DNA of 37,446 nt from Candidatus Dormiibacterota bacterium (GTDB lineage Bacteria; Chloroflexota; Dormibacteria; Aeolococcales; Aeolococcaceae), in assembly GCA_003142035.1 (NCBI GenBank), contig PLOF01000043.1, positions 129,529-166,974 on the forward strand, in the 5' to 3' direction. Below are positions 1 through 37,446 of this stretch, one piece after another (the first letter of the stretch is position 1; every line of letters starts with the position of its first letter). The position numbers and the translations under genes are program-made. Under the pieces are notes generated by a model that saw only the letters and a program-made list of their open reading frames with translations, had not been told where the DNA came from and ran no database searches.

Positions 1-209
1 CCGCGGCCGAGAAGACCGACAAGACCGCGGCTGAGAAGACCGCGAAGCCCGCGGCGGCGAAGACCGACAAACCCGCGGCCGAGAAGACCGCGAAGCCCGC
101 GGCTGAGAAGCCCGCGAAACCCGCGCCCAAGAAGGCTGCTGTGCCAGCCAAGAAGGCGGCTCCAGCGTCCGGCCGCGCGAAGAAGGCGAAGCCGGACAAG
201 GGCAGCTGA
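1..209 (+). CDS. Lys/Ala-rich C-terminal tail of an upstream gene, probably ATP synthase beta subunit (partial)
   Basis: Reading from base 3 there is an open frame to a TGA at 207-209. It encodes about 68 residues made almost only of Ala, Lys, Pro, Glu, Thr and Asp, in repeats such as AEKTAKPA and AEKPAKPA, ending in KKAKPDKGS. The stop overlaps the atpC start by one base (TGATG), so the two are probably translationally coupled. In bacterial ATP synthase operons the gene before atpC is normally atpD, so I infer a beta subunit with an unusual basic repetitive extension. No catalytic sequence is visible, and a histone-H1-like or other low-complexity protein cannot be excluded. The 5' part lies outside the window. 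Confidence 0.55.
   Translation, partial: AAEKTDKTAAEKTAKPAAAKTDKPAAEKTAKPAAEKPAKPAPKKAAVPAKKAAPASGRAKKAKPDKGS
3..125 (+). repeat. Degenerate in-frame tandem repeat coding AEKT/AKPA units
   Basis: Short units built on gcggccgagaagacc and gcgaagcccgcg recur about every 12-24 bases. They keep the reading frame and produce an alternating Ala-Glu-Lys-Thr/Pro tail. The composition is biased to Lys codon AAG and Ala codon GCG. It is a low-complexity coding repeat and is not a CRISPR array. Confidence 0.7.
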
Positions 210-640
210 TGGCGAAGCTGAATGTCGAGCTGGTCACCGCGGAGGGCCGTGTGCTCTCCCAGGAGGCCGACTTCGTGCTCGCGCCGGGAGCGGACGGTGA
301 CCTGGGGGTGATGCCCCACCACATCCCCCTGCTCACCCCGCTCCGCACCGGCGAGGTCATGGTGCGCAACGACGGGGTGGAGGAGTACCTCTTCGTCTCG
401 GGCGGCTTCCTGGAGGTGCTCCCCGACCGCGTGGTCATCCTCGCCGATGCCGCCGAGCGGGCGGAGGACATCGACCAGGCGCGGGCCGAGGCGGCGCGCC
501 GTGCTGCCGAGGAGGTGCTGGCTGAGAACGCCGGCGATGCCATGGCCGCCGCCAAGCTGGAGCGGGCCCTGTACCGGCTCAAGGTGGCCGAGGTCCGCCG
601 CCGGCGGCGCGATCGCGGTAGCCACCCCGGAGCGTCCTGA
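209..640 (+). CDS. atpC: ATP synthase F1 epsilon subunit
   Basis: This 143-residue protein matches the family in length (E. coli about 139). The N-terminal beta-sandwich is recognisable: LNVELVTAEGRVLS, then the conserved GDLGVMPHHIPLLTPLRTG loop and the FVSGGFLEVLPDRVVILAD strand pair. A helical C-terminal domain rich in Ala, Glu and Arg follows (about residues 90-135). Epsilon forms part of the central stalk and its C-terminal helices can inhibit ATP hydrolysis. The ATG overlaps the preceding stop by one base, as expected for the last gene of an atp operon. It converges on the next gene with only 5 bases between stops, and no terminator is evident. Confidence 0.95.
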   Translation: MAKLNVELVTAEGRVLSQEADFVLAPGADGDLGVMPHHIPLLTPLRTGEVMVRNDGVEEYLFVSGGFLEVLPDRVVILADAAERAEDIDQARAEAARRAAEEVLAENAGDAMAAAKLERALYRLKVAEVRRRRRDRGSHPGAS

Positions 641-645
641 GCGGG

Positions 646-2175
646 TCAGCCTCCCAGGAAAAGGTTGCCCGCCAGAAAGTCCGAGTTGACCTCCTGGTCC
701 TGCTCGGTGCCGAGGCAGCTCATGGCAATCCCCACCGCCGAGTAGGTCGGGTCGGTGAACCCCAGCACGTCGACGCTGTTGACATCTGAGCAGACGTTCA
801 GGCTGGAGACCTTGTTGCTGTTGCCCAGCTGGAAGCTCGGGCTGCCCGAGAAGACGAAGTAGGAACCGCTGTTGCTGTTGGCGCCGGTCGTCTTGTACGT
901 GCCCTCGCAGTACTGCGATGTGCCGTCGGAGGCGGTCACCATGGTGAGGTTCTGGCAGCTGCCCTGGCTCGCCTTCATGCCATTGCCGGTGAGCAGGGAA
1001 GTGTAGTAAGTGGTGGCCAGGCCCTCGGTCGGGAAGCCCACATAGAGGACGTAGTTTTCGGCGTCCTGGCTCTCGGTCAGATCGCAGAGCTCCTCGGAGG
1101 TCACACCGCTCGCCAGCTCGTCGCTGGTCGGTACCGGGGAGCAGCTGTCGGACGTGTTGCCGGTGACGTAGGTGGGCAGGAGACCGGCCAGCGGGCTGAG
1201 GGACGGGGAGCCCGACGCCGAGGGGCTGCCGGACGATGACGGCCCGGCCGTGGGGGATGAGGAGGGGGCGATGGTGGGGGTGGACGTGAACGTGGGCACC
1301 GGCGTCGGAGTGGGGGTGGCGACCCGGGCGGCCGCGCTGAACGGGAAGAAACCGGCGATTGCGGCGGCCCCGAAATAGATGAAGATCAGCAAGACCACGA
1401 TGGCAGCCACGATCAGGGCAATCGAGGGCTGGCCCCTGCGGCGGGGGCCGGCGTGAGCGGTCCGCGGGGGCGTTCCTCCCGACGAGCTCGATCCGGGCGG
1501 TGGTCCGGGGGCTGACGGTCGGGAGGGCGTCCCGGCATCGGCCCGGTATGGTCCCTGCGGCGGGCCGCCAGGTGCGCCCTCGCCCCGCGGCCCGGCGGCG
1601 CTGGGCCTCGGGAAGGGTGAGGCAGCGCTGGGCCCCGCGAAGGACGGCGGCGCGCCGCGCCCCGGGAAGGTTGGGGTGTCCCCCCGTGGGGTGAATGCCG
1701 GAGGAGCCGGAGGCGGCATGTACGCGGCGGTGGCCGCGGGGAAGCCGAGCGGGGTCGCCGGGGGCGGGGGCGGGGGCGGAACCGGTACCGGCCAGGCGGC
1801 CATTCCACTCTGCACCGGCGCAGCCGGAGGCGGGTCGCTGATGGGGAATCCCATGGCTCGGGCGATCTCCCCCACAGCCCAGCGGCTCCTCCCCGGGTCG
1901 AGGACGCCGCTCTGGGCGAGGCTGGCGGAGACCGCCTTGAGGGCCGCGCTGGGGCCGGCCATCGCGGCCTGCTCGGCGAGTTGAGCGCTGGTGCCCGCCC
2001 TCGCCGCGGCGACCAGGATGCCGGTCTCCTCGGGGGCGGTGGGGAGCAGGACGTTGAGGGCGCTGTCGAGGTGCCGGGGGTCGGCCAGGATGTCCGGCCC
2101 GTGGTCCCTCACGACTGCCGCCAGCGCTTGGCGAACATCCCCCTCCGGATCGAAGCCTCCGCTCCCAGCGTTCAT
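646..2175 (-). CDS. Membrane-anchored Pro-rich protein with Cys-containing extracytoplasmic domain, function unknown
   Basis: A 509-residue protein that I do not recognise. Residues about 8-110 form a helical domain (DVRQALAAVVRDHGPDIL..., LLPTAPEETGILVAAARAG). A long Pro/Gly/Ala-rich stretch follows (about 114-245), then a basic RRRG and one membrane helix at about 251-278. Next comes a Ser/Thr/Pro linker with PTPTPTP and SGSPSAS motifs, and a C-terminal domain (about 335-509) with six cysteines (345, 364, 407, 423, 462, 487) that could form disulfides outside the cell. The order cytoplasmic helical domain, linker, single helix, external domain suggests a sensor or anchor, but no catalytic motif is visible. 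AGGGG six bases before the ATG supports this start. It is a lone gene, convergent with atpC. Confidence 0.75.
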   Translation of the reverse strand: MNAGSGGFDPEGDVRQALAAVVRDHGPDILADPRHLDSALNVLLPTAPEETGILVAAARAGTSAQLAEQAAMAGPSAALKAVSASLAQSGVLDPGRSRWAVGEIARAMGFPISDPPPAAPVQSGMAAWPVPVPPPPPPPATPLGFPAATAAYMPPPAPPAFTPRGDTPTFPGRGAPPSFAGPSAASPFPRPSAAGPRGEGAPGGPPQGPYRADAGTPSRPSAPGPPPGSSSSGGTPPRTAHAGPRRRGQPSIALIVAAIVVLLIFIYFGAAAIAGFFPFSAAARVATPTPTPVPTFTSTPTIAPSSSPTAGPSSSGSPSASGSPSLSPLAGLLPTYVTGNTSDSCSPVPTSDELASGVTSEELCDLTESQDAENYVLYVGFPTEGLATTYYTSLLTGNGMKASQGSCQNLTMVTASDGTSQYCEGTYKTTGANSNSGSYFVFSGSPSFQLGNSNKVSSLNVCSDVNSVDVLGFTDPTYSAVGIAMSCLGTEQDQEVNSDFLAGNLFLGG

Positions 2176-2370
2176 GCGACGCCCCTGCTGATCAACGGGT
2201 CCGATGCACGGTCAGACGGGGATGGTAGGCGATGACGGAGTACCGACGCAGCGAGGCAGGCGCGGCGATCCCACCGGACGGCAGGGCCGAACGTCCTTGC
2301 CCCATCAGGTTCCCAGGACGTGGCCGCCGGAGGGTCACGCGGGCTGGGACCGGCTGGCGGGACGCGCGGA

Positions 2371-4065
2371 TCAGAAGAGCCCGACGATGTTTCCCGACTC
2401 GTCGATGTCGACGTGCTCGGCGACCGGGGCGCTCGGCAGGCCGGGCATGGTCCGCATCTCGCCGCTGCGGAGGTAGACGAAGCCTGCCCCCGCCGCGGTC
2501 CGCACCTCCCGGATGGGGAGGGTCCAGCCGGTGGGGGCGCCCTTGAGCTTGGGATCGGACGAGAGGCTCAGCTGGGTCTTGGCGATGCACACGGGGAAGC
2601 CGCCGAATCCGTCCCGCTCGCACTGGCGAAGCTGCCGGACGGCCGCGCTGTCGTAGGCGACGCCATCGGCCCCGTACACCCGGGTCGCCACCGCGGCGAC
2701 CTTCTCCTCCAGGCTCGCACCGTCCGTGTAGAGCATCCGGAAGTCGCTCGTCTCGTCGCAGGCCGCGGCGACCGCGCCGGCCAGCTCCACCGCGCCCTCG
2801 CCGCCGTCCGCGTAGCTGGTGTGGACGGCGCAGCGGACGCCCAACTCCTCGGCGATCCGGCGGATGGCGGCGTGCTCTGACGGGTGGTCCTCGGGGTGGG
2901 CGTTGATGGCCACCACCACGGGAACGCCGAAGAGCCGGCAGTTCTCGACCTGCTTGCGCAGGTTGGCTCCGCCGACCTCCACCTCGCCGGGGTTCTCCGC
3001 GAAGAGTTGGGCCGGGAGGGATCGGCCGGCCCCGATGCGGTGCTTGCCGGAGTGCGCCTTGAGGGCGCGCACGGTGGCGACCACGACGGCGGCGTCGGGG
3101 CGCAGCCCGCTCACCCGGCACTTGATGTCGAAGAAGCGCTCCGCCCCCATGTCGGCGCCGAATCCGGCCTCCGTCACCAGGTAGTCGCCGGCCCGGCTGC
3201 CGATGAGGTCACCGATAACCGACGAGTTGCCGTGGGCGATGTTGCCGAAGGGCCCGGCGTGAACGATGGTCGGGGTGCTCTCCAGCGTCTGGACCAGGTT
3301 GGGTTTGATCGCCTCCAGCAGCAGCACCGTCATCGCGCCGGCGGCGTGCAGGTCGTCGGCGGTGACCATCTTCCCGTCGCGCGTGTGGCCGACGACGATG
3401 CGGCCGAGCCGGCACCGGAGGTCGCGCAGCGATGTGGAGAGCGCGAGCACCGCCATGACCTCTGAAGCGGCGGTGATGTCAAAGCCGCTCTGCCGCGGCA
3501 CGCCGTCCTGGGCGGCGCCGAGGCCGATGACCACGTTGCGCAGCGCCCGGTCGTTGACGTCGAGCACCCGGCGCCAGGAGATGGTGGCGGGATCGAGGTT
3601 GAGCGCATTGCCATGGAAAAGATGGTTGTCCACCATGGCGGAGAGCAGGTTGTGGGCGGCGGTCACCGCGTGCATGTCGCCGGTCAGGTGAAGGGCGACC
3701 CTGTCGAAGGGGATCAGCGTGCTCCGGCCGCCGCCGGCCGCGCCGCCTTTGACGCCGAAGGTCGGGCCCATCGAGCCCTGCCGGAGGGAGATCACGGCCC
3801 GCCGGCCGATCCGGCGCAGACCGTCGCCCAGGCCGATGGTGGTCACCGTCTTGCCCTCGCCGAGCGGGGTGGGCGTGATCGCGGAGACCACCACGTAACG
3901 GGCCCTCCGGTCCTGGGGAAGCGCATCGAGCGCCTCCAGACGGATCTTGGCGACGCCCTGTCCGTACGGTTCGAGCAGCTCTGGCCCGATCCCCGCCTCT
4001 GCGGCGACGTCGCCGATGGGGCGCGCCGCGGCCGGGAGGGCCAGGCTCTGAGTGGATGCTGTCAT
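2371..4065 (-). CDS. fhs: Formate-tetrahydrofolate ligase
   Basis: A 564-residue protein, close to the usual 555-560. It joins formate to tetrahydrofolate using ATP and gives 10-formyl-THF for purine synthesis and one-carbon metabolism in the cytoplasm. The P-loop-like ITPTPLGEGKTVTTIGL lies at about residues 64-80, followed by SLRQGSMGPTFGVKGGAAGGG and LTGDMHAVTAAHNLLSAM, all hallmarks of the family. The C-terminal IAKTQLSLSSDPKLKGAP and RSGEMRTMPGLP segments are also present. The ATG follows a purine-rich AGGATGGGGCG. The gene appears monocistronic. The 195-base stretch 2176-2370 beyond its stop holds no gene that I can support. Confidence 0.97.
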   Translation of the reverse strand: MTASTQSLALPAAARPIGDVAAEAGIGPELLEPYGQGVAKIRLEALDALPQDRRARYVVVSAITPTPLGEGKTVTTIGLGDGLRRIGRRAVISLRQGSMGPTFGVKGGAAGGGRSTLIPFDRVALHLTGDMHAVTAAHNLLSAMVDNHLFHGNALNLDPATISWRRVLDVNDRALRNVVIGLGAAQDGVPRQSGFDITAASEVMAVLALSTSLRDLRCRLGRIVVGHTRDGKMVTADDLHAAGAMTVLLLEAIKPNLVQTLESTPTIVHAGPFGNIAHGNSSVIGDLIGSRAGDYLVTEAGFGADMGAERFFDIKCRVSGLRPDAAVVVATVRALKAHSGKHRIGAGRSLPAQLFAENPGEVEVGGANLRKQVENCRLFGVPVVVAINAHPEDHPSEHAAIRRIAEELGVRCAVHTSYADGGEGAVELAGAVAAACDETSDFRMLYTDGASLEEKVAAVATRVYGADGVAYDSAAVRQLRQCERDGFGGFPVCIAKTQLSLSSDPKLKGAPTGWTLPIREVRTAAGAGFVYLRSGEMRTMPGLPSAPVAEHVDIDESGNIVGLF

Positions 4066-4158
4066 CGCCCCATCCTGATTGACCCGGGTTGCTGAAACCT
4101 ATAGGCGGCGGCCATCAGCTGGGTAGGCACAAGGTCCCGGTCGGCAACCGTGACGCCG

Positions 4159-4899
4159 TCAGCGGCGGGAATTGCCGCCGCCCTGGGTCATCATCAAGAT
4201 CATCAGCAGATTGAGGAAGAGGTTAAAGACGTCCAGGTAGATCTTGAGCGCCATTCGGATCGCGTTCCCCGGGGCATTGCCGGTGGTGGTCACCCGTTGG
4301 ATGTCGTAGAGGAGGAAAAGCGAGAAGACGACGCACGCGGCGGCCGAGATGAAGATCTGGAAGGCCGTGGACTGGACGAAGATGCCGATCACCATCGCCA
4401 CCACCACCCCGATCAGGGCGGCGAAGAGCCATCCCCCGATCCGACTGAAGTCGCGGCTCGTGGTCCGCGCGTAGAGGGTGATGCCGCCGGTGGTGACCGC
4501 GGTGGCCGCCACGGCCTCGTAGACGATGTACTGCTCGCCGTTCAGCGCAATGAGGTTGAGCAGCGGTGAGACGGCGATCCCGGTGACGACCCCGAAGGCG
4601 AGGAAGAGGACCATGCCGATCCCGGGGCGTGCGGCCAGCGCCTGAGTGGCCATCACCAGGACGATCATGGCGATGAACCAGAGGAAGCCGCCGCCGGAGT
4701 AGGCGGTGTTGAGCCCGGCGCCGCCGAGCAGGATCCCGCCGAGGGCGCAGACCACCAGCAGGCAGGTCAGCCCCATCACCTTCTCGGGGAGGCTGATCGC
4801 CCCCTGCATGGTCGGATTGGCCCAGCCGCGGGTCTCACCGAAGGGGTTGTAGAGGCTGCGGTTGGAGCCGCGGCCCATCCCGCTGTTCATGTTGAACAT
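4159..4899 (-). CDS. Bax inhibitor-1/YccA family integral membrane protein
   Basis: A 246-residue protein with about seven hydrophobic segments between residues 40 and 235. The first 35 residues are polar (SGMGRGSNRSLYNPFGETRGWANPTMQG). The C-terminal YDIQRVTT...NAIRMALKIYLDVFNLFLNLLMILM is typical of the BI-1 family, where a conserved Asp sits in a late helix and the last helix carries LYLDxxNLFLxLL. Members are found in the bacterial inner membrane and are linked to stress tolerance and Ca2+ leak, but their bacterial role is not settled. Downstream of the stop (4066-4158) I see nothing beyond leader sequence of fhs. Confidence 0.9.
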   Translation of the reverse strand: MFNMNSGMGRGSNRSLYNPFGETRGWANPTMQGAISLPEKVMGLTCLLVVCALGGILLGGAGLNTAYSGGGFLWFIAMIVLVMATQALAARPGIGMVLFLAFGVVTGIAVSPLLNLIALNGEQYIVYEAVAATAVTTGGITLYARTTSRDFSRIGGWLFAALIGVVVAMVIGIFVQSTAFQIFISAAACVVFSLFLLYDIQRVTTTGNAPGNAIRMALKIYLDVFNLFLNLLMILMMTQGGGNSRR

Positions 4900-4984
4900 C
4901 TCAGATCTCTAGCTCCAGGTGGGGAGATCGGGTCGACTCCAGGCTACGGTACCCCGCCTGTCCACCGGGTTACACATGCGGCGT

Positions 4985-5019
4985 GGCCCATCCCGTGGCC
5001 GTCTGCCACGGGATGGGCC
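4985..5019 (-). terminator. Strong inverted repeat after fbaB, likely terminator or 3'-end hairpin
   Basis: A perfect 15-base stem (4985-4999 pairing with 5005-5019, arm GGCCCATCCCGTGGC) with a five-base loop lies 12 bases beyond the fbaB stop. No T-run follows in the minus-strand direction, so it would act as a non-canonical terminator or as an RNA-stabilising 3' hairpin. Confidence 0.7.
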
Positions 5020-5031
5020 CGCAGACCGCGA

Positions 5032-6108
5032 TCAGGCGATCGTGACCGCCTGGTTCAGATAGACGTCCTGGATGGCGTTGAGCAGGCCGATGCCCTCGGC
5101 CATGGGCCGCTGGAAGGCCTTGCGGCCGCTGATCAGCCCGGTGCCACCGGCCCGCTTGTTGATCACGGCGGTGCGGACCGCCTCCTTGAGGTCGCCGGCA
5201 CCCGACGAGGCGCCGCCCGAGTTGATCAGCCCGGCCCTGCCCATGTAGCAGTTGACCACCTGGTAGCGGGTGAGGTCGATGGGGTGGGGGGTGGTCAGCC
5301 GCTCGTAGACGAGCTTGCTGGTCTTGCCGTACTTGAGGGCGGTGTAACCGCCGTTGTTCTCTGGCAGCTTCTGCTTGATGATGTCGGCCTGGATGGTGAC
5401 GCCGAGGTGGTTGGCCTGCCCGGTCAGGTCCGCGGAGACCCCGTAGTCGACGCCGTCCTTGGTGAAGGCGGAGTTCCTCAGATAGCACCAGAGCACGGTG
5501 GCCATACCCAGCTCATGCGCCTCGGCGAAGGCCACCGCGACCTCCTGGAGCTGTCGCGTCGACTCCTCGGAGCCGAAGTAGATGGTGGCGCCCACCGCGA
5601 CCGCCCCCAGGTCCCACGCCTGCTGGACGGTGCCGTACATCACCTGGTCGAACTTGTTGGGGTAGGTCAGCAGCTCGTTGTGGTTGAGCTTGACGATGAA
5701 GGGGATCTTGTGCGCCCACTTCCGCGACACCGAACCGAGGACGCCGAAGGTGGAGGCCACCGCGTTGCAGCCGCCCTCCACGGCGAGCTCGACGATCTTC
5801 TCGCCGTCGAAGTAGATCGGGTTGGGCGCGAACGAGGCGCCCGCGGAGTGCTCGATGCCCTGGTCCACGGGGAGGATCGAGACGTAGCCCGTCCCGCTCA
5901 GGCGGCCGTGCCCGAAGAGCGACTGGAGGCTGCGCAGGACGCGCGGGTTGCGGTCGCTGATCGACCAGACGCGATCGACGAAGTCGGGGCCCGGCAGGTG
6001 GAGCTGGTCGCTCGCGACCGTCTGGCAGCGGTGCTGCAGCAGGTCCTGTGCGTCCTCGCCGAGGATCTCTTCTACGTTGCTCAGGGGGGGTGCTGTCGCC
6101 GTTGCCAT
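5032..6108 (-). CDS. fbaB: Class I fructose-bisphosphate aldolase, FbaB (DhnA) type
   Basis: A 358-residue protein closely resembling E. coli FbaB over its whole length: [78 protein letters not shown] and [13 protein letters not shown]. It cleaves fructose-1,6-bisphosphate into two triose phosphates (or the reverse) through a Schiff-base lysine in a TIM barrel; a lysine in the conserved ADIIKQK segment is the likely candidate. The frame is open 41 codons further upstream, but GGAGG lies six bases before the ATG at 6108 and homology begins just after it, so I place the start there. It is divergent from murA and followed by a strong hairpin. Confidence 0.96.
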
Positions 6109-6245
6109 GGTGTCCTCCGGGAAAGGGCTGCGAACGAATTCTCCCCTATCCGGCTCGCGCGGTGACTCCCGACCAGAATGGCGCGTTCGGAGCGACCCGT
6201 AGGAGGCTCGATTCTCGTGCCCCGCGGTCATGTACCGTAGGCACG
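6109..6245. promoter_or_regulatory. Divergent promoter region between fbaB and murA
   Basis: These 137 bases must hold the promoters of both genes. On the plus strand TACCGT (6233-6238) lies seven bases before the murA ATG, the spacing of a leaderless transcript. On the minus strand the fbaB ribosome site GGAGG lies directly before its ATG. No clear operator is visible. Confidence 0.5.
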
Positions 6246-7550
6246 ATGGACCTGCTCCGCATCACCGGCGGTGGCCGGCTCACCGGGGAGGTCGCGATCT
6301 CCGGCAGCAAGAACGCGGCCCTTCCGGTCATGGCCGCGGCCCTCCTCACCGACGAGCCGTTGGAGTTGACCAACGTCCCGGACATCGAGGACATCGGGGC
6401 CATGGCGGCCATGCTCGGCCATCTCGGGGTCGCCGCGGAGAAGGTCGCCGACGGTCGCTGGCGGCTCGACGCCGGGCGGGTTGAGGCGGCCCCGGTGGGC
6501 GCCGACCTGACCCGGCGGCTGCGGGGCTCCTTCCTCCTCCTCGGGGCGCTGGTCGGGCGGACCGGCCAGGCGGAGATCGCCAAGCCGGGCGGGGACGACA
6601 TCGGGATGCGCCGGGTCGAGCAGCACCTGGAGGGGCTGCGGCTGATGGGAGCGGAGGTGGCCGAGACCGCCACCAGCTTCGTGGCCCGGGCAAAGCGGCT
6701 CCGGGGCGCCCGCATCTATCTCGACATGCCGACCGTCACCGGCACGGAGAACCTGATGATGGCCGCGGTCCTGGCCGACGGCATCACCGTGATCAGCAAC
6801 GCCGCCCGCGAGCCGCACGTCTACGACCTGGCTCGCTGCCTGGTCGGGATGGGAGCCCGGATCAGCGGCGCCGGCAGCGAGCTGATCGTCGTCGAGGGCC
6901 AGAGCACCCTGCTCCACGGCACCCACCATCGGGTGACCACCGACTACATCGAGGCCGGCACCTACATGACCGCGGCGGCCGCGACCGGTGGCGATGTCAC
7001 CGTCCACGGGATGCGTCCCAGCGACCTCCGTTCGCTGAGCAACAAGCTGCACGCCGCCGGCTGCACCGTCGTCGAGGGCGGCAACCACGTGCGGGTGACC
7101 GGTGGCAAGCTTCGCGCCGTCGATGTCACCACCTGGCCCCACCCCGGATTCGCCACCGATCTCCAGCCGCAGTTCGGGGCTCTGATGACCCAGGCGGAGG
7201 GGATCAGCATCATCAGCGAGGCCCTCTACGAGAACCGCTTCCGCCACGTCGCGGAGCTGGCCAAGATGGGCGCCCGCATCGCCGTCGAAGGGCGGAGCGC
7301 GATCATCACCGGCCCGACTCCCCTGCACGGCACTGCCGTCTCGATCCCCGACATCCGGAGCGGGGCGGCGCTGGTCATCGCCGCACTCTGCGCTGACGGC
7401 ACGACGGAGCTGGAGAACGTCTTTCACCTCGACCGCGGCTACGACAGCCTGGAGGCCAAGCTCCGGTCGCTGGGAGTGACCCTCGAACGCGTCCGCCCCG
7501 GGCCTGGGGAGTCCTCGGCCCGCGACCTCTCGGGCGTGATCGGAGATTGA
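6246..7550 (+). CDS. murA: UDP-N-acetylglucosamine 1-carboxyvinyltransferase MurA, Asp-type active site
   Basis: A 434-residue protein that transfers enolpyruvate from PEP to UDP-GlcNAc, the first committed step of peptidoglycan synthesis. The substrate-binding Lys22 in SGSKNAALP is present, as are [32 protein letters not shown] and the closing [15 protein letters not shown]. The catalytic loop reads GGDDIGMRR, so the general acid normally Cys (Cys115 in E. coli) is Asp117 (codon 6594-6596). The same exchange in M. tuberculosis MurA gives fosfomycin insensitivity. The frame is open further upstream, but homology begins at MDLLRITGG. No Shine-Dalgarno is visible, and TACCGT seven bases upstream suggests leaderless translation. 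The mreB-like gene follows at once. Confidence 0.96.
6594..6596 (+). other. murA: MurA residue 117: Asp in place of catalytic Cys
   Basis: The codon GAC encodes Asp117 in GGDDIG, which aligns with the GGCTIG loop of E. coli MurA (Cys115). Fosfomycin alkylates that Cys, so the Asp form is expected to be naturally insensitive. Confidence 0.85.
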
Positions 7551-7561
7551 TCGGAGGACCG

Positions 7562-8557
7562 ATGCGGATGCTCGGCAAGAGGCTGGGGATCGATCTGGGT
7601 GCGGGCAACGTGCGGGCGGTGGTGCGGGGCGAGGGGCTGACGATCACCGAACCGTCGGTCGTGGCGCGGCACCGGCGCCGTGGTTATTGCGCGGCCGGCA
7701 TGGCAGCCGCCGATCTGGCCGGCGACCCCGACATGGAGCTGATCCGTCCCGTGGGCCCGGGGGTGATCGCCGACCTGGAAGCCGTCGGAGCTCTCCTCCA
7801 TCAGCTCGTCAACCGCGCCGCCGGGAGGCAGCGCATCTTCCGCCCGGACGCGGTCATCGCGATCTGCCCGGCGATGGGGGGCGACGACCGCCTGGTCATC
7901 CTCGACATCTGCGCGCGGATCGGCACCCGCACCGCCTACCTGATCGACTCGCCGATCGCCGCGGCGCTCGGCGCGGGGCATGTGCCGAGCGCTAGCCGTG
8001 GCTACCTGATCGTCGACATCGGGGCGGCCACCGTCGACGCGGCCAGCCTGGCCTCCGAGGGGACCATCGCCACCCGCACCCTCACGAGCGCCGGGGACGC
8101 CCTTCGTGACGCGGTGGCCCGTCGCATCGAGGAGACGCACGGCGCGGTCATCGACACCGTGGCGGCCGAGGACATCGTGGCGTCGCTCGCGTGCGTCGGC
8201 CCCCATGAGGAGCGCCGGATGCCGGTCCGGGCCGGGGTGGGGGAGGGGTCGGTCACCCTCAGCATCGCCTCCGTCGAGATCGCCGACCTGGTGGACGCTC
8301 ACGCCCGCCAGATCGCTCACGCGATCGAGGAGGTGATCGACGAGACGCCGATCCCGCTCCGCCGTGGCATCCTCGAGGAGGGGATAGCCCTCTGCGGGGG
8401 TGGAGCGCGGCTGGAGGGACTGGACCGCTACCTCAGCATCCAGACCGGCATCACGGCCCGCGTGTGCCCCGATGCGCCGACCTGCGTCATCCGGGGCACC
8501 CAGGCGGCCGTCGACAACCTCGACGTGCTCCGCCGCTCCTTCATGTACATCCGCTGA
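7562..8557 (+). CDS. MreB/Mbl-like bacterial actin, divergent
   Basis: A 331-residue protein with the MreB layout: LGIDLGAGN (phosphate-1; MreB has LSIDLGTAN), EPSVVA, GVIADLEAV, LIDSPIAAALGAG (MreB IEEPMAAAIGAG), YLIVDIGAATVD (phosphate-2; MreB DIGGGTT) and IALCGGGARLEGLDRYL (adenosine motif). MreB filaments guide lateral wall synthesis. The phosphate loops lack conserved Thr/Gly residues, and the EEP acidic pair is DSP, so ATP hydrolysis may be altered. GGAGG at 7553-7557 favours the ATG at 7562 or 7568 over the TTG at 7547 that overlaps the murA stop. In B. subtilis mbl also lies in the murAA neighbourhood downstream of atpC, so this may be an Mbl-type paralogue. Confidence 0.85.
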   Translation: MRMLGKRLGIDLGAGNVRAVVRGEGLTITEPSVVARHRRRGYCAAGMAAADLAGDPDMELIRPVGPGVIADLEAVGALLHQLVNRAAGRQRIFRPDAVIAICPAMGGDDRLVILDICARIGTRTAYLIDSPIAAALGAGHVPSASRGYLIVDIGAATVDAASLASEGTIATRTLTSAGDALRDAVARRIEETHGAVIDTVAAEDIVASLACVGPHEERRMPVRAGVGEGSVTLSIASVEIADLVDAHARQIAHAIEEVIDETPIPLRRGILEEGIALCGGGARLEGLDRYLSIQTGITARVCPDAPTCVIRGTQAAVDNLDVLRRSFMYIR

Positions 8558-8570
8558 GGCGCGTCCCCGG

Positions 8571-9587
8571 TCAGAGCGACGTCTCGATCGCCGCCAGGAC
8601 GTCCTCCACGCGGATCTGCTCCATCATCGCGCCCGGTCCGCGCACGAGATGGTGGCCGCGGTGCTGGGGCAGCGCCTGGATCAGCCGGTGCTCGGCGCCG
8701 TAGGCGCCCCGCCGGCGCCCGTCGGTCGGGCCGAAGAGGCCGATGGTCGGTGTCCCGACCGCGGCGGCGAGGTGGAGAAAAGGCGAGTCCCCGCAGATGA
8801 CCAGATCGCAGAGCTGGAACAGCGCAGCCGTCCCCAGCATGTCGAGCTGGCCGGTGAGGTCGGCGTGAGGGGCGGCGATGTCCGTCGCCGCCGTCGTCGC
8901 GGCCTCCTCGTCCTCCGCCGTCCCCACGAAGACGATCCCGGCTCCGTGGCGGGTGGCGAGCTGGTTGGCGAGGTGGGCCCAGCGCTCCGGGTCCCAGCCG
9001 GTGGTGTTGGAGTCGGCCCCGCGCAGGTCGGCGTGGCCGGTGCCCGGGGCCAGGGCGACCAGCAGCCTGCCGTCGGCGACGGCGGTGCTGTGGAGCTGGA
9101 CCAGAGCCTGCTGGGAGGCCGCTGGGCCGGGGTCCAGGAGGGGCTCATGCCGCTCCGCCGTGATGCCCAGGAGGTGGGCGATGCGGAGCCAGGTCGCCGC
9201 CTGGTTCTCGCCCCGTTGCGGCGCTACGTGGTCGCTCAGCAGGGCGGTGGTCAGCCCGCCGCCGGCGCCGAGCCGGCGGGCGAATCCCGCCAGGTAGACG
9301 AGGATGCGGGGCCTCGCCCCGGTGCCGCAGATGATTGCGACGTCGAAGCGCACGCGCCGCAGCCACGCCCATGCGGCCAGCCCCCCGATCGGCGAGGCGG
9401 AGGGGTCCAGGCCCCGGAGGGTGATCACCTCGCTCGGGCCCGCCAGGGCGCGCGCGACCTGGGCCGCGGCGGGCGCGCATGCGAGCGTGATCTCCGCCGC
9501 CGGGAACCCGGCGGCGAGCGTCCGCAGTAGCGGCGAGGCCTGCAGGGTCTCCACCTGGCGGCCCCACACCAGCACCAGAACTCTCAT
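8571..9587 (-). CDS. Glycosyltransferase family 9 (heptosyltransferase-like)
   Basis: A 338-residue protein with the GT-B fold signatures of family 9: N-terminal MRVLVLVWGRQVETLQASPLLRTL, an LVALAPGTGHAD central strand, then LVICGDSPFLHLAAAVGTPTIGLFGPTDGRRRGAYG, the nucleotide-sugar binding core. Family 9 enzymes add heptose or related sugars to lipopolysaccharide or surface glycans. In a lineage without evident LPS genes here, a surface polysaccharide or glycolipid acceptor is likely, but the substrate cannot be read from sequence. The frame is open 29 codons further, but the family starts at MRVLVLVWG (9587). No clear Shine-Dalgarno precedes it. It is divergent from argF and its stop lies 13 bases from the convergent mreB-like gene. 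Confidence 0.88.
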   Translation of the reverse strand: MRVLVLVWGRQVETLQASPLLRTLAAGFPAAEITLACAPAAAQVARALAGPSEVITLRGLDPSASPIGGLAAWAWLRRVRFDVAIICGTGARPRILVYLAGFARRLGAGGGLTTALLSDHVAPQRGENQAATWLRIAHLLGITAERHEPLLDPGPAASQQALVQLHSTAVADGRLLVALAPGTGHADLRGADSNTTGWDPERWAHLANQLATRHGAGIVFVGTAEDEEAATTAATDIAAPHADLTGQLDMLGTAALFQLCDLVICGDSPFLHLAAAVGTPTIGLFGPTDGRRRGAYGAEHRLIQALPQHRGHHLVRGPGAMMEQIRVEDVLAAIETSL

Positions 9588-9674
9588 TGGATGCCGTAAC
9601 CGTAGCAATGATGGGAGGGGGAATTGCGGAACCCACACGCCGCTAGCAGCGTGGGGTGCGAACATAGGCCTCAA
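9588..9674. promoter_or_regulatory. Divergent intergenic region with imperfect hairpin upstream of argF
   Basis: The region between the glycosyltransferase and argF contains an inverted repeat (9631-9640 with 9649-9657, one bulged base, arms ACCCACACGC and GCGTGGGGT) around a GCTAGC core. It could be an operator or an RNA hairpin in the argF leader. I see no match to a canonical arginine box. Confidence 0.4.
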
Positions 9675-10646
9675 ATGGGTTCCCTGGCGGGACGCGATCT
9701 GATCTCAATCGCCGATCTCTCCGCAGCCGAGATCACCGAGGTCCTGGACGTGGCCTCAGCGCTGAAGGCTGGCGCGGATCCCGGCCGCCCCCTTGCCGGC
9801 CGCAACCTGGCCATGATCTTCCAGCGGCCGAGCAATCGCACCAGGGTCTCCTTCGAGGTGGCCGTGCGGCACCTCGGCGGGCATCCCATCCCGCTCTTCA
9901 ACAGCGAGATCCAGATCGGCGAGCGGGAGTCGACGGCGGACATCAGCCGCATCCTCGACCGCTACGTCGACGGCATTGTGGCCCGGCTCAGCCACCATCG
10001 GGACCTGGTCACCATGGCGCGCGCAGCCCGCGGTCCGGTGGTCAACGCCATGACCGACCGCGAGCATCCCTGCCAGGTGCTCGCCGACTGCCTGACCGTC
10101 CGGGAGCTGCTCGGCCACCTGGCGGGCGCCCGGGTCTGCTACGTGGGCGATGGCAACAACGTCTGCACCTCCTGGATCTATGCGGCCAGCCTGCTCGGGA
10201 TCGACCTGCGCGTGGTCGGGCCGGAGGGCTACGAGCCGCACCCCGCGGTGCTGGAGCGCGCCGAGGCGCTCGCCGGCGGCGGTTCGACGGTCCGCCTCTC
10301 CCATGAGGCGGCCGCGAGCCTCGAGGACGCCGAGATCATCTACACCGACGTCTGGACCAGCATGGGGCAGGAGGCGGAGCAGCAGCAGCGTCGCGACGAC
10401 TTTGCCCACCTGCAGGTCAACGACGGCCTGCTCGCCCAGGCTCCGCCGACCGCGAAGGTCATGCACTGCCTGCCCGCTCACCGCGGTGAGGAGATTACGG
10501 ACTCGGTCCTCGACGGTCCCCAGTCGGTGGTGTTCGACCAAGCCGAGAACCGGCTCTGGGCGCAGGAGGCGCTGCTCAGCCTGATCTTCAGCGGTGAGCT
10601 CCCCACTGGCCGCGCGGCCGGCCGGGGCGGCCTGATTCCCTCATGA
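9675..10646 (+). CDS. argF: Ornithine carbamoyltransferase
   Basis: A 323-residue enzyme of arginine synthesis that makes citrulline from ornithine and carbamoyl phosphate. The carbamoyl-phosphate motif reads PSNRTRVSFE (usual STRTR, so Thr is Asn), and HPCQVLADCLTV supplies the HPxQ motif. DVWTSMGQE and MHCLPAHRGEEI are the ornithine-binding signatures that separate this enzyme from aspartate carbamoyltransferase. The frame extends 17 codons upstream, but the ATG at 9675 fits the family start. Its TGA overlaps the cdaA ATG (ATGA), so it is co-transcribed with the c-di-AMP genes. No other arginine genes are nearby. A catabolic or acetylornithine role is possible but less likely. Confidence 0.92.
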   Translation: MGSLAGRDLISIADLSAAEITEVLDVASALKAGADPGRPLAGRNLAMIFQRPSNRTRVSFEVAVRHLGGHPIPLFNSEIQIGERESTADISRILDRYVDGIVARLSHHRDLVTMARAARGPVVNAMTDREHPCQVLADCLTVRELLGHLAGARVCYVGDGNNVCTSWIYAASLLGIDLRVVGPEGYEPHPAVLERAEALAGGGSTVRLSHEAAASLEDAEIIYTDVWTSMGQEAEQQQRRDDFAHLQVNDGLLAQAPPTAKVMHCLPAHRGEEITDSVLDGPQSVVFDQAENRLWAQEALLSLIFSGELPTGRAAGRGGLIPS

Positions 10647-11512
10647 CTGAATTCATCCACAGCGCCCTGGTCTTCCTCGGGGCGGTCGGCATCCGTGACC
10701 TCGTCGATATCGTCATCGTCGCCTTCCTGCTGTATCAGCTCTTCAAGCTGATCCGGGGCACGCAGGCAGTGCAGCTGCTGGTCGGGCTGGCGGTGCTGCT
10801 CCTGATCGGGCTGCTCGCCGAGGTCTTCCAGCTCCGCCTCCTCCAGTTCATCTTCGCCAACGCCGGGACAGCGATCCTGATCGGCGTCATCGTCCTCTTC
10901 CAGCCCGAGCTGCGCCGGGCACTGGACCAGGTCGGGCGGCTGGGCACGGTGCGTTTCATCATGGGACGGCACAACGCCCAGCCGGTGGCACGGACCGTGG
11001 AGGAGGTGATCCGGGCCGCGGCCACCCTCAGCGAGGGGCGAACCGGCGCTCTGATCGTCTTCGAGCGCGAGACCGGCCTGGAGAATGTCGCGGTGAGCGG
11101 GGTGAGGGTCAATGGCGACGTCACCGCCGAGATCCTCACCACCATCTTCTTCATTGGCTCGCCGCTCCACGACGGAGCCGTCATCATCCGCGACACCCGG
11201 CTGATCGCCGCCGGCTGCGTGCTCCCCCTCGCCGAGGCGCTTCCCGGGGTCGGCCGGATGGGCACGCGGCACCGCGCCGCCCTCGGTCTCACCCTCCAGT
11301 CCGACGCCGTGATCCTGATCGTCAGCGAGGAGACCGGGCTGATCAGCCTCGCCTACGGCGGCAAGCTCTACCGTGGCCTGGACCACGACAAGCTCCAGGA
11401 GATGCTGACCACGCTGGTGCTCCGACCGGTGACCCGCCGGCCCGGTGCCGGCATCCGGCCCCTGGTCCGGAGCGGGGCGGCACTGCGGGCGCTGGGCCGG
11501 CGCAACCCCTGA
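10643..11512 (+). CDS. cdaA: Diadenylate cyclase CdaA (membrane DAC)
   Basis: A 289-residue protein that condenses two ATP into cyclic di-AMP. Three membrane helices lie at about residues 20-36, 44-62 and 66-86, followed by the DAC domain with SPLHDGAVII (DGA at 177-179) and MGTRHRAALG (207-212), the two catalytic signatures. c-di-AMP controls K+ and osmolyte transport and cell-wall homeostasis. It overlaps argF by ATGA and is followed with a one-base TGATG overlap by the cdaR gene, the standard partner. In Bacillota the usual third gene is glmM, but here glmS follows cdaR. Confidence 0.96.
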   Translation: MTEFIHSALVFLGAVGIRDLVDIVIVAFLLYQLFKLIRGTQAVQLLVGLAVLLLIGLLAEVFQLRLLQFIFANAGTAILIGVIVLFQPELRRALDQVGRLGTVRFIMGRHNAQPVARTVEEVIRAAATLSEGRTGALIVFERETGLENVAVSGVRVNGDVTAEILTTIFFIGSPLHDGAVIIRDTRLIAAGCVLPLAEALPGVGRMGTRHRAALGLTLQSDAVILIVSEETGLISLAYGGKLYRGLDHDKLQEMLTTLVLRPVTRRPGAGIRPLVRSGAALRALGRRNP

Positions 11513-12525
11513 TGCCCGGTCTTGTCACTCGCAACTGGCGTCTCAAGCTGCTCGCCGTGGTGCTCGCGATCTTCAGCTGGGCCGGGGTCGTCCTGGCGAC
11601 CAATCCCCCGGGCACCCGTGCCGTGTCGCTCCCGGTGCCGCAGCCTCCGTCCCCGGAAGTCAGCCTGCCCGCCGGCTACATGCTCACCCAGCCGATCCCC
11701 AACCTCACGGTGGACATCACCGGGACCGAGGACCACCTCAACGCTTTCAGCGCATCGAGCCTCCAGGTCACCATCGACTACGACGTGATCCGGGCGGTCG
11801 GCCAGAATGTCCCCGCCACCGTCCGGCTACCGGTCAGGATCACCAACACCGACCCCAACATCGACCTCGACGACCCGCCGGCGTCGATCGAGGCGCAGGT
11901 CGACAGCTCGGGGTCGGCCAGTGAGCCCGTCCAGGTCGTGGTGAGCCATGCTCCGCCGCCGGGCTACCAGGACAACCCCGGGGTGGCGACCCCGGCCACG
12001 GTGACGGCCACTGGGCCGGAGCACGAGCTGGTCGGCATCGTGATCAAGACCCAGCCGATCGACCTCTCCAACCAGCGGGCAAACTTCGACGCGTCCAACA
12101 TCCTCGTCTACCCCTACAGCGCTCAGGGCAGGTACCTCTCCGACGTGAACCTCAGCCCGGCCGCGGTCAACGTGGCGATCACCGTGGTGGGGGTGGATAC
12201 CAGCCGGACGAGCTCCGTCGTGCTCGGTGTGATCACCGGAGCGGCCGCCGGCACCCAGGTCACCGTGGACACCTACAGTCCGATGACGGTGACGCTCACC
12301 GGCTCGCAGGACATCATCAACGGGGCCTCGCTGGCAACCTTGACCACCGGCGGCATCGACGTCGCCGGCCAGACCGGGACGGTGACCTACAAGGTGCCCA
12401 TCGAGCTCCCGACCGGGATCACCGCGAACCCCTCCACCGTGACGGCGACGATCACCGTGACCCTGCTTCCCACACCGACCCCGGCTCCCACCTCCACGCC
12501 GACGAGCTCGAGCGCCGCCACATGA
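11512..12525 (+). CDS. cdaR: CdaR-like YbbR-domain regulator of CdaA
   Basis: A 337-residue protein with one N-terminal membrane helix (about residues 8-28, LKLLAVVLAIFSWAGVVLAT). About three YbbR repeats outside the membrane follow (about 35-130, 140-230 and 232-320), each ending in a beta-rich stretch such as LSPAAVNVAITVVG. The last residues are a Thr/Pro/Ser-rich tail (PTPTPAPTSTPTSS). In Firmicutes CdaR binds CdaA and tunes its activity. The ATG overlaps the cdaA stop by one base, which supports coupled synthesis. The Thr/Pro tail is not usual and may reach into the wall. Confidence 0.9.
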   Translation: MPGLVTRNWRLKLLAVVLAIFSWAGVVLATNPPGTRAVSLPVPQPPSPEVSLPAGYMLTQPIPNLTVDITGTEDHLNAFSASSLQVTIDYDVIRAVGQNVPATVRLPVRITNTDPNIDLDDPPASIEAQVDSSGSASEPVQVVVSHAPPPGYQDNPGVATPATVTATGPEHELVGIVIKTQPIDLSNQRANFDASNILVYPYSAQGRYLSDVNLSPAAVNVAITVVGVDTSRTSSVVLGVITGAAAGTQVTVDTYSPMTVTLTGSQDIINGASLATLTTGGIDVAGQTGTVTYKVPIELPTGITANPSTVTATITVTLLPTPTPAPTSTPTSSSAAT

Positions 12526-12613
12526 GGCGTAACCGGGGCGCGGCCGCGCCCGTTGGACCTCGGAGGGGGCGGCAGAACCTGGAGGGAGACCTGGTGAGTG
12601 GAGCCTGCCGCTG
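12526..12613 (+). promoter_or_regulatory. glmS leader with short Shine-Dalgarno-led mini-ORF
   Basis: GGAGG at 12581-12585 lies eight bases before a GTG at 12594 that opens a six-codon frame (MSGACR). Its TGA (12612-12614) overlaps the glmS ATG by one base. The strong ribosome site is badly spaced for glmS itself, so ribosomes may reach glmS by termination-reinitiation. I see no glmS ribozyme core in this 88-base gap. Confidence 0.45.
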
Positions 12614-14452
12614 ATGTGCGGCATCATCGGCTATGTCGGGGCGCACCCGGCCACCCCCGTGCTCCTCGACAGCCTCCAGCGCCTCGAGTACCGCGGCTAC
12701 GACTCCGCGGGGATCGCGGTCCTCGACGGGGCCAATGGCGGGCGCCACACCGTGGTCAAGAGCGACCGCAAGGTGGCCGACCTGGTCGCCCGCTGCGAGC
12801 GCGACGGCATCCCGGAGGGGACGATCGGCATCGGGCACACGCGCTGGGCCACCCACGGCCGCCCGACGGTGGTCAACGCCCACCCGCACCACGACTGCAA
12901 GGGGCGGATCCAGCTCATCCACAACGGGATCATCGAGAACTACCGTGAGCTCCGCGCCGAGCTGGTCGCCCGCGGGCACCGGCTCAGCAGCGAGACCGAT
13001 ACCGAGGTGCTGGCCCACCTCATCGAGGAGCTGTTCACCGGGGACCTCGCCGAGGCGACCCGGGCTGCGCTCCGCCGCGTCGAGGGCGCCTACGCGCTGG
13101 TGGTCATCTCCGCGGACCAGCCCGACACCATCGTCGGCGCCCGCCGCAACGCGCCGCTGGTCGCGGCTTTCGGCGACGGCGAGGCCTTCCTGAGCAGCGA
13201 CATCACCGCGCTGATCCCCTACATCCGCAGGGTCACCCTGATCGGGGAGAACGAGGTGGTCGCCGGCACGCGCCAGGGACTGGTGATCACCTCGCTCGAC
13301 GGCACCCCGGTCACCCCGCGGACCATCGACGTCGACTGGAATGTCGAGCAGGCTCAGAAGGGTGGCTACCCGCACTTCATGCTCAAGGAGATGAACGAGC
13401 AGCCCGAGGCGGTCGAGAACGCCGTCCGTGGCCGCGTCGACGCCCAGGGAGAGGTCGACCTGGTGGGCCTGCTCGACGCGGTGTCGATCCCGGATCTGGA
13501 CGAGGTCCGCGTCATCGGCATGGGCTCCGCCTGGATCGCCGGGCTCTATACGGCCACCGCCATCCAGCAGCTGGCGCGGCTGCGCGCCGGCGTGGAAAAC
13601 GCCAGCGAGTTCCGCTACGGTGACCCCATCATCGACGGGCGCAGCCTGGTCGTCGCCATCTCCCAATCCGGCGAGACGGCCGACACCCTGGCGGCGGTCC
13701 GCGAGGCCAAGCGCCGCGGCGCCCGGGTGGTGGCCGTGACCAACGTCGTCGGCAGCGCCCTCTCGCAGGAGGCCGACGCCGTGCTCTTCATGCAGTCCGG
13801 GCCGGAGATCTGCGTGCTCGCCACCAAGACGCTGGTCGCCCAGATGGTCTGCGGTCTGCTCATCGCGCTCGCGATCGCCAGGGCGCGCGGAGCGCTCTCC
13901 GCGGAGCGGCATCGCGAGATCGTCTCCGAGCTTCTCCAGGTGCCCCAGCGGATCCGCACCTGCCTGGAGCTGGAGCCGCAGCTCGCCGAGATGGCCCAGC
14001 GCTACGCCCACGTCCGCAACACCATCTACATCGCCCGCGGGATTAACATCGCGACCGCCCTCGAGGGAGCGCTGAAGCTCAAAGAGGTCTCCTACATACA
14101 CGCCGAGGGCTACGCCGCCGGTGAGCTCAAGCACGGGCCGATCGCCCTCCTCGACTCCGAGGTGCCGGTGGTGGCGGTGGCCACCCGCTCCGCCACCCTC
14201 ACCAAGATGCTCAGCAGCATCGCCGAGGTGCGCGCCCGGGACGCTCCGGTGATTGCCGTGGTGACCGAGGGCGACCCCACCGTGGATGCTGAGCTGGCCC
14301 GTGACATGGTGCGCGTGCCGGAGTGCAGCGAGCTCATCTCGCCACTCATCAACGTCGTGCCGCTGCAGCTGTTCGCGTATCACGTGGCCGTCGAGCGCGG
14401 CTGTGACGTGGATCAGCCACGCAACCTGGCCAAGTCGGTGACGGTCGAGTAG
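12614..14452 (+). CDS. glmS: Glutamine-fructose-6-phosphate aminotransferase (isomerizing)
   Basis: A 612-residue protein, the usual length. It makes glucosamine-6-phosphate from fructose-6-phosphate and glutamine for peptidoglycan. The mature N-terminus begins with nucleophile Cys2 (MCGIIGYVG), followed by RGYDSAGIAV, HTRWATHGRP and HNGIIENYRELR of the glutaminase domain (residues 1 to about 235). Two SIS sugar-isomerase domains follow, with SQSGETADTLAA and IARGINIATALEGALKLKEVSYIHAEGYAAGELKHGPIAL. It ends with the typical PRNLAKSVTVE. It follows cdaR and abuts acpS/nnrD, so wall precursor supply and c-di-AMP synthesis share an operon. Confidence 0.97.
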   Translation: MCGIIGYVGAHPATPVLLDSLQRLEYRGYDSAGIAVLDGANGGRHTVVKSDRKVADLVARCERDGIPEGTIGIGHTRWATHGRPTVVNAHPHHDCKGRIQLIHNGIIENYRELRAELVARGHRLSSETDTEVLAHLIEELFTGDLAEATRAALRRVEGAYALVVISADQPDTIVGARRNAPLVAAFGDGEAFLSSDITALIPYIRRVTLIGENEVVAGTRQGLVITSLDGTPVTPRTIDVDWNVEQAQKGGYPHFMLKEMNEQPEAVENAVRGRVDAQGEVDLVGLLDAVSIPDLDEVRVIGMGSAWIAGLYTATAIQQLARLRAGVENASEFRYGDPIIDGRSLVVAISQSGETADTLAAVREAKRRGARVVAVTNVVGSALSQEADAVLFMQSGPEICVLATKTLVAQMVCGLLIALAIARARGALSAERHREIVSELLQVPQRIRTCLELEPQLAEMAQRYAHVRNTIYIARGINIATALEGALKLKEVSYIHAEGYAAGELKHGPIALLDSEVPVVAVATRSATLTKMLSSIAEVRARDAPVIAVVTEGDPTVDAELARDMVRVPECSELISPLINVVPLQLFAYHVAVERGCDVDQPRNLAKSVTVE

Positions 14453-15703
14453 ATGCACCGGCTGGTCGTCGGCGTGGACGTCACCTCGATCGACCGCATT
14501 GCGGCCGCGATGCGGCGCCATCCCCGCTTCGCGGAGAAGATCTTCACCGAGGCGGAGCGTCGCCGTGCCGGGTCAAGGCCGGAGCGCTTCGCCAGCCGGT
14601 GGGCGGCCAAGGAGGCGGTGATGAAGTGGTACGGCGGAGCCGGCCTGCGCATCCCCCCCTACCACGCCATCGAGGTGATCAACCGGCGGGGCGGCGCCCC
14701 CGAGGTCCGGGTGCACGGCCAGCCCACTGGGATCGCGATCAGCATGACCCATGACGCCGGGGTGGCGATCGCCGCGGCGGTGGCGCCGCTGGACGGTCCG
14801 GGCGGTCCGCTGGCGCTGCCCCCGCCCGAGGCACTGCGGCTGCCCGCCCGCCCCGCCACCGCTCACAAGGGGACCTTTGGCACCGTGGTCGTCATCGCCG
14901 GCGCGATGGGTACGGCAGGCGCGGCCGTGCTGGCCGGACGGGGGGCCGCCCGGGCCGGGGCCGGCCTGGTTCGCGTCTGCGTCCCGGCCGGGGTCCACCC
15001 CATGGTGGCGACGCTCTGCCTGGAGCTGATGGCGCACCCCCTCGGGGAGCCCGGCGCCTCCGGGCTCGATGCCGCCGGGGTGGTGGAGCTCCGCCAGGTC
15101 CACCTCCCGGTGGCGAGCGCCGCGGTGATCGGCCCCGGCCTCGGGCGCGCCCCGGCCACCGAGGCGGCCCTCCTGGACCTGCTGGCAACGCTCACCGTCC
15201 CCGCCGTGGTCGACGCCGACGGGCTCAACATTGCCGCTGCCGCCGGGTTTGACTGGCGGAGCTGCGCGGCGCCGCTGGTGCTGACCCCGCACCCGGCCGA
15301 GATGGCGCGCCTGGCCGGGCTGAGCACCGCCGAGGTCCAGGCCGACCGGGCCGGGCTGGCCGCCAGGTTCGCCGCCGAGCACGGCGTGACCCTGGTCCTC
15401 AAGGGGGCGGAGACGGTGGTCGCCGCCCCGGACGGTCGCATCCACGTCGACCGGCATCAGACTGTGGCCCTCGCCACCGGTGGGACCGGCGACGTCCTGA
15501 GCGGTGTCTGCGGAGCCATGCTCGCCGCCGGGCTGGATGGCTTCGACGCCGCCGTGGCGGCGGTCACCATCCACGCCGAGGCCGGCTGCCTGGTCGAGGC
15601 GGAGCGGGGAAGGGCGGGCGCCCTGGCCGGTGACGTCATCGAGATGCTCCCCGCCGCCCAGGAGCGGCTTCGCCGCGCATTGGAGCGTCTCGGGCGTGGA
15701 TGA
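14453..15703 (+). CDS. Fusion: holo-ACP synthase (AcpS) + ADP-dependent NAD(P)H-hydrate dehydratase (NnrD)
   Basis: A 416-residue two-domain protein. Residues 1 to about 112 are AcpS, which transfers 4'-phosphopantetheine from CoA to acyl carrier protein: VVGVDVTSIDRI with Asp9, FAEKIFTEAE, and RFASRWAAKEAVMK with Glu54 are the metal and substrate motifs. Residues from about 125 are NnrD, which repairs NAD(P)H hydrates: HKGTFGTVVVIAGAMGTAGAA, VVDADGLN, LTPHPAEMARLAGL and GGTGDVLSGVCGAML. NnrD is more often fused to the epimerase NnrE; no epimerase domain is visible here. The ATG directly abuts the glmS stop and its end overlaps alr by eight bases. In actinobacteria separate acpS and nnr genes occupy this place. 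Confidence 0.9.
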   Translation: MHRLVVGVDVTSIDRIAAAMRRHPRFAEKIFTEAERRRAGSRPERFASRWAAKEAVMKWYGGAGLRIPPYHAIEVINRRGGAPEVRVHGQPTGIAISMTHDAGVAIAAAVAPLDGPGGPLALPPPEALRLPARPATAHKGTFGTVVVIAGAMGTAGAAVLAGRGAARAGAGLVRVCVPAGVHPMVATLCLELMAHPLGEPGASGLDAAGVVELRQVHLPVASAAVIGPGLGRAPATEAALLDLLATLTVPAVVDADGLNIAAAAGFDWRSCAAPLVLTPHPAEMARLAGLSTAEVQADRAGLAARFAAEHGVTLVLKGAETVVAAPDGRIHVDRHQTVALATGGTGDVLSGVCGAMLAAGLDGFDAAVAAVTIHAEAGCLVEAERGRAGALAGDVIEMLPAAQERLRRALERLGRG

Positions 15704-16922
15704 GGGACGGGACGGCGGGCCCACGGCCCGGCGACTGGTGTGTCCGGCTCGGCCGGCCCACCGAGGGGCGGCGACCGCGTCTGCCGCCGTCCGGCAGCAG
15801 TGCACGCGATGGGCGGAAATTGACACGGCGGCCATCCGGCACAACCTTGGGGTGATCCGCGAGGTGGTGGGCGGCGGTGTTGCGGTCATGGCCATGGTCA
15901 AGGCCGGCGGCTACGGCCACGGGGACGCCCTCGCCGCGGCCGCTGCCCTGGACGGCGGTGCCTCCTGGCTCGGTGTCGCCTCCGCGGAGGAGGCCTTCCG
16001 CCTCCGGGCCGAGGGCTTCGCCTGCCCCATTCTCATCGTCGGCGGAGCCTCTCCGGCGCATCTCGCCGGGCTGGTCGCTGCCGATGTCGACCTCGCGGTC
16101 TGGGATCCGGACCAGGTTGCCGCCGTCGCGGCAATTGCCGGCGCCAAGCCGGCCCGCCTCCACCTCAAGATCGACAGCGGCATGGGCCGGCTCGGCGCCC
16201 TCCCCGCCCAGCTTCCGGAGCTGTTGGCCGCGGTCGAACGGGCCGGGGCGAGGGTCGAGCCGGTGGCGGCATTCACCCACTTCGCCGACGCCGAAGACGA
16301 CCCCGAGTACACCCTCGGTCAGGACGCGGTGTTCCTCGAGGCGGCCGCCTCACTGCAGCGACGCTGGCCGGGCCTGCTCCTCCATGCCGCCAGCAGCGCG
16401 GCCGCCCTCGGACTCCCCACGACCCGCCACGACCTGGTCCGCTGCGGCATCGCCATCTATGGCTACGCGCACGCGGGAGTCGAGGGGGCGGCCCGGCTCC
16501 GCCCGGCGATGTCCTTCCACGCCCGGGTGACCCAGGTCAAGACGTTGCGGGGCGGGCAGAGCGTCGGCTACGGGCGCACCTGGATCGCGGAGCGGGAAAC
16601 CCGCGTGGCCGCCATCGCGGCCGGCTACGCCGACGGCGTCCAGCGGGCCCAGTCGAACTGCGGCTCGGTGCTAGTGGGCGGCCACCGCTGCCCGATCATC
16701 GGGCGCGTCAGCATGGATCAGCTGACCGCCGACGTCTCGCTCGTCGAGGGGGTGAGGGCGGGTGACGAGGCGGTGCTCTTCGGCCGCCAGGGTGGCGGAT
16801 GGCTCGGCGCCGACGACGTCGCCTCCGCGGTCGGCACCATCAGCTATGAGGTGCTCTGTGCCGTGTCGGCGCGGGTGCCGCGGCTCCGGGTCGATGCCGG
16901 TGAGGGTCAGCCGGGCCCGTAG
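15696..16922 (+). CDS. alr: Alanine racemase
   Basis: A PLP enzyme giving D-alanine for peptidoglycan, 408 residues from the GTG at 15696 (usual 360-390). The PLP lysine is Lys69 in AMVKAGGYGHG, where most homologues have VKADAYGHG or VKANAYGHG. LHLKIDSGMGRLG, VGYGRTW, AAGYADG with the active-site Tyr, and RVSMDQLTADV are present. The chosen GTG overlaps the nnrD end and has GGAG ten bases upstream. GTG at 15738 is an alternative that trims a disordered, Arg-rich N-terminus. It is the last gene of the glmS-acpS/nnrD-alr run and converges on the CHAP gene 33 bases away. Confidence 0.93.
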   Translation: MDEGRDGGPTARRLVCPARPAHRGAATASAAVRQQCTRWAEIDTAAIRHNLGVIREVVGGGVAVMAMVKAGGYGHGDALAAAAALDGGASWLGVASAEEAFRLRAEGFACPILIVGGASPAHLAGLVAADVDLAVWDPDQVAAVAAIAGAKPARLHLKIDSGMGRLGALPAQLPELLAAVERAGARVEPVAAFTHFADAEDDPEYTLGQDAVFLEAAASLQRRWPGLLLHAASSAAALGLPTTRHDLVRCGIAIYGYAHAGVEGAARLRPAMSFHARVTQVKTLRGGQSVGYGRTWIAERETRVAAIAAGYADGVQRAQSNCGSVLVGGHRCPIIGRVSMDQLTADVSLVEGVRAGDEAVLFGRQGGGWLGADDVASAVGTISYEVLCAVSARVPRLRVDAGEGQPGP

Positions 16923-16971
16923 CGGGGGAGAGCCTGCGGCCGGTCCCGGTGAGGGTCAGCCCGGCCCGTAG
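16897..16971. repeat. 26-base direct repeat (25/26 identical) at two convergent 3' ends
   Basis: The segment 16897-16922, which ends alr (codons for AGEGQPGP and the stop), is repeated at 16946-16971 with one mismatch. There it forms the 3' end of the oppositely oriented CHAP gene. The repeat offset is 49 bases. This looks like a small tandem duplication that supplied one gene with its terminal codons. Confidence 0.8.
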
Positions 16972-18056
16972 ATGAAGCCCTGGAAGTAGGTCGCGTTGTC
17001 GGGGAGCACCCGGTGGTCGACCTGATCCCAGCCGCCCCAGTTCATCTCCGAGATCTCGAAGTCACCCGCGGGTACGACGGCGACGCCGCCCACCCCGAGG
17101 TTCGGTCCCACCACCTCCACGTAGGCGACGTGCCCATACCAGGCGTTGGCCCCGCCCTCGCCCTGGTCCCAGATGGCGACCGCGCCGACCTCGGGGACCG
17201 AGCCCTCCGCGTACCCCATCTTGGAGGCGTTGTAGTACCAGGCGTTGGCGTTGCCGCCCCATGGGATGCAGCGTCGCGTGGCCACGTACCAGGTGCAGTC
17301 GCCGTAGGCGAAGCTGTTGGAGCAGCTGGTGCTGCTCGGCACGGCCGCCGTCCCGCCCAGCTCGTTGTCGATCTCGTCGATCTGCTCGGCGAGCTGCTCT
17401 GACGGTCCGGAGAACTGCTGGAGGACCTGGTCTCGCTGGTAGACGATGGTCAGCAGCTGGTTGGATTGGGTCGACAGCTGGCCCTCGAGCGCTGAGGCCT
17501 GGGCAAAGTCGCTCTGGAGCTGACCCTGCTTGGTCAACAGATCGGCCTGATCGTGGCCGAGTGTGGTCTCCAGCCCCTGGATCTGGGCGGTGACGGTGGA
17601 TGCTCCGGAGAGGCTGTCCATCGCCGCGGTGAAGTCCTTGGCGTTGAGCACCGCGGTCATCACCGTGTCGCCGGAGACGCTCTCGTAGGTGGCTCGGGTG
17701 AGCGTCGACAGGGCGCCGCGCGCCGCGGCCTCCTGCGCCTGGTCGGCGGTGATCTGTCCCTGCAGGGTGGCGAGCTCGGAGTTGAGCATGGCGAGCTGGG
17801 CCCGCTCTGAGTTCAGCGCAGTCGTGGCTTGATTGAAGGAGTCCTCGGCATTGTTGAGGGCCCCGGTGGCGGAGCTCTGCTGGGAGCTGATCGCGGCGAG
17901 CTGCTGGAGGAGCTGCGCGCGCTCCGCCTCGAGCTGGGCTGTGGTGTCGGCACGGACAGGGGTGGCGCCGGTGGATAGGCTGACGCCGACCACCAGGACC
18001 GCCATCACGGCAGGGACCACCCTCCGGATTGCCCGCAATATGTTCTCCCCTGTCAT
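16956..18056 (-). CDS. Secreted coiled-coil CHAP-domain peptidoglycan hydrolase (PcsB/CwlO-like layout)
   Basis: A 366-residue protein with a signal peptide (VVPAVMAVLVVGVSLSTGATPVRA, cleavage about residue 36), a long coiled coil (about 37-235, rich in Ala, Gln, Leu, Ser) and a C-terminal CHAP amidase/endopeptidase domain. The likely catalytic Cys is in YGDCTWYVA, the His in WYGHVAYVE and a polar partner in EMNWGG. Streptococcal PcsB has the same order and is activated by FtsEX at division; that link is inference here. The ATG at 18056 has no spaced Shine-Dalgarno, whereas GGGGAG lies six bases before TTG at 18038, which could be the true start. It interrupts the alr-thiL gene order. Confidence 0.88.
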   Translation of the reverse strand: MTGENILRAIRRVVPAVMAVLVVGVSLSTGATPVRADTTAQLEAERAQLLQQLAAISSQQSSATGALNNAEDSFNQATTALNSERAQLAMLNSELATLQGQITADQAQEAAARGALSTLTRATYESVSGDTVMTAVLNAKDFTAAMDSLSGASTVTAQIQGLETTLGHDQADLLTKQGQLQSDFAQASALEGQLSTQSNQLLTIVYQRDQVLQQFSGPSEQLAEQIDEIDNELGGTAAVPSSTSCSNSFAYGDCTWYVATRRCIPWGGNANAWYYNASKMGYAEGSVPEVGAVAIWDQGEGGANAWYGHVAYVEVVGPNLGVGGVAVVPAGDFEISEMNWGGWDQVDHRVLPDNATYFQGFIYGPG

Positions 18057-18111
18057 CTCCCCGGGCGCGCGCCCCCTTCCGGGGCCGGAGCGCGAGGACC
18101 AAACTCGCGGG

Positions 18112-18141
18112 ACTCTAAGGGGCGGGTACCGTCGAGGTCAA
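18112..18141 (-). promoter_or_regulatory. Sigma-70-type promoter of the CHAP gene
   Basis: Read on the minus strand: TTGACC (18141-18136), 18 bases, TAGAGT (18117-18112). This is a good -35/-10 pair about 50 bases before the CHAP gene start. Two copies of GTACCGT (18126-18132 and 18154-18160) lie 28 bases apart around the -35 box and may be an operator. Confidence 0.65.
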
Positions 18142-18225
18142 CCCTACATGACAGTACCGTTATCATGAAATGTGAGTTTTCGAGCCGGGCGGCCGGTAAC
18201 GTGGAGGCTGGCGGGGCTGGCTGGC

Positions 18226-18231
18226 TAGAGT
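18226..18231 (+). promoter_or_regulatory. -10 box placed for leaderless thiL transcript
   Basis: TAGAGT ends seven bases before the thiL ATG (18239). The expected transcription start falls on or next to the start codon, and no spaced Shine-Dalgarno is present. Confidence 0.5.
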
Positions 18232-18238
18232 CCGGTGG

Positions 18239-19342
18239 ATGGATGACGCATCCCCGCCGCCCGGGCACGGCTTCGACACCGGGGGCCTCACCGTCCAGGA
18301 GGTCGGCGAGACGGAGCTGCTCCGGCGGCTCACGGCGGTCGCCCGGCGGCACGGCGACGGTGACCGGCTGGTGGTGGCGAGCGGTGACGACGCCGCCGTG
18401 TGGCGCCCTCCCGGCGGGGCCGGGATCGTCATCAGCCAGGACGCCATCGTTGAGGGCGAGGACTTCCTGCGCAGTTGGATCGACCCCGAGGCGCTGGGCA
18501 GGCGCGCCCTGGCGGTCGCCCTCTCCGACCTGGCGGCGATGGGGGCCCGCCCCGCTCTCTGCCTGGTGACGCTCTGCGCCCCGGGGACCAGCCGGATCGA
18601 CGACCTGCTCGCCATCCAGGAGGGCATCGGTGCCGCCGCCTCCGAGGCGGGGTGCCGGGTGGCCGGGGGCGACGTCAGCGCCATCGCTGGGCCGCTCGTG
18701 ATCGATGTCGTGGTGGTCGGGACGCTGGATCCCGGACGGGCTCTCCGCCGCGACCGCGGCCGGCCCGGCGATCTGCTCGTGGTCACCGGGTGCCTGGGGG
18801 GTGCGGCTGCCGGTCTGCGCCTGCTCTTGGAGGGCCGGCGAGAGCCCGTCCCCGCGCCCCATGGGCGCGCCCACCCGCCGGCAGAGGTCCTTGCCGCCGC
18901 CGACGCGGAGGCGCGCTGGCTGGGGCGCCAGCTCCGGCCCCGAGCCCGGCTCGCGGAGGGGCAGGCCCTGGTCCGGCTCGGTGTCGCCTGTGCCGGCGAC
19001 CTGAGCGATGGGCTCATCGTCGACGTTGGCCGGATCACCGACGCCTCGGGCTGCGCCGCGGAGATCTGGCTGGAGAGCGTCCCCGCCGAACCGGGCATCC
19101 ACACCCTCCTCGGCGCGGCGTGGGTGGACGCGGCCCTCGGCGGGGGAGAGGACTTCGAACTGGTGGCGGCGGTTGCTGCCGAGCGGCTGGACGGGCTGCT
19201 CGCCCGCTGGCCCGGCGGCCTGGCACCGCTGCACGTCGTCGGCCGGCTCACCGCCGGCTCCGGCCTCCGCCTCCTCGACCGCCGGGATGGGCAGGATGTC
19301 CCACTGCCGCCGGTGGCCTCCCGGCACTTCCGGCAGCCATGA
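18239..19342 (+). CDS. thiL: Thiamine-monophosphate kinase
   Basis: A 367-residue enzyme that phosphorylates thiamine monophosphate to thiamine pyrophosphate. It carries GETELLRRL, SGDDAAVW, a metal-binding ALSDLAAMGARP, GGDVSAIAGP, CAGDLSDGLIVDVGRI and GGGEDFELVAAV, the characteristic ATP and Mg2+ sites. The usual length is about 320-330; the first 22 residues are extra and rich in Pro and Gly. The ATG overlaps the tsaE ATG region only at the far end (ATGA with tsaE). Its -10 box directly before the start suggests leaderless translation. In B. subtilis thiL also opens the tsaE-tsaB-rimI-tsaD cluster. Confidence 0.94.
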   Translation: MDDASPPPGHGFDTGGLTVQEVGETELLRRLTAVARRHGDGDRLVVASGDDAAVWRPPGGAGIVISQDAIVEGEDFLRSWIDPEALGRRALAVALSDLAAMGARPALCLVTLCAPGTSRIDDLLAIQEGIGAAASEAGCRVAGGDVSAIAGPLVIDVVVVGTLDPGRALRRDRGRPGDLLVVTGCLGGAAAGLRLLLEGRREPVPAPHGRAHPPAEVLAAADAEARWLGRQLRPRARLAEGQALVRLGVACAGDLSDGLIVDVGRITDASGCAAEIWLESVPAEPGIHTLLGAAWVDAALGGGEDFELVAAVAAERLDGLLARWPGGLAPLHVVGRLTAGSGLRLLDRRDGQDVPLPPVASRHFRQP

Positions 19343-19818
19343 ACGGCGCCGCTCTCGCGCTCACCACCGATGGGGTGCCCGGCACCGAGGCGGTGGCTGC
19401 GCGCCTGGCTGCCGCCCTGCGCGCCGGCGACCTCATCGCTCTGAACGGGCCGCTCGGAGCCGGCAAGACGGCCTTTGTCCGCGGGCTCGCCTTCGGCCTC
19501 GGGCTGGATCCCCGCGTGGTGAAGAGCCCCACCTTTGTGCTTCACCACGTCTACGGGTCACCCCCCCGGCTCCACCACCTCGATCTCTACCGGCTCGGGC
19601 CGGGTGCCGGCATCCGCCTTCTGGACCTGGACGGCCTTCTCGAGAGCGCCCCGGCGGCGGTGGAGTGGGCCGGCTACGCCGACCTCCGGCCGTGGCGGCC
19701 GCTGCGCCTTGATCTCGAGATCGCCGGTGACCAGCTGCGCCACATCGAGGCGCGAGATCCCGGCGACGCCCCCCCTCGCCTGGTGGCCGCCTGGCGCGCC
19801 GCGGTGGCCGGCACGTGA
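19339..19818 (+). CDS. tsaE: tRNA threonylcarbamoyladenosine biosynthesis ATPase TsaE
   Basis: A 159-residue P-loop ATPase that works with TsaB and TsaD to install t6A at position 37 of ANN-decoding tRNAs. Walker A is GPLGAGKTAF (residues 37-46). KSPTFVLHHVYGSPPRLHHLDLYRL and the AAVEWAGYADLRP segment are typical of the family. The ATG overlaps the thiL stop (ATGA), which fixes the start. A 76-base gap with no visible signal separates it from tsaB. Confidence 0.95.
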   Translation: MNGAALALTTDGVPGTEAVAARLAAALRAGDLIALNGPLGAGKTAFVRGLAFGLGLDPRVVKSPTFVLHHVYGSPPRLHHLDLYRLGPGAGIRLLDLDGLLESAPAAVEWAGYADLRPWRPLRLDLEIAGDQLRHIEARDPGDAPPRLVAAWRAAVAGT

Positions 19819-19894
19819 CCCGCGCCGCGCGCTCCCTCGTCAGGGACCGCCTTCCGCGCCCTGCCACCGTGACCCCCGCCGCGCCGGCGCCGCG

Positions 19895-20476
19895 ATGAGC
19901 GTCCTCGCCATCGACACCGCCTCCCGGCACCGCCTGGTGGTGCTGCGCGCCGGCCGCGGCGGCGAGCTGGTCGCCGCCCGTCAAGGTGGCGGAGGTGCCG
20001 CCCTGCCGTGGCTGGACCGCTCCCTGGTCGAGCTTGGTGTCTCCGGTCTGGAGGCCGTGGTGGTGGTCACCGGCCCCGGCTCCTACACCGGCCTGCGGTC
20101 GGGGATCGCGGTCGCCCTGGGCGTGGCTCACGCGCTCGACCTCCCCCTCCACGGGGTGAGCAGCCTCGAGGTGGTGGCGAGGTCGGCGCCGGACGGCGAG
20201 ACCGAGACCTTGGCCCTCGTCGATGCGGGCCGGGGCGGGGCTTATGCCGGCCGATTCCTCCGGCGTGAAGGCATCCTGGAGATGAGCGGAGAGGCGCGCC
20301 GCGTCGACCTCTCATCGATGGCCTTCGTGGCGCCTCCGCCGGTCACCCTGGACGCCCTCGACCTCCCCGGCATCCGGCCGGGCGACCCGGTGCGGGCGCT
20401 TGCCGCGGCGATCCCCGCGGCCCTTGCTCGGTCGCCGCTCGGGCTTGCCGGACTGGCCGCCACCTATCTGGACTGA
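19895..20476 (+). CDS. tsaB: tRNA threonylcarbamoyladenosine biosynthesis protein TsaB
   Basis: A 193-residue ASKHA-fold partner of TsaD. It begins MSVLAIDTASRHRLVVL, and VVTGPGSYTGLRSGIAVALGVAHALDLPLHGVSSLEVVA is the family signature. ALVDAGRGGAYAGRF follows. TsaB is a non-catalytic scaffold of the t6A complex. The C-terminal half is shorter than in E. coli (231 residues). The same frame is open far upstream because of high GC, but homology starts at this ATG. Confidence 0.93.
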   Translation: MSVLAIDTASRHRLVVLRAGRGGELVAARQGGGGAALPWLDRSLVELGVSGLEAVVVVTGPGSYTGLRSGIAVALGVAHALDLPLHGVSSLEVVARSAPDGETETLALVDAGRGGAYAGRFLRREGILEMSGEARRVDLSSMAFVAPPPVTLDALDLPGIRPGDPVRALAAAIPAALARSPLGLAGLAATYLD

Positions 20477-20533
20477 CCGCGCCGGAGCGAGCACGGGACC
20501 CGGCTGTGACAGATGTTGATCGGGGCCCTCGCG

Positions 20534-20539
20534 TATCAT
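20534..20539 (+). promoter_or_regulatory. -10 box placed for leaderless rimI transcript
   Basis: TATCAT ends eight bases before the ATG at 20548 and no Shine-Dalgarno is visible. This supports an internal promoter with a leaderless transcript. Confidence 0.45.
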
Positions 20540-20547
20540 CGACGGCG

Positions 20548-21108
20548 ATGAAGGTCGCGCCGCACCTCCTCATCGAGCGGATGCGCAGTGGTGACATCCC
20601 CGCAATCCAGGCGATAGAGCGTGAGATCTTCCTCTCGCCCTGGCCCCGGAATGCGTACGCGTCCGAGCTCTCGCAGAACCAACAGGCCCACTACTTCGTG
20701 CTCCGCGACGGTGGCCGGGGGGACATCATCGGCTACGGCGGGCTCTGGAAGGTCTCCGACGAGGCCCACATCACCACCATCGGCGTGCGCGCCGAGAGCC
20801 AGCACCAGGGGCTTGGCACCGGGATGTTCGCGGCGCTGGTCCAGCGCAGCTACGAGCTCGGCGCGCGCTGGATCACCCTGGAGGTCAGGGTGACCAACGG
20901 GCACGCCATCCGGCTCTACGAGCGCTTCGGCTTCAAGGCGATCGGGCGCCGGCGCGGCTACTACACCGACAACGGCGAGGACGCGGTCGTGATGTGGAGC
21001 GACTCGCTCCACGCGCCGTCCTTCAAGCGCCGGTTCGTCGACATCCTCCAGGGCATCGACATCGTGGGCATGGGGCCCCCGCCCCCCTCTGAATACCCGC
21101 ACCGGTGA
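20548..21108 (+). CDS. rimI: Ribosomal protein S18 alanine N-acetyltransferase-like GNAT (RimI)
   Basis: A 186-residue GNAT acetyltransferase. LLIERMRSGDIPAIQAIEREIF and SPWPRNAYASEL are RimI-like. ITTIGVRAESQHQGLGTGMFAALV holds the acetyl-CoA loop (QHQGLG), and LEVRVTNGHAIRLYERFGFKAIGRRRGYYTDNGEDAVVMW is the closing signature. RimI acetylates ribosomal protein S18 in E. coli and is regularly encoded between tsaB and tsaD. About 35 residues beyond the usual end are present (FKRRFVDILQGIDIVGMG). A GTG at 20506 would add 14 residues; I prefer the ATG because it fits the -10 spacing and the family start. Confidence 0.88.
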   Translation: MKVAPHLLIERMRSGDIPAIQAIEREIFLSPWPRNAYASELSQNQQAHYFVLRDGGRGDIIGYGGLWKVSDEAHITTIGVRAESQHQGLGTGMFAALVQRSYELGARWITLEVRVTNGHAIRLYERFGFKAIGRRRGYYTDNGEDAVVMWSDSLHAPSFKRRFVDILQGIDIVGMGPPPPSEYPHR

Positions 21109-21145
21109 GCGCGGGCCGCATCGGTGTGATCGGGGGCTCGCACGC

Positions 21146-22162
21146 GTGAACCTCCTGGCCATAGAAAGCTCGTGCGACGAGACGGCGGCCGCGGTGGTGC
21201 GCGACGGTCGGGAGATCCTCTCCAGCCATGTGTCGTCCCAGATCGCCCTGCATACCCCCTACGGCGGCGTCGTCCCCGAGCTGGCGGCGCGTGCCCACCT
21301 GGAGATGCTCGCGCCCGTGGTCGATGCCGCGCTCGCCGGGGTCGAGGGCGGCTGGGAGGCGGTCGACGCGATCGCCGTCACCCGCGGCCCGGGCCTGGCC
21401 GGCTGCCTGGTCGTCGGTGCCGCCTATGCGCAGGCCGCGGCCCGGGCCCGCGGCCTCCCCATCACCGGGGTCTCCCACCTGGCCGGCCACGTCTATTCGG
21501 CCTGGCTGGCGGACGCGGAGCTGGAGCCGCCCTTCGTCGCGCTGGTGGTGAGCGGCGGCCACACCGACACCATCGAGCTTTCCCGGCACGGCGAGGCCCG
21601 CCGCCTGGCGAGCACCCGAGACGACGCCGTCGGCGAGGCCTTCGACAAGGTCGCCCGGATGCTCGGGCTTCCCTATCCGGGTGGGCCGGTGGTGGAACGG
21701 GCCGCTCTCACCGGGGACCCCCGCGCCTTTCGTCTTCCGCGCACCCGGCTGGAGGGCGCCTTCTCCTTCAGCGGGCTGAAGACGGCGGTGCGCTATGCCA
21801 TCCGCGACCTGCCCGTGGATGAGGTGGACGAGCACGGCATCCCCCGCCGTGCCGAGGTCCGCGACTCGCTGGCGGCCGCCTTCCAGGAGGCCGCCGTCAC
21901 CCAGCTGGTGGACGGCCTGGAGGCGGCGGTGGAAGAGACCGGGGCGACCTCCGTCGCGGTGGTGGGCGGGGTCGCCGCCAACCGGGCGCTGGCCGGGCGG
22001 GTGGCTCGCCGCTTCGCCGGGCTCCACGTCACGGTCCCGCCGCTCCGCCTCTGCACCGACAACGCCGCCATGATCGGCGCCGCCGGCTGGCACCGCTTGG
22101 CCGTGCATGGGCCCGACACCGACGGCTTCGACGTCGACCCCTCCCTGGCCGAGTTCGCCTGA
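21146..22162 (+). CDS. tsaD: tRNA N6-adenosine threonylcarbamoyltransferase TsaD
   Basis: A 338-residue catalytic subunit of t6A synthesis that transfers threonylcarbamoyl from its AMP adduct to A37. It opens LLAIESSCDETAAAVV, with VSSQIALHTPYGGVVPELAARAH next. The metal-binding His pair is in SHLAGHVYS (His111, His115). VALVVSGGHTDTI, DDAVGEAFDKVARMLGLPYPGGP and the late VVGGVAANRAL and CTDNAAMIGAAG motifs complete the site. The start is GTG. It ends the thiL-tsaE-tsaB-rimI-tsaD run; the iron-regulated operon follows after 150 bases. Confidence 0.97.
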   Translation: MNLLAIESSCDETAAAVVRDGREILSSHVSSQIALHTPYGGVVPELAARAHLEMLAPVVDAALAGVEGGWEAVDAIAVTRGPGLAGCLVVGAAYAQAAARARGLPITGVSHLAGHVYSAWLADAELEPPFVALVVSGGHTDTIELSRHGEARRLASTRDDAVGEAFDKVARMLGLPYPGGPVVERAALTGDPRAFRLPRTRLEGAFSFSGLKTAVRYAIRDLPVDEVDEHGIPRRAEVRDSLAAAFQEAAVTQLVDGLEAAVEETGATSVAVVGGVAANRALAGRVARRFAGLHVTVPPLRLCTDNAAMIGAAGWHRLAVHGPDTDGFDVDPSLAEFA

Positions 22163-22224
22163 TTCGCGCGCGGGGTCGAATGGAACCGTGGAGCGGCGCG
22201 GACGATCTGAGCGGCCCCGGTCGA

Positions 22225-22243
22225 TTAGCCTAGGCTAAGCTAA
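22225..22243 (+). promoter_or_regulatory. IdeR/DtxR-type iron box upstream of the iron uptake operon
   Basis: TTAGCCTAGGCTAAGCTAA matches 16 of 19 positions of the IdeR/DtxR consensus (TTAGGTTAGGCTAACCTAA) and contains a perfect 14-base palindrome. It lies 70 bases before the lipoprotein gene that opens the operon. In other high-GC bacteria Fe2+-loaded IdeR/DtxR blocks transcription at such sites, so this operon is probably induced when iron is low. The regulator gene is not in this window. Confidence 0.8.
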
Positions 22244-22312
22244 CTGTTGCCCTCCGAGCCGGGGAGCGCGGGCCCCGACCGGCGGTGATCGCCCCACGCA
22301 GCCGGTTGGGAG

Positions 22313-22699
22313 ATGCGAGCCCGCATGCGGACAACTTACCTGCGCCTTCCTCTCAGGGGCTGGGGCGTGATGCTGGTGGCCGCCCTGGCGGTTGCCGTCG
22401 CGGGGTGCGGATCCTCGACGCCGGCGCCCACCCCCTCGATCGCGAGCACATGCCAGGCGGTGAGCGCCGTGCTGAGCGACGGCCCGGACCCGAGTGCCGA
22501 CCCGGTCGGCTACGCGGAAGCGCAGGTCCTCCCGCTCCGGCATATCCAGACCGCCGACCGTGACCTCCAGCGTGCCATTGGCGATCTGGCCTCTGCCTAC
22601 CTGCAGTACTACACGACGGGCGGCAACAGCGCGGCGCGGCAGGCGGTCAGCCAGGCCGGCAAGGACGTCGACGCGATCTGTCCTGGTGCGACGTCGTGA
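22313..22699 (+). CDS. Small lipoprotein of the iron uptake operon, function unknown
   Basis: A 128-residue protein with a lipoprotein signal peptide: basic start, hydrophobic GVMLVAALAVAVAGC with the lipobox AVAGC, then a Ser/Pro linker (GSSTPAPTPS). The mature part of about 90 residues is mainly helical (ASTCQAVSAVLSDGPDPS, TADRDLQRAIGDLASAYLQYY, AARQAVSQAGKDVDAIC) with two Cys that may pair. I do not recognise a family. Its TGA overlaps the GTG of the binding-protein gene (GTGA), and the iron box lies just upstream, so it is probably an accessory of iron uptake at the outer membrane face. ATG at 22325 is an alternative start. Confidence 0.75.
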   Translation: MRARMRTTYLRLPLRGWGVMLVAALAVAVAGCGSSTPAPTPSIASTCQAVSAVLSDGPDPSADPVGYAEAQVLPLRHIQTADRDLQRAIGDLASAYLQYYTTGGNSAARQAVSQAGKDVDAICPGATS

Positions 22700-23730
22700 G
22701 GCCCCGCTTCTCCGCCCCCGCCCGCCGGGGCGCCATCGTGATCGTGGTGATGGCGGCCGGTTGGCTGCTCTCGGCCTGCGGCGGCTCCCCCGGGCAGTCG
22801 ATCACGCTCTACAACGGGCAGCACGTGCAGACCACCGACTCGCTGGTCAGCGCCTTCGAGAAGGCGACCGGGATCACGGTCAACGTCCGCAGCGACGACG
22901 AGGACACCCTGGCCGACGAGATCGTCTCCGAGGGATCGCGCTCACCGGCCGACGTCATCTACACCGAGAACTCGCCGGCTCTCGAGTACCTCCAGGGCGA
23001 GGGGCTCCTCGCGCCGGTCGAGCCCTCGACCCTCACCGGCACGCCGAGCCGGTACAACTCGCCGGCGGGCGACTGGGTGGGGGTCTCGGCCAGGGTCAGC
23101 GTCCTCATCTACAATCCGTCGCTGATCTCGGAGAGTCAGCTGCCCACCTCCATCCTTCAACTTGCCGATTCCCGCTACCAGGGAGAGCTGGCCCTCGCCC
23201 CGGGCGAGACCGACTTCCAGCCCGTCGTCACGTCGGTGGCGCGCACCTATGGGTCGGCGGAGGCGCTCAGCTGGTTGGAGGGGCTGAAGGCCAATGCCGG
23301 CAGCCACATCTACCCGGACAACGAGACCATCGCCGACGAGGTCAACCGGGGAGTGGTCGCCTTCGGCATCGTCAACCAGTACTACTGGTACCGGATGGGC
23401 TCCGAGCTCGGCGCCGCCAACGTGCACTCCAAGATCGCGTACCTCGCCCCGCATGACCCGGGGTATGTACTGGACGTCTCCGGCGCCGCCGTGCTGAGAT
23501 CGAGCATCCACCAGGCGGCGGCCCAGAAGTTCCTCGCCTTCCTCGTCTCCAAGCAGGGCCAGGAGACCATCGCCCAGTCGGCGAGCTACGAGTACCCGAT
23601 CGCCTCGGGGGTCACGACCGCGCGGCCGGAGACGCCGCTGGCGGAGCTCCAGCCCAACTCCATCACCATCCCCGAGCTGGGCGACGGGTCGACCGCCATC
23701 GCGCTCATGCAGCAGGCCGGTCTGCTGTGA
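22696..23730 (+). CDS. Fe(3+) ABC transporter substrate-binding lipoprotein (FbpA-like)
   Basis: A 344-residue periplasmic-type binding protein of the ferric iron family. Signal peptide and lipobox LLSAC (Cys28) anchor it to the membrane. ITLYNGQHVQTTDSLVSAFEKATGITVNVRSDDEDTLADEI is the typical N-terminal lobe, with the SPADVIYTENSPALEYL hinge. The NQYYWYR segment (Tyr229-Tyr230) matches the tyrosine pair that binds Fe3+ in FbpA/FutA proteins. The start GTG overlaps the upstream lipoprotein stop, and permease and ATPase genes follow. Iron as substrate is supported by the Tyr pair and the iron box. Confidence 0.92.
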   Translation: MRPRFSAPARRGAIVIVVMAAGWLLSACGGSPGQSITLYNGQHVQTTDSLVSAFEKATGITVNVRSDDEDTLADEIVSEGSRSPADVIYTENSPALEYLQGEGLLAPVEPSTLTGTPSRYNSPAGDWVGVSARVSVLIYNPSLISESQLPTSILQLADSRYQGELALAPGETDFQPVVTSVARTYGSAEALSWLEGLKANAGSHIYPDNETIADEVNRGVVAFGIVNQYYWYRMGSELGAANVHSKIAYLAPHDPGYVLDVSGAAVLRSSIHQAAAQKFLAFLVSKQGQETIAQSASYEYPIASGVTTARPETPLAELQPNSITIPELGDGSTAIALMQQAGLL

Positions 23731-23755
23731 GCCTGCCGGTCCGGTCGCGGGCGGA

Positions 23756-25384
23756 GTGCCCCCGTCCGGGGCCGGGCCTCCCGTGATCGCGACCGGTGTC
23801 GCCGCCGAGCCTCCGGCGGTAGCCGATCCCATGGTCCCGGCGCGCCGGCGTCTGCCTCCCCTCTTCCTGCTCGGGGCGAGCGGCGCGGTCGCCGTGGTGC
23901 TGCTGGCCCCGCTTCTCTTTCTCCTCATCGAGGCGAGCGGTTCCGGGGCCGGCGCCATCGCCCACCTGATCTGGCGCCCGCTAACCGCCACCCTGCTCTG
24001 GAACACCGTCCGGCTCATGGTTGTGGTCACCGCGCTCTGCGCCGTGATCGGCACCCTGACGGCCTGGCTGGTGGAGTGCACTGACCTCCCCGGCCGTCGC
24101 CTCTGGGCGGTGCTGCTGGTGATCCCCTTCGCCATCCCCGATTTCGTGGTCAGCTTCGGCTGGGCGTCGATCTCGACCTGGGTGCAGGGATTCCAGGGTG
24201 CGGTGCTGGTCATGACTCTGGCCGTCTATCCCCTCGTCTACCTTCCCGTGGCCGCCAGCCTGCGCGGCGCGGACCCGGGCCTGGAGGATGCGGCCCGGAG
24301 CCTCGGGCTGGGCCGGTTCCGCACCTTTCTGCGCGTGACCGTCGGACAGGCGCGCGGCGCCATCCTCGGTGGCTGCGTCCTGGTCGCGCTGGTGATCCTG
24401 GCCGAGTACGGCGCCTTCGAGATCCTCGGCTACCAAACCTTCACCACCGAGATCTTCACCGAGTTCCAGGTCTCCTTTAATGTGCCCGCCGCCTGCGCCC
24501 TCTCGCTGGTGCTGGTCGTGCTCGGCGCCGTGATCCTTGGAGCCGAACCCGTCGCTCGGGGCAAGGGCAGGGCGGTGCGCACCGGGGCGCAGGCCCAGCG
24601 CGTGAGCCGCCGGCACCGGCTGGGCCGGGCCACGCTGCCGGTCCATGCCGCCCTCGCCCTCCTGGTCGCCCTCGCTCTCGGCGTGCCGGTCGGAGCCAGC
24701 GTGTACTGGATGCTCGCCGGCGGGGGGCCCTTCCTGACCGGGGTCTCCGTCCTCGACGCGGGCTGGCACACCGCCCTCTACAGCGGCGTGGCCGCGGCTC
24801 TCGCCACCCTGCTCGGCCTGCCCGTGGCCCTCCTCGCGGTCCGCCACCCGGGTCGGGGAGGGCGGTTGCTGGAGCGGAGCACGTACCTTGTGCTGGCCAT
24901 GCCCGGCCTGGTCATCGCTCTCGCCATCAGCTACTTCACCGAGCGCTATGCGGGAGGCTTCGGATACCAGGGCGCCGCGCTGCTGGTCGCCGCCTACGCG
25001 ATCCTCTTCTTCCCGCTGGCCCTGGTTGGGGTCCGGGCGTCGGTGGCCCACGCCCCGGTGGCTCTCGAGGAGGCCGCCCGCTCCCTCGGCCGGCGTCCCG
25101 ACGAGGTCTTCCTTCGGGTCACCCTTCCCCTCATCGGCCCGGGGCTGGCCGCGGCCTTCTGCCTCGTCTTCCTCGCCTGCGCCACCGAGCTGACCGCCAC
25201 CCTCGTCCTGGTGCCGACCGGCGTGCAGACCCTCGCGACCCAGTTCTGGGCGTACCAGCAGAACCTCTCGTACGCCCAGGCCGCGCCCTTCGCACTGGTG
25301 ATCATCGCCATCGCCGCCGTGCCCAGCTACGTGCTCGCCCGCTACTTCGACCGCCTGCCCGGCCGGGCAGGTGCCGCCTCGTGA
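23756..25384 (+). CDS. Fe(3+) ABC transporter permease (FbpB-like, two fused permease halves)
   Basis: A 542-residue inner-membrane protein with about 12 hydrophobic helices in two homologous halves. Each half carries an EAA loop, the contact for the ATPase: LEDAARSLGLGRFRTFLRVTV (about residue 178) and LEEAARSLGRRPDEVFLRVTLPLIGPG (about residue 440). Fused tandem permeases are the normal form for the FbpB family. The start is uncertain: GTG at 23756, with GTG 23783 and ATG 23831 as alternatives before the first helix. Its TGA overlaps the ATPase GTG, so stoichiometric synthesis with the ATPase is likely. Confidence 0.93.
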   Translation: MPPSGAGPPVIATGVAAEPPAVADPMVPARRRLPPLFLLGASGAVAVVLLAPLLFLLIEASGSGAGAIAHLIWRPLTATLLWNTVRLMVVVTALCAVIGTLTAWLVECTDLPGRRLWAVLLVIPFAIPDFVVSFGWASISTWVQGFQGAVLVMTLAVYPLVYLPVAASLRGADPGLEDAARSLGLGRFRTFLRVTVGQARGAILGGCVLVALVILAEYGAFEILGYQTFTTEIFTEFQVSFNVPAACALSLVLVVLGAVILGAEPVARGKGRAVRTGAQAQRVSRRHRLGRATLPVHAALALLVALALGVPVGASVYWMLAGGGPFLTGVSVLDAGWHTALYSGVAAALATLLGLPVALLAVRHPGRGGRLLERSTYLVLAMPGLVIALAISYFTERYAGGFGYQGAALLVAAYAILFFPLALVGVRASVAHAPVALEEAARSLGRRPDEVFLRVTLPLIGPGLAAAFCLVFLACATELTATLVLVPTGVQTLATQFWAYQQNLSYAQAAPFALVIIAIAAVPSYVLARYFDRLPGRAGAAS

Positions 25385-26595
25385 CGCCCGAGCCCGGCAC
25401 CCCCGTGGCCGCCGGCCGCACCGCCTCCGCCGGCGGGCCCAGCGGCAGCGTGCCCTCCGCCCCCCCCGCATCCCGCGATGCCCCCATCGCCACCGAGGGT
25501 CTGACGACCTCCGCCCTTCACAAGGCCTTCGGAGACCACCCCGTCCTCCGTGGCGTTGATCTCACCGTTCCGGACGGCGCCTTCGCGGCGGTGCTCGGGG
25601 CCTCCGGCAGTGGCAAGACGACCCTGCTGCGCATCCTCGCCGGCTTCGAGCAGCCCGACCGGGGGGTGGTGGCGGTCGGCGGCGTGATCCTCGACGATGA
25701 CCATCACCACGTCCGCGCCGAGCGCCGCCGCATCGGCTACGTCCCCCAGGAGGGGAGCCTCTTCCCGCATCTCACGGTCGAGGGCAACGTCGGCTTTGGG
25801 CTTCGGGCGCGGGAGGGGCGGGAGGCGGAGATCGCCGAGCTGCTCGAGCGGGTCGGGCTCTCCGGCTTGGGGCACCGCTACCCCCATCAGCTCTCTGGAG
25901 GTCAGCAGCAGCGGGTTGCGCTGGCCCGAGCCCTGGCCGTCAGGCCGCACATCGTCCTCCTCGACGAGCCCTTCGCCTCCCTGGACGCCGGCCTGCGGGC
26001 GACGGTCCGGGCCGACGTCCGGGCCGCGGTCCAGCGTTCCGGCGCAACCGCCATCCTGGTCACCCACGACCAGGACGAGGCCCTCTCCATCGCCGACCTG
26101 GTGGCCGTGATCCGGGACGGCGTCGTTGCCCAGGCCGCGTCGCCTCGCGACCTCTACGAGTCCCCCGTCGACCCCGATCTGGCCCGTTTCGTGGGGGAGG
26201 CCAACCTGGTCGAGGGCACCTCCTACGGCTCGACCGCCGAGACCTCTCTCGGCTGGCTCGAGCTTCGGGATGGTCACCGGCCGGCCCGCCAGCAGATCAC
26301 CGTGCTGGTCCGCCCGGAGCAGCTTCGGGTCACGCCCCCCCCGGGAGGAGGCCCCGGGGTGGCGGCACGGGTGGTCGAGGCCGGCTTCCACGGCCACGAC
26401 GCCCTCGTCCACCTGGTCACGGAGGATGCCGCCGCCGCTCCGATGATCGCCAGGGTGGTGGGCGGGATGAAGCTTGAGGCCGGGGCCCGGGTCACCATCA
26501 AGGTCGTGGGGCCGGTCCACTGCTGGCCGCGGCCATCGGCTGGAGCCGCCAACCCCGAGCCGCCGGCAGGCGAAGAGGAGGGCGAGCCGGCCTGA
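25381..26595 (+). CDS. Fe(3+) ABC transporter ATP-binding protein (FbpC-like)
   Basis: A 404-residue ABC ATPase. Walker A is GASGSGKTT (73-81), Q-loop GYVPQEGSLFPHLTV, signature LSGGQQQRVALARAL, Walker B IVLLDEPFASLD and H-loop VTHDQDEA. A C-terminal TOBE domain (about residues 290-380) is typical of importer ATPases of the FbpC/PotA group. The first 45 residues are an Ala/Pro/Ser-rich extension not usual for the family; the GTG at 25381 overlaps the permease stop (GTGA). It is the last gene of the iron uptake operon. The next 169 bases hold the groES promoter and no gene. Confidence 0.94.
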   Translation: MTPEPGTPVAAGRTASAGGPSGSVPSAPPASRDAPIATEGLTTSALHKAFGDHPVLRGVDLTVPDGAFAAVLGASGSGKTTLLRILAGFEQPDRGVVAVGGVILDDDHHHVRAERRRIGYVPQEGSLFPHLTVEGNVGFGLRAREGREAEIAELLERVGLSGLGHRYPHQLSGGQQQRVALARALAVRPHIVLLDEPFASLDAGLRATVRADVRAAVQRSGATAILVTHDQDEALSIADLVAVIRDGVVAQAASPRDLYESPVDPDLARFVGEANLVEGTSYGSTAETSLGWLELRDGHRPARQQITVLVRPEQLRVTPPPGGGPGVAARVVEAGFHGHDALVHLVTEDAAAAPMIARVVGGMKLEAGARVTIKVVGPVHCWPRPSAGAANPEPPAGEEEGEPA

Positions 26596-26690
26596 GCTCG
26601 GGGGGCGGCCACGCGGCGCGGCGGGGCCGTCCGCGGGTGGCCCACGGGTCGCCCGCTGCCGGCTCGCGGTCCCCCGCCCGTGCCCGCCAG

Positions 26691-26720
26691 TTGCGGTCCT
26701 GGCACTCGATTCGCTAGAGT
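26691..26720 (+). promoter_or_regulatory. Sigma-70-type promoter of groESL
   Basis: TTGCGG (26691-26696), 18 bases, TAGAGT (26715-26720). The CIRCE element begins two bases further on, so a repressor bound there would cover the transcription start. Confidence 0.6.
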
Positions 26721-26721
26721 G

Positions 26722-26748
26722 TTAGCAGTCACCCGTCCCGAGTGCTAA
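26722..26748 (+). promoter_or_regulatory. CIRCE element (HrcA operator)
   Basis: Inverted repeat TTAGCAGTC (26722-26730), nine bases, GAGTGCTAA (26740-26748). It matches the CIRCE consensus TTAGCACTC-N9-GAGTGCTAA with one mismatch in the left arm. HrcA bound here represses groESL until heat stress. No hrcA gene is in the window. Confidence 0.93.
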
Positions 26749-26764
26749 ACGTGGAGGTCGCACC

Positions 26765-27070
26765 GTGGCCTTGAAGCTTCGCCCCCTGGCTGATCGCGTC
26801 GTCATCAAACCCGTCGAGCGTGAGGAAGTCACCAAGAGCGGGATCGTCCTCCCTGACACCGCCAAGGAGAAGCCCCAGGAGGGGATCATCGAGGCGGTCG
26901 GCAGTGGCAAGTACAACGAGCGCACCGGCGAGCGGATCAAGCTCGACGTTGCCGTCGGTGACCGGGTGATGTACGCGAAGTACGCCGGCAGCGAGGTCAA
27001 GATCGACGATGTCGACTACCTCATCCTGTCCGAGAAGGACATTCTCGCTGTCGTCCAGGTCAAGGCCTGA
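26765..27070 (+). CDS. groES: Co-chaperonin GroES
   Basis: A 101-residue protein (usual 95-100) that caps the GroEL ring. [47 protein letters not shown] contains the mobile loop (TKSGIVLPD) that contacts Gro[35 protein letters not shown] closes the beta barrel. The start is GTG with GGAGG seven bases upstream. It sits 88 bases before groEL with promoter and CIRCE upstream, so the pair is a heat-shock operon. Confidence 0.98.
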
Positions 27071-27158
27071 GCCGGCGGCCGTCCTGTTGCCCGGCGTGAT
27101 GGCGGCACGGCCCGTCCACGGTCGCGCCGCCGTCGCCCGTCAAAGGAGCTGAGAGAGC

Positions 27159-28838
27159 ATGCCTGCTAAGCAACTTCGATTCGACACCGAGGCGAGGCAG
27201 CTGCTCCGCCATGGCGTGGACGCGGTGGCCGATGCCGTCGCGGTCACCCTCGGTCCGCGCGGGCGTTCGGTGGTCCTGGACAAGAAGTTCGGAGCGCCGC
27301 TCGTCACCACGGACGGGGTCACGATCGCCCGTGACCTCGATTTCAAGGACCACTTCGAGAACATGGGGGCCCAGCTCCTGCGCGAGGTCGCGGTCAAGAC
27401 CAATGACCTCGCCGGGGACGGCACCACCACCGCCACCGTGCTGAGCCGGGCGATGATCGATGAGGGGCTGCGCCTGCTCGGCGCCGGCGCCTTCCCGGTC
27501 GAGTTGCGCCAGGGGATGCTGGCCGCCGCCGAGGCCGCCGCCGCTGCGGTGCGCGAGCGCTCCCATCCCGTCGATACCAATGAGGACATCCGCCGCGTCG
27601 CCACCATCAGCGCGGACGACGCGGAGATCGGCGAGATGCTCGCCGACGCCTTTGCCAAGGTGGGCAAGGAGGGTGTGGTCACCGTCGAGTCGGCGGACGG
27701 CATCGAGACCACCGTGGAGGTGGTCGAGGGCATGCAGCTCGACCGCGGCTACGTCTCCGCGTACCTGGTCACCGACCAGAAGGAGATGGTCGCCGAGCTG
27801 GACCACCCGGCCATCCTCATCACCGACTCCAAGATCAGCGCCGTCCGGGACCTGCTCCCGGTGCTCGAGCTGGTGGCCGGGGCCAAGCGGCCCCTGCTCA
27901 TCGTGGCCGAGGACGTCACCGCGGAGGCGCTCGCCACCCTCGTCGTCAACCGCATGCGCGGCACGCTCACGGCGGTCGCCATCAAGGCCCCCGGCTTCGG
28001 CGACCGCCGCAAGGCGATGCTCCAGGACCTGGCCGTCCTCACCGGGGCCACCGTGGTCAGCGAGGAGGTCGGTATCCGCTTGGACGGCGTCGTCGCCCGC
28101 CATCTCGGCACGGCTGACCGGGTGACCGTCACCAAGGACGACACCACGGTGGTGGGCGGCGGTGGCGATCGCAAGGCCATCGACGCGCGCTGCGAGGAGA
28201 TCCGCCTGCAGGTCGAGGAGACCGACTCCGATTGGGACCGGGAGAAGCTGCAGGAGCGGCTGGCCCGGTTGGTCGGAGGGGTCGCCCAGATCAAGGTGGG
28301 GGCCGCCACCGAGGTGGAGATGAAAGAGCGCAAGGCGCGCGTCGAGGACGCTCTCCACGCCACCCGCGCCGCTCTCGAGGAGGGCTGCGTCGCCGGTGGG
28401 GGCGTTGCCCTGATCCGGGCCCGCGACGCCATCGATGCGCTCAAGCTGGACGGAGACGCCCTCGCGGGAGCGCGCGTCGTCTTCCAGGCGCTCTCCGCAC
28501 CGCTCAAGCAGATCGCGGCCAACGCCGGGCTGGAGGGCGCGGTGGTGGTCAACCATGTCGCCGAGCTGACCGGGGACGACGGCTTCGACGTGGTCACCGA
28601 GGAGTATGGGAACCTCGTCGAGCGTGGGATCATCGACCCCACCAAGGTCGTGATCACCGCCCTCACGTCCGCCACCTCGATCGCCACCATGATCATGACC
28701 ACCGAGGCTCTCATCGCCGACGCCCCCGAGCCCGAGGACGAGGACGAGGAGGGAGCCGGCCACTCTCACGGTGGTGGCGGTGGCGGCGGGTTCGGCGGCG
28801 GTGGCTTCGGCGGCGGCGACGACGACATGGACTTCTGA
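27159..28838 (+). CDS. groEL: Chaperonin GroEL
   Basis: A 559-residue chaperonin. VTLGPRGRSVVLDKKFGAPLVTTDGVTIARDL and TNDLAGDGTTTATVLSRAM (with the catalytic Asp of DGTTT) form the ATP site. The apical domain carries VEGMQLDRGYVSAYLVTD and IKAPGFGDRRKAMLQDLAVLTG. The equatorial domain closes with EEGCVAGGGVALI and DPTKVVITALTSATSIATM. The C-terminal tail is unusual: instead of GGM repeats it is acidic, then HSH, then Gly/Phe repeats ending DDDMDF. AAAGGAG upstream supports this ATG. Confidence 0.98.
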   Translation: MPAKQLRFDTEARQLLRHGVDAVADAVAVTLGPRGRSVVLDKKFGAPLVTTDGVTIARDLDFKDHFENMGAQLLREVAVKTNDLAGDGTTTATVLSRAMIDEGLRLLGAGAFPVELRQGMLAAAEAAAAAVRERSHPVDTNEDIRRVATISADDAEIGEMLADAFAKVGKEGVVTVESADGIETTVEVVEGMQLDRGYVSAYLVTDQKEMVAELDHPAILITDSKISAVRDLLPVLELVAGAKRPLLIVAEDVTAEALATLVVNRMRGTLTAVAIKAPGFGDRRKAMLQDLAVLTGATVVSEEVGIRLDGVVARHLGTADRVTVTKDDTTVVGGGGDRKAIDARCEEIRLQVEETDSDWDREKLQERLARLVGGVAQIKVGAATEVEMKERKARVEDALHATRAALEEGCVAGGGVALIRARDAIDALKLDGDALAGARVVFQALSAPLKQIAANAGLEGAVVVNHVAELTGDDGFDVVTEEYGNLVERGIIDPTKVVITALTSATSIATMIMTTEALIADAPEPEDEDEEGAGHSHGGGGGGGFGGGGFGGGDDDMDF

Positions 28839-28857
28839 CCTGGATCGGTTCCAGGTC
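28837..28857 (+). terminator. Short hairpin at the groEL stop, possible terminator
   Basis: An 8-base stem (GACCTGGA, 28837-28844, with TCCAGGTC, 28850-28857) overlaps the end of the stop codon with a five-base loop. No T-run follows, so termination here is uncertain. The remaining bases to 28974 hold the next promoter and no gene. Confidence 0.4.
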
Positions 28858-28961
28858 TGAGCCCAGGGTGGTCGCGCGGGGTCAGCTGGCGCTCGCCGGT
28901 TGGACCGTCGCTCCTGGGCTCGGCGGAGGGCCGGAGGCTGTGCGCCACGCGGTCTGCCGCG

Positions 28962-28967
28962 TACAGT
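28962..28967 (+). promoter_or_regulatory. -10 box placed for leaderless acetyltransferase/asnB transcript
   Basis: TACAGT ends seven bases before the GTG at 28975, with no Shine-Dalgarno between. This indicates a leaderless promoter for the two-gene operon. Confidence 0.5.
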
Positions 28968-28974
28968 TGCGCCC

Positions 28975-29598
28975 GTGCTGACCGTGGAAACGCCCCGGCT
29001 CCTGTTCACCTCCACCCCGATCTCGGTGATGCGCCGGCGGCTCACCCTATCGGACTTCCTGGCCGAGATCGTGGTCGGCCCCTGCGAGAGCGCCGGCCCG
29101 GAGGGCCGTCTGACCGTCCACTTCCCCGAGGAGTGGCCGGGGGAGGACGCCCTTCGGATGTTCCCCATCTGGATCGCCCGCCGCGAGCGGTCCGCCGATC
29201 CGGGGCCGTGGTGCGACGGGGTGGTGGTGCGCCGTGAGGACCGCCTGGCGGTGGGGAGCATCGGCTTCAAGTCGCGCCCGGACACGACTGGCACCGTCGA
29301 GATCGGCTACGCCGTCAACCGCTTCCTCTGGGGGCGCGGTTACGCCACCGAGATGGTGCAGGGCATCGTCGCCTGGGCCCTCACCCGACCCGAGGTGCGC
29401 CGCGTGACCGCCGAATGCCTGGAGCGCAACCCGGCCTCGGCGCGGGTGTTGACCAAGAGCGGGTTTCTGCAGGTGGGACGGCGCCCCAGCGTGGAGGGTG
29501 AGCTGCTGCTCTGGGAGTGCCGGACGCCGGTGGCGAGGCCCGATGGCCTCGCGTCGGAGAGGGCCCGGATCGCCGGCCAGCCCGCCGGGCAGGCGTAG
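28975..29598 (+). CDS. GNAT N-acetyltransferase (RimJ/RimL-like)
   Basis: A 207-residue acetyltransferase. LTVETPRLLFTSTPISVMRRRL is the usual start of the group; then GSIGFKSRPDTTGTVEIGYAVNRFLWGRGYATEMVQGIVAWAL contains the acetyl-CoA loop (GRGYATE), and VTAECLERNPASARVLTKSGFLQVGRR is the conserved final motif. Relatives acetylate N-terminal amines of proteins or amino groups of small molecules; the substrate here is unknown. The frame is open 25 codons upstream, but GTG at 28975 fits both family start and the -10 spacing. The stop lies four bases before the asparagine-synthetase fusion gene, so the two form an operon and may act on the same compound. Confidence 0.87.
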   Translation: MLTVETPRLLFTSTPISVMRRRLTLSDFLAEIVVGPCESAGPEGRLTVHFPEEWPGEDALRMFPIWIARRERSADPGPWCDGVVVRREDRLAVGSIGFKSRPDTTGTVEIGYAVNRFLWGRGYATEMVQGIVAWALTRPEVRRVTAECLERNPASARVLTKSGFLQVGRRPSVEGELLLWECRTPVARPDGLASERARIAGQPAGQA

Positions 29599-29602
29599 CC
29601 CC

Positions 29603-32239
29603 GTGTGCGGCATCTGCGGCTTCACCGGCCGCCGCGACCCCACCCTGCTCCGGGCCATGGCCGCGTCGATCCGGCACCGCGGCCCCGACGACGACGGCTT
29701 CCTCGAGACCGATGGCGCCTCGCTCGGCTTCCGCCGGCTGGCCATCATCGACCTCGACACCGGTGCCCAGCCGATGTCGACGGACGGCGACCGCCTCCAC
29801 ATCGTCTTCAACGGCGAGATCTACAACTACCGCGAGCTGCGCACGGAGCTGGAGGCGGAGGGGCGGCGGTTCATCACGAGGAGCGACACCGAGGTCGCCC
29901 TGCAGGCGTACGCGCAGTGGGGCCCGGCCGCCTTCCAGCGGTTCAACGGCATGTGGGCGATCGCCCTTCTGGACCGCCGCGGCCCAGAGCCAGAGCTCGT
30001 CCTCTGCCGCGATCACTTCGGCATCAAGCCGCTCTTCTACGCGGCGCACGACGAGCGGCTGGTCTTCGCCTCGGAGATCAAGGCCATCCTCGAGGACCCG
30101 ACCTTCCCCCGCAGGGTCGACGAGCAGCAGCTGTACGAATACCTCCGCTTCGGCCTCTACGACCACAACGACCTCACCTTCTTCGCCGGCATCCGCCAGG
30201 TCGCGGCCGGCGCGTACGTCACCGTCGACCCGGCCGGTGCCACCCGTGAGACCCGGTACTGGACGCCGAAGCTGAGCGAGGACGCCGATCCGGACCCGAA
30301 GGAGTTCCTCCGCCTCTTCACGCGCGCGGTCGAACGCCGCCTGGTCGCCGACGTGCCGGTCGGCACCTGCCTCTCGGGAGGCCTCGATTCCTCTTCCATC
30401 GTCTGCGTGATGGACCGGCTGCTCGCCCAGCACGTGCCCGACTCGGTCTCGCTCGGCGACCGTCTCAAGACCTTCTCGGCGGTCTTCCCCGGCGACCCCA
30501 TCGACGAGCGGAGCTACGTCGAGGCGGTGCTGGCCGTCACCTCCGCCGACCCCACCTGGGTGCAGCCGACCTCGGAGCAGTGGCTCGCCGAGCTGGAGAC
30601 CTGGGTCTGGCACGCGGAGGAGCCGATGATCACCACCGCGCCCTACGCAATGTGGTCGGTGATGCGCGCCGCCAGCGAGAAGGTCACCGTCCTCCTCGAC
30701 GGGCAGGCCGGTGACGAGCTGCTCGGCGGTTACGTCCCTTACCAGTACGTCTACCTCCGCCAGCTGCTCCGTGAGCACCGCTACCGGGAGTTCGCCGTGG
30801 AGTCCGCGAAGGCGCGGGACACCGTCGGCCGGCTGGCCCGCCGCCGGCTCTGGGAGGGTCGCCACCAGGTGGACGTGGGCTCGCTGCTCCGCCCCGCCTG
30901 GACGAGCGGGAAGAAGCGGCCTGACGATCCCCGCGTCCAGGACGATCTCAAGAAGCGGCTGCTTCAGGACCTCACCACCTTCTCGCTGCCCTCGCTGCTC
31001 CGCTACGAGGACCGCAACTCGATGGCCCACTCCATGGAGTCGCGGCTCCCCTTCCTTGACCAGGAGCTGGTGGAGTGGATCCTCCGGCTGCCCGCCTCGG
31101 CGATCGTCTCCGGGGGGTGGTCGCGACGCATCATGCGCGAGGCGATGCGCGGCGTCCTGCCCGAGACGATCCGCCGGCGGCGTCGCAAGGTCGGCTTCAC
31201 CACGCCCGAGTTCCGCTGGTTCCGCCAGCAACGCTCGTCGATCCAGTCGCTGATGCGGTCGCCCTCCTTCCAGTCACGGCCGTATTGGGACGCGGACGCG
31301 GTCGCCGACGCATTCCGCGTCGCCTGCGTCGGGGGCAGCGAGGAGTCGCTCTTCTTCTGGCGCACCGTCAACGTCGAGCTCTGGCTGCGGATGTACTTCG
31401 AGGGCGGGAGCCACGGCTCCGCGTCCGGCCCCACCCCGGGCAGCTCATACGCCTTCACCGCCCAGGGCGACCGCGCGGCGGGGGCGGCACTCGGCGCCGA
31501 GCGGCTGGTCGACGCCGCCCACCCCAACCCCGGCCGCCACCTGATCATCCGGCGTGACGGCCGGCCCTGGGCGCGCATCCCGCTCCGCGCCGAGCTGGTG
31601 CGCAACCGGGACGACCTGGGCACGGCGGTGGGGGTGGCCCTGGAGAAGGCGCGGGCCGGCGGCATTGCCCTGGAGCCCGGCGACGTGGTCGCGATGAGCG
31701 AAAAGGTGGTGGCCATCACCCAGGGGCGCTCCTTTCCCATGGACGAGATCCGGGTCAGCCCGCTCGCCCGGCTGCTCTCCCGCTTCGTCAGCCGGGTCCC
31801 GATCGGCATCGGCCTCGGCAGGCCCCAGACCATGCAGCTCGCCCTGGAGGAGGCGGGGGCACCGCGCATCCTCCTCGCCGCCGCCTGCGCCGCCGTCACC
31901 CGCCCCTTCGGGGTCCGGGGCGTCTTTTACCGGGTGGCCGGATCCCGGGTGTCGGCCATCGACGGCCCGACCGCCTACACCCTTCCTCCCTACAACACCC
32001 ACGCCAGCAAGGCGCCGAGCGACCCGGACGGGGTCGCCGAGCGGATGAGCCGGAGCCTCAGTGAGAAGTCCGGGGTGGACATCGCCGTCGCCGTGGTCGA
32101 CACCAACGATCTGGCCGCCGACATCCTCGGGGCGAGCGCCGGTGTCGACCGCACCGCGATCAGCCGGGTGCTCGCCGACAATCCGATGGGTCAGACCGGC
32201 GAGCAGACCCCCTTCTGCATCCTCCGGCGGCTCGCGTAA
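29603..32239 (+). CDS. Fusion: asparagine synthetase B (glutamine-hydrolysing) + F420-0:gamma-glutamyl ligase (CofE)-like domain
   Basis: An 878-residue fusion. Residues 1 to about 605 are AsnB: nucleophile Cys2 (MCGICGFTG), RHRGPDDDG, FNGEIYNYRELR, SDTEVALQAY in the glutaminase part, then the ATP pyrophosphatase loop CLSGGLDSSSIV (about 255-265), LDGQAGDELLGGY and RYEDRNSMAHSMESRLPFLD. After a Gly/Ser/Ala linker (about 605-645), residues 646-878 resemble the F420-0:L-glutamate ligase family: LEPGDVVAMSEKVVAITQGRSFPMDEI, GIGLGRPQTMQLALEE, GVFYRVAGSRVSAIDGP, SDPDGVAERM, VAVVDTNDLAADILGAS and DNPMGQTGEQTPFCILRR. The frame is continuous across the junction. The start is GTG, four bases after the acetyltransferase stop. 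The amide product is unknown. Confidence 0.88.
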   Translation: MCGICGFTGRRDPTLLRAMAASIRHRGPDDDGFLETDGASLGFRRLAIIDLDTGAQPMSTDGDRLHIVFNGEIYNYRELRTELEAEGRRFITRSDTEVALQAYAQWGPAAFQRFNGMWAIALLDRRGPEPELVLCRDHFGIKPLFYAAHDERLVFASEIKAILEDPTFPRRVDEQQLYEYLRFGLYDHNDLTFFAGIRQVAAGAYVTVDPAGATRETRYWTPKLSEDADPDPKEFLRLFTRAVERRLVADVPVGTCLSGGLDSSSIVCVMDRLLAQHVPDSVSLGDRLKTFSAVFPGDPIDERSYVEAVLAVTSADPTWVQPTSEQWLAELETWVWHAEEPMITTAPYAMWSVMRAASEKVTVLLDGQAGDELLGGYVPYQYVYLRQLLREHRYREFAVESAKARDTVGRLARRRLWEGRHQVDVGSLLRPAWTSGKKRPDDPRVQDDLKKRLLQDLTTFSLPSLLRYEDRNSMAHSMESRLPFLDQELVEWILRLPASAIVSGGWSRRIMREAMRGVLPETIRRRRRKVGFTTPEFRWFRQQRSSIQSLMRSPSFQSRPYWDADAVADAFRVACVGGSEESLFFWRTVNVELWLRMYFEGGSHGSASGPTPGSSYAFTAQGDRAAGAALGAERLVDAAHPNPGRHLIIRRDGRPWARIPLRAELVRNRDDLGTAVGVALEKARAGGIALEPGDVVAMSEKVVAITQGRSFPMDEIRVSPLARLLSRFVSRVPIGIGLGRPQTMQLALEEAGAPRILLAAACAAVTRPFGVRGVFYRVAGSRVSAIDGPTAYTLPPYNTHASKAPSDPDGVAERMSRSLSEKSGVDIAVAVVDTNDLAADILGASAGVDRTAISRVLADNPMGQTGEQTPFCILRRLA

Positions 32240-32327
32240 CACGCTGTCGGATTCGCGCCGACCGTCTCCGACATCTGCTCCTGAAGCGTGACCAGGAAGC
32301 GACCTGTCCGTAGTCTGTGACACGAGA

Positions 32328-34202
32328 GTGACGGTTACTCTGTTCGCGCCGATGTTCGAATCCGGGGCACTCCACGCCGCCACCCCGTACACCCCTGCTG
32401 CGCAGCGGTCTGACCGCCTCGCTGTGCGGGGGATCACGGCCGCGTGGACAGCCGGAGCGGCGGTCCTGATCGTCGTCGGGTTGTGGCTCCAGCACTCCCG
32501 GCTGGATTTCGCCTCGATGGTCCCCGTGGTCCTCCTTGCGCTGGCCGCCCTCGCGCTCGCGCTGCCCCTGGAGCGCGTGCCCGTCCAGGTGCAGGCGGTG
32601 GCCGCGTGCTGCGCCATCGCCCTGGTACTCGGCGTCGAGCTGATCTTCCGGGTCCGGGCGGTCGACGTCGCCGCCCTGGTCACTCTCCCCCTCGCCGTGC
32701 TGGCCCTTCGCCACGATGACAGGGCCTTCCGCATCGGCATCGGCCTGGCCCTCGTCGAGGGCCTGATCGGTCTGGCGGTCGTCCGCGATCCCTACCTCGT
32801 GGTGGCCACCCTGACCGCGATCCTCGCCGGCGTCACGGTCAGGGCGCTGAGCGGTCAGGGCGCCGATCGGGCACGATTCGACTCGGTCGCGTACACGGAT
32901 TTCCTCACCAACTGTCCCAATCGCCGGGCTCTCCACGCCGAGCTGCCGCACCGGCTGGAGGCGGCACAGCACCGGGAGACCTCGCTGGCCGTCGCCGTCA
33001 TCGACCTGGACAGGTTCGGCTCCTTCAATGAGGACTGGGGCCACGCCGCCGGGGACCGGCTGCTCACCGATGTGGCCACGGTGCTCCGGTTCACTCAGCG
33101 GAGCGACCCCGACCTCCCCGGCCTCACGTACCTCGCCCGGGTCGGCAACGACGAGTTCGCCGTCGTCCTCGAGCGCCTCACCACGACCGGTGTTGCCGAG
33201 ATGATCCGCGACGTGGAGACCGATCTCCCCGCCGGTTGCACGGTCAGTGTGGGAATCGCCTTCTGGGATCGCCGGGAGACCGCGGACGACCTCATGAACC
33301 GCTCCCTCCGTGCCCTCGCCGCTGCCGGCAAGGGGATGGGCGGGGGCCGCGTCGTGGTCGACGAGGGTGCGGGGTCTCGGGCCAGGAGCTGGCTGGAATC
33401 GGTCCCGGCCATCGTCGCCCGCAAGGAGATCGAATCCGTCTATCAACCCATCCGCGACCTCAACACCGGTCGCCTCATCGGTTACGAGGCGCTCGCCCGT
33501 CCCACCGGGGCGCCCAACGAGACCGAGGTCGAGGGGATGTTCGCGGCGGCCCGCCGCCTGGGCGTCTCCCGCGAGCTGGAGACCCTCTCCCAGGTCTCGG
33601 CGATGAGCGGCGCCCACCGCCTGCTCGCCCGGGGCGGCTCGCTCTTCATCAACATCAGCGTCGGAGCCTTCACCGACCCCGATCGTGACCTCGACGTGAT
33701 CCTGGGGCACCTCCGGGACGCCTCCCTGCGGCCGACCCAGATCGTCCTCGAGGTCAACGAGCAGATCACCCGCTTCGGCCGCTTCGCCGAGGCCTGCGCC
33801 CGCTACCGGCGGGCCGGGTTCCGCTTCGCGATGGACGATGTCGGCGAGGGGCTGTCGACCATCGAGGCGATCGCGGTCGTCCGTCCCGAGTTCATCAAGG
33901 CCGGCAAGAGTCTGATCGTCACCGCCGACGAGGCCGGCTCGGCGGCCGTCATTCGCGGGCTGGTAGAGGTCGCTCGCAGTCTGGGCGGCGAGATCATCGC
34001 CGAGGGACTGGAGACCCGAGAGGATTGCGCCCGCATGCTCGGACTGGGCGCCGCCCTGGGGCAGGGCTGGGCCCTGGGCACTCCGAAGCGGCTGCGCGAC
34101 GCGCTGGCCGCGCGGGACGGGGAGGAGGTGGCCCCCGAGGGCACGCACGGCACCGACGGGCCGGAGCGGGCCCGTCCCGTCCTCGTCCCCCGCCCGATCT
34201 GA
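32328..34202 (+). CDS. Membrane GGDEF-EAL protein with degenerate GGDEF motif
   Basis: A 624-residue protein. Six membrane helices (about residues 36-172) precede a GGDEF domain: YTDFLTNCPNRRAL, IDLDRFGSFNEDWGHAAGDRLL and RVGNDEFAVV (271-280), in which the second Gly of the signature is Asn. The EAL domain begins YQPIRDLNTGRLIGYEALAR (about 370) and keeps the metal and catalytic positions INIS, LEVNE, AMDDVG, EFIKAG, IIAEGLET and QGWALG. I infer a c-di-GMP phosphodiesterase with a GGDEF part that is weak or regulatory. TAGTCT (32311-32316) lies 11 bases before the GTG start. The Pro/Glu-rich last 35 residues look disordered. 32240-32327 holds nothing else visible. Confidence 0.9.
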   Translation: MTVTLFAPMFESGALHAATPYTPAAQRSDRLAVRGITAAWTAGAAVLIVVGLWLQHSRLDFASMVPVVLLALAALALALPLERVPVQVQAVAACCAIALVLGVELIFRVRAVDVAALVTLPLAVLALRHDDRAFRIGIGLALVEGLIGLAVVRDPYLVVATLTAILAGVTVRALSGQGADRARFDSVAYTDFLTNCPNRRALHAELPHRLEAAQHRETSLAVAVIDLDRFGSFNEDWGHAAGDRLLTDVATVLRFTQRSDPDLPGLTYLARVGNDEFAVVLERLTTTGVAEMIRDVETDLPAGCTVSVGIAFWDRRETADDLMNRSLRALAAAGKGMGGGRVVVDEGAGSRARSWLESVPAIVARKEIESVYQPIRDLNTGRLIGYEALARPTGAPNETEVEGMFAAARRLGVSRELETLSQVSAMSGAHRLLARGGSLFINISVGAFTDPDRDLDVILGHLRDASLRPTQIVLEVNEQITRFGRFAEACARYRRAGFRFAMDDVGEGLSTIEAIAVVRPEFIKAGKSLIVTADEAGSAAVIRGLVEVARSLGGEIIAEGLETREDCARMLGLGAALGQGWALGTPKRLRDALAARDGEEVAPEGTHGTDGPERARPVLVPRPI

Positions 34203-34272
34203 CCCCGGCGCCCGCAGGGTGGGCACGTCCTGGGGCCGCGGCACCGGGTACGGGACGGGCAGCCCCCGCTCG

Positions 34273-34278
34273 TAGAAT
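34273..34278 (+). promoter_or_regulatory. -10 box of leaderless uORF/uvrD transcript
   Basis: TAGAAT ends seven bases before a GTG (34286) that opens a 35-codon frame coupled to uvrD. It is the best -10 match among the leaderless promoters seen in this window. Confidence 0.55.
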
Positions 34279-34285
34279 CCCCCCC

Positions 34286-34393
34286 GTGGCGCAGTTCCTC
34301 CCCCGTCCGTCCCGGCGCTCCAGGCTCGACCCATCGACCCCATCAGGTCTCGCAGCCGTCCCGTCCCTCCACCGGCCCCGAGCCCCGAGGTGA
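34286..34393 (+). CDS. Leaderless 35-codon upstream ORF overlapping uvrD
   Basis: GTG at 34286 begins a 35-residue frame (MAQFLPRPSRRSRLDPS..., Arg/Pro/Ser-rich) whose TGA (34391-34393) overlaps the uvrD GTG as GTGA. TAGAAT lies seven bases upstream, the leaderless spacing, while the uvrD start has no spaced Shine-Dalgarno of its own. The peptide has no recognisable family. It may serve only to bring ribosomes to the uvrD start, or be a chance frame in GC-rich DNA. Confidence 0.4.
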   Translation: MAQFLPRPSRRSRLDPSTPSGLAAVPSLHRPRAPR

Positions 34394-37300
34394 GCGCGGC
34401 ATCAGCCGGCACCGACGCGCTGCTCGCCGCCCTCAATCCGGCCCAGCGCGAGGCTGTCGAGGCCCCGGATGGGCCGCTGCTGATCTTCGCGGGTGCCGGC
34501 AGCGGCAAGACCCGGGTGCTCACCCATCGCATCGCCTACGTCATCGCGGCGCGCGGCGTGCGTCCCCAGGAGATCCTGGCGGTCACCTTCACCAACAAGG
34601 CGGCCCGGGAGATGCGCGGCCGGGTGGAGAAGCTGCTCGGCTCCGACATCAGCGGGATGTGGCTGGGGACCTTCCACTCCGTGGGGGCACGCATCCTCCG
34701 CCGTGACGGCGACGCCATCGGCATCCCCGCCAACTTCGTGATCTACGACGAGGCCGACCGGCTGGCGGCGATGCGCCGGGCGATGCACACGACCGGGGTC
34801 GACGACAAGCGCCTCGCCCCCACCAAGGTGGTGCACCTGGTGAGCGCGGCCAAGAACGAGCTGCTCAATGCGGCGGCCTTCGCCGCCCGGGCGAGCGGCT
34901 ACTTGGAGATCGAGGCGGCCCGCATCTACCGCGCCTACGAGGCCGATCTGGCCGCCGCCGGGGCGCTCGACTTCGACGACCTGCTGATGCGCACCGTCTC
35001 CCTGCTCCAGGACGTCCCCCCGGTGCTGGAGCACTACCGCCAGCGCTGGAGCCACCTCTTCGTCGACGAGTACCAGGACACCAACCACGCCCAGTACCTG
35101 ATGGTGTCACTTCTGGCCGCAACGCATCGCAACCTGACGGTTGTGGGCGATGACGACCAGTGCCTCGTCGCTGGGACCATGGTGAGCATGGCTGACGGCT
35201 CGCGCAGGCCGATCGAGGAGATCCGGCCGGGTGACATCGTCTCTTCGGCCGGCGGGAGCGGCACCGTCAGGCCGGCCCGCGTGCTGCGGGTCTCCGAACG
35301 GGAGACGGAGGAGGTGGTCCGCATCCGCACGGCCGGGGGTCGCGGGCTGGTCAGCACCCCCGAGCACGTGCACTTCGCCGGATATCGGCTGGGCATATCC
35401 CCCAACTACCACTTCGTCTACCTGATGCAGAAGGATGGCTTGGGGTACCGTGTCGGCACTAGCCAGGTCCACACGGCGGCTCAGGCCAAGGCGGTGGTCG
35501 GCTTCCGACAGCGAGCGGTTCAGGAGCACGCTGACGCCCTCTGGATACTGGCGGTGCATCCGTCCGAGAACGACGCGCGTGAGGACGAGTACGTCACGTC
35601 GCTCCGCTACCAGATTCCCACCCTGCCGTTCGTGGCCCGGAAGGGCTCCAGAGACGGGCTGGTCCACGACCCGGCCCGCCTGCGAGCCGTCTTCGCGGCT
35701 TTCGACACGGAAACGTCTGCCCGGCGGCTGCTTCACGACCGTGGCCTGTCACCAGAGCATCCCCACCATCACCCGCAGTCTCGGAACAGCAGTCGCCGCA
35801 ACATCGTGGTCACCCTCTGCGCTGATCGACGCGGTGCGACTCCCATGCACCTGATCGCGGTGGGGGGAAACGACGAGAAGGGCGCCGAGATCATCCGCGG
35901 GCTGGGCCTTCGTGTCCGTCCTGCTCACGCCAACTCGCCCCGGAGCTGGCGGTACGAGACGGTGTTCAAGGACATGGCCACTCTCATGCAGACCGCCGGC
36001 CGGCTGGCAGAGGCCCTGAATGGGGTCATCGTGATGAAGGGACGGTTCGGGATCAACGGTGCCACCGACCGGGAGTCCAACTCGCTCCCCGCCACTCGTG
36101 CCGACTCTGTGCTCCCCGGGATGACGGTGTTCGACGAGACCTGCGGCTACGATATCGTCGTTGACGTGGAGCGCGTCACTGGGCGCACGCAGGTGTTCGA
36201 CCTGGACGTCGAGCACACCCACAACTTCATCGCCAACGGCCTGATCACCCACAACTCGGTCTACCGCTTCCGGGGCGCCGACATCCGCAACATCCTGGAG
36301 TTCCAGAAGGACTTCCCCGACGCGCACGTGGTGACCTTGGAGCAGAACTACCGCTCCAGCCAGCCCATCCTCGACACCGCCCACGCCGTGATCAGGGTCA
36401 ATCAGGATCGTGCCGCCAAGCGACTCTGGACCGAGCGCGGCGGTGGCGAGCCGGTCCGGCTCATCCCCGTCTACGACGAGCAGGAGGAGGCGCTCACGGT
36501 CTGCGGCGAGATCGAGAGGCTGATCGGCAACGAGTCGTATTCGCTCTCCGATTTCGCCGTTCTCTACCGGACCAATGCCCAGTCGCGCGCCTTCGAGGAC
36601 GTGCTCCTCCGCCGCGGCATCCCCTACCGCCTGGTGGGCGGCCTCCGCTTCTACGAGCGCAAGGAGGTGAAGGACGTCCTCGCCTACCTCCGCCTGGTCG
36701 CCAACCCCCGCGACCCGGTGGCCTTCGGCCGGATCGTGAACGTCCCCCGGCGCAAGATCGGGGATCGCAGCGTCGCCGAGCTGGAGCGGATCGCCCGCAA
36801 GCGAAGGATTTCGCCGTTCGAGGCGGTCGAACATGTGGGGGAGGAGGCCGAGCTGGGCCCGGCCGCCCTCCAGGCGCTCTCCGGCTTCGGCAAGCTCATC
36901 GCCGGCCTTGGCGAGCTGAGCCTCCGCCTCCCCGTGCCCCGTCTGCTGGAGCGGGTCGTCGAGGAGACCGGCTACCAGTCGATGCTCCGCGACGGCACCC
37001 CCGAGGGCGAGGAGCGCTGGGCCAACGTGACCGAGCTGGTCGGCTACTCGGAGGAGTACGAGGACGTGCCGCCCCCCGACGGCCTCCGCCAGTTCCTGGA
37101 GAACGTCGCCCTCGTCGCCGACGTGGACAGCCTGGACGACACCAAGACCGGCGTCACCCTGATCACCCTCCACCAGGTCAAGGGCCTGGAGTTCCCGGTC
37201 GTCTTCCTGGCTGGGATGGAGGAGGGGCTGCTGCCCCACATCCGGGCACTGGAGGAGGGCGACGAGGGCATCGCCGAGGAGCGCCGCCTCACCTATGTCG

Positions 37301-37446
37301 GCGTGACCCGGGCCCAGCAGCGGCTCTACCTCCTCCACGCCTTCCGCCGCCACCTCTACGGGAGCGCCCAGACCGCCCAGGCGTCGCGCTTCCTGGCCGA
37401 CATCCCGCCCGAGATGCTCACCGTGGTGCGCCGGCCGGGAGGGCCG
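34390..37446 (+). CDS. UvrD/PcrA superfamily I DNA helicase, intein-containing (3' end beyond window)
   Basis: The frame runs from GTG 34390 to the window edge (1019 codons). The N-extein (residues 1-257) has the Q motif LNPAQREAV, Walker A FAGAGSGKTRVLTHRI, motif Ia AVTFTNKAAREM, and Walker B FVDEYQDTNHAQY. The C-extein from 36256 resumes motif III SVYRFRGADIRNI, then LEQNYRSSQPIL (IV), TGVTLITLHQVKGLEFPVVFL (V) and EERRLTYVGVTRAQQRLYLL (VI). The extein is 654 residues so far; PcrA is usually 720-780. UvrD/PcrA unwinds DNA 3' to 5' in excision and mismatch repair. Motif III, which couples ATP hydrolysis to DNA binding, is broken by the intein, so activity depends on splicing. An in-frame TAG (34273) fixes the start. 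Confidence 0.95.
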   Translation, partial: MSAASAGTDALLAALNPAQREAVEAPDGPLLIFAGAGSGKTRVLTHRIAYVIAARGVRPQEILAVTFTNKAAREMRGRVEKLLGSDISGMWLGTFHSVGARILRRDGDAIGIPANFVIYDEADRLAAMRRAMHTTGVDDKRLAPTKVVHLVSAAKNELLNAAAFAARASGYLEIEAARIYRAYEADLAAAGALDFDDLLMRTVSLLQDVPPVLEHYRQRWSHLFVDEYQDTNHAQYLMVSLLAATHRNLTVVGDDDQCLVAGTMVSMADGSRRPIEEIRPGDIVSSAGGSGTVRPARVLRVSERETEEVVRIRTAGGRGLVSTPEHVHFAGYRLGISPNYHFVYLMQKDGLGYRVGTSQVHTAAQAKAVVGFRQRAVQEHADALWILAVHPSENDAREDEYVTSLRYQIPTLPFVARKGSRDGLVHDPARLRAVFAAFDTETSARRLLHDRGLSPEHPHHHPQSRNSSRRNIVVTLCADRRGATPMHLIAVGGNDEKGAEIIRGLGLRVRPAHANSPRSWRYETVFKDMATLMQTAGRLAEALNGVIVMKGRFGINGATDRESNSLPATRADSVLPGMTVFDETCGYDIVVDVERVTGRTQVFDLDVEHTHNFIANGLITHNSVYRFRGADIRNILEFQKDFPDAHVVTLEQNYRSSQPILDTAHAVIRVNQDRAAKRLWTERGGGEPVRLIPVYDEQEEALTVCGEIERLIGNESYSLSDFAVLYRTNAQSRAFEDVLLRRGIPYRLVGGLRFYERKEVKDVLAYLRLVANPRDPVAFGRIVNVPRRKIGDRSVAELERIARKRRISPFEAVEHVGEEAELGPAALQALSGFGKLIAGLGELSLRLPVPRLLERVVEETGYQSMLRDGTPEGEERWANVTELVGYSEEYEDVPPPDGLRQFLENVALVADVDSLDDTKTGVTLITLHQVKGLEFPVVFLAGMEEGLLPHIRALEEGDEGIAEERRLTYVGVTRAQQRLYLLHAFRRHLYGSAQTAQASRFLADIPPEMLTVVRRPGGP
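35161..36255 (+). mobile_element. Intein (365 residues) in helicase motif III, with GIY-YIG-like insert
   Basis: The insertion separates VVGDDDQ from SVYRFRGAD. It starts with Cys1 in block A (CLVAGTMVSMADGSRRPIEE, then IRPGDIV), has block B GLVSTPEHVHF, block F VFDLDVEHTHNFIANG and block G LITHN with penultimate His and terminal Asn; the +1 residue is Ser. These are all parts of a class 1 protein splicing element. The middle (about residues 80-320) lacks LAGLIDADG or HNH motifs. FVYLMQKDGLGYRVGTS (85-101), Arg116 in GFRQR and Glu141/Glu143 in AREDEY resemble a GIY-YIG nuclease core. Codons rare in the helicase (ATA at 35395 and 35545, AGA at 35650) suggest later acquisition. Confidence 0.93.

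Follow-up and report, generated by a model that had tools for sequence, protein, structure and literature searches.

Bacteria are known to pair a ligase with an AsnB-type amidotransferase. The AslA/AsnH pair, a ligase plus an AsnB-type amidotransferase, makes D-Asp cross-bridges, and asnB1 resides beside murE (PMC4155827). Analogously, NAGGN is made by Ngg and AsnO, a ligase plus an AsnB-type amidotransferase (PMC8070244). In some bacteria that make Asn-tRNA by transamidation, the protein called AsnB amidates meso-diaminopimelate (PMC8554201). A different ligase fold is that of CofE, whose F420-binding segments have been described (PMC10861534); a chlamydial homolog, CT611, complements E. coli folC (PMC1971073).

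Here, we analyze a gene that joins AsnB to a CofE-like domain. The gene lies in a 37,446-nucleotide stretch of DNA (the window) from a soil/peat bacterium of the Dormibacterota, known from metagenome-assembled genome (MAG) data. The original prediction, made from the letters alone, knew of no described pathway that uses such a fusion, and our literature searches likewise found no report of one.

The fusion gene

The gene was predicted to be one continuous frame of 878 codons, and so it is (Table 1). The same frame is uninterrupted in at least 15 of the 151 genomes of our phylum sample, representing several genera (G000, G001, G003, G004, G006, G011, G012, G015, G018, G020, G024, G027, G065, G073 and G090), and same-genus fusions are 92–95% identical to that in the window. 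Thus, the fusion is not a frameshift or a contig join. The low within-genus dN/dS values, 0.10–0.14 for the AsnB half and 0.16–0.20 for the CofE-like half, also rule out such an artifact; both halves are under purifying selection.

Table 1. Coordinates of the fusion gene, its domains and motifs, and the adjacent acetyltransferase gene (window positions)
Feature	Position	Strand	Basis
GNAT gene (Acetyltransf_3, RimJ/RimL-like), 207 aa	28975..29598	+	PF13302 81.7 bits
AsnB/CofE-like fusion gene	29603..32239	+	878 aa, GTG start, one uninterrupted frame
Cys2, glutaminase (GATase) nucleophile	29606..29608	+	sequence
GATase_7 domain, glutamine amidotransferase	29732..30091	+	PF13537 residues 44-163, 149.8 bits
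Asn_synthase domain	30305..31390	+	PF00733 residues 235-596, 253 bits
SGGLDSS PPi loop	30374..30394	+	residues 258-264, invariant in alignment
CofE-like C-terminal domain	31472..32236	+	255-aa query stretch; PF01996 58.8 bits
Motif SEKxVAxxQGR (canonical CofE QKxVSKxEGR)	31697..31729	+	alignment
Motif IDGP	31958..31969	+	alignment; equivalence to canonical GxDxSN aspartate uncertain
Motif D(T/A)ND	32099..32110	+	aligned with canonical D(T/S) aspartate
Motif DNPMGQTGEQTP (canonical LVMGQxxEGxP)	32177..32212	+	near-invariant, n=28 sequences

The AsnB half, described originally as a complete glutamine-dependent enzyme with Cys2 and SGGLDSS, lives up to that description. It scores 435 bits against TIGR01536 (cut-off 267), that is, as an ordinary asparagine synthase. 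The Cys2, NGE, SGGLDSS, GDEL..GY and K(V/I)GFTTPE motifs are present and conserved, and Cys2 is found in every relative that has a complete N-terminus, with the exception of the decayed L078. Judged by its motifs, the AsnB half is an intact GATase plus synthetase, with all of its catalytic motifs in place.

The full-length model of the fusion is poor (pLDDT 68.7, built from 11 sequences), so we draw no conclusions on how its domains are placed relative to one another; in this model, residues 602-617, between the AsnB and CofE-like parts, form a low-confidence segment. A plasmid search gave no match, a viral-contig search gave none, and a phage search gave nothing beyond two unannotated fecal records. 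PADLOC gave no hit, and we therefore set aside a defense-system reading of the locus.

The CofE-like domain

The landmarks of an F420 ligase that the original prediction recognized in the C-terminal region are partly borne out. Specifically, residues 661-835 match the Pfam F420_ligase family PF01996, at 53 bits for the whole protein and 58.8 bits for the domain alone (curated cut-off 25 bits), but the NCBIfam CofE equivalog TIGR01916 is not reached (30.5–35.9 bits versus a cut-off of 180.65). A model of the domain built from 28 relatives (pLDDT 90.7, pTM 0.87) adopts the CofE fold: in Foldseek, CofE structures take the top five places among the PDB hits (probability 1.00, E 1e-10 to 1e-8), and the best match after them has a probability of 0.75. 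The ligase site itself is remodeled relative to canonical CofE.

The domain belongs to a family of short proteins (230–250 aa) that carry the motifs QGR, IDGP, DAND and DNPxGQxxEQTP. In a merged alignment with 12 canonical CofEs, the family keeps, from the canonical QKxVSKxEGR, the K and the GR (as SEKxVAxxQGR); it also keeps the DxN aspartate and MGQxxE..P, the latter as DNPxGQxxEQTP. The SK of SKxEGR, GxDxSN and GRxxRxG are not conserved, and the proteins are about 26 residues shorter than canonical CofE ahead of the MGQ motif. Whether the IDGP aspartate is the counterpart of the GxDxSN metal aspartate is ambiguous, as two alignments disagree. The F420-binding segments of canonical CofE are not recognizable in the family; that region has been replaced. 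Standalone genes of the family occur in about 66 of 297 Oscillospirales genomes and in Patescibacteria, Coatesbacteria and others. The C-terminal domain is, then, a member of a separate, uncharacterized, short CofE-like family with a remodeled active site. The loss of the SK, GxDxSN and GRxxRxG positions and of about 26 residues tells against nucleotide use by the domain and even against catalysis, so that both are putative.

Fused and paired forms

Strong relatives of the C-terminal domain (about 90 bits or more, by our own count among the 43 matches listed) exist in 31 of the 151 genomes; the other 12 listed matches, at about 20 bits, are cross-matches, apparently to canonical CofE. Outside the phylum sample, further fusions exist in two Actinobacteria MAGs, one complete (L041) and one a contig-end fragment with the end of AsnB and the CofE-like domain (L040), and in a Roizmanbacteria MAG (L082). 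In one of the fused relatives, L078, the active site of AsnB is gone but the CofE-like domain is retained.

Some relatives carry separate adjacent genes. In G021, G025 and G028, an asnB gene (611–612 aa) and a cofE-like gene (234–235 aa) overlap by 4 bp and occupy the chromosomal site of the fusion, between groESL and alr-nitrilase-uvrD-ligA; in G016 and G112, an adjacent asnB/cofE-like pair lies at other sites. The existence of both forms among relatives therefore suggests one function, encoded as one chain or as two genes.

In quick trees with SH-aLRT support only, the fused (97) and paired (100) CofE-like clades are set apart by standalone sequences, and all coupled AsnBs, including that of L082, fall on one side of a branch (SH-aLRT 94, not starred) opposite the 20 free AsnBs of the phylum. 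Coupling is thus carried by one AsnB subfamily across three phyla and two CofE-like clades. We read the coupled AsnBs as a single subfamily that travels with CofE-like partners.

Neighboring genes

The acetyltransferase gene does end four bases before the AsnB start, as predicted, and the two were thought to form an operon with its own promoter, acetylation being a third step of the pathway. Neither of these latter proposals is supported. No sigma-70-like promoter is present in 28600-32600, though the organism may use other sites. Only the window genus and one neighboring genus (G018) have the acetyltransferase gene next to the fusion, with 4-bp spacing where read, and no other genus examined has one beside the fusion or the pair; a search of relatives thus recovers the fusion architecture and not a conserved adjacent acetyltransferase. 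Its within-genus dN/dS (0.39–0.41) indicates weaker constraint than on either half of the fusion. Restricted adjacency and weaker constraint rule it out as a core component: it is a local neighbor outside the conserved unit.

Other neighbors suggest a link to amino-acid, translation or cell-wall metabolism without fixing a substrate. The alr gene lies directly downstream in nine related genomes, with a 4-bp overlap in G011, G012 and G015; most of these genomes have no other alr, which rules out an extra racemase beside the pair. In Oscillospirales, alaS-HIT-[APRT]-cofE-like, an arrangement noticed post hoc, occurs at about 20 of 109 loci, where the CofE-like proteins can be as little as 35% identical. 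It was not seen in our first set of Clostridia and emerged in the wider one. At a few Clostridia loci, picked after looking, glmS lies no more than 60 bp away, or glmM, PBP or nagB is nearby. SHMT is near the CofE-like gene at 3 of 109 loci, accompanied by FolD or FTHFS at two of them.

No role in F420 biosynthesis

The original prediction also offered a cofactor-F420-like tail as the possible product and suggested looking for other F420 genes. Such genes exist: the window genome has a cofC-cofE-cofD set of its own on C38, in which CofC-like and CofD proteins accompany a canonical CofE. In seven genomes that carry the fusion or the pair (G007, G009, G011, G012, G015, G025 and G028), we find no CofD over the cut-off and no canonical CofE; G011, G012 and G015 are about 90% complete. 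Likewise, the tested Clostridia and Patescibacteria carriers of CofE-like genes have no CofD match. The separate set, together with the carriers lacking CofD and canonical CofE, rules out the F420-tail role. PF01996 homology and the presence of F420 genes elsewhere in the genome are what such a role has in its favor; given also the replaced F420-binding region, we accord it next to no credence. We conclude that the C-terminal domain does not serve as an F420 ligase and that the fusion has no part in F420 biosynthesis.

Asparagine context

The window genome (89.9% complete) encodes no PF00733 protein besides the AsnB half. It has an aspartate--tRNA(Asn) ligase of the non-discriminating type, which passes two curated cut-offs, and no AsnRS over the cut-off is found in it; 14 of the 15 fusion/pair genomes have no AsnRS over the cut-off. 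Bacteria with a non-discriminating AspRS and no AsnRS make Asn-tRNA via transamidation, and their translation needs no free asparagine. Because this is the sole AsnB, the AspRS is non-discriminating and no AsnRS is found, it is plausible that the AsnB half has some role other than to feed translation.

Possible functions

Our main reading, to which we assign a probability of about 40%, is that the fusion is a bifunctional amide-forming enzyme in which a CofE-fold ligase and an AsnB amidotransferase make one small product, outside F420 and with no need of the acetyltransferase. The CofE-like domain would be a metal- and nucleotide-dependent ligase, coupling a carboxylate, activated as its acyl phosphate, to an amino acid. 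The AsnB half would use glutamine-derived ammonia to amidate a carboxylate of the same product, or would supply an amide amino acid. The likeliest substrates fall into two classes, cell-wall precursor amino acids and free peptide osmolytes. Recurrent coupling, purifying selection, the CofE fold and the retained DxN and MGQxxE-type motifs argue for this reading. Stripped of acetylation and F420, the amide-forming system of the original prediction is a sound inference, because fused and paired arrangements both exist and share an AsnB subfamily. Possible, if doubtful, is the broader notion of an undescribed pathway in which a non-F420 CofE-fold ligase and a dedicated AsnB subfamily build an amidated, amino-acid-capped molecule or cell-wall precursor, the standalone proteins of gut Clostridia and Patescibacteria performing the core step of its chemistry.

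The most serious alternative, which we consider unlikely, is that the halves have independent housekeeping activities: AsnB makes free asparagine, the CofE-like domain does the unrelated job of its standalone counterparts in Clostridia and Patescibacteria, and the fusion serves only to ensure co-expression. An AsnB half above the TIGR01536 equivalog cut-off, the abundance of standalone CofE-like genes without AsnB, and L078, with its degenerate AsnB and intact CofE-like domain, all point this way and weigh against a ligase–AsnB pair. The loss of canonical CofE positions and the proximity of Clostridia standalones to alaS and HIT genes with no AsnB adjoining also weigh against such a pair. The low-confidence segment that separates the domains also fits independence. 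That idea does not readily account for the coupling of one AsnB subfamily to two CofE-like clades in three phyla, for pairs maintained as overlapping genes, or for free asparagine in an organism whose translation, with its non-discriminating AspRS and no AsnRS, would not need it. That same tRNA context, with a sole AsnB, recalls Listeria AsnB and Corynebacterium, in which LtsA is the sole AsnB (PMC8554201), and suggests a narrower form of our main reading, in which the AsnB half is an LtsA/AsnB1-type peptidoglycan amidotransferase and its CofE-like partner ligates cell-wall precursors. The overlapping single alr and the Clostridia loci with glmS, glmM, PBP or nagB would suit it; the cell-wall neighbors are few and chosen post hoc, however, and alr is an ordinary housekeeping copy, so we rate this version as rather improbable.

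Two further possibilities concern the C-terminal domain. It could be a degenerate CofE fold without catalytic activity, regulating AsnB on sensing a nucleotide or amino acid, as the lost active-site positions might suggest. Standalone proteins from distant phyla, though, show almost no variation in the family's motifs, implying an activity of their own, and we judge a sensor quite improbable. Poorer still are the prospects of a folate gamma-glutamyl ligase like chlamydial CT611 (COG1478), with the AsnB fusion incidental. CT611 sets the precedent by complementing folC, SHMT and its occasional FolD or FTHFS companions lie close to a few CofE-like genes, and FolC over the cut-off is missing in 7 of 28 carriers, including two small Patescibacteria. 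The other 21 have it, which leaves a general FolC replacement unsupported; the window genome has FolC-like genes, albeit below the cut-off, and no folate genes lie near the fusion.

The findings have consequences beyond this locus. Besides its known places in F420 and chlamydial folate synthesis, the CofE fold has a further branch in gut Clostridia, Patescibacteria and Dormibacterota, and the label "F420-0:glutamate ligase" that homology confers on its members does not indicate F420. Repeated coupling to one AsnB subfamily provides the first concrete handle on what that branch does. Should the product prove to be an amidated metabolite or cell-wall unit, the pair would be a new answer, at the level of protein fold, to the ligase-plus-amidotransferase design.

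Comparison with known systems

CofE (PF01996; PDB 2PHN, 7ULD) shares with the C-terminal domain its fold (Foldseek E 1e-10, TM 0.56–0.62) and the DxN-type and MGQxxE..P motifs. In contrast, the domain is about 26 residues shorter, lacks SKxEGR, GxDxSN and GRxxRxG, has a replaced F420-binding region, and belongs to a family also present in bacteria without F420. AsnB (TIGR01536; 1CT9) shares every glutaminase and synthetase motif, whereas here it is fused to or paired with a CofE-like partner, falls in a separate subfamily, and is the sole AsnB of a genome without AsnRS. Chlamydial CT611 FolC2 (COG1478) is likewise a CofE homolog outside F420, but fusion carriers generally retain FolC, and their fusion locus includes no cluster of folate genes.

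NAGGN synthesis similarly unites an acetyltransferase, a ligase and an AsnB-type amidotransferase in one operon. However, the AsnB half here falls far under the TIGR03104 (AsnO) cut-off (308 versus 570 bits), the ligase fold differs, and the acetyltransferase is not conserved with the fusion. AslA/AsnH and MurE/AsnB1 also pair a carboxylate-amine ligase with an AsnB-type amidotransferase, but their ligases are ATP-grasp or Mur enzymes, and here the fold is that of CofE. By analogy, the fusion would follow the design of AslA/AsnH and Ngg/AsnO with a CofE-fold ligase instead. Our best reading is that the CofE-like ligase and AsnB are a variant of known ligase-plus-amidotransferase logic, and that what the pair makes can now be tested.

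Genes near the fusion and elsewhere in the genome

The 878-aa AsnB/CofE-like fusion is followed directly by a gene for a GGDEF-EAL protein (Table). A gene of similar size occupies this position at three other loci (L033, L034 and L096) and is absent from other genera. In Dormibacterota L104, L105, L097, L098, L099 and L109, an alanine racemase gene lies directly 3' of the AsnB/CofE-like unit, with a 4-bp overlap in several of these loci. Within the window's run from CdaA-like to Alr, the Alr assignment has support beyond sequence inspection. The bacterium's own genome encodes a non-discriminating aspartate--tRNA(Asn) ligase, and no AsnRS scored above cut-off there.

Location of features
Feature	Position	Remarks
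GGDEF-EAL protein	window 32328-34202	directly downstream of fusion
CdaA-like, YbbR-like, GlmS, AcpS/NnrD-like, Alr	window 10643-16922	consecutive; by sequence inspection alone
Non-discriminating aspartate--tRNA(Asn) ligase	own genome C38:64900-66600 (L225)	
AsnB/CofE-like fusion, 651 aa	L078:1858-3813	Pseudonocardia MAG
alaS-HIT-[APRT]-cofE-like	L144, L145, L149, L152, L156, L158, L160, L161, L163, L164, L171-L174, L177	Oscillospirales

Other CofE-like proteins

The Pseudonocardia fusion retains an intact CofE-like half, while its AsnB half lacks Cys2 and the synthetase core; such a form is rare within its family. Among standalone genes, the Oscillospirales loci keep the order alaS-HIT-[APRT]-cofE-like, all on the same strand, with CofE-like identity falling to 35%. 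SHMT is encoded near the standalone gene in three distant genomes (L046, L052 and L066), accompanied in two of them by FTHFS or FolD. CofE-like proteins are also encoded, unannotated, in the faecal "phage" records MT835656.1:5930-6664 (42% identity) and MT838774.1:2338-2886 (36%), which are probably bacterial DNA. Finally, a second family of ~400 aa matches the CofE-like profile at positions 20-85 only (~25 bits). Present in many genomes of G162's order (e.g., G434:C1:78402-78617), this family may be another uncharacterised COG1478-like group.
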